The notes beneath the pieces were generated by a model. It worked only from the letters and a program-made list of their open reading frames with translations. It was not told where the DNA came from and searched no databases. A DNA stretch of 64,000 nucleotides from Streptomyces maremycinicus (GTDB taxonomy: Bacteria > Actinomycetota > Actinomycetes > Streptomycetales > Streptomycetaceae). Positions 1-64,000 of the stretch are shown one piece after another. The position numbers and the translations under genes are program-made. How positions within the stretch are numbered: position 1 is the first letter of the stretch; each line of letters begins with the position of its first letter. The stretch spans positions 62,001-126,000 of the forward strand of contig NZ_BBYG01000015.1 in assembly GCF_001184025.1 (NCBI RefSeq), given 5' to 3'.

Positions 1-1306
1 CGGCGAAGGAGTACGCGGTGTTCGCGGTCAGGCCGGTCACCGTGGCCGAGTTGGTGGTCGAAGCGGCCGCGGCGGTCTCGGTGGAGCCGCTGATCCGTAC
101 GACGTCGTAACCGGTGACACCGACGTCGTCCGTGGCGGCGGTCCACGTGAGCGTCGCCGAGGTGGCCGTCACACCGGAGGCGGTCGGGGTGCCCGGGGCG
201 GTCGGGGCCTGGGTGTCGCCCGGGGTGCCGCCACCGAAGACCGTGGCCTCCTCGGCGGTCTGCGCGATGCCGTTCACGCCGTTGAAGATGCGCTGTCCCC
301 AGGAAGTGAGCTGCGCGGTATCGAAGTTGAGCACCAGGTCGAGGATCGGGTCGGTGTTCCCGCTCCAGGACCAGGCGAGGTAGCCCAGGTCGAGCTGCTC
401 GGCGGCGGCCATCATGGTGTCCTCGTCGGGGTCGCCCCACTGGTCGGCGGGACCGCCGAACTCGCCTATGAGGATCGGGAGTCCGGCGTCGACGAAGGCG
501 TTCAGATAGTCGGTGATCTCCGCCGCCGTGTCGAACACGCTGTACATGTGGATCGAGAAGATCAGGTTGCCCGTGGTGTCGGCGGCGTACACGGACCGGG
601 CGTTGGCACGCATGACGCCCTGCCAGTCCTGGCCCCAGTTGGGCGCGTCCACCATGATCGTGTGCTGGAGGCCGGCGCCGCGCAGCTTCTTGATCGCGGC
701 GATGGTCGGATCGGTCCAGCCCGCCGGGTCGGTGTTGCCCCAGGGCTCGTTGCCGATGTTGACGACGATGTAGTCCTCCTGGCCGGCCAGTACGCTCTTC
801 AGGCCGATCCAGTAGTCGGCCGCCTGGTCGAGCGTGCCGGCGGCGGTGTCCTCGCCGTACCCGGTGGTGTCGTGCACCTCCAGCACGCAGATGAGCCGGT
901 TGGCCTTGCACTGCGCGACGACCGTCGTCACGTCCGACGCGCTGTTCGCGCTCCACCGGTGGCCGTCGGCGAGGACGACGCGCACCGCGTTGGCCCCCAT
1001 CGCCTTGATGTCGGCGAGGGACTGCTGCGTCCGGCCCGGATACCAGGTGTGGGCGTGGTTCACGCCGCGCATGACGAAGTCGTTCCCGTTGCTCTCGACC
1101 AGCCGGCCGTCGCTGATGTGCAGGCCGGTGGCGAGCGCGTCGGGCGCGCGGGTCTGGGCCTGGGCGGCGACCGGGCAGAGGGCGCCGACGAGGACCAGGC
1201 CGAGGAGGGCCGCGAGTTCGGCCAGCAGCATGCCCAGGGGGTGTTTCGTGCTGCGCTTCGCGCGCGCTGTCGTGCTCGTCGTGCTCCTTGTTGTTGTGGT
1301 TCTCAC
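1..1306 (-). CDS. Secreted GH5 endo-beta-1,4-mannanase with FnIII domain (3' end outside window)
   Basis: Read on the complement from a GTG at 1306 with GGAG 5 nt before it; 435 codons are visible before the window edge. Residues 1-50 are a secretion signal: a Thr/Arg-rich basic stretch, a hydrophobic core (LLAELAALLGLVLVGAL) and a likely cut after AQA. Residues 60-355 are a GH5 barrel; the opening GVNHAHTWYP is typical of the mannanase branch. The acid/base is probably Glu187 in NIGNEPWG and the nucleophile Glu282 in ILIGEFGG. After a Gly/Pro linker a fibronectin type III domain starts near 366 and continues off the edge; a carbohydrate-binding module usually follows in this family. The enzyme would cut mannan backbones outside the cell. 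A CebR-type operator at 1435-1448 suggests repression lifted by cello-oligosaccharides. Cellulase is the alternative GH5 activity. Confidence 0.85.
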   Translation of the reverse strand, partial: MRTTTTRSTTSTTARAKRSTKHPLGMLLAELAALLGLVLVGALCPVAAQAQTRAPDALATGLHISDGRLVESNGNDFVMRGVNHAHTWYPGRTQQSLADIKAMGANAVRVVLADGHRWSANSASDVTTVVAQCKANRLICVLEVHDTTGYGEDTAAGTLDQAADYWIGLKSVLAGQEDYIVVNIGNEPWGNTDPAGWTDPTIAAIKKLRGAGLQHTIMVDAPNWGQDWQGVMRANARSVYAADTTGNLIFSIHMYSVFDTAAEITDYLNAFVDAGLPILIGEFGGPADQWGDPDEDTMMAAAEQLDLGYLAWSWSGNTDPILDLVLNFDTAQLTSWGQRIFNGVNGIAQTAEEATVFGGGTPGDTQAPTAPGTPTASGVTATSATLTWTAATDDVGVTGYDVVRISGSTETAAAASTTNSATVTGLTANTAYSFA

Positions 1307-1434
1307 TGCGACTCCAGGAGTGAGGCCCAAGAACTCAGGCGACAGAGGGGTGGGGGCGTGCGGAGGACAGGTGGGGCGGAGTGCGGAGGACATGAGCGGT
1401 GGCATGTGGGGGCCACATAGGGGCTGACGACATG

Positions 1435-1448
1435 TGGGAGCGCTCCCA
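1435..1448. promoter_or_regulatory. CebR-type operator, perfect 14-bp palindrome
   Basis: TGGGAGCGCTCCCA matches exactly the consensus bound by CebR, the cellobiose/cellotriose-sensing LacI-family repressor of streptomycete cellulolytic genes. It lies about 130 nt upstream of the mannanase start, in the 248-nt gap after the gntR-type gene. ACGTCAAG occurs twice just upstream (1459-1466, 1470-1477; read as CTTGACGT on the gene strand), so a -35 may lie there. A second inverted repeat, ATGTGG-N3-CCACAT, sits at 1404-1418. Confidence 0.85.
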
Positions 1449-1554
1449 TGAAGCCACTACGTCAAGTACACGTCAAGACTTCGCGCAGGGTCTCCGGCTC
1501 CAGGGGTCCACGCGATCGCCGGACTCCCGGCCGGTGCACGGAAATCCCAGGGCG

Positions 1555-2298
1555 TCACGAAGCGGCGCGGCGGCCGCGCGCGGGCTTGCGGCCACGTGCC
1601 GCGCCCTCCGGCTCCAGTTGCTCCTCCACGGCCCGCTGCGCCCGAAGTGTCGCCCCCGCGATCAGGGCGGAGGCGAGCCCCCCGTCACGCTCCTCGCAGG
1701 CCTGGAGCAGCCGCTCCTGGTCGTCGACGCTGTGCGCGAGCCGGCCGGCCCGGGTCAGGCTGAGCCGCCGCAGCATCAGGGTGCGCAGGGCCAGGGAGTC
1801 CAGGATCTGCTTCAGCGTGGGATTGCCGGCGATCTCGGTCATCCGCTCCTGGAGCAGTACGTGGTTCCAGAAGTACCCGTCCACGTCACCGTCGTCGGCG
1901 AGGCCGCGCATCCGCTCGACCCGGGTGCGCAGCTCGGCCAGCTCCTCGTCGTCGGCCCGTTCCACGAGCAGGCCCGCGAGCATCGACAGGAGGTTCTTGC
2001 GCACCTGGTAGATGTCACGGATGTCCTGCGGGGTCGGCGCGGCCACCCTGGGACGGCGCCGCGCCTTCATCTCGACCAGCCCCTCCTGTTCGAGGAGCAT
2101 CAGCGCCTCGCGGACGGGCGTACGGCTGGTCTCGAACCGGCGTGACAGATCGACACTGTTGAGATCCCGACCCGGCTCCAGCCTGCCCTCGATGATGCCT
2201 GCGCCGACCCATCCGGCGATCTGCGCGACCAGCGGTTCACGTCTGTCCCGCAGCCGCAGGAGGCGCTCCAGCACGAGGTGCGTGTCCTGATCGCCCAT
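1555..2298 (-). CDS. GntR-family transcriptional regulator (FadR/FCD subfamily)
   Basis: 247 residues. An N-terminal winged helix-turn-helix (about 18-87) contains the GntR pattern SVDLSRRFETSRTPVREAL, followed by an all-helical FCD ligand-binding domain (about 93-220) with the usual helix starting DIRDIYQVRKNL. The C-terminal 25 residues are Arg/Ala-rich and probably disordered. FCD regulators usually bind small carboxylates or sugar acids. It lies upstream of the mannanase in the same direction, but 248 nt with a separate operator divide them, so co-transcription is uncertain and the ligand cannot be inferred from context. Confidence 0.85.
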   Translation of the reverse strand: MGDQDTHLVLERLLRLRDRREPLVAQIAGWVGAGIIEGRLEPGRDLNSVDLSRRFETSRTPVREALMLLEQEGLVEMKARRRPRVAAPTPQDIRDIYQVRKNLLSMLAGLLVERADDEELAELRTRVERMRGLADDGDVDGYFWNHVLLQERMTEIAGNPTLKQILDSLALRTLMLRRLSLTRAGRLAHSVDDQERLLQACEERDGGLASALIAGATLRAQRAVEEQLEPEGAARGRKPARGRRAAS

Positions 2299-2966
2299 GC
2301 GGCACTTCTCCCTGCCTGTCCCGGCTCACAGCGGACGCAACGGTGTCGACACTATCCCGCCCCCTGATGGTCCACACCGGAAACCCCCTGGTGGCTGTCG
2401 ACAGACGGGGCCAATACCGCAGTTCATCCCAGAAGCGAACAGAAACGTCGGCAAAAAGGTCGACAGACGTGGCGTCTCTCCGGTTCGGCGGCGGGATGCC
2501 CGGCGGCGATCGGCGGGCCACGACCCACACGGGGAGCAACCCGCCGCATGGAACCGACCGCCGATCGGCTCCCTCCGTCGGCACCGCGGTGGCCGCGCCC
2601 GGGGTCCCCTCGCGGGCGTCGAGGGACTCGGCGCGGACATGGACGTCGACGGGTCATCGCATCGGCGCGGGCGATGACCCGTTTTCGCTGGCGCTCCTCT
2701 GGACGGCACACTTCTCGACGGCGCCCTTCTCGACGGCGGTCTTCGCGATCCCCTCCCGATCGAGCCGATTTCGTCGAGCGCGTCCGATACGGAACCGTCC
2801 GCCCAATTCGGTGAATTCACTTGACCGTGACGTGGCGGCCATGTGTGGGTTCTGTACCCGCCGGTGGTCCGATGACGGCGTATCAGCCTTTCGGTCCTGA
2901 TTCGATCCGTCACCGCTCACGGGGAAGGCTTGCGGCGATATCCGCCGTGGAGTAACTACGTGAGCC
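2299..2966. other. 668-nt intergenic region with no convincing gene
   Basis: Open frames of 185-195 codons exist on both strands, but their translations are Arg/Ser/Pro-rich strings without recognisable domains and lack ribosome sites. The stretch should hold the promoters of the flanking divergent genes (gntR-type and yceI-like). I see no tRNA-like fold or clear repeat. Confidence 0.5.
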
Positions 2967-3626
2967 ATGAACCTGTTCACCCGCGGCGCATCCCCACGAC
3001 GCCCGGCTCCCCCCACAGCTCAGCAACCCCCCGCCGGCTCCCCCACCGCCGCCTCCGTCGGCCGGCCGCATCCCTCCCTCGCGGCGCTGACCGGTGACTG
3101 GATGATCGACCCGGCGCACAGCCGTATCGGTTTCTCCGTCCGGCACGCACTGGTCACCACCGTGCGCGGGGCATTCACGGAATACCGGAGCCGGCTCTAC
3201 TTCGACGGCCGGGACCCGGCCCGTTCACGGGCCGAGATCCTTTTGTCCACCGCGAGCATCGACACCGGAGTGGAACAACGCGACGCGCATGTGACCGGCC
3301 GTGACTTCCTGGACGCGGCGACCTATCCACATATGCGGTTCATCAGTACCGCCGTACAGCTCGCGGGCCCCGACGTCTATCGCATGACCGGCGATCTCAC
3401 CATCAGGGACATCACTCGTCCCGTGGCCCTCGAACTCACCTATATAGGACATGTCACCGACCCGTTCGGCTATGAACGGGCCGGTTTCGACGGCACCACC
3501 ACCATCGATCGTTCCGCATGGGGCCTCACGTACAACGCGCGGCTGGCCGAAGGCGGCGCCATGGTCAGCGAGAAGGTGCGCCTCCAGTTCGACATCGCCG
3601 CCATTCGCACCCCTGCCGCCGGGTGA
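2967..3626 (+). CDS. YceI-family protein
   Basis: 219 residues. The first 40 are a Pro/Ala/Thr-rich, probably disordered extension without a signal peptide, so the protein is likely cytoplasmic, unlike periplasmic E. coli YceI. Residues 41-213 show the YceI lipocalin-like barrel signatures: DWMIDPAHSRIGFSVRHALV at the start, the AEILLSTASIDTGVEQRDAHV region, SDFLDAATYPHM-type DFLDAATYPHMRF, and DLTIRDITRPVALEL. The family binds isoprenoid or other long hydrophobic ligands. It stands alone, convergent with the thioesterase gene. ATG at 2967 is the first good start; no strong ribosome site precedes it. Confidence 0.88.
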   Translation: MNLFTRGASPRRPAPPTAQQPPAGSPTAASVGRPHPSLAALTGDWMIDPAHSRIGFSVRHALVTTVRGAFTEYRSRLYFDGRDPARSRAEILLSTASIDTGVEQRDAHVTGRDFLDAATYPHMRFISTAVQLAGPDVYRMTGDLTIRDITRPVALELTYIGHVTDPFGYERAGFDGTTTIDRSAWGLTYNARLAEGGAMVSEKVRLQFDIAAIRTPAAG

Positions 3627-3684
3627 CCGGCGCGCGGCCTTCCGGCGGGCGGCGACGGGAGGTCCGGTCCCGTACGGCGCCGGG

Positions 3685-4185
3685 TCAGCTCTGGGGGCGA
3701 GGCACCGGGAAGAGCAGGCAGCTGCTGGTGGCGTGGGCGAGGAGACGGTCCCTCGCGTCGAACAACTGCGCCTGGGCCAGCGCGGTCTGACGGCCGCCGC
3801 TGACCACCGTGCCGACGGCACGGACCGTGCCCGTGTCCGCGGTGATCCGCCGCAGGAACTTCACCGTCAGGTCGAGCGAGGTGTACGCCATGCCCTGCGG
3901 GAGAGTGGACTGGACGGCGCACCCCGCCGCCGAGTCGAGCAGGGTGGCGAAGATCCCGCCGTGGACGCTGCCGATCGGGTTGTAGTGCTCCTCGCCGGGC
4001 GTCAGGGCGAAAACGGCCCTGCCGGGCTCCACCTCGACCAGGGAGAAGTCGACGGCACGACTGACGGGCGGTACCGGCAACCGTCCCGCCTGAAGCTCCC
4101 GCAGGAAGTCGATCCCGGCCATGCGTCCGGCGGCGTCCGCCAGGATCGCCGGATCCTCCCACTCATACGTACGTGTACGTCCCAC
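3685..4185 (-). CDS. PaaI/YbgC-type hotdog thioesterase
   Basis: 166 residues from a GTG at 4185 preceded by AGGAGG at 9-nt spacing. Residues 50-160 form a single hotdog domain. His75-Gly76-Gly77 (in NPIGSVHGG) and Asp84 on the following helix are the usual active-site positions of PaaI-like acyl-CoA thioesterases. It would hydrolyse small or aromatic acyl-CoA esters in the cytoplasm. It is divergent from the HxlR gene and the two promoters interlock, so the HxlR protein is a likely regulator. The substrate is not predictable from sequence. Confidence 0.85.
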   Translation of the reverse strand: MGRTRTYEWEDPAILADAAGRMAGIDFLRELQAGRLPVPPVSRAVDFSLVEVEPGRAVFALTPGEEHYNPIGSVHGGIFATLLDSAAGCAVQSTLPQGMAYTSLDLTVKFLRRITADTGTVRAVGTVVSGGRQTALAQAQLFDARDRLLAHATSSCLLFPVPRPQS

Positions 4186-4216
4186 GGCCGTGCGCCTCCT
4201 CTGACTTTTGCAGGTG

Positions 4217-4246
4217 AAGCTAGCCTCCGCCCCACCTGACTGTCAA
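4217..4246 (-). promoter_or_regulatory. HrdB-type promoter of the thioesterase gene
   Basis: On the complement, -35 TTGACA (4246-4241), 18-nt spacer, -10 TAGCTT (4222-4217), giving a leader of about 25 nt that contains the AGGAGG ribosome site. The -35 overlaps the -35 of the oppositely directed HxlR promoter. Confidence 0.75.
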
Positions 4247-4269
4247 TGAAGAAGCCAGGGCCCTACGAT
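4240..4269 (+). promoter_or_regulatory. Leaderless promoter of the HxlR-family regulator
   Basis: -35 CTGTCA (4240-4245), 18-nt spacer, -10 TACGAT (4264-4269), then 6 nt and the ATG at 4276, so transcription should begin at the start codon. The -35 boxes of this and the opposing promoter share 4241-4245. Confidence 0.6.
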
Positions 4270-4275
4270 GGCGGG

Positions 4276-4743
4276 ATGGAGTGGCTTGAGGCGAGCACGG
4301 AGAACTGTCCCGTCCAGCGCACGCTGGACGTGATCGGGGAGAAGTGGACCTTGCTGATCCTGCGCGACGCCGTCAACGGGGTCCGCCGCTTCGACGACTT
4401 CCACCGGCACATCGGCCTGTCGGAGGCCGTCCTCAGCGACCGTCTGCGCAAGCTGACCGCGGCCGGCGTCCTGCGGACCGTCCCCTACCGGGAACCGGGC
4501 AGCCGCCCCCGCAACGAGTACCGCCTGACCCGCAAGGGCTGGGATCTGTGGCCCGTCCTGATGGCGCTGAGCCAGTGGGGCGAGGCGTACACCCTCGACT
4601 CCGAGGAGCCCGTGCTGGATGTGCGCCACACCGACTGCGGCGCGCCGCTCCGGGTCGTCGTCGAGTGCTCCGCGGAACACTCCGCCCTCGGCCCCGGGGA
4701 GGTCACCGCCCGGCTGGGGCCGGGCGCCCGGCCCCGGGCGTGA
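4276..4743 (+). CDS. HxlR-family winged-helix regulator
   Basis: 155 residues from the ATG at 4276, chosen because a -10 box ends 6 nt before it. An in-frame ATG 30 nt upstream lies within the promoter. The HxlR hallmark NCPVQRTLDVIGEKWTLLIL starts near residue 9, followed by the recognition helix region SEAVLSDRLRKLTAAGVL and wing. HxlR proteins often sense quinones, aldehydes or electrophiles through a Cys near the N terminus; Cys10 fits that position. The C terminus (about 115-155) is an extended tail with a second Cys pair. Divergent to the thioesterase and upstream of an NmrA-type reductase, a pairing seen in qorR-qor2-like loci. Confidence 0.88.
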   Translation: MEWLEASTENCPVQRTLDVIGEKWTLLILRDAVNGVRRFDDFHRHIGLSEAVLSDRLRKLTAAGVLRTVPYREPGSRPRNEYRLTRKGWDLWPVLMALSQWGEAYTLDSEEPVLDVRHTDCGAPLRVVVECSAEHSALGPGEVTARLGPGARPRA

Positions 4744-4909
4744 CCGTGACGTCGTACGCCTCCGGGTGGAACCGGGCCGGCCGTCGGCGCGTCCGGCCCG
4801 TCGATGAGGGCCGGCCCATTGCGGTGCGACGCGCCCAGGCGCATCGCCGCTCGTGGAGGAAGCCTTCGTCCCGCCCGCAGCGGACCGACAGAAGTACGGA
4901 AGTGATGTC

Positions 4910-5764
4910 ATGACCGACTCCCCCCTGCCGACCCTGGTGATCACCGGAGCCACCGGCCGGATCGGCGGTCGCGTCGCCCGCCGCCTGGCCGCGCGGGGAG
5001 TGGCCCAGCGGCTGCTGGCCCGCAGCCCCGAGCGGGCACCGCGACTGCCTGACGCCACGCCGGTCCAGGGCGGTTACGGCGACCACGACGCCGTCGTCCG
5101 CGCCCTGCGCGGCGCCAGGACCGTGTTCATGGTGTCCGCCTCCGAGAGCCCCGACCGGCTCGCCCAGCACAGGACCTTCGTGGACGCCGCGGCGGAGGCG
5201 GGCGTCGAGCATCTCGTCTACCTCTCCTTCTTCGGCGCCGCACCCGACGCCACCTTCACCCTCGCCCGCGACCACTTCCACACCGAGGAACACATCCGCG
5301 CGAAGGGCCTGTCGTACACGTTCCTGCGCGACAACCTCTACGCGGAGTTCGTCCCCGATCTGGCCGGTGAGGACGGCGTCATCCGCGGTCCTGCCGGGCA
5401 GGGGCGTGCCGCGTTCGTCTCGCAGGACGACGTCGCCGACGCCGCCACCGCCGTGCTGGCCCGGCCGGCCGACCACGCCGGACGCGTCCACGACCTGACC
5501 GGGCCCGACGCGCTGACCTTCGCGCAGGCCGCGGTGATCCTCTCCGAGGCGCGGGGTCGCACCGTCACCTACCGGGAGGAGACGGTCGAGGAGGCGTACG
5601 CCTCCCGTGCCTCCTACGGCGCACCGCGCTGGCAGCTCGACGCCTGGGTGTCGACGTACACGGCCGTCGCCGCCGGTGAGCTCGACGGGGTCAGCGAGGC
5701 CGTGCCCCGCCTCACGGGCCGCCCCGCGACCCCGCTCGCCGAGGTCGTCCGCACCCGGGACTGA
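4910..5764 (+). CDS. NmrA/Qor2-type atypical short-chain reductase
   Basis: 284 residues. The N-terminal dinucleotide-binding loop GATGRIGG (13-20) begins a Rossmann fold of the NmrA-like atypical SDR family; HFHTEEHIRAKGLSYTFLRDNLYAEF and the later region DDVADAATAVLA follow the pattern of QOR2-type quinone reductases. No classical Tyr-x3-Lys pair is evident, as usual for this branch. The ATG at 4910 is preceded by GGAAG; an upstream in-frame ATG at 4853 would add 19 poorly conserved residues. It follows the HxlR gene by 166 nt in the same direction and is the likely regulated target. Confidence 0.82.
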   Translation: MTDSPLPTLVITGATGRIGGRVARRLAARGVAQRLLARSPERAPRLPDATPVQGGYGDHDAVVRALRGARTVFMVSASESPDRLAQHRTFVDAAAEAGVEHLVYLSFFGAAPDATFTLARDHFHTEEHIRAKGLSYTFLRDNLYAEFVPDLAGEDGVIRGPAGQGRAAFVSQDDVADAATAVLARPADHAGRVHDLTGPDALTFAQAAVILSEARGRTVTYREETVEEAYASRASYGAPRWQLDAWVSTYTAVAAGELDGVSEAVPRLTGRPATPLAEVVRTRD

Positions 5765-5895
5765 GGTCGCCCCCCTCATCGACATGTCGTTTTCTGACCA
5801 TCCGTGGTCGCCAACAGGTGACGGCAACCCTTCCTCGTCGGCCTAGTTTGAACACATCACCCCCGCGCAACCGCCGACGAGGAAGACAGACGGTC

Positions 5896-6750
5896 ATGAG
5901 CAACGCCAACACCCACGCCAACACCCACGCCAACACCCACGCCCACGCCAACGCCAACGCCAACGCCAACGCCAACGCCAACGCCAACGCCAACGCCAAC
6001 GCCAAGGACATCGTCCGTCGGGCCGCCACCGAGTTGTTCGGCGACAAGGATCCCTCCGCCGTGGACCGCTGGGTCGCCTCCGGCTACACACAGCACAGTG
6101 CCCTCGCGGCCGACGGTCCGGAGGCGCTGCGCGCTCTGATCGCGGGCCTCGGCGCCGACTTCCGCTACGAGGGTGTCCGGGTCGTCGCCGACGGCGACCT
6201 GGTCGCCCTGCACGGCACCTACCACGGCTTCGGCCCCGACCCGCTCGTCGGTTTCGACATCTTCCGGGTGGCCGACGGCAGGCTCGCCGAGCACTGGGAC
6301 GCGCTGACCCCGTACGTCAAGGACACCGTGTCGGGCCGCACCCAGACCGACGGTCCCGCCGAGCCCACCGACGCCGACCGGACCGCGGCCAACCGGGCCC
6401 TGGTGACGGAGTTCGCGGAGAAGGTGCTCGTCGGCGCCGACTACTCGGTCCTGACCGACTACATCTCCACCGAGACGTACCACCAACACAACCCGGAGGC
6501 CGCCGACGGGCTGGACGGCTTCGGCGCGGCCGCCGCGCGGTGGGCCGAGCAGGGCAGGAACCTCGTCTACACCGAGGTCCACCGGGTCATCGCCGAGGGC
6601 GATCTCGTCCTGGTGCAGTCCGAGGGCGTGTTCGGGGTGCCGGTCGCCTACTACGACCTCTTCCGCGTCGCCGACGGAAAGATCGTCGAGCACTGGGACG
6701 TCATCGCCCCCGTCCCGGCCGAACTCCCGCACGCCAACGGCCTGTTCTGA
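5896..6750 (+). CDS. Two-domain SnoaL-like (NTF2 fold) protein with Asn-Ala repeat N terminus
   Basis: 284 residues. Residues 3-36 are low complexity: three Asn-Thr-His-Ala units and then nine Asn-Ala pairs encoded by exact AACGCC hexamers. Two tandem SnoaL-like polyketide cyclase/NTF2 domains follow (about 38-145 and 170-278), each ending in the pattern DxFRVADGxxxEHWDxxxP. SnoaL-like proteins are small cone-shaped barrels acting as cyclases, isomerases or unknown enzymes; the function here is not predictable. An alternative upstream start exists, but ATG at 5896 is the first with the conserved order. The repeat sits at the extreme N terminus and should be tolerated structurally. Confidence 0.8.
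   Translation: MSNANTHANTHANTHAHANANANANANANANANANAKDIVRRAATELFGDKDPSAVDRWVASGYTQHSALAADGPEALRALIAGLGADFRYEGVRVVADGDLVALHGTYHGFGPDPLVGFDIFRVADGRLAEHWDALTPYVKDTVSGRTQTDGPAEPTDADRTAANRALVTEFAEKVLVGADYSVLTDYISTETYHQHNPEAADGLDGFGAAAARWAEQGRNLVYTEVHRVIAEGDLVLVQSEGVFGVPVAYYDLFRVADGKIVEHWDVIAPVPAELPHANGLF
5902..6003 (+). repeat. Coding minisatellite: three 12-bp units then nine AACGCC hexamers
   Basis: Three copies of AACACCCACGCC (plus a partial CACGCC) are followed by nine uninterrupted AACGCC units at 5950-6003. Unit lengths are multiples of three, so copy-number change would keep the reading frame and only alter tail length. Confidence 0.95.
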
Positions 6751-6979
6751 CGGCGGCTCCTCGACCGGCACGCACCGTCCGGCGGTACGGGCGCACCGTC
6801 GTGCTCGAGCCGGGGCCGGGCACTCCTCCCCCACCGCCGGACCGCTCGCCGATCGGCAGTCCCCGTCCCGTTCACCGGTCCACCGACCCGGTGCCGCACA
6901 CCGATCCGCCGTGGGCCGTCCCGCGCACCGAATCCACCGTCCGCCGTCCGCCGTCCGCTGTCCCACCCGGAGCCGCTCC

Positions 6980-7942
6980 ATGACCACCGCCCGGTCGCGG
7001 TCCAGCCGTCCCGCCGGGGCGTTGCCACTGGCCGCCTATCGCGGGGCCGTCGCCCTGGACGAACCCTTCCGTCCGTCCGTGGCACCCGCCCCGGCCGGAC
7101 AACTGGACCAGCACGTGCGCGCGGCACTGCGCCTCCTGCTCGGCACCGAACCGGCCGTGTCGCTCCCGGGCCTGCCGCCCGGCTCCTCGCCCGACACGGA
7201 GCACCTCGACGCGGCCGAGGCGCGACGGCTCCTGCGTGCCGTGCTGACGGTCCGTCCTCCCGGCCCGCTGCCCGAGGGTGCCGGGGACGCCGTGGACCGG
7301 GTCCTCGGTGCCGAGCGTCTCCTGCGGACCGGCGTCACGGCGCTCCATCTGCCCACGATCGCGGAGGAGTTCCCCGGCACGGCCTTCCCGGCGGCCCGGC
7401 ACACCGCGCTGTGGCGGGGGGACATCACCACCCTTGTGACGGACGCCCTGGTCAACGCCGCCAACAGCGCTCTGCTCGGCTGCTTCCGTCCCCTGCACGC
7501 CTGCGTCGACAACGTCGTCCACCACGCCGCCGGACCCCGGCTGCGCGACGACTGCCACACCGTCGTCGGGCTTCAGGGCGCCGCCGAGCCGACCGGCGGC
7601 GCCAAGATCACTCGCGGCTACCATCTCCCCGCCCGGCACGTCCTGCACACCGTGGGCCCGATCGTCGACGGCCGGCCCGGCGCCGCGGACGCGCGGGCAC
7701 TGGCCTCGTCCTACCGCGCCTGTCTGGACCTGGCCGCCGAGGTGGGGACGATCCGCACCGTCGCCCTGTGCGCGGTGAGCACGGGCGTCTTCGGTTACCC
7801 GAAGGACGAGGCCGCCCTCGTGGCCCTGCGCACGGTCGCCGACTGGCTCGACGTACACCCCGGCCGGTTCGACCGGGTCGTGTTCACCGTCTACGAGGAC
7901 GCCGACGTGAGCGCGTACCGACGCGGCCTCGCCCGACGGTGA
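6980..7942 (+). CDS. Zinc-type macrodomain protein, ADP-ribosyl hydrolase linked to SirTM
   Basis: 320 residues from the ATG at 6980. An N-terminal helical extension (about 1-135) precedes a macrodomain (about 138-318). Motifs of the SirTM-associated zinc macrodomain are present: WRGDITTLVTDALVNAANS (145-163), then GCFRPLHACVDN with candidate zinc ligands Cys168, His173 and Cys175, EPTGGAKITRGY, HVLHTVGP, and the phosphate loop STGVFGYP (267-274). This family removes ADP-ribose placed on proteins by class M sirtuins. The sirtuin gene lies 1 kb downstream on the same strand, with an AraC gene in between on the other strand. Its 3' end is 6 nt from that convergent gene. Confidence 0.88.
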   Translation: MTTARSRSSRPAGALPLAAYRGAVALDEPFRPSVAPAPAGQLDQHVRAALRLLLGTEPAVSLPGLPPGSSPDTEHLDAAEARRLLRAVLTVRPPGPLPEGAGDAVDRVLGAERLLRTGVTALHLPTIAEEFPGTAFPAARHTALWRGDITTLVTDALVNAANSALLGCFRPLHACVDNVVHHAAGPRLRDDCHTVVGLQGAAEPTGGAKITRGYHLPARHVLHTVGPIVDGRPGAADARALASSYRACLDLAAEVGTIRTVALCAVSTGVFGYPKDEAALVALRTVADWLDVHPGRFDRVVFTVYEDADVSAYRRGLARR

Positions 7943-7948
7943 GCGTTC

Positions 7949-8860
7949 TCATCCCGTCCCGCGATTCCCGGCACGGCCGCGGACCTCGCTGCGGAAGTCG
8001 ATCGGGGACCGGCCCACCCGGTGCAGGAAGTACTTGCTGAACTGGGACGGGTTGGCGAAGCCCAGCTGGTCCGCGACCTGCGCCGCGGTCCGGTCGCTGT
8101 GCGCGAGCAGCCTTTTGGCCTCCAGGACGACCCTGCGGTCCACGAACTCCTTGGCGCTGATCCCGGCACCGGTCAGCGTGGCCCGGGCGAGGGTGCGCGC
8201 GGAGTACCCGAGCAGGTGGGCGTAGTCCTCCACGCGCCGGGTCCGGGTGAAGTGCCGCTCGACCGCGTCCCGGAACCGCAGATAGGTCTCGTCCGGCTCC
8301 GGAGCGGGGCCGCCGGCCGGGGCGGTGAGATGGGCCAGCCGCAGCACGAGGACCGCGAGGAGGTGGCGCAGGGCGGCCAGATGGACGTCCAGGGGCAGGT
8401 GGCCGAGTGCGCGGAACTCCTGTCCCAGATGCTCCACGGCGAGGTCCAGCGCCTCGGCGTCCTCGGCCACCGGGGTGCTGACGACGGGCGCGTGGGCGTC
8501 GTCGACGCGGGCGGCTGTCGCGGTGGCCGCGTCGAGGAAGTCCTGCCGGAACAGGATGAGGGTGCCCTCGGCCCGGGTGAGGTCGCCCCACTGCTGGACC
8601 TGCCCGGGGCGCACCCACAGCCAGGAGCCCGGCCGCAGGACATGACCGGCGAAGTCCACGGTGTGCCGGAGGTCCCCCGACGTCAGGGTGAGCAGATGGT
8701 GGAAGTCGGGGCGCTGCGGCCGGGCGAGATGGTGCTCCGGTACCCGCCCCCGCAGGTCGGCCAGCGACATGACCTCGACGCCCGCGGGTGTCCCGGCGGG
8801 CGCGGCGAAGGGGACCTCGGGAAACTCCCGCGAGGAGTCCTGTCGGTTTTTGGCCATCAT
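7949..8860 (-). CDS. AraC-family regulator with cupin sensor domain
   Basis: 303 residues. Residues 15-150 form an AraC-type cupin (HHLLTLTSGDLRHTVDFAGHVLRPGSWLWVRPGQVQQW, quoted here only as landmark pieces HHLLTLTSG and PGSWLWVRPGQV). Residues 195-295 hold two helix-turn-helix motifs, including AAQVADQLGFANPSQFSKYF, the classical second AraC helix pair. It is divergent from the sirtuin gene (124-nt gap) and convergent with the macrodomain gene, so it probably controls the sirtuin and may respond to the stress or metabolite that calls for ADP-ribosylation. A redox or metabolite ligand cannot be named. Confidence 0.87.
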   Translation of the reverse strand: MMAKNRQDSSREFPEVPFAAPAGTPAGVEVMSLADLRGRVPEHHLARPQRPDFHHLLTLTSGDLRHTVDFAGHVLRPGSWLWVRPGQVQQWGDLTRAEGTLILFRQDFLDAATATAARVDDAHAPVVSTPVAEDAEALDLAVEHLGQEFRALGHLPLDVHLAALRHLLAVLVLRLAHLTAPAGGPAPEPDETYLRFRDAVERHFTRTRRVEDYAHLLGYSARTLARATLTGAGISAKEFVDRRVVLEAKRLLAHSDRTAAQVADQLGFANPSQFSKYFLHRVGRSPIDFRSEVRGRAGNRGTG

Positions 8861-8984
8861 CGGTCAGGAGTGTATCTCGTCGACACCTGTCTCTCCCTCT
8901 TAACTTGAAGATGACCAGCTGCCACAGGGGGTTCCTGACGGCAGAAAAAGACAAGACCCTGAAGCGGGAAGGAACACCGCGTCC

Positions 8985-9926
8985 GTGAACACCCCGAGCA
9001 GCCTCCCACTCTCCGCAGGACAGACGCCCGCAGGACCGACGGACGCGGAACAGGCGGACGCGGAACAGGCGGACGCGGAACAGGCGGTCGCGGAACGGGC
9101 GGTCGGGACGTTCCGCGCCTGGCTGGGTGAGGCCGACCGGGTCCTGCTCGCGGCCGGTGCCGGTCTCAGCGCGGCCGCCGGCTACGACTACGGCGACGCC
9201 GAACGCTTCGGGCAACTGCTTCCCGCCCTGCACCGCCTCGGGCTGCGCTCGCGCTACCTGCTCGGGGCGCCCCTGCCGAAGGACATGATGTGGGGCTACT
9301 GGGCCGTCCACATCGACGACATCCGCTTCGGCCCCGGCCCGAACCCGCTCTACCGGCGGCTGCGGGAACTGGTCGGCGACCGTGACCACTGGGTGATGAC
9401 GTCCAACGTCGACGCCCTGTTCGTCCGCAACGGCTTCGCGGCGGACCGCGTCTTCACCCCCCAGGGCGACTACGGCCGCCTCCAGTGCACCGTGCCCTGC
9501 ACCCGGCGGACATGGTCCAGCAAGCCGTTCCTCGACGCGGTGCTCGCGGCGTACGACCGGGAGAGCGGCCGTGTGCGCGACGAGGCCGCACTGCCGCGTT
9601 GCCCCGACTGCGGTGCCGAGGTCTTTCCCAACATCCGGGTCGGACCCGAGTTCGTCGACGACGCCCATCTGCCCGCCGGCCGCGACCTCGCCCGCTGGCT
9701 CGACCGGAGCCCCGCGGACGGCGACCTGCTCGTCGTGGAGATCGGCGCCGGATTCAACACCCCGGGCGTCGTCCGACGGCCCATGGAGAACCTGGTGCGG
9801 CGCACTCCCGGGGCCCGCCTCGTCCGGGTCAATCCCGGTCACCCCGAGGTCCCCGCCGACCTCGCCGGACGCGCGCTCTCCGTGCCGCTGGGAGCGGACC
9901 GGCTCCTGCACGGACTCGTCGTCTGA
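8985..9926 (+). CDS. Class M sirtuin (SirTM-like), probable protein ADP-ribosyltransferase
   Basis: 313 residues from a GTG at 8985. After a Glu/Ala/Gln repeat tail (19-38), the sirtuin core shows AGAGLSAAAGYDY (57-69), the TSNVDALF motif with Asn141 and Asp143, and TPQGDYGRLQC, where Gln160 occupies the place of the catalytic His in deacetylating sirtuins. Cys168, Cys172, Cys206 and Cys209 form the zinc site (last pair CPDCG), and EIGAGFNTP closes the NAD pocket. The Gln-for-His change is a SirTM hallmark and argues for ADP-ribosyl transfer rather than deacetylation. Known SirTMs modify a lipoyl carrier protein (GcvH-L); no such gene is present here, so the substrate is open. Confidence 0.88.
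   Translation: MNTPSSLPLSAGQTPAGPTDAEQADAEQADAEQAVAERAVGTFRAWLGEADRVLLAAGAGLSAAAGYDYGDAERFGQLLPALHRLGLRSRYLLGAPLPKDMMWGYWAVHIDDIRFGPGPNPLYRRLRELVGDRDHWVMTSNVDALFVRNGFAADRVFTPQGDYGRLQCTVPCTRRTWSSKPFLDAVLAAYDRESGRVRDEAALPRCPDCGAEVFPNIRVGPEFVDDAHLPAGRDLARWLDRSPADGDLLVVEIGAGFNTPGVVRRPMENLVRRTPGARLVRVNPGHPEVPADLAGRALSVPLGADRLLHGLVV
9034..9097 (+). repeat. 15-bp coding tandem repeat at the start of the sirtuin gene
   Basis: GACGCGGAACAGGCG is repeated three times, followed by a degenerate GTCGCGGAACGGGCG copy. It encodes Asp-Ala-Glu-Gln-Ala units, a short helical acidic tail before the sirtuin fold; copy-number change would be in frame. Confidence 0.85.
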
Positions 9927-9945
9927 CGGCCCTCGGATGCGGGGC

Positions 9946-10428
9946 TCAGGCGTCCCGGTTCAGGTCCCGGGTCTCGGGAAGCCGGTGGAATCCGCCGGCC
10001 CGGTGGGTGGCGACGGCCGCGACGTTCGCGCTGGGGGTGCGGACGAGCGCGCTCGACGCGCCGAGTTCGCGGAGCGCCCGCGCCGCGGCGACGCCCATCG
10101 CCCTGCCGTGGCCCCGACCGCGATGGTCCCGGTGCACACCCATCGGCTCGAGCAACGCCGCCCGCCGCGCGAGTTCCTCGTCACACGGAGCGCCCGGAGC
10201 GATCGCCGGCCGCGGCAGCGTGGGCCCGTCCAGCACGACGGCGAGAACGCGTCCGTCGCGGCTCCAGGTGCGGACCGCCGCGGCCGTCGCCGCCGCGCCG
10301 AACCGCCAGAACCAGCCCAGGTCCCTCGGATGCAGGTGCGCCGGCGCCGCGTCGGACTGCCACTCCCGCAGCACGCCCACGACCTCGCCGAGCCCGTCGA
10401 CGCCCGGCTCCCCGGGCGCGACCGTCAT
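9946..10428 (-). CDS. GNAT-family acetyltransferase, probably internally deleted
   Basis: 160 residues. The C-terminal part has a good acetyl-CoA loop, GVHRDHRGRGHGRAMGVAAA, and a final strand-helix SANVAAVATHRAGGF. The N-terminal part (1-90) resembles the start of longer streptomycete GNAT proteins of around 300 residues, but the text jumps from DEELARR directly to AALLEPMGV, so the central section normally carrying the substrate-binding helices appears to be missing in frame. It may be a remnant. It starts 6 nt after the stop of the HTH-receiver gene and is probably translated from the same mRNA. The missing-centre interpretation is from memory of the family, not from an alignment. Confidence 0.6.
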   Translation of the reverse strand: MTVAPGEPGVDGLGEVVGVLREWQSDAAPAHLHPRDLGWFWRFGAAATAAAVRTWSRDGRVLAVVLDGPTLPRPAIAPGAPCDEELARRAALLEPMGVHRDHRGRGHGRAMGVAAARALRELGASSALVRTPSANVAAVATHRAGGFHRLPETRDLNRDA

Positions 10429-10434
10429 GACCGC

Positions 10435-11205
10435 TCAGGGGCGGGGCCGGGCGGCGGTGTCGAGGTAGAAGGCGTCGATGCTCTGGACGGCCTGCTCGAA
10501 CTCGTCGAGGTTGACGGGCTTGGTCACATAGGCGTTGGCGTGGCTGCTGTACGCGTCGGTCACGTCGCCGGGGGCGGTGGAGGTGGTGAGGACGACGACG
10601 GGGATGGTCTGGAGGTCCTCGTCGGTCTTGAGGACCTTCAGCAGTTCGCGGCCGTTCATGCGCGGCATGTTGAGGTCGAGGACGATGAGGTCGGGCCGCG
10701 GGTTGCCCGGGGTGCGCAGGTGTTCCAGAGCGGCGACTCCGTCGGTGACCTGGACCAGGTTGCGCGCTCCACGCTCGGAGAGGGCTTCCTCGATGAGCAT
10801 CGCGTCGGCGGCGTCGTCCTCGACGAGCAGCACGTCGAAGGGGCGGGCGGGGGTGGTCATCATCGGATGCTCCGTGGGGGTGTCGTCAGAGTGGTGATAG
10901 AGCCCCGGCCAGCGGCGCCGGGCGCCTTGGCGGGTCAGGCCGCAGGCGGCGCCGAGCTGCGGATAGCCGGCTCCCGCGCGGGCGGCAGCCGCGGCTGCTT
11001 CCCGCTGGAGCCGTTCGGCGGCCTGCTGGAGTTGGTCCAGCACATGGAGCAGGGCCAAAGCCTGTGCCGGATCGTCCGGTGCCGGGGGCGGGGAGCCTTC
11101 GAGCAGCCGGTGGGCGAGGCGCTGGGCAAGATCGCCGACGGTGGCGTCCGCGATGGCGGCCGTCTCCTGCGGAGTGGTCCGCAGAGCGAAGTTCTTGCCT
11201 GGCAT
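10435..11205 (-). CDS. HTH-like domain fused to a CheY/Rcp1-type receiver
   Basis: 256 residues from an ATG at 11205 placed 7 nt after a -10 box (leaderless). Residues 1-105 are helical and end in AGYPQLGAACGLTRQGARRRW, a helix-turn-helix-like segment. Residues 123-250 form a receiver: acidic pair EDD (129-131), phospho-acceptor Asp177 in IVLDLNMPRMNG, and the conserved Lys in AYVTKPVNLDEF. Two Met codons at 10863 and 10860, preceded by GGAG at 7 nt, could start a separate receiver-only protein of about 141 residues within the same frame. It is divergent to a sensor kinase whose catalytic part resembles phytochrome-type kinases, the usual partner of Rcp1-like single receivers. Confidence 0.78.
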   Translation of the reverse strand: MPGKNFALRTTPQETAAIADATVGDLAQRLAHRLLEGSPPPAPDDPAQALALLHVLDQLQQAAERLQREAAAAAARAGAGYPQLGAACGLTRQGARRRWPGLYHHSDDTPTEHPMMTTPARPFDVLLVEDDAADAMLIEEALSERGARNLVQVTDGVAALEHLRTPGNPRPDLIVLDLNMPRMNGRELLKVLKTDEDLQTIPVVVLTTSTAPGDVTDAYSSHANAYVTKPVNLDEFEQAVQSIDAFYLDTAARPRP

Positions 11206-11212
11206 GCCTGGC

Positions 11213-11242
11213 ACTCTATGGTCCGGGAGCAGTTCGCGACAA
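11213..11242 (-). promoter_or_regulatory. Leaderless promoter of the HTH-receiver gene
   Basis: On the complement: -35 TTGTCG (11242-11237), 18-nt spacer, -10 TAGAGT (11218-11213), 7 nt to the ATG at 11205. Confidence 0.6.
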
Positions 11243-11255
11243 CAGGCGTTGTCGC
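11236..11255. promoter_or_regulatory. Perfect inverted repeat GCGACAAC-N4-GTTGTCGC between divergent signalling genes
   Basis: Eight-bp arms with 4 nt between them. It covers the -35 of the receiver promoter and lies directly before a TAGAGT (11260-11265) usable as -10 for the kinase gene, so a protein bound here could control both directions. The HTH-receiver protein encoded next to it is the obvious candidate. Confidence 0.55.
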
Positions 11256-11314
11256 CGTCTAGAGTGTGCCGACCGTTGCCTTCGGGCAAGTGTTCGCAAC
11301 GAGGAGTCCGCACC

Positions 11315-12922
11315 ATGACCGGCAGTGAGAGACCACCGCGCGCGCGGTGGCTTTCCACGTGGACCACCCGACGGTGGCTCCGGGCGGGGGCGGCCGCGTC
11401 CTTGACGGTGCTGGCTCTCCTCGGTGTGACGGGAGCGTGGGTCCTGGCGCGGACCGAATCGATCAGCAGGAACCTCGTGGACGTGCGGTCTCCCGCGCTG
11501 ACCACGGCGATCCGGCTGGAGTCGGCCCTTCTCGACCAGGAGACCGGGATCCGAGGCTACGGGATCACCGGCTCGGCGGACTTCATCGCCCCCTACGAGG
11601 AGGGCATCGCCCAGCAGAAGACGGACATGGCCCAGCTCACCGAGCTGCTCGCCGACGACCGTGCCGGGCTGGCCGACCTGAAGACCGTGCGGGATGCCGT
11701 GGAGAGGTGGCAGGAGAGGTTCGCGCGACCGATCGCCGCCTGGCCGGCCGGCTCGCCCTCCCCCCTGGCCGGCGAACGGGCGGCGGAGGGCAAGAAGGCC
11801 TTCGACGAGGTACGGATCGCCCTCAGCGGGCAGCAGGAGCGGCTGCGCGCGGAACGCGTCCGGGCGCGGGCCGACCTGATGGGCACCATGGCCCTGCGGA
11901 ACGTGGTGTTCGGCTCCGCCGCGGTACTCGTCGTCCTCCTCACCGCGATCGTCTTCGAAGGACTGCGCCGCGGCATCACCCGGCCCCTGGACCAGCTCGG
12001 CGCGGACGCCCGCACCATCGCCGACGGCGACTTCGAGCACCCGATCACCCCGACCGGCCCCGCCGACCTGCGGCGCCTCGGCGGTGAGATCGAGTTCATG
12101 CGCCGCCGTCTCGTACGGGAACTGGCCTTCAGCGAGGAGGCCCGTCAGCGGCTCGACGCGCAGGCCGCCGATCTCCAGCGCTCCAACGCGGAGCTGGAGC
12201 AGTTCGCCTACGTGGCCTCCCACGACCTGCAGGAGCCGCTGCGCAAGGTCTCCAGCTTCACCCAGCTCCTCCAGCGGCGCTACGGAGGGCAGCTCGACGC
12301 ACGGGCCGACCAGTACATCGACTTCGCGGTCGACGGGGCGAACCGCATGCAGGTCCTCATCAACGACCTGCTCGACTTCTCCCGGGTCGGGCGGATGCAC
12401 AACACCCACCAGAGCGTGGACCTGGAGCGGGTGCTGGAGCGGACGCTGTCCGCGCTGAGCGTCGGCATCGAGGAGGCCGGAGCGACCGTCACCCACGATC
12501 CGCTGCCGACCCTGGTCGCCGACCCCACCCAGATGGGCATGCTCTGGCAGAACCTGATCGGCAACGCCGTCAAGTTCCGCCGCCCCGATGCGGCGCCGAA
12601 GATCCATGTCACCGCGGCCCGGGAGGGCGAGCTGTGGCGGTTCACCGTGACCGACAACGGCATCGGCATCGCACCGGAGTACGCCGACAAGGTCTTCGTG
12701 ATCTTCCAGCGGCTGCACACCAAGGACACCTACTCCGGCAGCGGCATCGGCCTCGCGATGTGCAAGAAGATCGTCGAATTCCACGGCGGCACCATCGGCG
12801 TCGACACCGCCTACACGGACGGCGCGCGCATCGTCTTCACGCTGGCGCCCGAGCCGCCCGCGGACCCCGGCCCCTCGACCCTGCCGGAGGCCGACCGCGC
12901 CGGCACCGAGCAGTCACGATGA
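11315..12922 (+). CDS. Membrane sensor histidine kinase (CHASE3-HAMP-HisKA-HATPase)
   Basis: 535 residues from ATG 11315, ribosome site GAGGAG. Two membrane helices (24-46 and 197-216) flank an extracytoplasmic CHASE3-type helical sensor with LDQETGIRGYGITGSADFI (73-91). HAMP spans about 217-270. The phospho-acceptor is His303 in ASHDLQEPLRKV, the variant seen in phytochrome-like kinases. The ATPase shows N box NLIGNAVKF (413-421), G1 DNGIGI (447-452), F box and G2 GSGIGL (475-480). It overlaps the phosphatase gene by ATGA, so sensing and phosphatase output are translationally coupled. Candidate phospho-acceptors are the receiver of that phosphatase and the divergent HTH-receiver. Confidence 0.9.
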   Translation: MTGSERPPRARWLSTWTTRRWLRAGAAASLTVLALLGVTGAWVLARTESISRNLVDVRSPALTTAIRLESALLDQETGIRGYGITGSADFIAPYEEGIAQQKTDMAQLTELLADDRAGLADLKTVRDAVERWQERFARPIAAWPAGSPSPLAGERAAEGKKAFDEVRIALSGQQERLRAERVRARADLMGTMALRNVVFGSAAVLVVLLTAIVFEGLRRGITRPLDQLGADARTIADGDFEHPITPTGPADLRRLGGEIEFMRRRLVRELAFSEEARQRLDAQAADLQRSNAELEQFAYVASHDLQEPLRKVSSFTQLLQRRYGGQLDARADQYIDFAVDGANRMQVLINDLLDFSRVGRMHNTHQSVDLERVLERTLSALSVGIEEAGATVTHDPLPTLVADPTQMGMLWQNLIGNAVKFRRPDAAPKIHVTAAREGELWRFTVTDNGIGIAPEYADKVFVIFQRLHTKDTYSGSGIGLAMCKKIVEFHGGTIGVDTAYTDGARIVFTLAPEPPADPGPSTLPEADRAGTEQSR

Positions 12923-14133
12923 CCGCGGCGATACCGGCCGGCCCCGTTCAGGCGTCCGACGAGCCGATGTACCGCATCCTCCTCATCGAGGACGACCAGG
13001 GCGACGCCCTGCTCGTCGAGGAGCTGCTGTACGACACGGGGCTGCGGTTCGAGCTGACGACCCGCACCACGCTGGCCGAGGCCCGCGCCGAGCTGACCGG
13101 TGCCCCGATCGACTGCGTCCTCCTCGACCTGCATCTGCCCGACGTGTCGGGCATCGACGCGGTCGCCGCCGTGCGGGCCCTGGCACCGCACACCGCGGTC
13201 ATCGTCCTGACCGGGCTCTCCGAGGCCCAGGCGGGTACCGACGCCATGGCCGCCGGCGCCCAGGACTACCTCGTCAAGGGCAAGGTCGAGGCCGATCTGC
13301 TGCACCGGACGGTGCGCTACGCCGTCTACCGCAGCCAGACCGAACGCGCGAGCGCCGAAGCCCAGGCCACCCGGCTGCGGGCGGAGGAGAACGCCCGCCT
13401 CGAACGCGGTCTGCTGCCCCAGCCGATGCTCGACACCTCCACCGTGCGGGTGACCTCCCGCTACCTGCCGGGCGCCACGATGGCCCTGCTCGGCGGGGAC
13501 TTCCTCGACGTGGTGGAGGGGGACGACGGACTGCTGCACGCCGTGGTCGGCGACGTCAGCGGACACGGCCCCGACGCCGCCGCACTCGGTGTCTGCCTGC
13601 GCATCGCCTGGCGCTCCCTCGTGCTCGGCGGACACCGCGGCGAGGACCTGCTGCATCTGATGGAACGCATCCTGATCGCCGAACGCGGCAGCCAGCAACT
13701 GTTCGCCACCTGCACGCTCCTCACCCTCGACCAGGACGCCGCCACCGCCACCCTGCACCTCGCCGGCCATCACGAACCCCTCCTCACCACGGCCGAGGGG
13801 ACCCGGGAAGTGGCCGCCGCGCACGGTGTCGCCCTGGGCATCGTCCCCGGGCTGCGCGGCTGGCCGTCGACCGTCGTCCCGCTCCCGGCCGCCGGGGCCC
13901 TGACCCTCTACACCGACGGCCTCACCGAGGGGCACAACGGGGCGACGAACGAACGGCTCGGCGTCGAAGGGCTGCTCGCGCTGATGGCGCACCTGCCGAC
14001 GGCGGACCCGGCCGCCCACGTCGATCTCCTCATCAAGGAGACCCACGAGCTGAACGCCGGACGTCACTCCGACGACCTCGCCGTGCTCCGCCTCGACTGG
14101 GGCGACCAGGGCGCTCAGCGGGCCCGGTCGTAG
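12919..14133 (+). CDS. Receiver-PP2C (SpoIIE/RsbU-like) phosphatase
   Basis: 404 residues; the ATG at 12919 overlaps the kinase stop. Receiver at 17-140 with EDD (24-26), phospho-Asp70 in CVLLDLHLPD and the Lys in DYLVKGKVE. A coiled linker (145-175) leads to a PP2C domain (about 190-395) with metal-binding motifs GGDFLDVV, GDVSGHGPDAA and LYTDGLTEG, and HSDDLAVL near the end. Such proteins dephosphorylate STAS-type anti-anti-sigma factors after phosphorylation of the receiver, thereby switching sigma-factor activity. No STAS protein or sigma factor is encoded beside it, so the partner acts from elsewhere. Confidence 0.9.
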   Translation: MTAAIPAGPVQASDEPMYRILLIEDDQGDALLVEELLYDTGLRFELTTRTTLAEARAELTGAPIDCVLLDLHLPDVSGIDAVAAVRALAPHTAVIVLTGLSEAQAGTDAMAAGAQDYLVKGKVEADLLHRTVRYAVYRSQTERASAEAQATRLRAEENARLERGLLPQPMLDTSTVRVTSRYLPGATMALLGGDFLDVVEGDDGLLHAVVGDVSGHGPDAAALGVCLRIAWRSLVLGGHRGEDLLHLMERILIAERGSQQLFATCTLLTLDQDAATATLHLAGHHEPLLTTAEGTREVAAAHGVALGIVPGLRGWPSTVVPLPAAGALTLYTDGLTEGHNGATNERLGVEGLLALMAHLPTADPAAHVDLLIKETHELNAGRHSDDLAVLRLDWGDQGAQRARS

Positions 14134-14174
14134 CCAGGGGCCGGAACGCCGTGCCCGCCCGCGGTCCGGCCGAC

Positions 14175-14198
14175 GAGCGTCCCGGCGCGGGGGCGCTC
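14175..14198. terminator. Stem-loop between convergent genes
   Basis: GAGCGTCCC and GGGGCGCTC pair over 9 bp (one T-G) around a 6-nt loop, located between the phosphatase stop and the convergent VOC gene stop. No T tract follows, as is common in Streptomyces. Confidence 0.5.
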
Positions 14199-15021
14199 AG
14201 CTCGGGTTGGACGGGGTGAGGACCACGAAGTCGGCGGCGGACCGGTCGAGGCAGACGGCGAGGCGGCCGACGCCCTCCGCGTCCATCGGTCCGGCCTGGA
14301 CGCTGCCGCCGTTCCCGGTGACCGCGGCGACGGCGGCGTCGCAGTCGGCGACGGCGAAGACCGGGTGCCAGTAGGCGCGCCCGCCCGCCAGGGCCAGGCC
14401 GTCCCCGCCGACCTCCATCAGGCCGCCCTGCATACGGTCCTCGGGAAGCCCGTCCGGGGTGATGAGCGTGTACGCGCCCTCCCCGCCCGGCATGTCCATG
14501 TCGCTGAACTGCCAGCCGAAGACCGCGCCGTAGAACGCCTTCGCGGCGGCGGCGTCGCTCGTGTACAGCTCGGTCCAGGACAGCGAACCCGGCGCGTCGG
14601 CCAGTTCGAACCCCGCGTTCTTCCCCGGCTGCCAGACCGCGAACTGGCCGCCCGACGGGTCGGTGTACTGCGCCATCCGCCCCCACTCGCCGAGGTCTCT
14701 CGGGGGCACCCGGACCACGCCGCCCGCGCTCTCCACCACCCGGGTCGTGGCGTCCGCGTCGGTGACGGTGTAGTAGATCATCCAGGCCGAGCGAGCGCCC
14801 TCCTCGGACAGTCTGCCCAGGCCGGCGACGATCTTGCTGCCGCTCCGGAACATCCCGCCCTCCATGTCCGCGCCCTCGCCCCCGGCTTCGCCACCGGGGT
14901 CGCCCATGGACTCGAAGTCCCAGCCGAGCACCGAGCCGTAGAAGGCCGCGGCGGCCCGCACATCGGGCGCGCCGAGGTCGAGCCAGCACGGGGAGCCGGG
15001 GGTCAGATCGGTCGTGATCAC
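14197..15021 (-). CDS. Tandem VOC (glyoxalase-fold) protein, Cfp30B-like
   Basis: 274 residues with two vicinal-oxygen-chelate modules, about 8-128 and 145-270. Each begins with the pattern W-x-(D/E)-L-x-(A/T)-x-D-x(2)-AA-x-AFYG-x-V-(L/F)-GW, the typical first beta-alpha unit (APDVRAAAAFYGSVLGW; SDAAAAKAFYGAVFGW). The same arrangement is found in mycobacterial Cfp30B, whose reaction is unknown. It is convergent with the phosphatase and divergent from the PAS-GAF-PP2C gene. Cytoplasmic; a role in electrophile detoxification is possible, but the family is broad. Confidence 0.85.
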   Translation of the reverse strand: MITTDLTPGSPCWLDLGAPDVRAAAAFYGSVLGWDFESMGDPGGEAGGEGADMEGGMFRSGSKIVAGLGRLSEEGARSAWMIYYTVTDADATTRVVESAGGVVRVPPRDLGEWGRMAQYTDPSGGQFAVWQPGKNAGFELADAPGSLSWTELYTSDAAAAKAFYGAVFGWQFSDMDMPGGEGAYTLITPDGLPEDRMQGGLMEVGGDGLALAGGRAYWHPVFAVADCDAAVAAVTGNGGSVQAGPMDAEGVGRLAVCLDRSAADFVVLTPSNPS

Positions 15022-15247
15022 GGCTGTTCCCTTCGCAGGTCCTGTGTCGTTTCAGCGTGACACCGGCCCCCCACGAGCGCGCGTCGGCCACGCGCCGCCG
15101 TCGGCGAAGAGTCCCCGGCGTCGTTCCGATGTGGGCGAAGCGACCCCCGGTGTTATTCAATGGGGTGTGCGGTCAGGGATCTCGGGGCCCCGTCGCACGG
15201 GTCCGAGTACGGCCCCGGCGCGCGCCGGGGACTGCCCAGGGAGCCGC

Positions 15248-17446
15248 ATGGACTCCACGCCCTCCCCTTCGTCCTCATCGCCGTTCGACCTGATCAGCAG
15301 CGCCCTGGGGCGCTTCGTCCCGCGCCGTGGAGCGGCGGCGTCGGCCGGCCCTGCCCCCGCGCGGGGCGACCGCAGCCCCCGTCGGCGCGTCCCCGACGAC
15401 CCGGCGGACGGCCCGCCGGACGACCGGGCGGACGACCGGGCGGACGACCGGCAGGATCAGATCCTCGGCGTGGTGAACCTGGACAGGGACCTGCGGATCA
15501 CCCGGTGCAATCTGGACGCCCCCGTGTTCGCGGGGCTGGACGCCGTCACCGGGAGTCCCTTCGCCGATCTCCTGCCCGCCGGGGACGTGCCGACGGTCAC
15601 CCGGCGGTTGCGCCAGGTCCTGGAGGTCGGCGAGGCGCACGTCGCCCGGATCCAGCGACTGCGGCGCGCCGACGGGTCGGAACTGGTGGTCTCGCTGAGC
15701 ATCCTGCCCGCCGCGGCGCCCCAGGAGGGCCTGACCGTCTCCGTGATCGCCATGGCCACCCGGCTGCACCTGTACGCCGCCGAGACCGCGATCGGCACCT
15801 CGCTGGACATCGGCGAGACCGCGCAGTCGCTGGCGGAGTCCCTGCTGGCCTGGGGCGACGTGGCCGCCGTCGACCTCGACTTCGCCGTGTGGACCGGGGA
15901 GGGGGTCACCGACCGGGCGCAGGGCCGCATCCGGCTGCGGCGGGCGGCGCTGGTGCCGGACCGGGCGTGGCCCGAGGGGTACGTGACTCCCGGCGGCGAT
16001 CTGCCGGGCGACGCGAGTCGTCTGCTGGCGCAGGCGGTACTGCGGGACGACGCCCCACAGGCCATCGTCATACCCGACCGGGAGGCGGTCGAGCGGCTGC
16101 TCGGCAGTCCCCGGGTGATCCGAGCCCTGGTGCCCGGTGACCGGTCGGCGGGTGTGGCGTGCATCCCGCTGGTCCTGGACAGCACGCCGCCCGTCGTCCT
16201 GGGCGTGGCGGAGGTCTGGCGACGGGCGGACTCCCCCTTCCGCGACAGCGAGCTGCTGGACCTTCAGGAACTGGTGGCCAGGACCGCCCACCATGTCGAC
16301 CTGGCCCGTCAGCACCAGCGCGAACACACGCAGGTGCTGGCGCTCCAGCGCCGGCTGCTGCCCCGGATGGGCGGCCACACCGTGGAGATCGCCAGCGTCT
16401 ACCAGCCCGCCACTCCCGACAGCGCGGGCGTCGGCGGCGACTGGGTGAACAGCTTCCCGCTGCCGGACGGCCGTACCGCACTGGTGGTCGGTGACGTGGT
16501 CGGCCACGGACTGGGAGCCGCGGCGACCATGGGCCAGCTGAGCATGGAGGCCCGCGCGCTGCTGTCGGCGGGGCTGGCACCCGACGAGGTGCTGGAGCAC
16601 CTGGACGAGACCGTGAGCCTGCTGGACGACGCGGAGTCCGGGCTGGCGGCCGGCTACAGCGCCCTCGGCTCCACCTGCTGTATCGCCCTCTACGACCCGG
16701 TCAGCCACCAGGTGGCGCTCTCCAGCGCCGGCCACCTCCCTCCGGTGCTGGTGCTCCCGGACGGACAGGCGGGCCCGCTCCCGGTCCGCCCGCACCCCGG
16801 CCTGGGCGCGGAGTTCGCCCTGCGGGAGCCGTTCGGCGTCCACACCTTCGGCGCGCCCCCGGGCTCGCTGCTCGCCCTCTACACCGACGGCCTGGTGGAG
16901 GATCCGGCCCTGTCGATCGACGACGGCATCGGCAGACTGGCGGAGGTCGTGTCCGCGGTGCACCCGTGGGACACCCTGGAGCAGGCCGCACGGCACGTCG
17001 TCTCCTCGCTGGCGCCCGTGCGCCAACGCGACGACGTGACCCTGCTCCTCGCGCGCCTGATCGGCCACCGCAAGGGGGACACCGCGACCTGGCGGCTGCC
17101 CGCGCGCGCCGACGCGCCCGCCCGTGCCCGCGCCCACGTCTCGACGCTGCTGCGGCAGTGGGAGAGCAGGAGCGACACCCGGGACGATGTGCCGCTGCTG
17201 GTCAGCGAGCTGGTCACGAACGCGGTGCGCTTCGCCGCCGGCCCCATCACGGTGCGGCTGATCCGAGCACCTGACGGCCTGCTGTGCGAGGTGGGCGACA
17301 CCGGCAACGGCAGGCCGCGGCTGAGCCGGGGCGGCCTCCTCGACGACGCCGGACGCGGCCTGCACGTCGTGCACCGGCTCACCACCCGGTGGGGGGTGCG
17401 GTGGACGGACACCGGCAAGGTGGTGTGGGCGGAGATCGCGAGGTGA
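15248..17446 (+). CDS. PAS-GAF-PP2C phosphatase with C-terminal RsbW-like ATPase
   Basis: 732 residues from ATG 15248 (GGGAG at 6 nt). The first 75 residues are disordered, with three Asp-Asp-Arg-Ala units from a 12-bp repeat near 15418-15453. Then come a PAS-like domain (about 76-165), a GAF-like domain (about 170-350), a PP2C/SpoIIE domain (about 375-600: VGGDWVNSF, GDVVGHGLGAAA, LYTDGLVED, RDDVTLLL) and an HATPase_c_2 domain (about 620-730: LVSELVTNAVRFA, GDTGNGRP, GRGLHVV). Having both phosphatase and anti-sigma-like kinase in one chain means both sides of a partner switch are present in one protein. It stands alone; partners would be STAS proteins. Confidence 0.9.
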   Translation: MDSTPSPSSSSPFDLISSALGRFVPRRGAAASAGPAPARGDRSPRRRVPDDPADGPPDDRADDRADDRQDQILGVVNLDRDLRITRCNLDAPVFAGLDAVTGSPFADLLPAGDVPTVTRRLRQVLEVGEAHVARIQRLRRADGSELVVSLSILPAAAPQEGLTVSVIAMATRLHLYAAETAIGTSLDIGETAQSLAESLLAWGDVAAVDLDFAVWTGEGVTDRAQGRIRLRRAALVPDRAWPEGYVTPGGDLPGDASRLLAQAVLRDDAPQAIVIPDREAVERLLGSPRVIRALVPGDRSAGVACIPLVLDSTPPVVLGVAEVWRRADSPFRDSELLDLQELVARTAHHVDLARQHQREHTQVLALQRRLLPRMGGHTVEIASVYQPATPDSAGVGGDWVNSFPLPDGRTALVVGDVVGHGLGAAATMGQLSMEARALLSAGLAPDEVLEHLDETVSLLDDAESGLAAGYSALGSTCCIALYDPVSHQVALSSAGHLPPVLVLPDGQAGPLPVRPHPGLGAEFALREPFGVHTFGAPPGSLLALYTDGLVEDPALSIDDGIGRLAEVVSAVHPWDTLEQAARHVVSSLAPVRQRDDVTLLLARLIGHRKGDTATWRLPARADAPARARAHVSTLLRQWESRSDTRDDVPLLVSELVTNAVRFAAGPITVRLIRAPDGLLCEVGDTGNGRPRLSRGGLLDDAGRGLHVVHRLTTRWGVRWTDTGKVVWAEIAR

Positions 17447-17497
17447 GGCGGCCGCGGCGCGGCGCACGGCCGGGACACGCGCTCCCTCGGCGTCGTC

Positions 17498-18682
17498 CTA
17501 GAGCCACTCGCCTTCCAGGGCGGTGGCGGTGAGGCCCGGTGCAGCCGCGTACAGGACGGCGCGGCTGCCCGGCTTCTGCCCGGCGTCGTAGGCCCGCCGC
17601 ACGATGTCGAACACGGCGGCGCCTCCGCGGTTGCCGCTGGTGTAGCTGTCCCGGCTGTGGTCGAGCAGCCCGGACGGCCAGGCGTCGGGCATCGTCTGCT
17701 CCATGTACTCCAGCACGCGGGTGCCGCCGGGGTGCGCGAGCAGCACGTCGGGGTGCCAGGAGTCGGGGTCGTCCTGGTAACGGAGGCGCAGCCACTCCCA
17801 CATCGCGGTGACCGTCTCCTGCACGGCGCGCGGCCCGCGCCGGTCCATCACGAAGTGCGTGCCGTCCGCCCGCGTCTCCAGGCGGTGCAGGTCCTGGGTG
17901 CCGGGCAGGGTGTGGTGCCAGGCGGCGTCCAGCCGCAGCACCGACTCGCCCCTCGGGCGGCCCGTGACCACCGTGGCGACCGCGGTGTCGGCGAACAGCA
18001 GCCGGACGATCAGGGACTCGAGGGTGTCGTCCGCGGGCTGGTAGGTGGTGCTCAGCGCCTCCGCGATCACGACCAGGACCACCCGGTCGGGGTCGGCGGC
18101 CACGAGATCCGCCGCCAGGGCCAGCGAGCGGGTGCCCGCGACACAGGCCCACTGGGTGGCCGGCAGCAGCATGACGTCGTTGCGGAGCCCGAGCCTGTTG
18201 GAGAGGGCGACGTCCAGACCCGGCAGGGCCGGAGTGGTGGAGTGACTGGTGATCAGGCAGTCGACGTCCGCGACGTCCAGCCCGGCGATCTGGAGGGCGC
18301 CGCGTGCCGCGCGCTCCCCGTAGGACTGCACGGCCTCCCAGGCCGGCGCGGTGCGCTCCTGGACGGTCTGCGGCGCGGGTATCTCCTCGAGGGCGGCGAT
18401 CACGCGGTCCACGTCCTCCTGGGTGAACCCCTCGTCGGCCAGCGCCTTTTGGGCGGGCTCGACGCCGACCGCGCCCAGGGCGCCGCCGGTGCCGGACGCG
18501 ACGGCGGTCTCCAGCGGCAGCATCCAGCCGCGGGTCTCGATGCCCGTGCCGGCCGCGATGCCGTCGATCCGCGGCGCCCAGGCCGCCTGCGGGTGCCGGT
18601 CGCGCACCTCCGCCACGATCTGGCTGGTCTGCACGGCGTGCTCGCCGTGTATCACGGCAGGGGGACAGACGTATGCGGCCAT
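17498..18682 (-). CDS. Type III polyketide synthase (chalcone/RppA-like)
   Basis: 394 residues from ATG 18682 (GGAAGG at 8 nt). The thiolase-fold triad is intact: Cys180 in TQWACVAG, His317 in AHPGGTRVLEY and Asn351 in TSGNRGGAAVF. The segment IAEALSTTYQPADDTLESL matches the region after the active Cys in RppA. Residues 60-115 look longer than in most family members. Such enzymes extend an acyl-CoA with malonyl-CoA and cyclise it to pyrones or resorcinols. No tailoring oxidase or acyl-CoA ligase lies next to it; its neighbours are a signalling gene and a transporter in the opposite direction, so the product cannot be named. Confidence 0.85.
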   Translation of the reverse strand: MAAYVCPPAVIHGEHAVQTSQIVAEVRDRHPQAAWAPRIDGIAAGTGIETRGWMLPLETAVASGTGGALGAVGVEPAQKALADEGFTQEDVDRVIAALEEIPAPQTVQERTAPAWEAVQSYGERAARGALQIAGLDVADVDCLITSHSTTPALPGLDVALSNRLGLRNDVMLLPATQWACVAGTRSLALAADLVAADPDRVVLVVIAEALSTTYQPADDTLESLIVRLLFADTAVATVVTGRPRGESVLRLDAAWHHTLPGTQDLHRLETRADGTHFVMDRRGPRAVQETVTAMWEWLRLRYQDDPDSWHPDVLLAHPGGTRVLEYMEQTMPDAWPSGLLDHSRDSYTSGNRGGAAVFDIVRRAYDAGQKPGSRAVLYAAAPGLTATALEGEWL

Positions 18683-19157
18683 GGGATGCACCTTCCAGGA
18701 AGAACAGGGGAACAGGCGAACAGGCGAACAGGCGAACAGGGGGAACGTCACGAGGGCTGCGCCGAGGGCCACTTCGGTACGTCGCGGCCGAGCCGACGGG
18801 CTCCGCTTCGGGAGCCGCTGTCCTGATCGAGCATGGACGCCAAAGGGACATTTCCGCTGTGACCAAGACAACTTGGGCGCCCTGGAAGAGCGTGATACCG
18901 CACACACCGTCGGATCAGGGACCCTCGGAGCGGCTGCCCGCCTCGCCTGACGAGGCGTCAGCCACGACACCGCCCGGCCGCGGGCACAGCGCCGCCGGGG
19001 AATGAGCCCTCAAGCGCCCCTCCAGCAGTGGGCGTAGCTGCATCGCGCATAGGCACGCCCAGAACTATGGTGCCCCACCACATGTGCCCCTGACGTGGGC
19101 GTTCCTACGGTGTGCGGACACCCACCCGTCCCCACCGCATACGAGGAAGTGGCGCTC
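18683..19157. other. 475-nt intergenic region with short repeats
   Basis: Divergent spacer between the polyketide synthase and the MHS transporter. Near 18705-18742 the unit GAACAGGCG is repeated about four times with small changes, close to the synthase start. I found no credible small gene; open frames here are shadows of the repeat and of the promoter region. Confidence 0.5.
18705..18742. repeat. 9-bp tandem repeat (GAACAGGCG) upstream of the type III PKS
   Basis: Four to five near-identical copies within 40 nt, beginning about 20 nt upstream of the synthase start codon, so within its leader or promoter. Confidence 0.8.
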
Positions 19158-20543
19158 ATGGCCTCCGCAACCACCGCTCCCCCACCCCCCGCCAGCCTCA
19201 AGCGCATCGTCGCCGCGTCCCTCATCGGCACCACCATCGAGTGGTACGACTTCTTCCTCTACGGCTCGGCCGCCGCTCTGGTCTTCAACAAGCTGTTCTT
19301 CCCGGGCTCCGACCCGCTCGTCGGCACGCTCCTTTCGTTCCTGACCTACGCCGTCGGTTTCGCCGCGCGGCCGCTCGGCGCGCTGGTCTTCGGCCACTAC
19401 GGGGACCGGCTCGGGCGCAAGAAGCTGCTGGTGCTGAGTCTGCTGCTGATGGGCGGGGCGACCTTCGCGATCGGGCTGCTGCCGACCCACGCGACCGTCG
19501 GCAGCGCCGCCCCCGTGCTGCTGACCGTGCTGCGGCTGGTCCAGGGTTTCGCGCTCGGCGGTGAGTGGGGCGGAGCGGTCCTGCTGGTGTCCGAGCACGG
19601 GGACGCGCGACGGCGCGGTTTCTGGGCCTCGTGGCCGCAGACGGGCGCGCCCGCCGGGCAGTTGCTCGCGACCGGTGTGCTGTCCCTGCTGACGGCCGTG
19701 CTCTCGGACGCCGCCTTCACCTCGTGGGGCTGGCGGATCCCCTTCCTGCTCTCCGGCGTGCTGGTGATCGTCGGTCTGTGGATACGTCTGTCCGTCGACG
19801 AATCCCCCGTGTTCCAGCAGGCGTTGGCACAGGCCGAGGCCCGCAAGGCGGTGCGGTCGGACAAGACGGAGCAGCTGCCGCTGGTGTCGGTGCTGCGGTA
19901 CCACTGGCGGGACGTGCTGGTCGCGATGGGCGCGCGCATGGCGGAGAACATCTCCTACTACGTCATCACCGCGTTCATCCTCGTGTACGCGACCACCTCG
20001 GCCGATGTCTCGAAGCAGACCGCGCTCAACGCCGTGCTCATCGCCTCCGCCGTGCACTTCGCGGTGATACCGGCCTGGGGTGCGCTGTCCGACCGGGTGG
20101 GGCGGCGGCCGGTGTACCTGCTGGGGGCGGTCGGGATCGGGCTCTGGATGTTCCCGTTCTTCGCGCTCGTCGACACCGCCGCCTTCGGCGGCCTCGTGCT
20201 CGCCGTGACGGTGGGTCTGGTCCTGCACGGCGCGATGTACGCGCCCCAGGCCGCCTTCTTCTCCGAGATGTTCGCGACCCGGATGCGCTACTCCGGCGCT
20301 TCCATCGGCGCCCAGTTCGCCTCGGTCGCGGCGGGCGCGCCCGCGCCGCTGATCGCGACCGCGCTGCTGGCCGACTACGACAGCTCCACCCCGATCGCCC
20401 TCTATGTGATCGCCGCGGCCCTGGTGACGGTCGTCGCGGTGGGGGTCGCCAAGGAGACCCGGCACCGCGACCTCGCCGCCGGCGACGCCGCTGCGGACGC
20501 GGAGGTCCCGCAGACTCCGGTGACGGACGCGCGAGCCGTCTGA
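19158..20543 (+). CDS. MFS transporter, metabolite:H+ symporter (MHS) family
   Basis: 461 residues from ATG 19158 (ribosome site GAGGAAG); a longer reading from 19095 is less likely. Twelve membrane helices. The MHS signatures are present: the opening IVAASLIGTTIEWYDFFLYG and GHYGDRLGRKK between helices 2 and 3, plus GFALGGEWGGAVLL in helix 4-5. Members take up small carboxylates or betaines such as alpha-ketoglutarate, shikimate or proline. Facing a PucR-like regulator and a 3-hydroxybutyrate dehydrogenase across a shared terminator, it may import 3-hydroxybutyrate or a related acid; that link is inference from proximity. Confidence 0.88.
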   Translation: MASATTAPPPPASLKRIVAASLIGTTIEWYDFFLYGSAAALVFNKLFFPGSDPLVGTLLSFLTYAVGFAARPLGALVFGHYGDRLGRKKLLVLSLLLMGGATFAIGLLPTHATVGSAAPVLLTVLRLVQGFALGGEWGGAVLLVSEHGDARRRGFWASWPQTGAPAGQLLATGVLSLLTAVLSDAAFTSWGWRIPFLLSGVLVIVGLWIRLSVDESPVFQQALAQAEARKAVRSDKTEQLPLVSVLRYHWRDVLVAMGARMAENISYYVITAFILVYATTSADVSKQTALNAVLIASAVHFAVIPAWGALSDRVGRRPVYLLGAVGIGLWMFPFFALVDTAAFGGLVLAVTVGLVLHGAMYAPQAAFFSEMFATRMRYSGASIGAQFASVAAGAPAPLIATALLADYDSSTPIALYVIAAALVTVVAVGVAKETRHRDLAAGDAAADAEVPQTPVTDARAV

Positions 20544-20568
20544 CCCGGTCCCGGTGCCCGCCGCGCAG

Positions 20569-20603
20569 CCGCCTCCGTACGCCGTCCGCGCGTACGGAGG
20601 CGG
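20569..20603. terminator. Bidirectional terminator between MHS transporter and PucR-like gene
   Basis: CCGCCTCCGTACG and CGTACGGAGGCGG form a perfect 13-bp stem with a 9-nt loop, between the two convergent stop codons. Confidence 0.8.
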
Positions 20604-22538
20604 TCAGCGCGCTACCGGAGCCGCCAGCCGGTGCAGTCTCAGGGCGAGTTGGATCTCCAGGGCGCGGGCCGGTTGCTGCCAGTCGTCGCCCAGGAGGCGG
20701 CCGACGCGTTCGAGTCGCTGCGCCACCGTGTTGACGTGGACGTGAAGCCGGTCCCTGGTGCGGGCCGGGCTCATGCCCGAGGCGAAGTACGCGTCGAGGG
20801 TGCGCAGCAGGTCGGTGCCACGTCGTGCGTCGTAGGCGACGACCCGGCCGATCGTGCGGTCCACGAAACCCGCCACGTCCCGCTCGCCGGCGAGGAGCAG
20901 CCCCAGGAAGCCGAAATCCTCGGCGGCCGCGCCGTCGCCGCAGCGGCCCAGCAACCGGAGGGCGTCGAGGCAGCGGCGGCCCTCCGCGTACGCCGCGACG
21001 ACCGTGTCCGGGTCGGCGGCGAGGCCCCGTACCGGGGCGGACGCGCCGACGGTGACCGCCTCGTGGACGGCGGTGCCGAGGTGCAGCGCGGTACGGCGGG
21101 CCAGCTCCGTCGCGGTGTCGCCCTGTTCGAGCGGCAGCAGCAGGACGGTGCCGCCGTCGCGCGCGGCGGCCAGGCCGTGCCGGGTGGCGGCGAGATGGGA
21201 GGCGGCGGACCACAGGCGGCGGCGCGCGGCCGCCTCCTGGTCGGCGTCGGGCGCGACGGCCTCGAGCCGGGCGGCGAGCACGACATGGGTCGCGTCGAGG
21301 TCGGCGTGCAGCCGGGCGGCGCGCTCGCGCAGCAGGCGCGGGTCGCGGTCGCGGGCTTCGAGCAGGTCGTCGAGGAGTTCACCGCGCACGCGCTGTTCGG
21401 CCTCGGCGGCGGAGCGCCGGGCCAGGAGCAGCAGGGAGGTGACCATCGCGGCCCGCTCCAGGGTGCGCTGGTCGACCGGGTCGAGTCCGGGGTGACCGCG
21501 CAGCACGAGGGCGCCGAGCAGTTCCCCGCCGGCCGCGACCGCCGCGATCCAGTCGTGGTTGTGGCGTACGGCGTGACCCTCCGCGCGGGAGGCCTCCACG
21601 GCGGCGGCCGGCGCGCTCTCCAGGAACTCCACGGTGCCGTCCAGCACTTGGGAGACGGCGGCTGCCACGTCGTGGACACCACCGCCGCGCAGCACGAGTT
21701 CGGCCAGCCGGTCGTGGACGTCGGAGGCGCGCTCGATGACCGCGCTGCGGTCCCGGATGATCTCGTTGGCGCGTTCCAGGCCGGCCAGGGCCGAGCGTGT
21801 CTCGGTGAGCAGGTTGGCGGTGTCGATGGCGGCCGCGGCGAGCGCGGCGAAGGATCCGAGCAGGGCGATCTGCTCCCGCTCGAAGACCCGGGCGCGCCGG
21901 TCGGCGGCGAACAGCACCCCGATGACGTGGGGTCCCAGCATCAGGGGGACGCCGAGGATCGCCACCAGTCCCTCGTCGCGTACGCCCGCGTCGATGGTCG
22001 TCGTGTGCCGGAAGCGGTCGTCGCGGAAGTAGTCGTCGGTGACGTAGGGCCGGGCCGTCTGGGCGACCAGGCCGCCGAGGCCCTCCCCCATCCCGAGGCG
22101 CAGTTGCTGGAAGCGGGCGGCGACCGAGCCCTCGGTGACCCGCATGTACGTGTCGCCCCTGGCCGGGTCGTGCAGGCTGAGATAGGCGATGTCCGTGCCG
22201 AGCAGCGAGCGGGCCCGTTGCACGATCGCCTGGAGCACGGCGTCCACGTCGCGCGGGCCCGCGAGGTCGTGGGCCGTCTCGAAGAGGGCGGACAGCTCGG
22301 CCTCCCGTCGGCGTCGGCCCTCCAGTTCCGAGCGGACCCGCAGCGCGAGGAGCTTGGCGTGTTCGAGTGCCGCGATCCGCTCGCCGGAACCTCCCTCGGC
22401 GCGCGCGAGCAGCACCGGCCGGTCGTAGGCCTCGGCGGCCGCGCCCCGGGCGAGCAGTTCGAGGAACGGCGCGTCGGCGTCGTGGGCGGGGCCGGGGGCG
22501 GCCGTGGAGCCCTTCAGGTGATCGCGGGACATGCTCAC
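20604..22538 (-). CDS. GAF-domain PucR/CdaR-type transcriptional regulator
   Basis: About 644 residues from a GTG at 22538 (GAGG at 6-nt spacing); ATG at 22532 or 22550 are alternatives. A GAF domain (about 80-250: ALFETAHDLAGPRDVDAVLQ through GVPLMLGPHVIGVLFAADR) is followed by helical linkers and a C-terminal HTH_30 domain with LLRTLDAYFASGMSPARTRD and VHVNTVAQRLERVGRLLGD, the PucR/CdaR DNA-binding signature. These regulators usually activate genes for use of an unusual carbon or nitrogen source. It is 126 nt downstream of the 3-hydroxybutyrate dehydrogenase gene, same strand, and probably controls it and the convergent transporter. Confidence 0.88.
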   Translation of the reverse strand: MSMSRDHLKGSTAAPGPAHDADAPFLELLARGAAAEAYDRPVLLARAEGGSGERIAALEHAKLLALRVRSELEGRRRREAELSALFETAHDLAGPRDVDAVLQAIVQRARSLLGTDIAYLSLHDPARGDTYMRVTEGSVAARFQQLRLGMGEGLGGLVAQTARPYVTDDYFRDDRFRHTTTIDAGVRDEGLVAILGVPLMLGPHVIGVLFAADRRARVFEREQIALLGSFAALAAAAIDTANLLTETRSALAGLERANEIIRDRSAVIERASDVHDRLAELVLRGGGVHDVAAAVSQVLDGTVEFLESAPAAAVEASRAEGHAVRHNHDWIAAVAAGGELLGALVLRGHPGLDPVDQRTLERAAMVTSLLLLARRSAAEAEQRVRGELLDDLLEARDRDPRLLRERAARLHADLDATHVVLAARLEAVAPDADQEAAARRRLWSAASHLAATRHGLAAARDGGTVLLLPLEQGDTATELARRTALHLGTAVHEAVTVGASAPVRGLAADPDTVVAAYAEGRRCLDALRLLGRCGDGAAAEDFGFLGLLLAGERDVAGFVDRTIGRVVAYDARRGTDLLRTLDAYFASGMSPARTRDRLHVHVNTVAQRLERVGRLLGDDWQQPARALEIQLALRLHRLAAPVAR

Positions 22539-22664
22539 AGGATTCCTCATCGCCGGGCCGCCCCGTCAGCCCTGTGGACAACTCCGCCGGCGCGGGACGG
22601 CGGGATGCTCGTGGTGCGCTCGACGCGCTCGATCCGCTCGGTGCACTGGGTGCGCTCAGTGCGC

Positions 22665-23468
22665 TCAGTGCGCGGTCCAGCCGCCGTCGAGGACCAGCGA
22701 GGTGCCCGTCACGAAGGACGCCCGCGGGCCGCACAGGTACGCGACGGCCTCGGCGACCTCCTCCGGTTCGATGAGGCGCTTGACGGCGCTGTCCCGCAGC
22801 AGCACCTCGGCCAGTACGCGTTCCTCGGGAATGCCGTGCGTGCGTGCCTGGTCGGCGATCTGCCGCTGGACGAGCGGGGTGCGCACATAGGCGGGGTTGA
22901 CACAGTTGGAGGTCACTCCGTGGGCAGCGCCTTCGAGGGCGGCGGTCTTGGAGAGGCCCTCGAGCCCGTGTTTGGCGGCGACGTACGCCGACTTGAAGGC
23001 GGAGGCGCGCAGTCCGTGCACGGAGGACACGTTGACGATACGGCCCCAGCCCTGCCCGTACATATGGGGCAGCGCGCCGCGGATGAGCCGGAACGGTGCC
23101 TCCAGCATCACGGTGAGCACCGTGTGGAAGACGTCCGGCGGGAACTCCTCCAGGGGGGCCACCCGCTGGAGTCCGGCGTTGTTGACCAGGACGTCGGTCC
23201 CGGCGGCGGCGAGTTCGGCGGCGTCCAGGTCGGTGAGGTCCAGGGCGTACGGCTCGACCGAGCCGGGCAGACCGGCCGCGCTCCCGGCGAGCGACTCCAG
23301 TCCCGCCGTGTCCCGGTCGACGGCGCGGACCTTGGCCCCGGCGGCCGCGAGCCGCAGCGCACAGGCCCGTCCGATGCCACCGGCCGCGCCGGTGACGAGG
23401 GCGGTGCGACCGCCGAGGTCGAGCGTGGGGGCGGGGGGACCGGGTGCGGTGACCTGGGGCGACGTCAT
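22665..23468 (-). CDS. 3-hydroxybutyrate dehydrogenase-like SDR
   Basis: 267 residues. Classical SDR: cofactor loop TGAAGGIG (26-33), NNAG, catalytic Ser/Tyr/Lys in VSSVHGLRASAFKSAYVAAKHG. Between the last helices, CVNPAYVRTPLVQRQIADQA is typical of bacterial D-3-hydroxybutyrate dehydrogenases, which have Gln and Lys/His contacts for the substrate carboxylate in this region. It would oxidise 3-hydroxybutyrate to acetoacetate with NAD. The PucR-like gene follows on the same strand. Acetoacetyl/diacetyl reductases are the nearest alternative. Confidence 0.85.
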   Translation of the reverse strand: MTSPQVTAPGPPAPTLDLGGRTALVTGAAGGIGRACALRLAAAGAKVRAVDRDTAGLESLAGSAAGLPGSVEPYALDLTDLDAAELAAAGTDVLVNNAGLQRVAPLEEFPPDVFHTVLTVMLEAPFRLIRGALPHMYGQGWGRIVNVSSVHGLRASAFKSAYVAAKHGLEGLSKTAALEGAAHGVTSNCVNPAYVRTPLVQRQIADQARTHGIPEERVLAEVLLRDSAVKRLIEPEEVAEAVAYLCGPRASFVTGTSLVLDGGWTAH

Positions 23469-23522
23469 ACGGCGAGCCTAGGCAGCGCCGGAGGCTCACC
23501 CCATATGGTCAGCGCCCATACT

Positions 23523-24002
23523 TCAGGCCGAAGGCGTGGTCTCGAACCACGTGGGTTCGTCGGCGAGCGCCTGCTTGATGCGGAACAGCTGCCGGTCCTG
23601 CATCTGCGGCAGCGCGTCCAGCGCGAACCAGCCCACGTCGATGGACTCGTCATCGTTGACCCGCGCCTCGCCACCCACGGCCCGGCAGCGGAAGGTGACG
23701 TCCATGAACTGGCATTCGTCGCCGTTCGGGAACTGCATGCGCCTGCCGGAGCGGACCAGGACGACGCGCTCGGGGACGCAGTGCACGCCCGCCTCCTCGT
23801 ACACCTCGCGCACCGCGCAGTCGGCGGGCTGCTCGCCCGGGTCCGGGATGCCCGAGATCACGCACCACTCACCGTTGTCCGCGCGCCGGCCGAGCAGCAC
23901 CCTTCCCTCGTCGTCGAGGACGACGGCGCTGACGCCGGGGAGCCAGAGCAGTTGGTGGCCGGCGGAGGCCCGGATCTCGGTGATGAAGTCAGGAGTCGGC
24001 AT
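23523..24002 (-). CDS. NUDIX hydrolase
   Basis: 159 residues; complete Nudix box GIPDPGEQPADCAVREVYEEAGV (G-x5-E-x7-RE-V-x-EE-x-G-V) at about 51-73. The preceding strand WLPGVSAVVLDDEGRVLLGRR and the DVTFRCRAVGGEARVNDDES region fit ADP-ribose/NADH-type or generic nucleotide hydrolases. It ends 27 nt before the dehydrogenase gene region and starts 26 nt after the Lnt stop, so it may be the distal gene of the lnt transcript. The substrate is not predictable. Confidence 0.88.
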   Translation of the reverse strand: MPTPDFITEIRASAGHQLLWLPGVSAVVLDDEGRVLLGRRADNGEWCVISGIPDPGEQPADCAVREVYEEAGVHCVPERVVLVRSGRRMQFPNGDECQFMDVTFRCRAVGGEARVNDDESIDVGWFALDALPQMQDRQLFRIKQALADEPTWFETTPSA

Positions 24003-24028
24003 ACGCCGACCCTATCCGGGCCGCCCGG

Positions 24029-25639
24029 TCAGCCGGTCGGGCTCCGCCGGGCCCGCAGCCCGGCGCCGATCGCCCATCCCAGGCCGCCCGCGGCGACGAG
24101 CACCAGGGCGATCTCGGGCAGGACGCCGAGCTTCGTCGCCGGTGTCTCGGAGGAGCGCAGGGGCACCTTCTGCACCAGGGAGTCCGCGACGAACATGCCG
24201 GTCTTCTGGGTGATCTTCCCGTCCGGCATGATGATCGCGCTGACGCCGCTGGTCACGGGCACCGTCACGGTCCGGCTGTGCTCGACGGCGCGGACCCGCG
24301 ACATGGCGAGCTGCTGGTAGGTCATCTCGCTGCGGTCGAAGGTGGCGTTGTTGCTGGGCACGGAGATCAGCTGGGCACCATGGGTGACCGTGTCGCGCAC
24401 GGCCCAGTCGAAGGCCGCCTCGTAGCAGGTGGCGAGGCCGACCTCGGTGCCGTCCATGTCGAAGACGCCGGGCTTGGTGCCCCGGCTGAAGTCCTGGCCG
24501 ACCATGGACGTCCAGTTCTCGTTGAGGGCGCCGATGAACGAGCGCAGCGGGAGGTACTCGCCGAACGGCTGGACCTGCCGCTTGTCGTACGTCTGGGTGG
24601 GTCCTTCGACCGGGTCCCACAGGATCTGCTCGTTGTAGAGCTTGCCGTCCCGCTCGACCACGCCGCCGACCGAGATCGGCGCGTCGATCGCCTTGGCCGC
24701 CTTGTCGATGACGGCGGCCGCGTCGGCGTAGGCGAAGGGGTCGATGTCGGAGGAGTTCTCGGGCCACAGGACGAAGTCGGGTTTGGCGACCTTGCCCGCC
24801 TCGACCTCGTCGGCCAGGCGCTCCGTCTCGCGCGCGTGGTAGTCGAGCACCGCCCGGCGCTGGGCGTTGAACTCCAGACCGAGGCGGGGGACGTTGCCCT
24901 GGATGACGGCGACCGTCGCGGTGCCGTCCTCCGCCTTGTCGCTGACCAGGGAGCGGGCGGCCACCGCGCCGACGACCGGGACGGCCACGCTGAGCAGGGC
25001 CACGGCGGCCGCCGACCGCCGCACCTCGCCCGAGCGCCGCCGCTCCAGGACGAGACGTACGACGTCGTACAGGCCGAAGCCGCACAGGACGACGGCGAAG
25101 CCGAGCACGGGGGTGCCGCCGACCGCGGCGAGGGGCAGGAAGACACCGTCCGCCTGGCCGAAGGCGATCTTGCCCCAGGGGAAGCCGCGGAAGGGCACGC
25201 GCGCGCGTGCCGCCTCGCCGGCGATCCAGAGCGCCGCCGCCCACAGCGGCCAGGCCGGCAGCTTCGACACGGCGGCGACACCCACGCCGACCAGCGCGAC
25301 GAAGACCGCCTCGATCACCACCAGGGCGAGCCAGGGGCCCGGGCCGACCTCGACGCCGGTCCACACCAGGAGCGGCAGCAGGAAACCCAGTCCGAAGAGA
25401 TAGCCGAGCCCGAGAGCCGCCTTCCAGCTGCGCCCGCGCAGCACCCAGCCGAGGACGGCGAAGGCGGGCAGCGCCAGCCACCACAGGGTGCGCGGCGGGA
25501 AACTGACGTAGAGCAGCACTCCGGAGAGTGCCGCTGCGGCGGCCGGGACGAGGCGCAGGAGCCGCGCGCCGCGCGGGGCCCGCGCGGCCTGGGGCTCCTG
25601 CTGGTCCGGCTGGCCCACGGGAGGTGCGGTGACGGTCAC
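24029..25639 (-). CDS. lnt: Apolipoprotein N-acyltransferase
   Basis: 536 residues from a GTG at 25639, chosen because a TACACT -10 box ends 6 nt before it (leaderless) and because upstream codons are not family-like. Six to seven N-terminal membrane helices (about 15-230) precede a nitrilase-type extracytoplasmic domain with the catalytic triad positions Glu in LWPENSS, Lys in YDKRQVQPFGEY and Cys in GLATCYEAAF; a final membrane helix follows. The enzyme adds the third acyl chain to lipoproteins, a step present in actinobacteria. The Nudix gene follows closely. Confidence 0.92.
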   Translation of the reverse strand: MTVTAPPVGQPDQQEPQAARAPRGARLLRLVPAAAAALSGVLLYVSFPPRTLWWLALPAFAVLGWVLRGRSWKAALGLGYLFGLGFLLPLLVWTGVEVGPGPWLALVVIEAVFVALVGVGVAAVSKLPAWPLWAAALWIAGEAARARVPFRGFPWGKIAFGQADGVFLPLAAVGGTPVLGFAVVLCGFGLYDVVRLVLERRRSGEVRRSAAAVALLSVAVPVVGAVAARSLVSDKAEDGTATVAVIQGNVPRLGLEFNAQRRAVLDYHARETERLADEVEAGKVAKPDFVLWPENSSDIDPFAYADAAAVIDKAAKAIDAPISVGGVVERDGKLYNEQILWDPVEGPTQTYDKRQVQPFGEYLPLRSFIGALNENWTSMVGQDFSRGTKPGVFDMDGTEVGLATCYEAAFDWAVRDTVTHGAQLISVPSNNATFDRSEMTYQQLAMSRVRAVEHSRTVTVPVTSGVSAIIMPDGKITQKTGMFVADSLVQKVPLRSSETPATKLGVLPEIALVLVAAGGLGWAIGAGLRARRSPTG

Positions 25640-25858
25640 TCCGGGAGTGTACGGCGAGTGACCTTTTGGCCGACAGCGCAGTCCGTGGGGCGGGCTCCGC
25701 CGGCCTCTCGTCCCGGCACGACTCATCCACAAACCGCCCATCAGCCGTTACGGTGTGCCAGTGCCCCGGTCGCTCGGGCGACGGGGGTCCGTCACGGTGT
25801 CAGGGCCGTCACGGCCGGGGGGCGGCCGGGTTCGGGGGGACGGGTGGGTTCCACGGGG

Positions 25859-26953
25859 ATGACGTCCGCGACCGGCGCGGACGCGGACGGGGAAAGACGA
25901 AACGTTTCTGACGCGGCGGGCGTGGCCGTGCTCGGGGCCTGCGCCGTCTGGTCACTGGTCACCGCCGCCGTGCACGGCGGACGCCCGGAGGGGGTCCTGC
26001 TCGCGGTGCTGGCGGTGGCCGCCGGCTATGCGGCGGGTCGGATCCTGGGAGTGCTGCTGCCGGTCGCCGCGCCCGCGGCCGGCGCGCTGGCGGGGCTGAC
26101 CCTGTCGGTGGTCCGGCCCCGGCTGGCTCCGGGCCCCGAAACCGTGGCGCCACTGGGCCACGCCGGTGCCACCGCCGCGGTGCTGACGCTGTCGGCCGGC
26201 GCCGCGTGCTGCGCCGCCCGGGCGACGCCCGTACCGGCGCTGCGGCTCGGTCTGTGGCTGCTCGCCGGCGGCATCGCGGTCGCCGGTGCCCTCCTGGGTT
26301 CGACCACGGCCGTGGTGACCTGTGGTGCGGTGCTGGTGTGCTCCCTGGCCGCCGGCCGCCTGCGCCACCGCGGGCCGGCGCTCGCGGCCCTCGGCGTGAC
26401 CGCCGCCGTGGTGACCGGCCTGACCTGGGCGGTCGCCGGGGGCGCGCTGTCCGGCGGCCTCGTCGGCCCGCTAACGGACCGGCTCACCGCGCACCGGGTC
26501 CGGCTGTGGCGCGACGCCCTCGGCATGGCCCGCCGGGAGGCCGCTCTCGGCGTGGGACCCGGGCGCTTCGGAGAGCTGAGCGGTACGGCGGCGCAGTCGA
26601 CGCTTCAGTCCACGATGTCCGACGGCAAGCCGCACTCGGCGCCGCTCCAACTGGCCGCCGAGCAGGGTGTCGTCGGTGTGCTGCTGCTCGCCGCGGCCTT
26701 CTGCTGGGTGCTGTTCGCCCTGTGGCGCGCACCGCGCCCCACCCCGGTCGTCCTGACCGCGGGTGCCGCCCTCACGGCTCTGGCCGCCGTCGCCGCGATC
26801 GGCAACGCGCTGAGCTTCACCACGGTGTCGGTCGGCGCGGGACTGCTGGCCGGACTGGCCACGGCACGCCCGCTGGCCGAGGAACCCGCGGCCTGCGAGG
26901 TCCGGCCGGAGTCCGGGCGGGACCTGCGCCACGACGACCGCCCGGCCGCCTGA
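25859..26953 (+). CDS. O-antigen-ligase-like polytopic membrane protein
   Basis: 364 residues from ATG 25859. About eight to nine membrane helices. Between the helix groups, HRVRLWRDALGMARREAALGVG and the loop ending KPHSAPLQLAAEQGVVG match the Wzy/WaaL periplasmic signature (R/H residues plus PHSxxLQ). Members transfer or polymerise undecaprenyl-linked glycans. No glycan biosynthesis cluster is adjacent, though the HpnB-type glycosyltransferase lies 1.6 kb away. The C-terminal 30 residues are hydrophilic. Start is uncertain by some codons. Confidence 0.75.
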   Translation: MTSATGADADGERRNVSDAAGVAVLGACAVWSLVTAAVHGGRPEGVLLAVLAVAAGYAAGRILGVLLPVAAPAAGALAGLTLSVVRPRLAPGPETVAPLGHAGATAAVLTLSAGAACCAARATPVPALRLGLWLLAGGIAVAGALLGSTTAVVTCGAVLVCSLAAGRLRHRGPALAALGVTAAVVTGLTWAVAGGALSGGLVGPLTDRLTAHRVRLWRDALGMARREAALGVGPGRFGELSGTAAQSTLQSTMSDGKPHSAPLQLAAEQGVVGVLLLAAAFCWVLFALWRAPRPTPVVLTAGAALTALAAVAAIGNALSFTTVSVGAGLLAGLATARPLAEEPAACEVRPESGRDLRHDDRPAA

Positions 26954-26977
26954 CCTCGGCCTTGCCGCGTACGGACG

Positions 26978-27571
26978 TCAGGGCGCGGCGCCCGGGGTGG
27001 TCGTCCGCAGCCGGTTCCTGATGACGCGCACCGCCGACTCCGCGTCGTCCACGGTGATCGTGAAGGTGTGGCCGTCCCAGAGCCGCAGCACCACGCCCTC
27101 GCCGCGGCGGACCACGACGGCCGTGCCCTTCTCCGGACGCCAGCGGTAGCCCCAGCCGCCCCAGTGGCGCGGGGTGACGAGCGGTTCGAAGTCGGCCCCG
27201 GCGACATGGGCCAGCGGGATGCGCCGACGCGGCAGCCCGATGTGGCCGCAGCGCACCTCCAGCACGTCCTTGTCGAGCTTGAGGTCGACGTGGACGAAGG
27301 CGAGGGTGCCGAAGAGAACGAGCAGCCCGGCGGCGATACAGCCGACGACGGACATGGCGAGCGGGGCGATGCCGGACGTCCACGCGGACTGGACGGCGAG
27401 CTCGATGCCGAGCGCCATGCAGGCGGCTCCGACGAGCGCCAGCACCCACTGGAACCGGTTGGTGGCGCGCCCGCTCCAGACGTCGGGATGCGGGGCGCCG
27501 GCATCGGCGTCGGCATGCGGGACGTCGGGAAGCGGGATGCTCTCGTCGTGGGGGTGGTCCCTCATATTCAT
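26978..27571 (-). CDS. Two-helix membrane protein with PH-like C-terminal domain
   Basis: 197 residues. A hydrophilic N terminus (1-40, Asp/His-rich) is followed by two membrane helices (about 42-62 and 70-95) and a beta-rich cytosolic domain beginning KLDKDVLEVRCGHIG, with HWGGWGYRWRPEKGTAVVVR and HTFTITVDDAESAVRVI. The WGxWGYR pattern is a recurring feature of actinobacterial PH-like membrane proteins of unknown role. Convergent with the O-antigen-ligase-like gene. No function assigned. Confidence 0.75.
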   Translation of the reverse strand: MNMRDHPHDESIPLPDVPHADADAGAPHPDVWSGRATNRFQWVLALVGAACMALGIELAVQSAWTSGIAPLAMSVVGCIAAGLLVLFGTLAFVHVDLKLDKDVLEVRCGHIGLPRRRIPLAHVAGADFEPLVTPRHWGGWGYRWRPEKGTAVVVRRGEGVVLRLWDGHTFTITVDDAESAVRVIRNRLRTTTPGAAP

Positions 27572-27671
27572 GAGGTTACTCAGGTTTCGCCGCGCCGGTA
27601 GGCCGTAGCGCAGGGTGACTGCTCCGGCCGGGCGGCGGACCGTCCCCGGGAGGGCGGCCGGTGTCCGTCGG

Positions 27672-28457
27672 TCACCGGACGGCGTTGACGGCCTCCAGCA
27701 GCCGGCCTTCCGGGTAGGCCAGGGCGGGCGTCGGGAGACCGCCCGGACGGCCGCTCAGGAGAACGGTCACGGTGCCGAGCGCCGCCGCCTCGGGTGCGGG
27801 GCGCGCGCCGATGCGGCGCAGTGCCTGCGCGGCCACGGCGCCGGCCGAGCCGTGGAGGACGAGCGGCGGCCCCTCGGGGCGCTGCACGGCGGCACGGATG
27901 CGGTCGGCGACCAGTTCGTAGTGGGTGCAGCCCAGGACGACGGTCGTCACTTCCTCGGGGGTGAGGGCGGCGGCCGCGGTGATCGCGGCGTCGATCGCCG
28001 CCTCGTCCGCGTGTTCGACCGCCTCCGCCAGTCCCCAGCAGGGCACCTCGGCGACCGTGACGTCACCGGCGAATTCCTGGATGAGGTTGCGCTGGTAGGG
28101 GCTGCCGGTGGTGGCGGGGGTGGCCCAGATCGCGACGGGGCCGCCGCCGGCCGCGGCCGGTTTGATCGCCGGGACGGTGCCGATCACCGGGATGCCGGGT
28201 TCGAGCAGGGACCGCAGCGCGGGCAGGGCGTGCACGGTCGCCGTGTTGCAGCCGACGATGAGTGCCTCGGGCCGGTGTGCGGCGGCGGCCGTGGCGACGG
28301 CCACGGCGCGCTCGGTGAGATCCTGCGGGGTGCGCGGTCCCCAGGGCATGCCGTCGGGGTCGAGGGAGAGCACGAGATCGGCGTCGGGCCGCAGGCGCCG
28401 TACCGCGACGGTGGCCGCCAGCAGGCCGATTCCGGAGTCCATGAGCGCGATCTTCAC
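27672..28457 (-). CDS. Aspartate/glutamate racemase-family protein (MurI-like)
   Basis: 261 residues. The two catalytic Cys motifs of the family are present: GCNTATVHALPALR (about 68-82) and LGCTHYELV (about 172-180), and the opening MDSGIGLLA replaces the DSG(V/I)GGL of MurI. Two-fold pseudo-symmetric racemases of this type make D-Glu or D-Asp for the cell wall. As Streptomyces usually carries murI elsewhere, this could be a paralogue with another amino acid or hydantoin as substrate. Divergent from the glycosyltransferase gene. Confidence 0.8.
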   Translation of the reverse strand: MKIALMDSGIGLLAATVAVRRLRPDADLVLSLDPDGMPWGPRTPQDLTERAVAVATAAAAHRPEALIVGCNTATVHALPALRSLLEPGIPVIGTVPAIKPAAAGGGPVAIWATPATTGSPYQRNLIQEFAGDVTVAEVPCWGLAEAVEHADEAAIDAAITAAAALTPEEVTTVVLGCTHYELVADRIRAAVQRPEGPPLVLHGSAGAVAAQALRRIGARPAPEAAALGTVTVLLSGRPGGLPTPALAYPEGRLLEAVNAVR

Positions 28458-28514
28458 CCGGCCACCATAGACGATGTGCTGCTGCGGCCCGGGGGCGTGG
28501 GGCAGACTGCGCGC

Positions 28515-29690
28515 GTGAGCGCCATCGTGTGGATCGCCGCCGTGTCCCTGGCCGCCTGGCTGTGGCTGCTGCTGTGTCAGGGCTTCTTCTGGCGCACCGA
28601 CGTCAGGCTGCCGGAGCGGGTCGAGCCACGGGACTGGCCGTCCGTGTGCGTCGTCGTCCCCGCGCGCGACGAGGCGGCGGTCCTGGCCGCGAGCCTGCCC
28701 TCCCTGCTCGCGCAGGACTACCCGGGGCGGGCGGAGATCTTCCTCGTGGACGACGGCAGCTCCGACGGCACGGGGGAACTGGCGCGCGCGCTCGCCGCGC
28801 GGTGGGGCGGGCTCCCGCTGACCGTGGACTCACCGGGCGAGCCTCCCGCGGGCTGGACCGGGAAACTGTGGGCGGTGCGTCACGGCATGGCGCTGGCACG
28901 CGCGCGTGAGCCCGAGTACCTGCTGCTCACGGACGCCGACATCGCGCACGGGCCCGGCAGTCTGCGGGAGCTGGTGGCGGCGGCGCGCACCGGAGGGTTC
29001 GACGTCGTCTCCCAGATGGCACGGCTGCGGGTGGAGAGCCTGTGGGAGCGGCTGGTGGTACCCGCCTTCGTCTACTTCTTCGCGCAGCTCTACCCCTTCC
29101 GGCGGATCGGCCGGAAGGGGTCGCGGACGGCGGCCGCGGCGGGCGGCTGCGTCCTGCTGCGCGCCGACGCGGCCGAGCGGGCGCGGATCCCGGACGCCAT
29201 CCGGCACGCCGTCATCGACGACGTGGCACTCGCGCGGGCCGTGCAGGGGGCGGGCGGCCGCATCTGGCTGGGGCTGGCCGACCGGGTGGACAGCGTGCGC
29301 CCGTACCCGAGGCTGCGCGATCTGTGGCGGATGGTCTCGCGCAGCGCCTACGCGCAGCTGCGGCACAGTCCGCTGCTGCTGACCGGCACGGTGCTCGGCC
29401 TGGCGCTGGTGTACCTGGTGCCTCCGCTCGCCCTGCTCGGCGGGCCGGTCGCGGGCAGCCCGGCGACCGCGCTGTCGGGCGGTCTGGCGTGGCTGGTGAT
29501 GGCGGGGACGTACGTCCCGATGCTGCGTTACTACCGGCAGCCGCTGTGGCTCGCTCCGCTGCTGCCGTTCACCGCGTTCCTCTACCTGCTGATGACGGTC
29601 GACTCCGCGGTGCAGCACTACCGGGGACGCGGCGCGGCCTGGAAGGGCCGCACCTACGCCCGTCCGGAGACCGTCGCGGACGAGGGCTGA
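28515..29690 (+). CDS. HpnB-type glycosyltransferase family 2
   Basis: 391 residues from GTG 28515; a CAGACT -10-like box ends 6 nt upstream (possible leaderless start). One N-terminal helix (1-18), a GT2 domain with VVVPARDEAAVLAASL, VDDGSSDGTGE, the metal motif LLTDADIA and a later D in AVIDDVALARA, and three C-terminal membrane helices. GWTGKLWAVRHGM fits hopene-associated glycosyltransferase HpnB. No squalene-hopene cyclase genes lie in the window, so a hopanoid substrate is only suggested by similarity. Confidence 0.8.
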   Translation: MSAIVWIAAVSLAAWLWLLLCQGFFWRTDVRLPERVEPRDWPSVCVVVPARDEAAVLAASLPSLLAQDYPGRAEIFLVDDGSSDGTGELARALAARWGGLPLTVDSPGEPPAGWTGKLWAVRHGMALARAREPEYLLLTDADIAHGPGSLRELVAAARTGGFDVVSQMARLRVESLWERLVVPAFVYFFAQLYPFRRIGRKGSRTAAAAGGCVLLRADAAERARIPDAIRHAVIDDVALARAVQGAGGRIWLGLADRVDSVRPYPRLRDLWRMVSRSAYAQLRHSPLLLTGTVLGLALVYLVPPLALLGGPVAGSPATALSGGLAWLVMAGTYVPMLRYYRQPLWLAPLLPFTAFLYLLMTVDSAVQHYRGRGAAWKGRTYARPETVADEG

Positions 29691-29707
29691 GCCGTCGGCC
29701 GGAACGC

Positions 29708-29726
29708 GGGCCCGTGGACCGGGCCC
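29708..29726. terminator. Stem-loop between convergent hpnB-like and TerD genes
   Basis: GGGCCCG and CGGGCCC pair over 7 bp with a 5-nt loop in the 52-nt gap between the two stop codons. Confidence 0.55.
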
Positions 29727-29742
29727 CCGGCCGCCGTGGTCG

Positions 29743-31074
29743 CTATTTGCGGCCGGGCGTCCAGTTCATGCCCCACCCGTAGGTGTAGTCGACGGTCCGC
29801 TGCGGGCTGACCCCGCGCTCGGGCACCAGGTAGCGCGCCTCGCGCTGGACGACGAGGTCGCCGCCGTTGTTGGTGATCAGCGCGAGCGCGCACACGGTCG
29901 AGGGGACCGTGCACTCGTCCAGGGAGAAGTCGATCGCGGCGCCGAACTGAGGCTGGAGCGTGACCGTGGCGTGCAGGTCGGCGAAGGAGCGCGCGCCCTC
30001 GTAGATGGTCACGAAGACGAGGATGCGCCGGAAGTCGTTCTTGTGGTCGAGGTTCACGGTGAGGTTCTCGCCGCTGGCCACGGCGCCGGTACGGTCGTCG
30101 CCGTCGAGGTGGATGAACGGCGGCTGGTGCAGGGCGCCGAAGGCGTTGCCGAGGGCCTGGACCACGCCCTTGCGGCCGTCGGCGAGCTCGAACAGGGCGC
30201 ACAGGTCGAGGTCGAGGTCGTTGTGCAGGGCGACGGCGCGCCCGCGCTTGCTGCCCCACCCGGAGAACTGCTTGCGCACCTCCCAGTTCAGGTTGACGCG
30301 CAGGGCGCCCGACGTGCCGCCCTGCTTGCTCAGGGACACCGACGGGGCGGCCTTGGTCAGGGTGACCTTGGTCAGCCGGACGGGAGCGACGGGCGGTGCG
30401 GGCGGCGGGGGCGGCGGGGCCTGGTGGACGGGCGGGGGCACCGTGGCCGGAAAGGCCGGCATGGTCGGATGCTGGGACGGCGCCGCCGGCGCGGCCGGCC
30501 AGGTCGCCGGGGCGGGGGCCGGGGCGGGGGCCGGGGCGGACGCCCGCTGCGGCTCGTCCACGGCGATGCCGAAGTCGGTGGCGAGGCCTTCGAGGCCGCT
30601 GCCGTAGCCCTGGCCGACGGCCCGGAACTTCCAGGCGCCCTGGCGGCGGTAGAACTCGCCCAGCACGAAGGCCGTCTCCACCGTCGCGCCGGTGCTGTCG
30701 AACCGCGCCACGACGGTGCCCTGTGCCGCGTCCCGTACCTCGATGTAGAGGTCCGGGACCCGGCCGAACGAGCCGCCGTCCGACGACGCCGCCAGGACGA
30801 TGGTCTCGATCGCGGGCTCCACGCGCGCGAGGTCGACGAGAAGGCTGTCGGTCACCCGGCCCCCGGCGTCGCGCTTGCCCTCGTGGCGGACGGCTCCGGA
30901 GGAGTGGGCCGGCTGGTTGTAGAAGACGAAGTCGGCGTCGGAGCGGACCTTCCCGCCCACCAGCAGCAGTGCCGACGCGTCCGCGTCCGGCACGCCCGTT
31001 CCCGAGCGCCAGCCCAGTTCGACCCGCAGTGCCGTGGTCGGCACCGGAGCATTGGACCCCTTCGACATTGACAT
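29743..31074 (-). CDS. TerD/TerA-like tellurium-resistance family protein
   Basis: 443 residues from ATG 31074 (GGGGG at 5 nt). Two Ca-binding stress-type domains joined by a Pro/Ala linker (about 180-245, repeated Ala-Pro). The first is TerD-like: [46 protein letters not shown] and [19 protein letters not shown]. The second is TerA/TerF-like: [20 protein letters not shown], then [11 protein letters not shown] and VTIYEG. These proteins belong to stress systems whose biochemistry is poorly known. No other ter genes are adjacent. The divergent gene encodes a DUF6643-like protein 292 nt away. Confidence 0.85.
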
Positions 31075-31366
31075 GTACGCCCCCATCGCGTGTCAGTGCA
31101 CCGGGCCGCGCGCCTCGGCACCCTCGGATTGTCTTTCCGGCCAACCTATTCCGCGGGGCGGTGAACTCCCATCGGGAGCGCAGGATCGGCCCTGACCAAC
31201 CGCTGGTAACCCGCTGGGAACTCGGCCTTTACACGATCGGAGGGCCGCTCGCCGTCCTTTTTTCCCAAGTTCGCTCGCATTGGAGCTCCAGGGTCACCGC
31301 GGACACGGAAATCAACCCTCTTATCGGTCTCCCCAACCAGCACATCGTGGGCTTAACTTATGTGCC

Positions 31367-31789
31367 ATGACCTCCCCCCGCTCCACCTATGGCGGCGGCT
31401 ACTACGCCTCCTTCCCGGACACTCCGATCTACGACTCGCTCGTGGCCGAGCGGGGGACCCCGCAGATCGCCCCGATCCGGGTCCCCGCCGCCTACGACAT
31501 GGGCAGCAGCAACCTGCCCGCGTTGCCGTCGGCGCTGCCCGCCCTCCCGGCGGGCCCCTCGCAGTCCTACGGCTACCCGCAGGCGCAGCAGCCCGCGCCG
31601 CTCCAGCAGGCCCCGGCGGCGTACATCCCGCCGCAGGCCGTCGCGCCGCGCGGCTACCCCGGACCCCAGCAGCAGCAGCCGCGCCCGGCGGGCCCCGGTA
31701 CGGGCTACGACGCCATGCGCCCGGCCGCTCCCCGGCCCGCCGCGCCGCAGTACCAGGACCCGTACAACCAGCAGTACCGGGGTTACTGA
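31367..31789 (+). CDS. DUF6643-like Pro/Gln-rich small protein
   Basis: 140 residues. The N terminus STYGGGYYASFPDTPIYDSL and IAPIRVPAAYD is a conserved streptomycete module I recall as DUF6643; the rest is Pro/Ala/Gln-rich and probably disordered, ending in NQQYRGY. ATG 31367 is 7 nt after a TAACTT -10-like box (31354-31359), so the mRNA may be leaderless. Function unknown; abundance of Tyr and Gln suggests an interaction or condensate-type protein, but that is speculation. It is followed 39 nt later by the MOSC gene. Confidence 0.7.
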   Translation: MTSPRSTYGGGYYASFPDTPIYDSLVAERGTPQIAPIRVPAAYDMGSSNLPALPSALPALPAGPSQSYGYPQAQQPAPLQQAPAAYIPPQAVAPRGYPGPQQQQPRPAGPGTGYDAMRPAAPRPAAPQYQDPYNQQYRGY

Positions 31790-31828
31790 GCCCACGGGGT
31801 TGTCCGTGCCACCTGGCAGGATGACCCC

Positions 31829-32653
31829 ATGGGGCATGCGCAGCTGTTGTCGATCCACGTCCATCCGGTCAAGGCGTTGCGGGGTCAGTCACCCCGGGAG
31901 GCCGTCGTGGAGCCCTGGGGGCTGGCCGGCGACCGACGCTGGGCGTTGATCGACGACGGGGGAAAGGTCGTCACGCAACGTCAGCAGCCGCGCCTCGCGC
32001 TGGCCGCCGCCGAGCTCGTGCCCGGCGGCGGCATACGTCTGTCCGCGCCCGGTCTGGAGCCGCTGACCGTGCCGGTGCCCGAGCCGGTGGGCACGGTGTC
32101 GATGGAGATCTTCCGTGACAAGGTGGAGGGGGTCCTCGCCGACGACACCGCGCACGCCTGGTGCAGCGCCCACCTCGGCGCCGCCGTGCGGCTGGTGCAC
32201 ATGGACGACCCCGCGACCCGCCGGCCCGTCGACCCGGGGTTCGCGCGGCCCGGCGAGACCGTGACCTTCGCCGACGGATATCCGCTGCTGGTCACGACGA
32301 CCGCTTCCCTCGACGCCCTCAACTCGCTGATCGCCGGGGGCGAGCACGCCGGGGAGGGGCCGCTGCCGATGAACCGTTTCCGGCCGAACCTGGTCCTGTC
32401 GGGCACCGAACCGTGGGAGGAGGACGGCTGGTCGCGCCTCGCGGTCGGCGAGGTCGAGTTCCGGGTCGCCAAGCCGTGCGGCCGGTGCGTGGTGACCACC
32501 ACCGACCAGGGCACCGCGGCCCGCGGCAAGGAGCCCCTCTTCAGCCTGGGCCGGCACCGACGGCTCGGCGGCAAGCTGATCTTCGGACAGAACCTGGTAC
32601 CGCTCGGTCACGGCACGGTCGGAGTCGGTGATCCGGTGCGCGTCATCGCATAG
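31829..32653 (+). CDS. MOSC-domain protein (mARC/YcbX-like)
   Basis: 274 residues. An N-terminal MOSC_N beta-barrel (about 5-110: HVHPVKALRGQSPREAVVEPWGLAGDRRW) and a MOSC domain (about 120-270) with NRFRPNLVLSG and KPCGRCVVTTTDQGT, the latter carrying the Cys that ligates molybdenum in the mARC/YcbX family. It would act as a molybdenum-cofactor sulfurtransferase-like or N-hydroxylated-compound reductase in the cytoplasm. No redox partner is fused, in contrast to YcbX with its ferredoxin domain. Confidence 0.88.
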   Translation: MGHAQLLSIHVHPVKALRGQSPREAVVEPWGLAGDRRWALIDDGGKVVTQRQQPRLALAAAELVPGGGIRLSAPGLEPLTVPVPEPVGTVSMEIFRDKVEGVLADDTAHAWCSAHLGAAVRLVHMDDPATRRPVDPGFARPGETVTFADGYPLLVTTTASLDALNSLIAGGEHAGEGPLPMNRFRPNLVLSGTEPWEEDGWSRLAVGEVEFRVAKPCGRCVVTTTDQGTAARGKEPLFSLGRHRRLGGKLIFGQNLVPLGHGTVGVGDPVRVIA

Positions 32654-32826
32654 TTCCGGCCCGGTTCGGACCGCAGGCGATCGGTGGGAACCCCCGCCCG
32701 GCTCCGGGGCGTTGGGAGGGAGTGAGAAGTTCATGAGAGGTCCCGGGCTCTGGTGATTTCGCTCTCTCTTTCCCCGGGCTCGCGCGTGAACGGCTCCGAC
32801 GGGGGTTATCACGGAGCGGGAAGGGG

Positions 32827-33441
32827 GTGCGGGCGGTGCGCGCGATCGGCGGAATCTGGCGCTGGCGAAACAACCCACTGCGCCGTACGACGGATCTGGT
32901 CGAGGCGTGGGTCGCCTTGTCGGCTCTGCTGGTGATCCTCCTCGTCGCGCCCGTGGTGGGTTCCCTCGTCGGCGCCATGACGCAGGAGGTGCTCCAGCGG
33001 TCGGTCCACGACCAGCGGTTGTCCCGCCATCAGGTCACGGCGACCGTGGTGCGCACGGCGGACGGTTCGCCGCTGGAGGTGGACCCGGAGACGGCCACCG
33101 GCCGGGAGAGCCGCACGCGGGTCGTCGCTGACTGGACGGCGCCGGACGGCACCCGGCAGCACGGCACGGTCCTCGCGGGCCTCAAGAACCCGCGCGACGG
33201 CGACCGCTTCGCGATATGGACGGACACTCACGGCGCCCTGGTGGCCCGCCCGCTGGACCCGGCGACGGCGACGACCCACGCCGTGCTGGCCGGCTTCGGC
33301 GCGGCCCTGCTCACCGCGGCCGCCGTCGAGGGCGCGCGGCGGCTGATCGTCTGGCGCATGGTCCGCCGCCGGTACGCCCGTTGGGACCAGGCCTGGGACC
33401 GGGCGGGCCCGGACTGGGGGCGCACCGGCACCGGCAGCTGA
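32827..33441 (+). CDS. Rv1733c-like membrane protein
   Basis: 204 residues from GTG 32827 (a second GTG at 32836 has AAGGGGG at 8 nt and may be the true start). Short basic N terminus, membrane helix 1 (about 28-50), a soluble domain with [17 protein letters not shown] and [16 protein letters not shown], and a second membrane helix (about 150-170) before a basic tail with [11 protein letters not shown]. This two-helix layout is that of the Rv1733c family found in streptomycetes and mycobacteria; its role is unknown. It precedes the beta-helix/AAA gene by 107 nt. Confidence 0.75.
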
Positions 33442-33548
33442 CGGCCTTCCGTCTCTGGTCAACCCACCACCCGCGCGCACGCTACGGTGGTCCGGCCGAA
33501 GCATTCGGCATCAACCCGCGTACCACGAGGTGGGGGCACATCAACGCC

Positions 33549-35996
33549 ATGGCACAGGGCACGGTCCAGGTGACGCACACCGGCACATCGAGGTGGCGGC
33601 GCCGCACGGGTGAGTACGCGTCGCTCGCCGCGGCCCTGGAGGCCGCGGCCGAGGGCGATGTCCTCACCATCGCTCCCGGCACGTACCGGGAGAACCTGGT
33701 CGTGGAGCGGTCGGTGACGCTGCGCGGCCCCGAGGGCTCCCCCGGTTCCGTGCGCCTCGCGCCCGTGGACGGCGTGCCGTTGACCGTGCGTGCCTCGGCG
33801 GTGGTCCAGGACCTGCATGTGGAGGGCCAGGACGCGGCCGCGCCCGCGGTGCTCGTCGAGGACGGCACACCCGAGCTGCTGGACCTGCGGATCGTCACCC
33901 GGTCCGCGGCGGGCATCGAGGTACGGGGCGCCGCCCGGCCGACGGTGCGGCGGTGCACCGTCGACAACCCGGCGGGCATCGGCATCGCCGTGGTCGACGG
34001 CGGCGGTGGTGTGTTCGAGGAGTGCGAGGTCGTCGCGGCGGGCCAGGCCGGAGTGGCCGTGCGCGGCGGCGGCCACCCCCGGCTGGAGCGCTGCCGGGTG
34101 CACCACACCTCCGGCGCGGGTCTGAGCGCGACCGGCGACAGCTCCTCCCTGGAGGCGGTGGGCTGCGAGATCTACGAGGTCCGGGGCAGCGGCGTCCAGA
34201 TCACCGCCCGGGCCACCGCGCACCTCACCGACTGCGATGTGCACCGTACGACCTCCGACGGCGTCACGCTCGACACGGACGCCGTGCTCACCCTGGCCGA
34301 CTGCCGTATCCACGACATCCCGGAGAACGCGGTCGACCTGCGCTCCCGTTCCGTCCTGACGCTGACCCGCACGACGGTGCGTCAGTTCGGTCGCAACGGG
34401 CTGTCGGTGTGGGACCCGGGCACCCGGGTGGACGCCAACCAGTGCGAGATCTTCGACAGCACCGGCGACTACCCGGCCGTCTGGGTCAGTGACGGCGCCA
34501 CCGCGGTCCTCGACTCGTGCCGGGTGCACGACGTGCCCGACGCCCTGTTCGTCCTCGACCGGGGATCCCGCGCGGACGTCGTGGACAGCGACCTGTCCCA
34601 GGTGCGCAACACGGCCGTGTCGGTGAGCGACGGGGCGACCGCCCAGCTCGACGACTGCCGGATCCGGGACGCGGCGACCGGCGCGTGGTTCCGCGACCAC
34701 GGCAGCGGCGGCACCCTCAGCAACTGCACCGTGGACAGCACCCAGACCGGCGTGATCGTGACCAAGGGCGCCGACCCCACCGTCGAGCGCTGCACCGTCG
34801 ACTCCCCCGCCGAGGCCGGGTTCTATGTGTCGGCCGGCGGTCGCGGCACGTTCCTGAACTGCCGGGTGACCAACAGCGGCGGCTACGGCTTCCACGTGAT
34901 AGACGGCAGCCGTACGACACTGCGCAAGTGCCGTACGGAGCGCTGCGCGCGCGGCGGTTACGAGTTCGCCGACGCCGGGGCGGACGCCGGCTCGGGCTCC
35001 GGCCCCGTGGTCGAGGACTGCACCAGCGACGAGAGCGCGGGCGTGCGGACCCCCGGAGCCGTCGCGGCGCCGGAGCCGGCGGTGCAGACGACGGCCCAGT
35101 CGCCGGGTCTGCTGGGCCTGGTCCCCGAGCAGCGGGTCACCGCGCCGGAGCCGCAGCGGGCCGCCGGTGAGCCGCAGACATCGGTGCGGACCTCGCAGGA
35201 CGTGCTCGGCGAGCTGGACACGCTGGTGGGCCTGGAGAGCGTCAAGCGCGAGGTGCGGGCCCTCATCGACATGATCGAGGTGGGCCGGCGCCGTCAGCAG
35301 GCGGGGCTCAAGGCGGCCTCCGTCAAGCGCCATCTGGTCTTCACCGGCTCCCCCGGCACCGGCAAGACGACGGTCGCCCGTCTCTACGGCGAGATCCTCG
35401 CCGCCCTGGACGTGCTGGACAAGGGTCATCTCGTCGAGGTGTCCCGCGTCGACCTCGTCGGCGAGCACATCGGCTCGACGGCGATCCGCACCCAGGAGGC
35501 CTTCCAACGGGCGCACGGCGGTGTGCTGTTCATCGATGAGGCGTACGCGCTGTCGCCGGAGGACGCCGGCCGTGACTTCGGCAAGGAGGCCATCGACACC
35601 CTGGTGAAGCTGATGGAGGACCACCGGGACTCCGTGGTGGTGATCGTGGCGGGCTACACGGCGGAGATGGAGCGCTTCCTCTCGGTCAACCCCGGAGTCG
35701 CCTCCCGCTTCTCACGGACCATCACCTTCGGTGACTACGGCCCGGACGAATTGCTGCGGATCGTGGAGCAGCAGGCCGAGGAGCACGAGTACCGGCTCGC
35801 CCCGGGCACCGCGGACGCCCTGCTGAAGTACTTCCGGGAGCTCCCCAAGGGCCCCGCCTTCGGCAACGGGCGTACCGCCCGCCAGACGTTCGAGGCGATG
35901 GTGGAGCGGCACGCGAGCCGGGTCGCCCAGGTGACCGAGCCGAGCACGGACGACCTGACCCTGCTGTTCGCCGAGGACCTCCCCGAGCTGCCCTGA
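33549..35996 (+). CDS. Right-handed beta-helix repeat domain fused to a CbbX/SpoVK-type AAA ATPase
   Basis: 815 residues from ATG 33549. Residues 25-490 are a parallel beta-helix (NosD/pectate-lyase-like) of around twenty coils with recurring patterns such as GAxLxxCxVxxxxxxGVxV, with Cys at regular intervals. An acidic Ala/Pro linker (490-540) leads to an AAA domain with [21 protein letters not shown], Walker [10 protein letters not shown] (about 600), Walker [11 protein letters not shown] (about 659), a sensor NPGVASRF and the C-terminal lid [18 protein letters not shown]. CbbX-type ATPases remodel protein complexes; type VII secretion EccA is a relative. No signal peptide, so the helix is cytosolic. 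The combination suggests a scaffold or polymer-binding unfoldase. Confidence 0.88.
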
Positions 35997-36001
35997 TCCG
36001 T

Positions 36002-38365
36002 TCAGGTGCGCTGCACGGGCAGTTCGGGCTCCTCCGGTCGCAGCCGTCCCAGCAGCATCTCGCGCTCCTGGGCGAACGCCGGGTCGGCCTGGTAGTCGGA
36101 GTGGCCCAGGACGGGCGCGGGCAGCGGGTGTTCCTCGGTGCGGCCGTACGCGAGCGGGTCCGCGAGGGGCTCGCGGTCCACCTGGGGGCCGCAGTCGTCG
36201 CCGGTCAGCCGGACCGGGCCGCCGATGGGGTCGGTGAGCCGGTACAGGTTGCGCCAGCAGGCGATGTCCTCGTGCAGGGCGGCGAGCGCGGCCGGGCCGA
36301 AGTGGGCCGGGAACCAGCGGCCGTAGAGGCGCTCGATCGGGGAGCCGTAGGTGAGCAGGGCGACGCGTCTGCGGTCGGCGGGTTTCAGCTGCCAGGCCGC
36401 GGCGGCCGCCAGCACGCTGCCCTGGGAGTGACCGGAGATGACCAGTCGTCCGCCGGTGGCGCGGGTCCAGCCGGCCATCCGCCAGGTCAGGTCGGGGACC
36501 GCGCGCTCGGCGTAGCAGGGCGGGGCGAAGGGGTGCGCGGCGCGCGGCCAGAAGGTGCCGACGTCCCAGAGGATGCCGATCGTGCGCCGCGCGGAGGCGT
36601 CCTTGTACGCGCGCCGGCCCCAGGTGACGAAGACGACGAAGCCGAGGCCGATGAGCCAGGAGCCCAGCGCCTGTGCGGTCTGGGCGGCGCCGTGGACGAA
36701 GGGCTGGGCCCCCTCCCCGGCGCGGGCGGGGGTCTTTCCGGTGCCGAAGGCGCCGACGAGCGCCCCGGCGCCCAGGAGCAGGGTCGCGGTGGAGACGACG
36801 GCAACGAGCAGCGGACCGCGGTCGGTGAGCGTGGCCATCGCGCGGGCGCGGGCGATGCGACGGGTACGGCCGGGGTCGCCGGGCCCGATCCCGTACTCCT
36901 GTACCACCGCGTCCTGCTCGGCCCGGGTGAGCAGCCAGGTCCGGCGGCCGAGCAGCGCGCACAGCAGCAGCAGGACGACGAGCAGTACGGGGATCACGGA
37001 CGCCTGCCAGGTCAGGAGCACGGGCGGGCCGTCGAGGAAGGTCCCGGTGCCGTCCAGCCAGTCCGACACCCGCTGCGACACGCCGCCGGACATGACCCCG
37101 CCGAGGGCACAGGCCAGCATCGCCACGGCGGGCCCGCCGAGCCCGCGCAGCGCGCAGCGCTCCTGCTGGGCGCGTTGGACGCGCTCGACGGCGGTGCCGC
37201 CGCGCGCTCGCGCCCGCGCCGGCGCGCGGCGCCGCTCGCGCGGGCAGTCGTGCAGGACGCGGGCGACGGCCGCGAGGGCGATCACCAGGGCGCCCTGGGC
37301 GAGGGCGAGGCCGCCGAAGGTCGCGTCGCCGGGGAGCCGGCCCTCGGAGTGCCAGCCGGGGCGCTCCCATCCGGCGTACACCAGGGTGAGGGCGAGCAGG
37401 ACGAGGGCGGCCGTCGGCAGCCGGTGGACGAGGTGCGCGTCGACACGGCGGTCGAGGCGGTGCTCGCTGCGGCCCCGGCGGCACACCACCCACACCGTGG
37501 CCAGCGCGCCCGCCACGAGGGACGCCTCCAGCAGCCGGCCGAGAGCGTCGAGGAGGGCGGGGCCACCGGGCCTGCGGTCCTCGCGGACGGCCGCCGTGCC
37601 GACCGCCGCGGCCACCGTCAGCAGTCCCGCGGCGGTGTGCGCCGCGCGAAGCCGGGCCACCAGCCGCCGCCCGTACCAGAAACCGGGCCGGCCGAGCGCC
37701 GTGTGACCGGGGCCGTTCTCGGGTTCGGGCGCGCGGTCGAGGGGCTCCTGGGACTCGTACGCCCGCCAGGTGCGGTGGGAGAGGTACCACAGAAGGCCGA
37801 CGAGGGCGGTCGGGACCAGGGCGGCGAGGGCGAGCCGGCGGCCCGGCAGGCTCCACCAGCCGTCGTCGGAGACCGCCGGTGAGAGGAAGCCCAGCCAGGA
37901 GTGACGCTCGGCGCAGGCGGTCGTGCCCGCACACTGCCAGGCGGTGAGGTCGAGGGCGACCTCGCAGGCCGCGGCGACCAGCAGCACCGTCAGGCTCAGC
38001 GCGGCGAGCCGCACGAGCAGCCCGTACAGCCGCACCGCGCGGACGTCCTCCCGTGCGGCGGGACGCATCCAGTGGGCGAGGTTGACGACCATGAACGGCA
38101 GCAGCAGGAGCCACAGGGCACGGGTGCCGTTGCCGGAGGTGAGGTTGGACCACACATAGGCCTCGGGCACCGGCGCGTCGCGGCGGCGGTCGTCGGCGGG
38201 GCCGGTGTCCGCGGTGACGTCGTCGGCACGCCGGAACACGGCCGCCGTGTCGTCGCCGGTGATCCGCACCGTACGCGGATCGTTCAGCATCTTCTCGGGC
38301 GTGGCGCCACCCACGCCGTGGACCAGGAGTTCCAGGGCCGCTCTGTCCGCAGAGGCACGTTCCAC
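36002..38365 (-). CDS. Large polytopic membrane protein with alpha/beta-hydrolase motif
   Basis: 787 residues from GTG 38365 (GGGGGAA at 9 nt); upstream in-frame codons lack a ribosome site. The N-terminal ELLVHGVGGATPEKML resembles the oxyanion strand of lipases. About a dozen membrane helices follow in blocks (roughly 100-620). After them, residues 620-700 hold VISGHSQGSVLAAAAAW, a lipase-type nucleophile elbow (Ser in GHSQGS, near 643), then LTYGSPIERLYGRWFP and ADPLAYGRTEEHPLP. The hydrolase core is thus split by the membrane block, with HGVGG at the N terminus and GHSQGS at the C terminus. Substrate unknown; a membrane lipid or ester is possible. Confidence 0.75.
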   Translation of the reverse strand: MERASADRAALELLVHGVGGATPEKMLNDPRTVRITGDDTAAVFRRADDVTADTGPADDRRRDAPVPEAYVWSNLTSGNGTRALWLLLLPFMVVNLAHWMRPAAREDVRAVRLYGLLVRLAALSLTVLLVAAACEVALDLTAWQCAGTTACAERHSWLGFLSPAVSDDGWWSLPGRRLALAALVPTALVGLLWYLSHRTWRAYESQEPLDRAPEPENGPGHTALGRPGFWYGRRLVARLRAAHTAAGLLTVAAAVGTAAVREDRRPGGPALLDALGRLLEASLVAGALATVWVVCRRGRSEHRLDRRVDAHLVHRLPTAALVLLALTLVYAGWERPGWHSEGRLPGDATFGGLALAQGALVIALAAVARVLHDCPRERRRAPARARARGGTAVERVQRAQQERCALRGLGGPAVAMLACALGGVMSGGVSQRVSDWLDGTGTFLDGPPVLLTWQASVIPVLLVVLLLLCALLGRRTWLLTRAEQDAVVQEYGIGPGDPGRTRRIARARAMATLTDRGPLLVAVVSTATLLLGAGALVGAFGTGKTPARAGEGAQPFVHGAAQTAQALGSWLIGLGFVVFVTWGRRAYKDASARRTIGILWDVGTFWPRAAHPFAPPCYAERAVPDLTWRMAGWTRATGGRLVISGHSQGSVLAAAAAWQLKPADRRRVALLTYGSPIERLYGRWFPAHFGPAALAALHEDIACWRNLYRLTDPIGGPVRLTGDDCGPQVDREPLADPLAYGRTEEHPLPAPVLGHSDYQADPAFAQEREMLLGRLRPEEPELPVQRT

Positions 38366-38646
38366 TGTTCGCACTTCCCCCGTGACACGCCTTCGACATG
38401 TGTCCGTGCGGACATAAGGATCGCCCCTTCGAGGGCTTGATACACCTCCCGTCACGGAACCTCCCCGGAGCGTGTGAGGAACACCCACGCCCCACATGAG
38501 TGGCATGCACGCGTCGGGGTGGTGGACCGGCTGTGAGCAAGCCGTGCGAGGATGGGACGCCCCCGCACCGGCATCGGCGAGAATGGCCTCGTCGCAGCAG
38601 GTGGGCGGGCCTGTCGGACGGGTCGAGGGAAAGGACCGGAGCGTAC

Positions 38647-39477
38647 GTGAGTGAGAATCAGAACCTCCTCGCGGAGCAGCGCCGCGCCCTGATCCTGGAC
38701 GAGGTACGCCGCCGGGGCGGCGTACGGGTCAACGAGCTGACCCGCAAGCTCGGCGTGTCGGACATGACGGTGCGCCGCGACCTCGACGCGCTGGCACGGC
38801 AGGGTGTCCTGGAGAAGGTGCACGGCGGCGCCGTGCCGGTCGTGGAGGCGAGCACCCACGAGCCGGGCTTCGAGGCGAAGTCGGGCCTGGAACTCACCGC
38901 CAAGGAGGACATCGCGAAGGCGGCGGCGGAACTCGTCGCCGCGGGCAGCGCGATCGCACTGTCGGGCGGTACGACGACGTACGCGCTGGCGCACCATCTG
39001 GTGGACGTGCCGGACCTGACCGTGGTGACGAACTCGGTGCGGGTGGCCGATGTCTTCCACGTGGCGCAGCGCGCCTCGGGCCCCCGGCAGGGTGCGGCCA
39101 CGGTCGTGCTGACCGGCGGGGTGCGCACGCCGTCCGACTCGCTGGTGGGTCCGGTCGCCGACCAGGCCATCGCGGCACTCCACTTCGACGTGCTGTTCCT
39201 CGGCGTGCACGGGATATCGGCCGAGGCCGGGCTGTCGACGCCGAACCTCGCGGAGGCCGAGACCAACCGGCGTCTGGTGCAGTCCGCGCGCCGGGTCGTG
39301 GTGGTCGCGGACCACACCAAGTGGGGCGTGGTGGGCCTGAGTTCGTTCGCGGCGCTGGACCAGGTCGACACGCTGGTGACGGACGAGGGACTGCCGGAGG
39401 CGGCCCGGGCGGAGGTCTCCGAGCATCTGCGGCGACTGGTGGTCGCGGGCGAGCCCGGCGAGGGTACAGACATCTGA
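38647..39477 (+). CDS. DeoR/GlpR-family regulator
   Basis: 276 residues from GTG 38647. Winged helix (about 8-62) with RRRGGVRVNELTRKLGVSDMTVRRDLDAL, the DeoR signature (longest literal run here kept short), then the sugar-phosphate-binding DeoR C domain (75-235) with ALSGGTTTYALAHHL, LTVVTNSVRVADVF, VLTGGVRTPSDSLVG and a late VVVVADHTKWG. Repressors of this type sense phosphorylated sugars. A typical sugar kinase or transporter is not adjacent; the next gene encodes an SRPBCC protein 55 nt downstream, so the target may be elsewhere. Confidence 0.9.
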   Translation: MSENQNLLAEQRRALILDEVRRRGGVRVNELTRKLGVSDMTVRRDLDALARQGVLEKVHGGAVPVVEASTHEPGFEAKSGLELTAKEDIAKAAAELVAAGSAIALSGGTTTYALAHHLVDVPDLTVVTNSVRVADVFHVAQRASGPRQGAATVVLTGGVRTPSDSLVGPVADQAIAALHFDVLFLGVHGISAEAGLSTPNLAEAETNRRLVQSARRVVVVADHTKWGVVGLSSFAALDQVDTLVTDEGLPEAARAEVSEHLRRLVVAGEPGEGTDI

Positions 39478-39532
39478 GGGACCCGCGGCTAGGGTGGCGC
39501 ACCCGTTTCCTCGCCATGAGGAGGTTGCGCGC

Positions 39533-40003
39533 ATGGCTCACCGGTTGCGCCCCGAAGGGCTCGCGTTCGTCGAGTCCGCTCCCGTACGGCTGGTTTTCGC
39601 CCGGGAGGTGTCCGCGCCCCCCGAACGCGTCTTCCCCGCCCTGGCCGAGGACGTGTCCGGCTGGGCGGATTGGTTCCCGGCCGTGACGTCGGTCCGGCCC
39701 CTGGACGACGGCGCGGGGCGCGACGTGCGGCTCAGGGGCGGCACCCGTTTCCGGGAGACGGTGCTCGTGGCGAAGGAGCCGGAGGTGTACGCCTACCGCG
39801 TGGACGTGACCAACGTGCCGGGCGTGCGGGCGCTCGTCGAGGAGTGGCGGCTGTCCCCGGCCGGTGCGGGGACGCGGGTGCGGTGGACGTTCGCCGCCGA
39901 CGGCAACGGGGCCTTCCGGGCGGGCCTGCGGCTGGCGCGGGCGGGTCTGGGGCGGTCGTTCCGGGACGCGGTGACGAGGCTGGACCGCCGGCTCGCCCCG
40001 TAA
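39533..40003 (+). CDS. SRPBCC (polyketide cyclase/START-like) protein
   Basis: 156 residues from ATG 39533 (GAGGAG at 6 nt; another ATG at 39516 is out of frame). A helix-grip fold with the START-like opening LVFAREVSAPPERVFPALAEDV, WADWFPAVTSVRPLDDG, VYAYRVDVTNVPGVRALVEEW and a C-terminal helix LARAGLGRSFRDAVTRLDRRL. Such proteins bind hydrophobic ligands; the role is unknown. It follows the DeoR gene by 55 nt and may be co-transcribed. Confidence 0.85.
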   Translation: MAHRLRPEGLAFVESAPVRLVFAREVSAPPERVFPALAEDVSGWADWFPAVTSVRPLDDGAGRDVRLRGGTRFRETVLVAKEPEVYAYRVDVTNVPGVRALVEEWRLSPAGAGTRVRWTFAADGNGAFRAGLRLARAGLGRSFRDAVTRLDRRLAP

Positions 40004-40020
40004 GGCTCCCGGTTCCCGCG

Positions 40021-40046
40021 CCCGGGGACCGGGCCGGGCCCCCGGG
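40021..40046. terminator. Possible stem-loop between SRPBCC and cysteine desulfhydrase genes
   Basis: CCCGGGG pairs with CCCCGGG around a 12-nt GC-rich loop in the 60-nt gap between the convergent stops. Alternative folds are possible, so this is tentative. Confidence 0.35.
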
Positions 40047-40063
40047 GGGACGCGTACCGCGGG

Positions 40064-41188
40064 TCAGGCCGGCCACACGCCGGTGGCCAGCAGCGACTCG
40101 ATCGCGGCGGTGTACGGGGCGATGTCGAGGCCCTGCTCGGCGAGCCAGGCGTCGGAGTAGTACTTGTCGAGGTAGCGGTCGCCCGGGTCGCACAGCAGGG
40201 TGACCACGCTGCCGCGGTGCCCCTCGGCCACCATCTCGGCGACGATCTTCAGCGCGCTCCACAGTCCGGTGCCGGTCGAGCCGCCCGCCTTGCGGCCGAT
40301 GACCCGCTCCAGGGCGCGTACGGCGGCGATGCTGGCCGCGTCCGGGACCTTCATCATCCGGTCGACGGCGCCGGGCACGAAGCTGGGTTCCATGCGGGGC
40401 CGGCCGATGCCCTCGATGCGTGAGCCGCAGTCACAGGTGACGTCCGGATCGCCGGTGGTCCAGCCCTCGAAGAAGCAGGAGTTCTCCGGGTCGGCGACGC
40501 AGATGCGGGTGTCGCGCCGCGTGTAGTGGACGTACCGGGCCAGGGTCGCGGAGGTGCCGCCGGTGCCGGCGGTGGCCACGATCCAGGCGGGCTCCGGGAA
40601 CCGCTCCCATTCCAGTTGGCGGAAGATGGATTCGGCGATGTTGTTGTTCCCGCGCCAGTCCGTGGCCCGTTCGGCGTACGTGAACTGGTCCATGTAGTGA
40701 CCGCCGCTGTCCGCCGCGAGACGGGCGGACTCCTCGTACATCGTGCGGGAGTCGTCGACGAAGTGACACCGGCCGCCGTGGAACTCGATCAGGCGGATCT
40801 TCTCGGCGCTCGTCGTACGCGGCATGACGGCGATGAAGGGCACGCCGATGAGCTTGGCGAAGTACGCCTCGGAGACGGCCGTCGAACCGCTGGACGCCTC
40901 GATCACCGGGCGGCCCGGCCGGATCCAGCCATTGCACAGGCCGTAGAGGAAGAGGGAACGAGCCAGCCGGTGTTTGAGGCTGCCGGTGGGGTGGGTCGAC
41001 TCGTCCTTGAGATACAGGTCGATGCCCCACTTCTCGGGGAGCGGGAAGCGCAGCAGATGCGTGTCGGCCGAGCGGTTGGCGTCGGCCTGGACCTTGCGGA
41101 CGGCTTCTTTCAGCCAGTCGCGATAGGCGGTGTCGCTGCGGTCGACGTCGAGGGTGGCACCGGTCCTGCTGGGCTGAGGGGTGGTCAC
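40064..41188 (-). CDS. cds1: PLP-dependent L-cysteine desulfhydrase, Cds1-type
   Basis: 374 residues. Type II PLP fold; the PLP Lys is probably Lys72 in [13 protein letters not shown], and [17 protein letters not shown] is the phosphate-proximal helix. [16 protein letters not shown] holds the glycine loop, and [13 protein letters not shown] the second PLP-phosphate loop. [15 protein letters not shown] and the CDCG segment are found in the actinobacterial Cds1 branch (M. tuberculosis Rv3684), which releases sulfide, pyruvate and ammonia from cysteine. This would buffer cysteine and produce H2S in the cytoplasm. Upstream lies a 19-bp perfect palindrome and a plausible promoter. Confidence 0.85.
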
Positions 41189-41242
41189 GGCGGGGCTCCT
41201 TGAGGCTGCGCGCCGACGGTGGTCCGCGCGGCCGGCACACCG

Positions 41243-41271
41243 ATCATAATCACCCTCCGCACGCTTCTCAC
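41243..41271 (-). promoter_or_regulatory. Putative promoter of the cysteine desulfhydrase gene
   Basis: On the complement: -35 GTGAGA (41271-41266), 17-nt spacer, -10 TATGAT (41248-41243), giving a leader near 45-50 nt. Confidence 0.45.
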
Positions 41272-41284
41272 CTGCATAAACACA

Positions 41285-41303
41285 CCTTTGAGAGTCTCAA
41301 AGG
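41285..41303. promoter_or_regulatory. Perfect 19-bp palindrome upstream of cds1
   Basis: CCTTTGAGA-G-TCTCAAAGG, with 9-bp perfect arms around one central base. It is about 97 nt upstream of the desulfhydrase start and about 50 nt upstream of its inferred transcription start, the position expected of an activator site. The regulator is not encoded next to it. Confidence 0.7.
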
Positions 41304-41585
41304 CGGCCCTGGGGGGTGGCTTTGGGCGCGCGGGGGCGCATTCCCGCGAATGCTCCGGACGGGTGACGCCGAAGCGTCGTGCGCACTGGTGCTCGACGCC
41401 GGGCGCGGGCAGACTGCACCGGGTCGGGCGAGGGTCCGGACGGGGCGCCGACGCCGGTCCGGACGCGCGTCCCGGTCGGGGGCGCACACTGGATCGAGGA
41501 CGAGTTCGATCACGACGCGGGCTGGATCACGACCCACGCGGGTGCACGGTTCGGCTCGCCCAGCAACGCGAGGGGGCGGGGAGGC
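41304..41585. other. Non-coding part of the 397-nt divergent spacer
   Basis: Between the palindrome and the small gene at 41586 no credible gene is seen; open frames here have no ribosome sites and atypical translations. Confidence 0.45.
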
Positions 41586-41909
41586 ATGGCGGAGCCGGAG
41601 TTCACGGCTACGGGCGTGCGCATCGGCAAGCGGCTGCGTTCGCTCACCCGAGCCGGACAGGTCCGGATCAGCGACGGCAGGCTGGAACTGCTGACCAGCT
41701 ACGGCAGCGAGATCGACAGCGCGCCTGTGCAGGCGGTCCGCGCCTCCCGGCCCTGGTTCGCGCCGGAGGACCGGGCACTGGCCGATCTCAACGGCAAGCG
41801 CTACCTGTTGACCCTCGGGGACCACGACCCGGCGCCGGGCGAACCGGGACCGCCCGCGGCGCGCCGCTTCATCGAGGCCGTGCGCAGGGCGGCGGGGCGC
41901 GGCGACTGA
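41586..41909 (+). CDS. Conserved hypothetical small protein
   Basis: 107 residues from ATG 41586 (GGGGAGG at 2-6 nt). The core GQVRISDGRLELLTSYGSEID followed by alternating strands and ALADLNGKRYLLTLGDHD suggests a beta-rich fold, perhaps PH-like, ending in a helix RRFIEAVRRAAG. No membrane helix or signal. I do not recognise the family with confidence. It stands between cds1 (divergent) and the RsbW-like gene. Confidence 0.6.
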   Translation: MAEPEFTATGVRIGKRLRSLTRAGQVRISDGRLELLTSYGSEIDSAPVQAVRASRPWFAPEDRALADLNGKRYLLTLGDHDPAPGEPGPPAARRFIEAVRRAAGRGD

Positions 41910-42122
41910 GCCTGCGCCGATGAGGCCGGACGGGTGGCGGGCGCCACGCGAGTTGCGGCACCGCGGCCCCTGCGCCACTCTGGTCTCACGTCACTCTGGG
42001 TTTACCGGCGATAACGCTGCGAACCAGCCCGCCGGCCACGACAGCAGGCGGCCGCCTTGCGCAGACGCCCTGCTCGATCCGAATCCCGTGTTCTTCCGGA
42101 CCTAAGTCGGGGAGTCGCAGCC

Positions 42123-42659
42123 GTGATCACCAACCCGAACAGGCACTGCACGGTCGAGCTTCAGGCCCTGCCGTCGCGGATCGGCCAGGTCCGCAGAATC
42201 GTATCGGCGCAGTTGCGCTACTGGCACATGGATCCGCTCATAGACCGCGCCGCGCTCGGTGTGACGGAGCTGTTGACCAACGTCCACCTGCACGCGCAGC
42301 CCGACAAGACGTGTGTCGTGGAGATGGAGCTGCTGCTCGACCGGCTCACCGTCTCCGTGCGCGACCGCGACCCGCGGCTGCCGGTCATGGGGGTCGTCGA
42401 CGACGAGGCCCTGACCACCTGCGGGCGTGGCCTGGCCATGGTGGCGGCCGTGAGCGAGAGCTGGGGCGCCCGGCCGGACGGCGAGTCCGGCAAGGTCGTG
42501 TGGTTCACGCTGCCGGCCCCGGTCGTCACACGTGAGCTGTCGGCGCGCCCGCCGCGCCGTACGCCCCGGGAGCAGGTCCCGCCGCGGTTCACGGAGGTCG
42601 TCCCCGTCGACGACCTGCGGCCCGCACATGCCCCCGCCCGGTCGGCCGTCGTCGGCTGA
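42123..42659 (+). CDS. RsbW-like ATP-binding protein (HATPase_c_2)
   Basis: 178 residues from GTG 42123 (GGGGAG at 8 nt). A single GHKL domain: N box ALGVTELLTNVHLHAQ, G1-like VRDRDPRLPV and G2 TCGRGLAMVAAVSESWG. Free-standing proteins of this type in Streptomyces are anti-sigma factors or kinases of STAS proteins, acting together with PP2C phosphatases like the two in this window. The C-terminal 40 residues (Arg/Pro-rich) are disordered. No sigma factor or STAS gene is adjacent. Confidence 0.88.
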   Translation: MITNPNRHCTVELQALPSRIGQVRRIVSAQLRYWHMDPLIDRAALGVTELLTNVHLHAQPDKTCVVEMELLLDRLTVSVRDRDPRLPVMGVVDDEALTTCGRGLAMVAAVSESWGARPDGESGKVVWFTLPAPVVTRELSARPPRRTPREQVPPRFTEVVPVDDLRPAHAPARSAVVG

Positions 42660-42676
42660 CCGGGCGGTGACGTCAC

Positions 42677-42724
42677 CTCCCGGGGCGCGGGTCGTCCCGG
42701 ACCACGGTGCCCCGTCCCCGGGAG
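42677..42724. terminator. Long stem-loop between convergent genes
   Basis: CTCCCGGGG and CCCCGGGAG pair over 9 bp around a 30-nt loop, between the RsbW-like gene and the ABC permease gene. Confidence 0.55.
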
Positions 42725-42744
42725 ATACGCCGCTCAGGTGTACG

Positions 42745-45306
42745 TCACTCCGTGGCGATGGCCCGCAGTACGTCCAGGCGGGCCGCTCGCCGGGCCGGAC
42801 GCAGTCCGGCGAGCGCTCCGGCGGTGACTCCCACCAGGGCCACCACCGCGAGCCGGGCGGGCGGCAGCGCGAAGGCGAAGGCGCTGTCGCCCGCCCCGTC
42901 GGAGGCCCGGACCAGCACCCAGCCGAGGAAGACGCCGAGGGCGAGCCCGCCCGTGGTGCCGAACGCGGCGACCAGGACGGATTCCCAGCGGACCATGGCC
43001 CGCAGCTGGGAGCGGGTCTGGCCGACGGCCCGGAGCAGACCGAGTTCGCGGGTGCGTTCGTGGATCGCCAGGGACAGCGTGTTGGCGATGCCCAGCAGGG
43101 CGATGAGGACCGCGAGGGCGAGCAGGGCGTAGACCAGGGTGAGCATCATGTCGATGCCTCCGGCCGACGACCGCGCGTACTCGTCGCGGGTCTGCACCTC
43201 GGGGTTGCCGAACCCGGCGGCGACCTTCTCCACGGCCGCCTTGCCCCGCTCCGCGCCGACGCCGTCCGCGAAGGTGACCGCGAGCAGCGTGTCGGCGTCC
43301 TGGGTTCGGTGCGGTGCCCACGCCGCGCGCGTGATGACGTAGTCGCCCGCGAGCTCGGAACGGCCGTAGACCGCGCGTACGGTGAACGTCTTCTCGGTGC
43401 CGTCGGCGAAGGCGAGCCGGGCGGTGTCACCGGTCGTCAGGTTCCGGCGGTCCGCCTCCTCACGGGTGATCGCGATGCCGTCGGTCCCGAGGGCGCCCAG
43501 GTCGCCCTGGACGGTGCCGAGGTCGAAGGTGCGGCGCAGTGCGAGCGGGTCGGTGACGGTCAACGCCCGCCCCTTCCCGTCGACTTCCGCGACGCCCCGG
43601 CCGAGTCCGACGGCCGTGTCCACCTCGGGCAGCGCGCCGAGGGCGGGGGCGAGCCGGGGGCTGAGGCCGCTGCCGCCCGCGCCGAAGGAGGGCGTGCTGA
43701 CCACGACGTCGCCCGCGAAGGAGCGGGAGACGGTCTGGTCCATGGTCGCCTTGAGGGAGGCCCCGAACACGGTGAAGAGGGAGACCACGGCGACGCCGAT
43801 CATCAGGGCACCGGCGGTGGCGGCCGTCCGCTTCGGGCTGCGCAGGGCGTTGCGGCGGGCCAGGCCCCCGGTGACGCCGCGCAGCCGGTCCAGCGGGCCG
43901 CCGAGGACACGCACCGCCGTGCCGACAGCGGCCGGGCCGAGGACCACGAAGGCGATCAGGGCCAGGACCGCTCCGCCTCCCGCCGACCACACGGACGGGG
44001 AGACCAGGACGCCGGTGAGGGTCATCGCGACGGCGAGGGTGAGCAGGCCCGCGCCGGTGACGGCGCGCGGGCGGGAGGCTCCGGAGGAGTCCACGGCCGT
44101 CTCGCGCAGCGCGGCCAGCGGGGCGGTGCGCCCGGCGCGTACGGCGGGGAGCAGCGCGGACCCCAGGCAGACCAGGACGCCGACCAGGAGGGGGAGGGCC
44201 AGCGACAGGGCGCCGATCACCAGGTCGCCCTCGGGGAAGGGGAATCCGATGGCCGGGAACAGTGCCTGGAGGCCGGCGGCGACACCGATGCCGCCCGCGA
44301 GTCCGGCGGCCGACGCCGTCAGGGCGACCGCGGCGGCCTCGACGAGCGTGGCCTCGGTGATCTGGCGGCGTGAGGCGCCGAGAGCGCGCAACAGGGCGTT
44401 CTCGCGGGCGCGTTGGGCCACGACGATGGCGAACGTGTTGTGGATGGAGAAGGTCGCGACCAGCAGGGCCACGCCGGAGAACACCAGGAGGAACGTGGTG
44501 AAGACCGTCAGGAACTGACTGGCGATCATGTCGGTGTTCTCCCGCGCCGCCTCCTGGCCGGTGATGGCCTCGACGCCCCGGGGCAGTACGGGAGTCAGCC
44601 GGTCGACGAGCTCCGGCCCGCCGACTCCCGGGTCGGCGCGCACGACGATGCTCGTCGCCCGGCCGGGCCCGGCGGTGAGGTACTTCTCGGCGTCGGCGCG
44701 GGTCATGCCGGTGAAGGTCACCTGGGCCATACCGTCCGCGCCGCCGAAGGTCGCGAGACCGACGATCGTCACGCGTACCGGATCGGGGGTGCGCAAGGTG
44801 GTGGTGTCGCCGATCGTCAGGCCGCCCTTCTCGGCGGCGCCCCGGTTGACGACGACCTCGCCGGACCGGGCCGGTGCGCGGCCCTCCGCGAGCCGGTAGG
44901 GGTTCAGCTCGGGGTCGGTGATCCAGTTGCCGGCGAGGGTGGGCGGGCCCTGGCCGCCGACGGGCTTGCCGTCGCCGCCGACGATCTGGCCCGCGCCCTG
45001 GATGTCTGGGGCGACGGCCGCGACGCCGGGGACGGCCGCGAGGGTGCCGACCAGGTCCGTGGGGACGGGCCGGCGCACGCCCTGGCTCTCGCCGGGGGTG
45101 GTGACGGTGTCGGCGCCGCGTACGACGGCGTCGGTGCCCGCGGTCGCGTCGCCGAACATCGAGTCGAAGCCGGCCCGCAGGGTGTCCCCCATGACGAGCG
45201 TCCCGGCCAGGAAGGCGACGCCGAGGAAGACGGCGAGGAAGGTTCCGGCGAACCGGCGGCGGTGGGCGCGCAGGGAGGAGACGCTGAGGCGCATGGACGC
45301 GTTCAT
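42745..45306 (-). CDS. ABC transporter permease, FtsX/MacB-type, double length
   Basis: 853 residues. Two FtsX-like halves: an N-terminal helix followed by an extracytoplasmic domain (about 45-240), three helices, then helix pairs near 340-440, a second extracytoplasmic domain (about 530-690) and three C-terminal helices containing LALAVLIALLGIANTLSLAIHERTRELGLLRAVG, of which the segment IHERTRELGLLRAVG is the FtsX signature. Such permeases work mechanically with MacB-like ATPases on lipids, peptides or cell-wall enzymes. Its start overlaps the ATPase gene by 4 nt. Same operon as the SHOCT protein. Confidence 0.92.
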   Translation of the reverse strand: MNASMRLSVSSLRAHRRRFAGTFLAVFLGVAFLAGTLVMGDTLRAGFDSMFGDATAGTDAVVRGADTVTTPGESQGVRRPVPTDLVGTLAAVPGVAAVAPDIQGAGQIVGGDGKPVGGQGPPTLAGNWITDPELNPYRLAEGRAPARSGEVVVNRGAAEKGGLTIGDTTTLRTPDPVRVTIVGLATFGGADGMAQVTFTGMTRADAEKYLTAGPGRATSIVVRADPGVGGPELVDRLTPVLPRGVEAITGQEAARENTDMIASQFLTVFTTFLLVFSGVALLVATFSIHNTFAIVVAQRARENALLRALGASRRQITEATLVEAAAVALTASAAGLAGGIGVAAGLQALFPAIGFPFPEGDLVIGALSLALPLLVGVLVCLGSALLPAVRAGRTAPLAALRETAVDSSGASRPRAVTGAGLLTLAVAMTLTGVLVSPSVWSAGGGAVLALIAFVVLGPAAVGTAVRVLGGPLDRLRGVTGGLARRNALRSPKRTAATAGALMIGVAVVSLFTVFGASLKATMDQTVSRSFAGDVVVSTPSFGAGGSGLSPRLAPALGALPEVDTAVGLGRGVAEVDGKGRALTVTDPLALRRTFDLGTVQGDLGALGTDGIAITREEADRRNLTTGDTARLAFADGTEKTFTVRAVYGRSELAGDYVITRAAWAPHRTQDADTLLAVTFADGVGAERGKAAVEKVAAGFGNPEVQTRDEYARSSAGGIDMMLTLVYALLALAVLIALLGIANTLSLAIHERTRELGLLRAVGQTRSQLRAMVRWESVLVAAFGTTGGLALGVFLGWVLVRASDGAGDSAFAFALPPARLAVVALVGVTAGALAGLRPARRAARLDVLRAIATE

Positions 45307-46061
45307 GACGGCACCTCGAAGGCTTTCATGCGGTCCAGGACGCGGTCGGCGGTCGGGGACCCCATCCGGTCGACGAGCCGTCCGTCGGCGAGGAAGACGA
45401 CCTCGTCGGCGTGGGCGGCGGCGACCGGGTCGTGGGTGACCATGACGACCGTGCGGCCGGTCCGGCGCACCGTGTCGGCCAGCAGCCCGAGCACCTCTCC
45501 CCCGGCGCGGGAGTCCAGGTTTCCGGTGGGCTCGTCGGCGAAGACGACGTCCGGCCGGCCGGCGAACGCCCGTGCCACGGCGACGCGTTGCTGCTGGCCG
45601 CCGGAGAGCTCGCCGGGCCGGTGGCGCAGCCGGTCACGCAGTCCGACGACGTCCACCAGGGCATCGATCCACTCCGCCTCCCCCCGCTCTCCCGCCAGGT
45701 CCAGCGGCAGCCGGATGTTCTCCTCGACGGTCAGGGTCGGCACCAGGTTGAACGCCTGGAAGACGAACCCGACCCGGTCGCGGCGCAGGAGGGTGAGGCG
45801 GCGGTCGTCGAGCGCGCTCAGCGCGGTGTCGCCGATGTACGCCGTGCCCGAGGTGAGGGTGTCCAGGCCGGCCGCGCAGTGCATCAGGGTGGACTTGCCC
45901 GAGCCCGACGGGCCCATGATCGCGGTGAACCGTCCGGCCGGGAAGTCCACGCTCACCCCGTCCAGGGCCCGGACCGCGGTGTCGCCGGCGCCGTACACCT
46001 TCACGGCGTCGACGACTCGCGCGGCGTTGCGCGTGGCCGTGGTGGCGGTCGCGGTGCTCAT
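45303..46061 (-). CDS. ABC transporter ATP-binding protein (LolD/MacB type)
   Basis: 252 residues: Walker A GPSGSGKST, Q loop VFQAFNLVPTLTVEEN, signature LSGGQQQRVAVARA, Walker B DVVFADEPTGNLD and H loop MVTHDPVAAAHAD. The LolD/MacB subfamily pairs with FtsX-type permeases. Overlaps by ATGA with the permease (downstream) and with the SHOCT gene (upstream), giving a translationally coupled three-gene operon. Confidence 0.95.
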   Translation of the reverse strand: MSTATATTATRNAARVVDAVKVYGAGDTAVRALDGVSVDFPAGRFTAIMGPSGSGKSTLMHCAAGLDTLTSGTAYIGDTALSALDDRRLTLLRRDRVGFVFQAFNLVPTLTVEENIRLPLDLAGERGEAEWIDALVDVVGLRDRLRHRPGELSGGQQQRVAVARAFAGRPDVVFADEPTGNLDSRAGGEVLGLLADTVRRTGRTVVMVTHDPVAAAHADEVVFLADGRLVDRMGSPTADRVLDRMKAFEVPS

Positions 46062-46351
46062 ACCGCGCCGCCCTTGCCGGTGCGGCCGAACTGCTCGTCC
46101 AGGACGGACAGCCGGCGCCAGTACTCGTCCTCGTCGATCTCGCCGGAGGCGAAGCGACGGCCGAGGACGGCGAGCGGCGAGTCGCCGGTGGGCCGGGGGT
46201 CACCGACCGCGCTCCAGGGGCCGCGGCGGCCCCGCCACACCGTGCGCCGCAGGAGCGTGACGACGCCCACGACGACGGCCGCCCAGATCAGCGGGAGGAA
46301 CAGGATCCACGGGCCGGGTCCGCCGCCGTCCCAGTTCGCCAGGGTGTTCAT
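46058..46351 (-). CDS. Small membrane protein with SHOCT domain
   Basis: 97 residues: one membrane helix (about 14-35, ILFLPLIWAAVVVGVVTLL) and a C-terminal SHOCT motif SPLAVLGRRFASGEIDEDEYWRRLSVL. SHOCT domains are short oligomerisation segments. First gene of the ABC operon, overlapping the ATPase gene by 4 nt; it may anchor or assemble the transporter. Function unproven. Confidence 0.85.
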   Translation of the reverse strand: MNTLANWDGGGPGPWILFLPLIWAAVVVGVVTLLRRTVWRGRRGPWSAVGDPRPTGDSPLAVLGRRFASGEIDEDEYWRRLSVLDEQFGRTGKGGAV

Positions 46352-46512
46352 CTCGGGTCATCTCCTCGGTGGGTTCCGCGTTGATGCCTCGAGCGTCCCG
46401 CCGTACGGGGGTCCGGGTCGTCGTACGGCCAGCGGCAGTGGGCGTACCTCGCGGGGAGTACGCGCGCGTGTCCGGGCTGCTCCTTCCGGGGTGCTCCCGG
46501 GAGATGGTCGGT

Positions 46513-46598
46513 GACCGCGCGGCATCCGTGACGGCTCGGACTTCCTGGACCGCTCGGCTTCCGTGACCGCTCGACTTCCGTGACCGCTCGACTTCTGT
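46513..46598. repeat. Five near-tandem 17-bp units in a divergent promoter region
   Basis: Units start at 46513, 46530, 46548, 46565 and 46582. The last three are almost identical (GACCGCTCGGCTTCCGT, GACCGCTCGACTTCCGT, GACCGCTCGACTTCTGT); the first two are degenerate and the second is 18 nt. They lie between the ABC operon and the TetR gene, directly before a TetR-like palindrome. Confidence 0.85.
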
Positions 46599-46616
46599 AA
46601 CTACCAGTATGTACAG
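46595..46616. promoter_or_regulatory. Imperfect 22-bp palindrome over the TetR start, likely operator
   Basis: CTGTAACTAC-CA-GTATGTACAG; 8 of 10 arm positions match. It covers a TAACTA -10-like box (46598-46603) and the ATG at 46609, so the TetR protein probably represses itself here and perhaps the divergent ABC operon. Confidence 0.6.
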
Positions 46617-47190
46617 TCGGGTCATGAGCACCGCCGAGCGACTGATCGAGTCCACCCGGGAGCTGCTCTGGGAGCGCGGCTACGTGGGGACCAGCCCCAA
46701 GGCGATCCTGGAGCGTGCGGGCGCCGGGCAGGGCAGCATGTACCACCACTTCAAGGGCAAGCCCGACCTCGCCCTGGCGGCGATCCGGCGGACGGCCGAC
46801 GAGATGCGGGCCACCGCCGAGCGCGTGCTCGACGGGCCGGGCACGCCGTACGAGCGCATCGAGGCGTACCTGACGCGCGAGCGGGACGTGCTGCGCGGCT
46901 GCCCCGTCGGGCGACTGACGATGGATCCGGAGGTGATCGCGAGCCAAGAGCTGCGCGCGCCCGTCGACGAGACGATCGACCGGATCCGCGAGCGGATCGC
47001 GCACCTCGTCGAAGAGGGCCAGGAACAGGGGCAGTTCGGGCCCGAGCTGGACGGCGAGGCGATCGCCGCCACCGTCGTCGCGACCGTCCAGGGCGGCTAC
47101 GTCCTGGCCCGCGCGGCCGGTTCACCGACCGCCTTCGACGCGGGGGTCCGCGGGCTGCTGTCGCTGCTCGCACCTCGTCCGGCCGGCTAG
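46609..47190 (+). CDS. TetR-family regulator
   Basis: 193 residues from ATG 46609, 5 nt after a -10-like box (leaderless); ATG 46624 is the alternative. N-terminal HTH (about 8-60) with LIESTRELLWERGYVGTSPKAIL and GAGQGSMYHHFKGKPDL; the C-terminal ligand domain contains CPVGRLTMDPEVIASQELRA, a pattern of the YxaF/LmrA-like branch. Followed directly by the DUF4865 and phosphotriesterase-family genes, forming one operon, and divergent to the ABC operon. Confidence 0.9.
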   Translation: MYSRVMSTAERLIESTRELLWERGYVGTSPKAILERAGAGQGSMYHHFKGKPDLALAAIRRTADEMRATAERVLDGPGTPYERIEAYLTRERDVLRGCPVGRLTMDPEVIASQELRAPVDETIDRIRERIAHLVEEGQEQGQFGPELDGEAIAATVVATVQGGYVLARAAGSPTAFDAGVRGLLSLLAPRPAG

Positions 47191-47207
47191 GAGGCCCGTT
47201 GCACGCC

Positions 47208-47783
47208 ATGCAGTACGAACTCACGCTGCCCGCCGACTACGACATGGGCGTCATCCACGCGCGCGTGTCCCGGGTGGGGCATCTGCTCGACGACTGGGAG
47301 GGTCTCGGTCTCAAGGCGTACCTGGTGCGCGAACGCGGGGTGCACGGCTCGCCGGTCGATCAGTACGCCCCGTTCTACCTCTGGAACACCGTGGAGGGCA
47401 TGAACGCCTTCCTCTGGGGAGGCGGCTTCCAGCGGCTGAGCGACGACTTCGGACGACCCGCGGTCCGTCAGTGGACGGGCCTGGCGTACGAGGAGGGCGT
47501 CGCCGCCGGATCGCCCGCCCTGTTCGCCGTGCGGCGGCGCGAACCGCTCCCGGACACGGCGGCACTGTCCGAGGTGGCGCGGGACGCGGTGGCCGAGGCC
47601 CGACGGCTGGCCCGGGAGGAGGGCGCGGTGCTCGCCGCGGCGGCGGTGGACACGAGCCGCTGGGAGAGCGTGCACTTCTCGCTCTGGGCGCACGACACGC
47701 CCGCGGCGGACGGCGACATGTTCCAGGTGCTGCACCTGTCGGCACCGGGCCGGAGCGCCCTGCCCGCGGGCCGGCAGTGGTGA
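47208..47783 (+). CDS. DUF4865-like protein
   Basis: 191 residues from ATG 47208; a TTG at 47199, 4 nt after AGGAGG, is the alternative. The opening YELTLPADYDMGVIHARVSRV and DQYAPFYLWNTVEGMNAFLWGGGFQRL match what I recall as DUF4865, a family often found beside TetR genes. Fold resembles monooxygenase/heme-degrading ABM-type dimers, but that is a guess. It overlaps the next gene by GTGA. Confidence 0.75.
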   Translation: MQYELTLPADYDMGVIHARVSRVGHLLDDWEGLGLKAYLVRERGVHGSPVDQYAPFYLWNTVEGMNAFLWGGGFQRLSDDFGRPAVRQWTGLAYEEGVAAGSPALFAVRRREPLPDTAALSEVARDAVAEARRLAREEGAVLAAAAVDTSRWESVHFSLWAHDTPAADGDMFQVLHLSAPGRSALPAGRQW

Positions 47784-48688
47784 GCGCCGTACGGACGGTG
47801 CTCGGGGACGTGCCGGCGGAGCGGCTCGGCGTGTGCGACGCGCACGACCACCTGTTCTTCGGCAGTCCCCGGCTGCCCGGTCAGGAGCTGAACAGCCGCT
47901 CCGCGGCGCGTGCCGAACTCGCCGCGTTCCGCGCGCAGGGCGGCGAGGCCGTCGTCCAGTGGACGCCCTACGGTCTCGGGCGGCGCGCGGCGGACCTGCC
48001 GTCGCTGTCCCGCGAGGCCGGGGTGCGGGTGGTCGCCGCGACCGGACTGCACCAGGACGTCCACTACGACGGGGCGACGCTCGACGGGCTGCGGCACCGG
48101 CTCGCCGAGGTGTTCGTGGCCGAACTGACCGAGGGCATCGGGATCTCGGGGGTCCGCGCCGGGCTCGTCAAGGTCGCGGGCGGGTTCCACGCCCTCGACG
48201 CGCACAGCCGCTGGACCATGACGGCCGCGGCCGAGGCGCATCACGCGACGGACGCGCCGATCGCCGTCCATCTGGAGCTGGGCACCGGCGCGCTCGACGT
48301 ACTCGACCTGCTGTGCGGGGAGTTGGCGGTGCCCCCGCACCGGGTGATCCTCGGCCACCTCAACCGCGCACCCGACGCGGTGGTGCACCGGCAGGCCGCC
48401 GAGGCGGGCTGCTGGCTCGCCTTCGACGGCCCGTCGCGCGCCCACCACGCCACCGACTGGCGGATGCCGGACGCCGTACGGGCCCTGGCCGACGCGGGTT
48501 TCGGCGACCGGCTGCTGCTCGGCGGCGACACCACGACGGCCGCGGCCCGGTCGGTCGACGGCGGCCCCGGGATGCCGTATCTGCTGCGCCGGGTCCGGCC
48601 CCGGCTGGCGCTCGCCGTGGGTGAGGAGCTGGTGACGCGGATCCTGGCGGAGAACCCGGGGCGGGCCTTCGGCGCCGACTGGCGCTGA
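47780..48688 (+). CDS. Phosphotriesterase-family metal-dependent hydrolase
   Basis: 302 residues from GTG 47780 overlapping the previous stop. Amidohydrolase-type TIM barrel with the expected binuclear metal ligands: His22 and His24 in CDAHDHLFFG, the carbamylated Lys in GLVKVAGGFHALD, two His in AVHLELG and LGHLNRAPD, and Asp in LLLGGDTTT. The family includes lactonases (PLL) and organophosphate hydrolases; actinobacterial members often hydrolyse sugar or acyl lactones. Co-expression with TetR and DUF4865 suggests a catabolic or detoxifying operon with a lactone/ester effector. Confidence 0.88.
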   Translation: MSAVRTVLGDVPAERLGVCDAHDHLFFGSPRLPGQELNSRSAARAELAAFRAQGGEAVVQWTPYGLGRRAADLPSLSREAGVRVVAATGLHQDVHYDGATLDGLRHRLAEVFVAELTEGIGISGVRAGLVKVAGGFHALDAHSRWTMTAAAEAHHATDAPIAVHLELGTGALDVLDLLCGELAVPPHRVILGHLNRAPDAVVHRQAAEAGCWLAFDGPSRAHHATDWRMPDAVRALADAGFGDRLLLGGDTTTAAARSVDGGPGMPYLLRRVRPRLALAVGEELVTRILAENPGRAFGADWR

Positions 48689-48736
48689 CCGCCCGACCGA
48701 TCGGCCTGTCCTGCCCGCCTGCCGTACGCGGAACGG

Positions 48737-49159
48737 TCAGGTGGACGCCTGGTCGCTGTCCTTCAGGGCGCCCCACCCGTGCCAGCGGTCGACCTCGATC
48801 CAGGCGCTGACGCGGGAGCGGACCCGGTCGGGGTACGGCTTGCCCGTGTAGTGGGTGGAGATGCGGTCGATGTCGGCCAGGCCTTCGTCCTCACGCAGCT
48901 CGGCCACCCGTCCGATGAGGGTGACATGCGTGTACCAGCCGTCGGCGTCCAGGACGGTGAGGGTCACGCGCGGGTCGCGGCGCAGGTGCCTGAGACGGAC
49001 CCGGCCCTCGTCCAGGCTGATCAGGACGCGCCCGTCCTCCCAGACGTACCAGGTGGGGGTGGAGACGGGGGCTCCGTCGGAACGCAGGGTGGCCATCACA
49101 CACGGGTTGGGGCGGCTCAGCAGTTCGACGGCCTCGGGCGGAAGCGGGGGCTTGGACAC
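48737..49159 (-). CDS. Pyridoxamine 5'-phosphate oxidase-like (PPOX) F420/FMN protein
   Basis: 140 residues from GTG 49159 (AGGAG at 6 nt). Split-barrel fold: PNPCVMATLRSDGAPVSTPTWYVW at the start, then HLRRDPRVTLTVLDADGWYTHVTLIGRVAEL. Pattern of the actinobacterial F420-dependent PPOX class, which reduces biliverdin-like or quinone-like substrates. Thirty-one nt downstream of the 3-hydroxyisobutyrate-dehydrogenase-like gene on the same strand, so probably one operon. Confidence 0.85.
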   Translation of the reverse strand: MSKPPLPPEAVELLSRPNPCVMATLRSDGAPVSTPTWYVWEDGRVLISLDEGRVRLRHLRRDPRVTLTVLDADGWYTHVTLIGRVAELREDEGLADIDRISTHYTGKPYPDRVRSRVSAWIEVDRWHGWGALKDSDQAST

Positions 49160-49190
49160 GGGATCTCCTAGCGGCTCGGGTTCTGGGGGA

Positions 49191-50075
49191 TCAGGCGTTC
49201 TCGTCGAAGCTGGCGAAGTAGGCGGCGACCATGTCCTCGTCGCCGTGGCCCTGGGCGGCGGCCCGCTCGAGGCGCTCGGCACTGGCCTGCGCCACGTCGA
49301 GGCGGACGCCGTGGTCACGGCCGGCCTCGACGATCAGACGCGCGTCCTTCGCGGCCGTCGTCACCGCGAACTGCGGCGGCGTGAGCCGGTCGTCGAGGAC
49401 GAGGCCGGTCTTCGCCTTCAGGTACCCCATGTCGAGCGGGCCACCCGCGATCAGCCCGAAGAACGCGTTCGGGTCGACGTCCAGGGACTGTGCCAGGGCG
49501 AGCACCTCGCCCGCCGCGGCGGTCGCCGCGATGACCCAGCTGTTGGCCACCAGCTTCAGGCGCGTCGCGCTGCCCTCGCCGCCGTCCTCGCCGGTCCAGA
49601 CCGTCCGGGCGCCCACCGCGTCGAAGACCGGCGTCACCGCCTCGCGGTGCGCGCTCGGCCCCGCCGCGAGCACCGTGAGCTGACCGGCCTCGGCGGGTTG
49701 CCTGGTGCCCAGCACGGGCGCGTCGAAGAAGACGAGGTCGTGGGCGCGGGCGAAGGCGGCCAGCTCGCCGACGGCCCCGGTCCCGGCGGTCGTCGACTGC
49801 GCCCAGGCGGCTCCGGGGCGCAGGCCGGGGGCGGCCTCGCGCATGACCTCCAGGGCGGCGGGGCCGTCGTAGAGCATGGTGAGGACGACGTCCGCGCCCT
49901 CGACGGCCTCGGCGGGGGTGTCGGCCACCTGGACGCCGTCGGCGGTGAGCGGCTCGGCCTTGGCGCGGGTGCGGTTCCAGGCGCGCACGGTGTGGCCCGC
50001 CCGGGCCAGGTTGCGGGCCATCGCGGCGCCCATGATGCCGGTGCCGAGGACGCTCACGGTCAGTTCGACTGTCAT
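49191..50075 (-). CDS. NAD(P)-dependent 3-hydroxyisobutyrate-dehydrogenase-like protein
   Basis: 294 residues. Rossmann motif VLGTGIMGAAMARNL (9-23), substrate loop STTAGTG replacing the usual DCST-type SSG, the helix GGEGSATRLKLVANSWVIA with the catalytic Lys (KLVANS), and KAKTGLVLDDRLTPPQFAV. This is the GLYR/3HIBADH-related branch of beta-hydroxyacid dehydrogenases, including imine reductase relatives. Substrate not predictable; shares a transcript with the PPOX gene. Confidence 0.85.
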   Translation of the reverse strand: MTVELTVSVLGTGIMGAAMARNLARAGHTVRAWNRTRAKAEPLTADGVQVADTPAEAVEGADVVLTMLYDGPAALEVMREAAPGLRPGAAWAQSTTAGTGAVGELAAFARAHDLVFFDAPVLGTRQPAEAGQLTVLAAGPSAHREAVTPVFDAVGARTVWTGEDGGEGSATRLKLVANSWVIAATAAAGEVLALAQSLDVDPNAFFGLIAGGPLDMGYLKAKTGLVLDDRLTPPQFAVTTAAKDARLIVEAGRDHGVRLDVAQASAERLERAAAQGHGDEDMVAAYFASFDENA

Positions 50076-50223
50076 GGCCTCAACCTACTTCGACGCGGGG
50101 CGGACCAGGCCGTCCGGCCACGCCGGGCCGTCGTCGGCCATCGGTTCCGGCCGCCCATCGCGTCCCCCGAGAGATCCACGCCGGCGCCGGGGGGCGCCCG
50201 AACCCGCGTCCTTCCGCACGTAC

Positions 50224-50253
50224 TTGACCGATCATTCTGATGTGATTTAGCGT
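50224..50253 (+). promoter_or_regulatory. Leaderless promoter of the second TetR gene with operator in the spacer
   Basis: -35 TTGACC (50224-50229), 18-nt spacer, -10 TAGCGT (50248-50253), 6 nt to ATG 50260. The spacer holds TCATTCTG (50232-50239), the same octamer as in the palindrome before the SDR gene, and ATCA-N8-TGAT symmetry (50231-50246). Confidence 0.75.
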
Positions 50254-50259
50254 CACCGC

Positions 50260-50844
50260 ATGCCCAGGATGAAGGAGTTCGACCCGGACGCGGCCCTGCG
50301 TTCGGCGCTGGAGCTGTTCTGGCGGCGCGGCTACGAGGCCACGTCGATGGCGGACCTCGTCGAGCACCTGGGGATCGGCCGGGCCAGTCTCTACGCGACC
50401 TTCGGCAACAAGCACGACCTGTACCTGAAGGCGCTGGACCGCTACGGCGAGACGTACCAGCCACTGCTCCTGGCCGAGTTGTCGCAGCCGGGACCCGCCC
50501 TGCCCGCGGTGCGCGCGGTGGTGCGGCGGTTCGCGGCGGAGGCCACGGAGGACGCGAGCCGCGCGTACGGGTGCCTCGTCACCAACACGGCCGCGGAACT
50601 GGCCCCGCACGACCCCGCGGCGGCCCGTCGGGTCGAGCGGAGCTGGGAGCACCTGGAGACGTTGCTGGAGTCGGCGCTGGTGCGCGCGCGGGCGCAGGGC
50701 GAACTGCCCGCCGGGCGCGATCCGCGCGGGCTGGCGCGCATGCTGCTGGTCCTGCTCCAGGGAGTGCGGGTGGTCGGCAAGGCCTCGCCCGATCCCGCGC
50801 GGGTGCGGGACGCGGCGGAACAGGCACTCACCCTGCTGGACTGA
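50260..50844 (+). CDS. TetR-family regulator
   Basis: 194 residues; ATG 50260 at the predicted transcription start. HTH (about 8-58) with FDPDAALRSALELFWRRGYEATSMADL and GRASLYATFGNKHDLY, the AcrR/TetR_C-type arrangement; the C-terminal domain (SRAYGCLVTNTAAELAPHDPA) resembles regulators of aldehyde/SDR genes. Upstream of an SDR gene 91 nt downstream whose promoter region carries a matching palindrome, so this protein probably represses itself and that gene. Confidence 0.9.
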   Translation: MPRMKEFDPDAALRSALELFWRRGYEATSMADLVEHLGIGRASLYATFGNKHDLYLKALDRYGETYQPLLLAELSQPGPALPAVRAVVRRFAAEATEDASRAYGCLVTNTAAELAPHDPAAARRVERSWEHLETLLESALVRARAQGELPAGRDPRGLARMLLVLLQGVRVVGKASPDPARVRDAAEQALTLLD

Positions 50845-50901
50845 CCGCTGGACCTACCGCACCCCGGCCCACGGGAACCGCCCGGGGCGCTTCGCCCGCC
50901 C

Positions 50902-50915
50902 TCATTCTGGAATGA
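50902..50915. promoter_or_regulatory. Perfect palindrome TCATTC-TG-GAATGA before the SDR gene
   Basis: 14-bp inverted repeat with 6-bp arms; its left arm plus centre TCATTCTG recurs in the preceding TetR promoter spacer. Probably the operator of that TetR protein. Confidence 0.7.
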
Positions 50916-50935
50916 ACGGTCTGGAAAGGACTGCC

Positions 50936-51703
50936 ATGTCTCGGAACCGCTTCTCCGGCCGCACCGCCCTCGTCACGGGTGGCGGTTCCGGCATCGGACG
51001 CGCCCTCGCCCTGGCCTTCGCCGCCGAGGGGGCCCGGGTCGTCGTGGCCGGGCGCACCCGCGCCTCGCTCGACGAGACGGTCGGCCTCGTCGAACGGGAC
51101 GGCGGGACCGCGCTCGCCCGGGTCGCCGACGTCTCGCGCGCCGCCGATCTGGACGCGCTCGTCCGGGCGGCCGTCGACCGGTTCGGCTCGCTCGACGTCG
51201 CCGTCAACAACGCGGGGATCCTGCGGGCGGGACGGCCCCTCGCGGACGTCGACGAGGCGGACTGGCGGTCCCTGGTCGACACCAACCTGACCGGTGTCTT
51301 CCTCGCCCTGCGGGCCGAGATCCGGCAGATGCGGACGCAGCCGGGCGGCGGCGCGATCGTCAACGTCTCGTCCGACATCGGTGTGCACCGGCAGGTTCAG
51401 GGACTGACCGCGTACGCCACGAGCAAGGCGGCCGTGACCGCGCTGACCCGTGGTGCCGCGCTGGAACACCTGAGGGACGGCGTCCGCATCAACGCCGTCA
51501 GCCCCGGCCCCTCCGGGACGGCCATGTCACTGCGGCCCGGCGAGTCCGAGGCCGAGCGCGCCCTGCGGATGAAGGAGCAGTCCCCGCTGGGCCGGGTGTC
51601 GTCGACCGAGGAGGTGGCCCAGGCGGTGCTGTATCTCGCGTCGGACGACGCGGCGTCCGTCGTGGGCGCCGACCTGGTGATCGACGGCGGGGCCGCGCTG
51701 TAG
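50936..51703 (+). CDS. SDR-family oxidoreductase
   Basis: 255 residues from ATG 50936 (GGAAAGGA at 5-6 nt); ATG 50912 overlaps the palindrome. Classical SDR with TGGGSGIGRALA, NNAG, and catalytic IVNVSSDIGVHRQVQGLTAYATSKAA (Ser, Tyr, Lys), then INAVSPGPSGTAM. A C-terminal MKEQSPLGRVSSTEEVAQAV is typical of FabG-like/glucose dehydrogenase-like SDRs. Substrate unknown; likely target of the adjacent TetR. Confidence 0.9.
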   Translation: MSRNRFSGRTALVTGGGSGIGRALALAFAAEGARVVVAGRTRASLDETVGLVERDGGTALARVADVSRAADLDALVRAAVDRFGSLDVAVNNAGILRAGRPLADVDEADWRSLVDTNLTGVFLALRAEIRQMRTQPGGGAIVNVSSDIGVHRQVQGLTAYATSKAAVTALTRGAALEHLRDGVRINAVSPGPSGTAMSLRPGESEAERALRMKEQSPLGRVSSTEEVAQAVLYLASDDAASVVGADLVIDGGAAL

Positions 51704-51735
51704 GCCGGGCAGCGGCGGGAGGGCGAGCGCCGCGC

Positions 51736-52980
51736 TCACACGGGGCCCAGCGCTCCCAGCGGATCGTCCAGGACCGGTTGCCAGGCCAACTCGGCCGCGC
51801 CGACCAGGCTGTTGTGGTCGAGGGAGCAGGCGAGGATGGGAACTCCGCCGCTGCGGCCCCACAGGCTCCGGTCGGCGACGACGGCCCGCAGCCGGTCGGG
51901 GTCGGCGTCCAGGAGGGTGCGGTGCAGCCCGCCGAGGATGATGCGGTCCGGGTTGAGGATGTTCACCAGACCGGCCAGGCCCAGGCCGAGCCGGTCGATC
52001 AGGGCCTCGGCGGCCATGCGGACCACCGGGTCCTCGTGCTCCTCGCGGATCAGCTCGTTGGCCTGCTGGAGCAGGGAGCCCTCGGGGCCGGGTTCGCGGC
52101 CGGCGGTGGTGAGCAGGGCGAGCGGGTCCGCCTCGACGTCGAGGCAGCCCCGGCTGCCGCAGTAGCAGGGGCGGCCCTCGGGATTGACGGTGAGGTGGCC
52201 CACCTCCAGGGCGAGACCCGAACTGCCCGTGTGCAGACGGCCGTCCAGCACCAGCGCGCCACCGACGCCCCGGTGCCCGGTGGCCACGCACAACAGGTCG
52301 CGGGCGCCACGTCCGGCGCCGTGCCGGTGTTCGGCGAGCGCGGCGAGATTGACGTCGTTGCCCACGAAGCCGGGGCCGGTGAGACCGGCGGCGCGGATCC
52401 GCTCGGCGAAGATCTCCCGCACGGGCGCGCCCACCGGCCACGCCAGGTGCAGCGGGTTCAGCGCCAGCCCCTCGGGCTCGGTGACCGCGGAGGGTACGGC
52501 GAGCCCGGCGCCCACACAGGTCCGGCCGGTCTGCCGCAGCAGTTCGGCCCCGGCGTCCACGGCGGCGCCGAGCACCTTGGCGGGGTCGGCGTCGACGGTC
52601 TCGCAGCTGGGCGTGGTGGCGACGATGCGGCCGCCGAGACCGACCAACGCGGCCCGGAACCCGTCGGCGTGGACCTGGGCGGCGAGGGCTACCGGGCCTT
52701 CTTCGGCGACCTCGAGCCGGTGCGAGGGGCGGCCCTGCGAACCGGCGGCGGCGCCCGGCCGCGCGTCGACCCGGATCAGGCCCAGCGCCTCCAGCTCCGC
52801 CGCGACCGCACCGGCCGTCGCACGGGTGACGCCGAGTTCGGCGGTGAGGACCGCGCGGGTGGGCGCCCGCCCGGTGTGCACGAGCTCCAACGCGGGCCCG
52901 AGCGCACCGCGCCCCCGGTCCAGCCGCGCTCTCGAGGTGGTCCCATCCCCCGCCGGCCGGGGGTCCGCCTTGCCGCTCAT
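51736..52980 (-). CDS. ROK-family transcriptional regulator
   Basis: 414 residues. N-terminal winged HTH (about 30-85: APTRAVLTAELGVTRATAGAVAAELEALG) and a ROK sugar-kinase-like domain with ATGHRGVGGALVLDG, GHLTVNPEGRPCYCGSRGCLD (zinc motif CxCGxxGC) and ILGGLHRTLLDAD. These proteins resemble NagC/XylR and sense sugars or amino sugars. It is convergent with the SDR gene; no sugar transport operon is next to it. Confidence 0.9.
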   Translation of the reverse strand: MSGKADPRPAGDGTTSRARLDRGRGALGPALELVHTGRAPTRAVLTAELGVTRATAGAVAAELEALGLIRVDARPGAAAGSQGRPSHRLEVAEEGPVALAAQVHADGFRAALVGLGGRIVATTPSCETVDADPAKVLGAAVDAGAELLRQTGRTCVGAGLAVPSAVTEPEGLALNPLHLAWPVGAPVREIFAERIRAAGLTGPGFVGNDVNLAALAEHRHGAGRGARDLLCVATGHRGVGGALVLDGRLHTGSSGLALEVGHLTVNPEGRPCYCGSRGCLDVEADPLALLTTAGREPGPEGSLLQQANELIREEHEDPVVRMAAEALIDRLGLGLAGLVNILNPDRIILGGLHRTLLDADPDRLRAVVADRSLWGRSGGVPILACSLDHNSLVGAAELAWQPVLDDPLGALGPV

Positions 52981-53007
52981 GAGGGCGAGTCTCCCATGAT
53001 CCGTTCC

Positions 53008-53670
53008 TCAGGTGGCGTCGGGGAAGCCGCTCACCCGCAGCGTGATGTTCAGCCGTCCCGTCAGGCCGAGGCCGGCCGGCGCCGTGCCCGGCAGGACCCG
53101 CGGCACCCCGTGGTACGCGAGCCGCGACGGACCCCCGAAGACGAACAGGTCGCCGCTGCGCAGCTCGACATCGGTGTAGGGCCGGGTCCGGGTCCGCGGG
53201 TTGCCGAAGCGGAACACGCAGGTGTCGCCGAGGCTGAGGGAGACCACCGGCGCGTCGGACTTCTCGTCGGCGTCCCGGTGCATGCCCATCCGGGCGTCGC
53301 CGTCGTAGAAGTTGATCAGTGCGATGTCGTACGCGGCCGCCGCCGACCGCGCCGGCCTCAGCGCGTCGGCCACCGCGCGCCGGCCCAGCTCGCCCAGCCA
53401 GCCGGGGAAGGGCTTGACGGGCGCGCCGTCGCCGTCGCTGACCGTGCGGGCGTAGGCGTACGGATACCAGTGCCAGCCCAGGCACACCTGGCGGGCGGTC
53501 ATCGTGCCGCCGCCGGGCGTACGGACCGTGCGCAGGCCGGCCGGCGGACGGGCCCAGTCGCGGCAGGCCCCGAGCAGCTCCCGCTGGTGTGCCGGGTCCA
53601 GCCAGTCGGGCACGTGCACCGCGCCCGGCGCGACCTGCGCACGTTCGCGCGGAAACAGCTCCGAGTCCAT
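53008..53670 (-). CDS. AlkB-type 2-oxoglutarate/Fe(II)-dependent dioxygenase
   Basis: 220 residues from ATG 53670; ATG 53688 gives six more. The jelly-roll dioxygenase shows the Fe ligands His and Asp in MGMHRDADEKSDAP and the distal His in RLAYHGVPRVL, and the 2-oxoglutarate Arg in GRLNITLRVSG. FYDGDARMGMHRD and the nucleotide-recognition-lid region LGWHWYPYAYARTV place it in AlkB. It repairs alkylated bases in DNA or RNA. Divergent from the rlmG-like gene by 66 nt; no ada or ogt gene is adjacent. Confidence 0.9.
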   Translation of the reverse strand: MDSELFPRERAQVAPGAVHVPDWLDPAHQRELLGACRDWARPPAGLRTVRTPGGGTMTARQVCLGWHWYPYAYARTVSDGDGAPVKPFPGWLGELGRRAVADALRPARSAAAAYDIALINFYDGDARMGMHRDADEKSDAPVVSLSLGDTCVFRFGNPRTRTRPYTDVELRSGDLFVFGGPSRLAYHGVPRVLPGTAPAGLGLTGRLNITLRVSGFPDAT

Positions 53671-53736
53671 GGGTCCATCATCCGCCATGGGTCCGACACC
53701 GGGTCTGAGCTGCTGCTCGGTTAGCCTTGACGCACG

Positions 53737-54888
53737 ATGAACGACCGTATGACGACGCCGTGGGGCGAGGTCACGCTGGCCCGCCACCCCGAGGATCCTC
53801 GCGAGACACTGCGCGCCTGGGACGCGTCCGACGCGTATCTGCTCAGACACCTCGCGGAGCAGGACGTCCCGCTGACCGGCACGGTGGTGGTGCTCGGCGA
53901 CCGCTGGGGCGCCCTGGTCACGGCGCTCGCGGCGCACCGCCCGACGCAGATCACCGACTCCTGGCTGGGGCAGGAGGCGACCCGGGCGAACCTGGCGCGG
54001 GCGGGCGTCGAGACCGGTGCGGTCCGGCTGCTCACCACCCAGGACCCGGTGCCGGAGCGGATCGACGTGCTGCTGATCCGGGTGCCGAAGAGCCTGGCGC
54101 TGCTGGAGGACCAGCTGCTGCGGCTGGCCCCCGCCGTGCACACGGGGACGGTCGTCGTCGGCACCGGCATGGTGAAGGAGATCCACACCTCGACGCTGCG
54201 GCTGTTCGAGCGGATCCTGGGGCCGACCCGGACCTCGCTCGCCGAACAGAAGGCCCGGCTCGTCTTCTGCACCCCGGCCCCGGCCCCGCGAAGGCCCGCG
54301 AACCCGTGGCCGTACACCTACGACCTTCCCGACGACGTCGGCGGCGCCCTCTCCGGCCGTCCGGTCGTCAACCATGCCGGGGTGTTCTGCGCCGACCGGC
54401 TCGACATCGGTACCCGGTTCCTCCTGAAGCACCTGCCGACGACCAGCGGCACCCGCCGGGTCGTCGACCTGGGCTGCGGCAACGGCGTCGTCGGTACGGC
54501 GGTGGCGCTGGCCAACCCGGAGGCCGAGGTGCTGTTCACCGACGAGTCGTTCCAGGCGGTGGCGTCGGCGGAGGCCACGTACAAGGCGAACGGGGTGCCG
54601 GGGCACGCCGAGTTCCGGGTCGGGGACGGGCTGGCGGGGGTGGCCGACGGCAGCGTGGACATCGTGCTGAACAACCCGCCGTTCCACTCCCACCAGGCGA
54701 CGACGGACGCCACCGCGTGGCGGATGTTCACGGGCGCCGAGCGCGCGCTGCGGCCGGGTGGCGAGCTGTGGGTGGTGGGCAACCGGCACCTGGGCTACCA
54801 CGTGAAGCTGAAGCGGCTGTTCGGCAACAGTGAACTGATCGCCGGTGACCGGAAGTTCGTGGTGCTGAGGGCGGTCAGGCGAGGCTGA
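53737..54888 (+). CDS. rlmG: RlmG/RsmC-type rRNA guanine-N2 methyltransferase
   Basis: 383 residues. Two tandem Rossmann-like domains; the C-terminal one is catalytic: VVDLGCGNGVVGTAVAL binds AdoMet and DIVLNNPPFHSHQ is the (N/D)PPF motif of N2-guanine methyltransferases. The N-terminal degenerate domain recognises the rRNA. Length and fold fit RlmG (23S G1835) more than RsmC. A TAGCCT box 9 nt before the ATG suggests a very short or no leader. Confidence 0.85.
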   Translation: MNDRMTTPWGEVTLARHPEDPRETLRAWDASDAYLLRHLAEQDVPLTGTVVVLGDRWGALVTALAAHRPTQITDSWLGQEATRANLARAGVETGAVRLLTTQDPVPERIDVLLIRVPKSLALLEDQLLRLAPAVHTGTVVVGTGMVKEIHTSTLRLFERILGPTRTSLAEQKARLVFCTPAPAPRRPANPWPYTYDLPDDVGGALSGRPVVNHAGVFCADRLDIGTRFLLKHLPTTSGTRRVVDLGCGNGVVGTAVALANPEAEVLFTDESFQAVASAEATYKANGVPGHAEFRVGDGLAGVADGSVDIVLNNPPFHSHQATTDATAWRMFTGAERALRPGGELWVVGNRHLGYHVKLKRLFGNSELIAGDRKFVVLRAVRRG

Positions 54889-55230
54889 GCCCGCCCTCTC
54901 GACGTGGCGGTGCTCGGTGTCGTGAGGTGGTGGCCGCCGCCTCCAGCGAGCAGGGGCGGCGGGGGTTCGGCCGGGGCCGCGCGGCCGCCACGGTGGACGC
55001 CCTGGTCGCAGGCTCGGCCGCCGACACGGCGACGGTGGCGCGCTGCGAGGAGGCCGGCATCAGGGTCCTCCTCGTCCGGGCCGCGGGCAGCACTCGCGAC
55101 CGTCGCACGGGGTCGCGCCCACCTTCCACCGCCGCCCGCCGCCAGCCGCCCGCCGGAGCCCGGCGTGTCGCGGTCGGCCGGAGCCAGGCGGCCGGGCGGC
55201 CGTCACGCGTTCGCGGCCCGGGCGGCAGAA
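54889..55230. other. 342-nt gap with no confident gene
   Basis: A plus-strand frame from about 54927 reads ATVDALVAGSAADTATVARC in its middle and looks like a protein fragment, but without a start, ribosome site or recognisable domain; the reverse frame is not better. Possibly a decayed gene. No clear stem-loop was found for the two facing genes. Confidence 0.4.
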
Positions 55231-57609
55231 CTAGTCGCCGACGTGGGCGAGTTCGATGTCGTGGTCGTCCACGTCACCGCCGCCGAGGCTGACGCCGGTC
55301 GCGCGGGGCGGGTAGCCGGTCGCGATGACCGTGTACTGGCCGCCGTCCAGGTCGGAGAAGGCGTACGCGCCGTCGGTGCCGGTCGTGGCGGTCGCCACGA
55401 CGTTTCCGGCGGCGTCCACCAGGGTCACCCGCGCGTCCGCCAGCGGAGCGCCCCCGCCGCGTATGGTGCCCCGCACCAGCGCGCCGGGCCGCAGCTCGAC
55501 ATCGACCCGGGTGACACCGCTGACGCCGATCTCGACCGGCAGTGCCAGCGGCCGGTGCTTGGGCGAGCTGACCGCGAGGGTCACCGGGCCCGGCACCAGT
55601 TCGGCGACCGAGAACGCGCCGGTACCGTCGGTCCGAGCGGTGGCCAGCACATCGCCGCGCACGTCGGTGAGGATGACCACCGCCCCCGCGACCGGCGACC
55701 CGTCGTCCACGGACCGCACCGTGCCGACGAGCCCGCTGGTGCCGCTGAGCAGCACGTCGTACGTCACCGGTGTCGCTGCCACCACCACGGTCGTCGCCTG
55801 TGGCTGGTGCCCGTCGGCGGAGGCGATGAGCACATAGGTGCCCTCCCCCGGCGCCTCGACCGCGTAGGAGCCGTCCGTCCCGGCGACCGCGCGGCCCAAC
55901 TGCCGCCCGCCCAGCGAGATCAGGGTGACCGCCGCGCCGCCCACCGGCACGCCCTCCGCGCCCCGCACGTGCCCGCGCACCGGACGCCCGCCTCCGGCCG
56001 GTCCGGAGTCCGCCAGCCCGGGGACGACCGCGACGAGTTCCGCGACCGCGCGGGCCAGCGGCACGGCGACCGCCGCACCCACGACCCGCTCGTCCGGTAC
56101 GGCGGCGGGCGGTGGAGCGGCGAGCGATACGGCGGGCGCGGGCGCCGGGTCGGCAGGGGCGGGTCCCGCGGCCGACGCGGCCGTATCGGCCGTCCGCCGC
56201 CCCGGGATGAACGCGGCGACGACGAACGCCAGGAGGGCCGCTCCGGAGCCGACGGCCATGACCACCTTGAAGCCGTTCTCCGAGGGCAGCGCGGTGCCGT
56301 CGAAGGTGGTGGTCAGCCGGGCCAGGAGCACACCGGCGACCGCGCCGGCGGTGGAGGTGCCGATGGACCGCATCAGCGTGTTGAGGCTGTTCGCGGCGGC
56401 CGTCTCGGAAGGATCCACGGCGCCCATGATGAGCGCGGGCATGGCCCCGTAGGCGAAGCCGATACCGGCGCCGATGACACAGGAGACCAGGACGAGCTGC
56501 CACACCGCGTCCATCAGCACGATGTTGAGGCCGTACCCGGCGGCGACGACGACGGCGCCGAGCATCAGGGTCACCTTCGGACCGCGCGCCTTGGACAGCA
56601 GCGCGGAGAGCGGCGCGGTGGCCATCATCACCAGGCCCGTGGGGGCCATCACGAGGCCGGCGACCAGCAGTGACCTGCCGAGGCCGTAGCCCGTCGCCTC
56701 GGGCAGCCGGAGCAGCTGCGGGAGCACCAGGGACATGGCGAACATGGAGAAACCGAAGGCCGTCGAGGCGAGGTCGGTCATCAGTACCTGGCGGCGGGCG
56801 GTGGTCCGCAGGTCCACCAGGGGTTCCCCGACGCGCAGTTCGAACACGCCCCACAGCAGCAGGACGACGACCGCGGCGGCGAAGAGCCCGAGGGTGGTGC
56901 CGCTCCCCCAGCCCCAGTCGGCGCCCTTGGAGGTCGCGAGCAGCAGACACACCAGCCCGGCCGCCATGCCGAGGGCGCCGACCAGGTCGAAGCGTCCGCC
57001 GGTGCGCACCGGGGACTCGGGCACGAAGACCGGGACGAGCACGGCGGCGACCGCACCGAGGGCGGCCGACGTCCAGAACAGCGCGTGCCAGTCGAGGTGG
57101 TCCGCGATGAGCGCGGCGGCGGGCAGTCCGAGGGCGCCGCCGATGCCGAGGGAGGCACTCATGAGCGCGGTGGCCGAGCCGAGCCGCTCGGCGGGCAGTT
57201 CGTCCCGCATGATGCTGATGCCGAGCGGGATGACACCGGAGGCGAGGCCCTGGAGAGCCCGGCCGACGATCATCGGGACGAGCCCGTCGCTGAGGGCGGC
57301 CGTGACCGATCCCGCGATCAGCAGGAGCAGGCTGACCAGCAGCATGCGGCGCTTGCCGTGCATGTCGCCGAGCCTGCCCATGACGGGGGTGGCGACGGCG
57401 GCCGCGAGCAGGGTGGCGGTGACCGCCCAGGCCGTGTCGGAGGCCGGGGCGTCCAGGAGTTCCGGCAGCTCCGGGACGATCGGGATCACCAGGGTCTGCA
57501 TCAGCGAGACCACGATCCCGCCGAAGGCCAGCACCACCACGACGAGGCCGGCCCGCGGCGCGGCGGACCCCTCCCCCGGCTCCGCTGAACTGGATTGCGC
57601 AGGGGACAT
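55231..57609 (-). CDS. DHA2-type MFS transporter fused to three carboxypeptidase-regulatory-like Ig domains
   Basis: 792 residues from ATG 57609 (GGAGG at 7 nt). Fourteen membrane helices (1-500) with GRLGDMHGKRRMLLVSLL after helix 2 and GIGGALGLPAAALIAD in helix 5, typical of drug:H+ antiporter-2. A Pro/Ala-rich linker (500-555) leads to three tandem beta-sandwich repeats (about 555-640, 640-715, 715-790) with the repeating pattern VRGxVR-GxPVxGAxVTLxDxxGxxVATAxTxxDGxYxF. With 14 helices both ends should be cytosolic, an odd place for such domains. A MarR-type palindrome overlies its promoter. Confidence 0.87.
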   Translation of the reverse strand: MSPAQSSSAEPGEGSAAPRAGLVVVVLAFGGIVVSLMQTLVIPIVPELPELLDAPASDTAWAVTATLLAAAVATPVMGRLGDMHGKRRMLLVSLLLLIAGSVTAALSDGLVPMIVGRALQGLASGVIPLGISIMRDELPAERLGSATALMSASLGIGGALGLPAAALIADHLDWHALFWTSAALGAVAAVLVPVFVPESPVRTGGRFDLVGALGMAAGLVCLLLATSKGADWGWGSGTTLGLFAAAVVVLLLWGVFELRVGEPLVDLRTTARRQVLMTDLASTAFGFSMFAMSLVLPQLLRLPEATGYGLGRSLLVAGLVMAPTGLVMMATAPLSALLSKARGPKVTLMLGAVVVAAGYGLNIVLMDAVWQLVLVSCVIGAGIGFAYGAMPALIMGAVDPSETAAANSLNTLMRSIGTSTAGAVAGVLLARLTTTFDGTALPSENGFKVVMAVGSGAALLAFVVAAFIPGRRTADTAASAAGPAPADPAPAPAVSLAAPPPAAVPDERVVGAAVAVPLARAVAELVAVVPGLADSGPAGGGRPVRGHVRGAEGVPVGGAAVTLISLGGRQLGRAVAGTDGSYAVEAPGEGTYVLIASADGHQPQATTVVVAATPVTYDVLLSGTSGLVGTVRSVDDGSPVAGAVVILTDVRGDVLATARTDGTGAFSVAELVPGPVTLAVSSPKHRPLALPVEIGVSGVTRVDVELRPGALVRGTIRGGGAPLADARVTLVDAAGNVVATATTGTDGAYAFSDLDGGQYTVIATGYPPRATGVSLGGGDVDDHDIELAHVGD

Positions 57610-57654
57610 GGCCGAGCCTCCGTGGGGCGATGCGGTTCCGCACGACTGCGCAGC

Positions 57655-57684
57655 ATCGTAAGCCCACTTGATTGACTCAAGCAA
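57655..57684 (-). promoter_or_regulatory. Promoter of the MFS-Ig fusion gene
   Basis: On the complement: -35 TTGCTT (57684-57679), 18-nt spacer, -10 TACGAT (57660-57655). The spacer contains the palindrome described separately. Confidence 0.6.
57667..57681. promoter_or_regulatory. MarR-type palindrome CTTGA-N5-TCAAG between -35 and -10
   Basis: CTTGATTGACTCAAG; 5-bp arms around 5 nt, positioned to block polymerase at the MFS promoter. The likely MarR regulator is not in the window. Confidence 0.6.
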
Positions 57685-57704
57685 CTAGCATTTTCGGTGT
57701 GCGG

Positions 57705-57738
57705 CACGTGAAGAAACCGGGCAGAGGACTCTGCCCGG
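57705..57738 (-). terminator. Rho-independent-like terminator of htpG
   Basis: CCGGGCAGAG and CTCTGCCCGG form a near-perfect stem with the 2-4 nt turn GGAC; on the htpG strand it is followed by TTTCTT. Confidence 0.75.
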
Positions 57739-57794
57739 CCTCCTCGCGGCACGCTCTACCGCGCGCTCCAGCCGCACGCTCTACGGCGCGAGTC

Positions 57795-59747
57795 CTACAG
57801 CGCGCGCTCCAGCTGGTCGGCCACCAGCTTCACGAACCGTCCGGGCTCCTTCGGCCGACCGCCCTCGGCGAGGACCGCGAGTCCGTGCAGCAGTTCGGCG
57901 GTGTCGGCCAGCCCCGTACGGTCCTCCCGCTCGTTGTAGGCCTGGTTCAGACCCTTCACGAGCGCGTGATCGGGGTTGAGTTCGAGGATCCGCAGGGCGC
58001 GCGGCACCTCCTGCCCCATCGCCCGGTACATGTTCTCCAGCGCCGGAGTGAGGTCGTGCGCGTCGGAGACGATGCAGGCCGGGGACACGGTGAGCCGGGA
58101 CGACAGGCGTACCTCCTTGACGTCCTCCCCCAGTTGCTCCTTCATCCAGCCGAGCAGACCGGCGTACTCCTCGCCCTGCTTCTCGCGCTCGCCGTCGGCC
58201 TTCTCGTCGTCCTCCCCGCCGAGGTCGACCTCGCCCTTGGCGACGGACCGCAGCGGCTTGCCCTCGAACTCGCCCACCGCGTCGACCCACACCTCGTCGA
58301 CCGGGTCGGTGAGCAGAAGGACCTCGATGCCCTTCGCCCGGAACGCCTCCATGTGCGGGGAGTTCTCGATGCTCTGCCGGGACTCGCCGGTCAGGTAGTA
58401 GACGGCGTCCTGACCGTCCTTCATCCGCTCCAGGTAGCTCTTCAGCGTGGTCGGTTCGTCCGCGCTGTGCGTGGACGCGAACGACGAGACGGCGAGGAGG
58501 GTGTCCCGGTTGTCGGAGTCGGTCAGCAGGCCTTCCTTCAGGACGGCGCCGAACTCCCGCCAGAAGGTGGCGTAGCGGTCGGGGGCCGCGGTCATCATGT
58601 CCTTGACCGTGGCGACGACCTTCTTGGTGAGCCGGCGCTGCATCATCCGGATGTGCCGGTCCTGCTGGAGGATCTCGCGGGAGACGTTCAGCGAGAGGTC
58701 CGCCGCGTCGACGACGCCCTTGACGAAGCGCAGGTAGGACGGCAGCAGTTCCTCGCAGTCGTCCATGATGAAGACGCGCTTCACGTACAGCTGCACACCG
58801 CGCTGGTAGTTCTGGTTGTACAGGTCGTGCGGGGCGTGCGAGGGGAGGAACAGCAGCGCCTGGTACTCGAAGGTGCCCTCCGCCTGGAGCCGGACCGTCT
58901 CCAGCGGTTCGCGCCAGTCGTGGCTGATGTGCTTGTACAGCTCGTGGTACTCGTCGTCGGACACCTCGTCGCGCGAGCGCGCCCACAGGGCCTTCATCGA
59001 GTTCAGCGTCTCGGGCTCGGACGCGGTGCCGGCTTCCCCGTCGCTGTCGGTGGACTCGCCGGTGGCGCCGTCCTCGGTGGTGTCGCCGTCGGCCGCCTTC
59101 GGGACCAGCCTGATGGGCCAGGTGATGAAGTCCGAGTACCGCTTGACGATCGCCTTGATCGTCCGCTCCGCGGTGTAGTCGTGCAGCTGGTCGTCGGCGT
59201 CGGCCGGCTTCAGGTGCAGCGTGACCGTGGTGCCCTGCGGCGCGTCGTCCACCCTCGCCAGCGTGTAGGTGCCTTCCCCGCGTGACGACCAGCGGGTGCC
59301 ATGGCTCTCGCCGGCCCGCCGGGTCAGCAGCGTCATCTCGTCGGCCACCATGAAGCCGGAGTAGAAACCGACGCCGAACTGCCCGATGAGCCCTTCGGCC
59401 CCGGCCTCCTCCTGGGCCTCGCGCAGCTCCTGCGCGAACTTCGCCGTGCCCGAGTTGGCGATCGTGCCGATGAGCCGGCCGACCTCGTCGTACGACATCC
59501 CGATGCCGTTGTCCCGCACGGTCAGGGTGCGGTCGGCCGCGTCGATCTCGATCTCGATGTGCGGGTCGGAGACGTCCACGTCGAGCGTGTCGTCCCGCAG
59601 GGCGGCGAGACGCAGTTTGTCCAGCGCGTCGGAGGCGTTGGAGACGAGCTCGCGGAGAAAGACGTCCTTGTTCGAGTAGACCGAATGGATCATCAGCTGC
59701 AAGAGCTGACGGGCCTCTACCTGGAACTCAAACGTTTCGGTGGACAT
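57795..59747 (-). CDS. htpG: Molecular chaperone HtpG (Hsp90)
   Basis: 650 residues from ATG 59747 ([16 protein letters not shown], the usual start; a GTG 18 nt upstream is in frame). The N-terminal GHKL ATPase has [20 protein letters not shown] and GQFGVGFYS; the middle domain has [24 protein letters not shown] and the C-terminal domain completes the dimer. An acidic insertion with [18 protein letters not shown] (about 230-255) resembles the charged linker. It folds client proteins with ATP. No HspR or HrcA operator was recognised in its promoter region. Confidence 0.96.
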
Positions 59748-59981
59748 GATGGGCGTGTACCTCACAGGTTCCGGTGTCTCCTGGACTGGCGAGAGCCACT
59801 GTAAAACACCAAGTCAGCCCGCGACGCTCGCTGTTCGTGATCGGCCGGATGCGGAGATCGACGCGGGGATCGGCGACGGGGATCGGCCGCAGGGATGGGC
59901 ACGCCGATCAACGCGGCGATCGGCCCGGCGACCAGCCCCGTCGTCAGCACGACCGTCGGCACGGCGGCGTCGCCACGGCCG

Positions 59982-60554
59982 TCAGCGCGGGATGTCCTCG
60001 ACTTCCGCGAAGCCGTCCGCGCCCCACCGGAGCCGGGTCAGCCGCTCGGTGGAGGGGCGGGTGAAGACGAGATCGCCCGAGCCTCCCTCGGGAGCGACCT
60101 CCGTCCAGCCGTCGAAGCTCGTGGTGAGTTTCGTGTCCCAGCGGGTGAGGTCCCCCGTGCCGACGGCGGCGAGCGACTCCATGGGCGGTTCGCCGTCGTA
60201 GCAGTAGTCACCCCAGTCCGCGATGACCGCGACCGTCCTGTCGAACACCTCGAGCGTGAGGCTCTCGCACCGGTCGGTCGCGGTCGCGTACACCAGGCGC
60301 GGCGCGCTCCACACGCCCTTGTCCGCGCCCCGGTGCCGCTCCACCAGCCCGCGCCCCTCGACGTACGCCATCCCCACCCGTCGGCCGTCGGGCAGCCCGA
60401 CCTCCTGGTCGAACCGGGGGGCCGGGGCGGCCGACGAAGCCGGTGCGGCCGCCGACGCGCCGCGGTCCCCCGGTCCGCCGCAGGCCACCGCGACCCCCGC
60501 CATCGACAACGCGCCCGCCAGGGCCCACAGCCGCCGCTCTCCGTGCCTCCGCAT
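59982..60554 (-). CDS. Putative lipoprotein
   Basis: 190 residues from ATG 60554. Signal peptide with a lipobox: basic MRRHGERRL, hydrophobic WALAGALSMAGVAV and Cys in VAVACGG (about residue 25). An Ala/Ser-rich spacer (26-45) leads to a beta-rich domain with VYATATDRCESLTLEVFDRTVAVIADWGDYCYDG, where two Cys could pair. I recognise no family. Attached to the outer face of the membrane; Lnt encoded at 24-25.6 kb would complete its acylation. Ribosome site AAGGG at 2 nt is weak. Confidence 0.75.
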   Translation of the reverse strand: MRRHGERRLWALAGALSMAGVAVACGGPGDRGASAAAPASSAAPAPRFDQEVGLPDGRRVGMAYVEGRGLVERHRGADKGVWSAPRLVYATATDRCESLTLEVFDRTVAVIADWGDYCYDGEPPMESLAAVGTGDLTRWDTKLTTSFDGWTEVAPEGGSGDLVFTRPSTERLTRLRWGADGFAEVEDIPR

Positions 60555-60682
60555 GCCCTTGTGTTCCCCCGCGTTCTCGCCTGTGACCCGTCCGTGATCC
60601 CGTTCCGTGATTTCCTCCGTCGTCTCCTCTGTGCTCCCCTTGTTCCCCTCGCCCGGATCGCGGCAGGCCGGGTCAGGTCCGG

Positions 60683-61459
60683 TCACGCGCCGTGGGTGAC
60701 GCGGATCTTGGACTGGCCGTGCGGGAGCTTCTCCCAGTCGTCCATGAAGTCGGCCCGCAGACCGTGCTTGTGGGCCAGGGCCACGAGGGTGTCGGTGCGG
60801 TAGTAGAAGTCCTCGCGCAGCACGTGGTGTTCCTCGCCCTCGGTGCGGTCGAAGGTGAAGTCGAACCAACCACCGGGCGCGAGCACCCGGCCCACGTGGG
60901 CCAGACACTCCTCGATGACCGGGATCGGCGAGTGTGAGAAGACGCTGTGTGCGTGCACCACATCGAAATGGGCGTCGGGCAGGAACCGCAGCGTCAGATC
61001 ACGCACCGGCGTCAGCGCGGGCAGCCGCTGCTGGAGTCCCATCTCCACGATCGTGTCCTGTGCGGCCACGAGGATGTCGGGTGAGATGTCGACCCCGTAG
61101 TAGTGGCCGGGTTCCAGGTGCCGGATGAACCGCCAGCCGCCCCGCAGGTTGCCGCAGCCGATCTCCAGCATGCGGTGCTCCGGGCGCAGACCGTGCCCGA
61201 GCAGGTAGTCGAACTGCATGGCGCCGAGGGCGAGCCACCGTTCGCGGTTGCGGCTGCCGACCGCCGCGTCCGGATCGACGCGGGTGTCGGAGCGCATCAC
61301 CGCGCGGTAGTACGAGACGTGATCCTGGTGCCGGCGGCTCAGCCACAGGTCCCGGGCGGTGCGGGCGACATGGCGGGGCACACGGTCCGGGTGGCGGAGG
61401 GCGTACCCGATGCGGTGACCGAGGGCCGCGCGGTTGACGGTGAGCTTCTTGGCGGGCAT
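60683..61459 (-). CDS. Class I AdoMet-dependent methyltransferase
   Basis: 258 residues from ATG 61459. N-terminal basic helix (AALGHRIGYALRHPDRVPRHVARTARDLW), then a Rossmann methyltransferase: MLEIGCGNLRGGWRFI (motif I variant), YYGVDISPDILVAA, DVVHAHSVFSHSPI and VLAPGGWFDFTFDR. The ending ALAHKHGLRADFMDDWEKLPHG is often seen in uncharacterised streptomycete enzymes. Substrate unknown. Divergent from the sensor-kinase gene by 258 nt. Confidence 0.85.
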   Translation of the reverse strand: MPAKKLTVNRAALGHRIGYALRHPDRVPRHVARTARDLWLSRRHQDHVSYYRAVMRSDTRVDPDAAVGSRNRERWLALGAMQFDYLLGHGLRPEHRMLEIGCGNLRGGWRFIRHLEPGHYYGVDISPDILVAAQDTIVEMGLQQRLPALTPVRDLTLRFLPDAHFDVVHAHSVFSHSPIPVIEECLAHVGRVLAPGGWFDFTFDRTEGEEHHVLREDFYYRTDTLVALAHKHGLRADFMDDWEKLPHGQSKIRVTHGA

Positions 61460-61717
61460 GAGGTGACCGGCCTTTCCGAGCGAGGTTCTCGAGATGCGTG
61501 ACGCCCGCGGGGATCCCGGCGATCGCATCGCGTGTTCCCGGCGATCGCGAGGTTCCCGAACGGCGTCTCCCGCACGCTGCGGGATCCGGTTCCAGCCTCG
61601 GGGTGCTCGGGCGTGAGCGCCTCGTCCGACCGTCTCGGTCCATCGGCCGGTTCGGGTGATCCGGATGTCAGCCGATCGGTTGATGCGTCCGGGCGTCCGT
61701 CGCGTTAGACACGGAGG

Positions 61718-63034
61718 ATGAGACACACCGATCCGGACGAGCGCTGGCTGGGCACCGTCGTCCACCTCGCGTTCCTCGTGCTGCTCGGCTCGTCCTTCGT
61801 CCGCTTCCTGAGCCGCGACCGGGGCGGAACGCACACCGGATGGGTCGTGGCGCTGTACGCGGCCTTCTGCCTGCTCTACGTCCTCGGGCGGTTCCTGGCG
61901 CCGGCGCCGCGGCCCGGTTCCGCGCCGACCCCGCGACATTTGGCGTGGCTCGGCTCGGCTTCGGCCGTCTGGGTGATTCTCCTGGCGCTCGCGCCGAGCG
62001 CGACCTGGTGTGCCATGCCGCTGCTGTTCGCCGGCCTGCACGCGTTGCCGCCCCGGATCGCGGTGCCGCTCGCGGCCGTGCTCACCGCGCTGGTCGTGGT
62101 CTCGGAGGTGCGTGTGGCGGACGGCGCGATCAATCCGAACATGGTCGTGGCCCCGCCGGCCGTCGCCGCGGTGGCCACGGCCGTGCTGGTCCATCTGCAC
62201 CGGCAGGGGGCCCGGCAGCGCGTACTGATCGACGATCTGGTGCGCACCCGGCGCGATCTCGCGGCCTCCGAGCGCCAGGCGGGTGTCCTCGCGGAGCGTC
62301 AGCGGCTGTCCACGGAGATCCACGACACCCTCGCACAGGGCCTGTCCAGCCAGCGGATGCTGCTGCACGCGGCCGAGCGCGTCTGGGAGACGGATCGGGC
62401 CGCCGCGCGCGAGCACGTGCGCGAGGCCGCCGAGATCTCCTCCCGGGGCCTGGCCGAGGCCCGCCGTTTCGTGCACGACCTGGCTCCGGCCGACCTCGCC
62501 GCGCACTCGCTGCCCGAGGCGCTCACCGTGCTCGCCGCACGGGAGAGCGGGCCCGGCCTGGCGGTGGAGTTCCGGCTCGACGGCGACCCTGGTCCGCTGC
62601 CCGAACGGGTCGAAGCGGCGCTCCTGCGCATCGCCCAGGGTGCGCTGGCCAACGTCCGCGAACACGCCGCGGCGACCCGTGGTGTGCTGACGCTGACCTG
62701 CCTGGACGACCTCGTCTCCCTGGACGTCGCCGACAACGGGCGCGGATTCACGGCGGAGCGGGGGCGGCCACTGCCGGAGCGGCGACCGGGGCCCGGACCA
62801 GGGCCGGGCCCGGAAGCGGACCCTGAACCGGAAGCGGAAGCGGAAGCATGCGGATCGACCCCGCCGGAACGGGACCGCACCCGCGGTCATGGGCTGCCCG
62901 CCATGCGGATCCGGGCCCGGCAGGCCGGCGGCACGCTCAGCGTCGAGTCCACCCCGGGCGAGGGCACCGTCGTCACCGTCGCCGTACCCCTGGTCCCGTT
63001 CGTCGCCGCCCCTCTCAAGGAGCCCGTGTCGTGA
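61718..63034 (+). CDS. NarL-type sensor histidine kinase
   Basis: 438 residues from ATG 61718, 6 nt after TAGACA (61706-61711), so probably leaderless (TTGATG at 61680-61685 is a -35 with 20-nt spacing). Four to five membrane helices (about 12-160) replace an extracytoplasmic sensor. HisKA_3 has the phosphorylated His202 in RLSTEIHDTLAQGLSSQRML, and the ATPase has IAQGALANVREHA and DNGRGF. Between the N and G2 boxes sits a Pro-Gly repeat and then a Glu-Ala repeat (about 356-380). GHGLPAMRIRARQAGG is the G2 region. Overlaps the response regulator by 4 nt. Confidence 0.9.
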   Translation: MRHTDPDERWLGTVVHLAFLVLLGSSFVRFLSRDRGGTHTGWVVALYAAFCLLYVLGRFLAPAPRPGSAPTPRHLAWLGSASAVWVILLALAPSATWCAMPLLFAGLHALPPRIAVPLAAVLTALVVVSEVRVADGAINPNMVVAPPAVAAVATAVLVHLHRQGARQRVLIDDLVRTRRDLAASERQAGVLAERQRLSTEIHDTLAQGLSSQRMLLHAAERVWETDRAAAREHVREAAEISSRGLAEARRFVHDLAPADLAAHSLPEALTVLAARESGPGLAVEFRLDGDPGPLPERVEAALLRIAQGALANVREHAAATRGVLTLTCLDDLVSLDVADNGRGFTAERGRPLPERRPGPGPGPGPEADPEPEAEAEACGSTPPERDRTRGHGLPAMRIRARQAGGTLSVESTPGEGTVVTVAVPLVPFVAAPLKEPVS

Positions 63035-63678
63035 GCACGTCCGTGTCCCCGCCGCCCGTCCGGCTGCTGCTGTGCGACGACCACGCCGTCGTCCGGGCCG
63101 GCCTGCGCGCCCTGCTGGCCAGCGCCGACGGCATCGACGTGGTGGGCGAGGCGGGCACCGGCGAGGAGGCGCTCGCCCTGGCCGCCCGGCTCTCTCCCGA
63201 CGTGGTACTGATGGATCTTCAGCTCGACGGCGGGATGGACGGCGTGACGGCCACGCGGCGGCTGACCGGCGGACCCGAGGCCGGCCCCCGGGTCCTGGTC
63301 CTCACGATGTTCGACACCGACGCCGACATCACCCGCGCCATCGAGGCGGGCGCCACCGGCTACCTGCTCAAAGCGGAACGGCCGGACGAACTCTTCGCGG
63401 CGATCCGCACCGCGGCGGCCGGCCGCACCGCGCTGTCCGCTCCCGTCGCCGACCGCCTGCTGACCAGGCTGCGCAGCCCACGCCCCACCCTGTCCGCCCG
63501 AGAGCACGAGATCCTCGCGCAACTGGCCCGCGGTCTGGGCAACCGGGAGATCGCCCGGGCACTGTTCATCAGCGAAGCGACGGTCAAGACCCATCTCGGG
63601 CGGATCTACGGCAAGCTGGGGGTGGAGACACGCTCGGGCGCGGTGGCGGCCGCCAAGGAGGGACGACTGCTGCCGTGA
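63031..63678 (+). CDS. NarL/LuxR-type response regulator
   Basis: 215 residues from GTG 63031 overlapping the kinase stop. Receiver 10-125 with CDDH (15-18), phospho-Asp62 in VVLMDLQLDGGMDG and the Lys in GYLLKAERPDELFAAI; LuxR HTH 148-212 with LSAREHEILAQLARGLGNREIARAL and SEATVKTHLGRIYGKLGV. It would be phosphorylated by the kinase just upstream. Likely target: the leaderless MFS transporter gene that follows 85 nt later. Confidence 0.93.
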   Translation: MSTSVSPPPVRLLLCDDHAVVRAGLRALLASADGIDVVGEAGTGEEALALAARLSPDVVLMDLQLDGGMDGVTATRRLTGGPEAGPRVLVLTMFDTDADITRAIEAGATGYLLKAERPDELFAAIRTAAAGRTALSAPVADRLLTRLRSPRPTLSAREHEILAQLARGLGNREIARALFISEATVKTHLGRIYGKLGVETRSGAVAAAKEGRLLP

Positions 63679-63728
63679 CGACGCGGTACGAGGGCGCCGG
63701 GAGCGCGGACGGAGACCCCACGACGGCC

Positions 63729-63757
63729 TTGTTCAGCTCTGGACGACCGCCTAGCCT
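63729..63757 (+). promoter_or_regulatory. Leaderless promoter of the terminal MFS gene
   Basis: -35 TTGTTC (63729-63734), 17-nt spacer, -10 TAGCCT (63752-63757), 6 nt to the GTG at 63764. Confidence 0.7.
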
Positions 63758-63763
63758 GATTTT

Positions 63764-64000
63764 GTGCCGCAAATAAACAAAACCCGAACACAGGATGCGG
63801 TGCCGGGTCAGGCCGATGACCTCACCCGGCTCCGTATCGCCCTGACCACGTTCTTCGCCCTCGACGGCTTCATCTTCGCCGGATGGGTCGTCCGGATCCC
63901 GGCCATCAAGGAACAGACCGGCGCCTCCCCCAGCACCCTCGGTCTCGCCCTCCTCGGCGTCTCCGCGGGCGCGGTGATCACGATGATGTTCACCGGGCGG
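63764..64000 (+). CDS. MFS transporter, N-terminal part (runs off window)
   Basis: 79 codons visible from GTG 63764, which lies at the predicted transcription start. After a hydrophilic N terminus (1-24) come LRIALTTFFALDGFIFAGWV (helix 1) and GASPSTLGLALLGVSAGAVI (helix 2) with the FTGR of the conserved inter-helix loop at the edge. The FxxDGFxFAxWVVRIPxIK pattern is that of YbjJ/PcaK-like putative exporters. The previous genes encode a two-component pair that may regulate it. Confidence 0.85.
   Translation, partial: MPQINKTRTQDAVPGQADDLTRLRIALTTFFALDGFIFAGWVVRIPAIKEQTGASPSTLGLALLGVSAGAVITMMFTGR

Follow-up and report, generated by a model that had tools for sequence, protein, structure and literature searches.

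A predicted MFS exporter of Streptomyces maremycinicus carries a portable tail of three transthyretin-like domains that may dock helper proteins inside the cell

Streptomyces are makers of many natural antibiotics and must export these compounds. The closest described relatives of the protein presented here include the DHA2-type exporters EmrB, EfpA, QacA and NorC, which have 14 membrane helices and no C-terminal domain cassette. The transthyretin-like fold is known elsewhere in adhesion, stalk and ligand-binding roles, and a domain of this type (CarboxypepD_reg) is part of carboxypeptidases D and N, which are extracellular or lumenal proteins. In this work, we describe a gene found in a stretch of 64,000 nucleotides from the genome of S. 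maremycinicus (hereafter, the window), in which both components are joined. Its membrane body is like that of the DHA2-type exporters in fold, helix count, profile and structural match, and its tail shares the fold and the Pfam family of the carboxypeptidase domain. Unlike the carboxypeptidases, this tail is fused to an exporter, has no peptidase domain and is predicted to be cytosolic. The domain combination is already visible to any Pfam scan, and what is new is best described as an MFS exporter that carries a portable, predicted cytosolic cassette. We found no paper describing the exporter-tail fusion in open-access full text, although absence there is no proof.

The gene is located on the minus strand (55231..57609) and encodes 792 residues followed by a stop codon, arranged as MFS body, linker and three transthyretin-like domains. 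According to Pfam, MFS_1 (residues 27-420, 8.6e-53) and the CarboxypepD_reg domains share one open frame, and the minus-strand frame is in fact open throughout 55231-57684. The sequence-only reading had extended the gene to 57681. Starts at 57681 or 57684 were discarded, since both positions fall inside the operator described below. The start is very probably the ATG at 57609, preceded by a ribosome-binding site GGAGG (57617..57621, minus strand) that also precedes the matching ATG in orthologues. Between htpG and the exporter gene there is a GC-rich inverted repeat (57707-57748), probably the htpG terminator.

The membrane body (residues 17-466; 56212..57561, minus strand) reached 179.9 bits with PF07690 (Major facilitator superfamily), well above the curated cut-off of 33.4. 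The protein scored 153.6 bits with TIGR00711 (DHA2 family exporter), below the cut-off of 230.2, and for this reason we call it DHA2-like only. An AlphaFold2 model (50 sequences) contains 14 long membrane helices, at residues 17-40, 56-84, 86-105, 110-137, 140-171, 174-195, 209-232, 237-259, 273-293, 314-342, 344-365, 369-397, 400-431 and 444-466. This is the helix number of the DHA2 family, and the model bears out the earlier claim of a 14-helix transporter, with 14 helices predicted and not 13. Foldseek returned EmrB, EfpA, QacA and NorC among the best matches of the body. As read from the sequence, antiporter motif C in helix 5 is degenerate (GIGGALGLPAAALIA), and the usual GGPLLGG is present in a paralogue from the same genome (C12). 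Transport by the window protein is predicted, and for a member of the DHA2 family it would be proton-coupled drug export.

Past the helices, the model shows a low-confidence linker (residues 472-539) and then three beta-sandwiches (541-792). The disordered, Pro/Ala-rich linker (residues 472-540; 55990..56196, minus strand; pLDDT <50) is a flexible segment of about 70 residues with a marginal hydrophobic stretch at 509-533. With a Kyte-Doolittle average above 1.6, this stretch might be taken for a fifteenth membrane helix, which would put the tail outside the cell. However, Pro, Arg and Glu occur within it, its pLDDT is low and it is not conserved in most orthologues, being present in L046 and missing from L045, L069, L157 and the paralogues. 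Its approximate insertion energy of +4.3 kcal/mol points in the same direction, but this calculation is rough and, because a true helix of the same protein (helix 4) scores equally badly at +4.5 kcal/mol, insertion energy alone is indecisive. We judge a fifteenth helix in such a polar and poorly conserved stretch extremely improbable. Taken together with the 14-helix model, the 14-helix homologues of known structure (EmrB, EfpA, QacA and NorC), and the bias of Lys/Arg residues in the membrane-body loops (11 inner, 3 outer), this makes the cytosol the best prediction for the location of the tail, which is also found on carriers with C-termini expected inside. The cytosolic placement proposed from the sequence alone is supported by these predictions. 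The accompanying statement that such domains are rare in the cytosol did not hold, since 12 of the 14 CarboxypepD_reg matches that exceed the cut-off in the genome of S. maremycinicus fall on predicted cytosolic segments and the fusion is widespread in Streptomyces.

The three carboxypeptidase-regulatory-like domains claimed for the C terminus were recovered by Pfam as three CarboxypepD_reg matches (1.4e-35 overall), and each repeat alone exceeded the PF13620 cut-off of 32.3 bits (45.9, 55.7 and 50 bits). All on the minus strand, they comprise residues 541-624 (55738..55989), 625-708 (55486..55737) and 709-792 (55234..55485). Because Foldseek with the full model covered mostly the membrane part, the tail was also modelled alone, with a pLDDT of 89.8. 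Domain 2 of this model matched the transthyretin-like domain of human carboxypeptidase D (5aq0_B) with a Z of 14.4 and an rmsd of 1.3 over 81 residues. The description of the tail as three repeats was right, but the term Ig-like was loose, the fold being transthyretin/prealbumin-like. No peptidase family was found among the Pfam matches, which rules out a carboxypeptidase identity. Many pilins also rank in structural searches with the tail, and we take these matches as a sign of shared fold only. The 252 residues of the tail include a single lysine and no cysteine, which excludes isopeptide or disulphide stabilisation of all three domains; the single lysine also rules out an isopeptide pilin-like tail.

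In the genome of S. maremycinicus, the three-domain tail is found on two more MFS exporters (C11 and C12), and a single domain on an MFS protein (C20) and an MMPL transporter (C8); a stand-alone CarboxypepD-YceI protein adjoins the C12 exporter. The window and C12 exporters are 67% identical in the tail and 29% in the body, and the nearest body in the genome, that of C20 (59% identical), is yet followed by one repeat only. Moreover, the repeats of the window and C12 exporters match by position, with 71% identity for domain 1 to domain 1 and domain 3 to domain 3, above the 34-41% between the repeats of the window protein. The body and tail trees disagree, pointing in the same way as the identity pattern to a tail that moves between carriers. 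Judged from these comparisons, the tail is a portable cassette. Several other MFS branches and the MMPL transporters L150 and L151 have three-domain tails as well, and a single CarboxypepD_reg domain was found on a SLAC1-type channel (L167). Every three-domain tail whose carrier was readable was C-terminal on a multi-helix transporter. The full tail is present in 51 of 61 sampled Streptomyces genomes and, class-wide, in 40 of 297 genomes and 11 of 114 genera. That unrelated Streptomyces exporters share this three-domain tail points to a hitherto undescribed plug-in part that may dock helper proteins to exporters on the cytosolic side.

That one genome has homologous domains on several membrane carriers and on one soluble protein would also be expected if the tails bound each other, producing clusters or oligomers of tail-bearing exporters and CarboxypepD partners. 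The three domains of the window protein differ, however (34-41% identity to one another), and their order is fixed, whereas simple homotypic stacking would need neither; we consider this explanation unlikely.

Related domains were observed in other proteins as well. In an ABC-type permease (L186:1353-2714; G000:C14:69 kb), the series of membrane segments is interrupted by an inserted CarboxypepD_reg-like domain. Two short Arg-rich proteins (L177:950-1627 and L184:1281-2090) end in a single CarboxypepD domain that resembles the MMPL tail; of these two, L177 was scanned with Pfam, and no family besides the CarboxypepD domain was found in it. A DUF1416 protein adjoining a rhodanese-like sulfurtransferase (L188:1273-1596) has a weak CarboxypepD_reg match and is likely a further cytosolic relative of the fold.

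Tail-less relatives of the window exporter were drawn from plasmid records and from the operator search. Three Streptomyces orthologues without a tail (L201-L203) have 72-78% body identity and the same operator, and they nest among the tailed ones in the tree; a tail-less relative in Nonomuraea (L143) is 73% identical. Comparisons between orthologues gave dN/dS values of 0.29-0.37 for the tail, 0.20-0.46 for the body and 0.34-0.81 for the linker, indicating a tail that is under purifying selection although its presence is optional. Many residues are invariant across 43 tails. In G013, the syntenic gene (L200:2029-3357) has approximately residues 21-414 deleted in frame, with the three-domain tail and the operator intact. 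Both this frame, which retains the tail after loss of most of the membrane part, and the variable presence of the tail among close relatives would fit a largely passive stabiliser or passenger, spreading by recombination between exporter genes. Such a role seems to us quite improbable in view of the purifying selection across orthologues, the many invariant residues and the conserved repeat order and operon partner.

Purifying selection on the tail could also reflect a cytosolic substrate-binding or gating domain, which would capture the compound and hand it to the exporter or regulate transport. In some proteins, small ligands are bound by a transthyretin-like fold, and transthyretin itself is among the structural matches of the tail. 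Nevertheless, the cassette is found on carriers of unrelated superfamilies, unlikely to share one substrate, and the tail-less orthologues retain the same operator, so that we regard this reading as rather doubtful.

Another line of evidence comes from the neighbourhood of related tails. C12-type exporters are the commonest carriers, and 74 of their loci had sufficient sequence downstream. In 72 of these, a CarboxypepD-YceI gene lies downstream on the same strand, and a MarR gene lies upstream in 72. CarboxypepD-YceI was also found downstream of one window-type exporter (L157, from G014) and, in three further genera, close to tails (L162; L212, L219-L221). One such gene, L010:6722-7540, belongs to a conserved cluster with the order MarR-exporter-CarboxypepD-YceI, which in many cases has a PPOX-like gene after it. 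Structural matches of the YceI part include 1wub and further YceI entries, some of which were deposited as polyisoprenoid-binding, and no signal peptide was visible when the protein was read by eye. This genomic linkage may be mere co-regulation, but it favours recruitment over substrate binding. The window gene itself has no adjoining CarboxypepD-YceI, and the same is true for most of its orthologues and for the C11-type carriers. For this reason, a CarboxypepD-YceI partner of the window exporter would have to act in trans, or the partner would be another protein.

Our preferred reading, held tentatively and at somewhat less than an even chance, is that the tail is a cytosolic docking module recruiting soluble partners, possibly a lipid-binding YceI carrier. 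Docking fits better than substrate binding because the tail occurs on carriers that are unlikely to have a substrate in common, because close relatives can do without it and it is nonetheless under purifying selection, and because related carriers are linked to a soluble protein with a homologous domain. In the mechanism that we propose, a DHA2-like 14-helix MFS exporter with a cytosolic C-terminus would be tethered, by its flexible linker of about 70 residues, to three transthyretin-like domains, each different from the others. This portable cassette would be an accessory, transport as such being possible without it, and would keep soluble partner proteins at the inner mouth of the exporter. 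Cytosolic CarboxypepD-YceI proteins would be the best candidate partner class. Some members of the YceI family bind polyisoprenoids, and a hydrophobic substrate could be brought to the exporter by the YceI barrel of such a partner. Both the exporter and a zinc-dependent dehydrogenase would be under the control of a MarR repressor whose gene lies in another part of the genome.

A MarR-type palindrome within the promoter spacer had been reported in the sequence-only reading. The palindrome (TTGCTTGAGTCAATCAA; 57668..57684, minus strand) is real, conserved and of MarR type, but it is not confined to the spacer, as it spans the -35 hexamer TTGCTT (57679-57684) and the first 11 nt of the 17-nt spacer. 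This -35 and the likely -10 hexamer TACGAT (57656..57661; TACATT-like in orthologues), both on the minus strand, were read from the sequence; a scan with the strict consensus gave no promoter. The palindrome had no second match in the 64-kb window (mean of 0.01 expected from shuffles). Conservation of the operator TTGCTTnAGTCAATCAA extends to the upstream regions of orthologues, and the exact pattern TTGCTTnAnTCAAnCAA is present in six copies in 61 Streptomyces genomes, all of them upstream of a window-type exporter gene, tailed or tail-less. In the genome of S. maremycinicus, the sole other near matches are two sites upstream of a zinc-dependent alcohol dehydrogenase-like gene (L194; G000:C14, about 330.5 kb), which is likely in the same regulon as the window gene. 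In G011, a MarR gene is divergent from the homologous dehydrogenase with three operator-type sites between them, and two more sites precede the exporter. The orthologue of this dehydrogenase-side MarR in S. maremycinicus (L208:3175-3705; G000:C14:312 kb) is encoded outside the window and is 64% identical to it. Its own promoter contains a related operator, and it likely regulates the window gene. We discarded control of the window gene by the MarR from the C12 operon, whose operators are of another type (TTGCCTnnnGCAACCAA). The conservation of the operator, together with a MarR gene that has a site of this kind, makes the putative MarR operator at the window gene promoter well supported.

A broader and more speculative possibility, to which we give a low probability, is an Actinomycetes-wide cytosolic adaptor, in which the three-domain plug, mounted on different transporter superfamilies, recruits CarboxypepD-tagged carriers, CarboxypepD-YceI being an example, and channels hydrophobic compounds from synthesis to export. 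If true, such a plug on unrelated exporter superfamilies would point to a common way to couple production with export. The system offers a candidate partner (CarboxypepD-YceI), a natural control (tail-less orthologues with the same operator) and a candidate regulator.

Three other described systems bear comparison with this locus. The YceI polyisoprenoid-binding proteins (1wub, 1y0g) belong to the same family as the operon partner of related exporters, but in that partner the YceI part is fused to a CarboxypepD domain and has no visible signal peptide. The Cna_B and SpaA domains of pilins and adhesins are, like the window tail, related prealbumin-like sandwich repeats, but they are found at the cell surface and often contain Lys-Asn isopeptide bonds, whereas the window tail has a single lysine. 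Finally, the N-terminal extension of SusC (9hfj, Z 12.3) places a CarboxypepD-like domain on a TonB-dependent transporter, much as the tail is placed on the exporter; that extension is single, N-terminal, periplasmic and part of an outer-membrane importer, whereas the window tail consists of three domains, is C-terminal, is predicted to be cytosolic and belongs to a predicted exporter.
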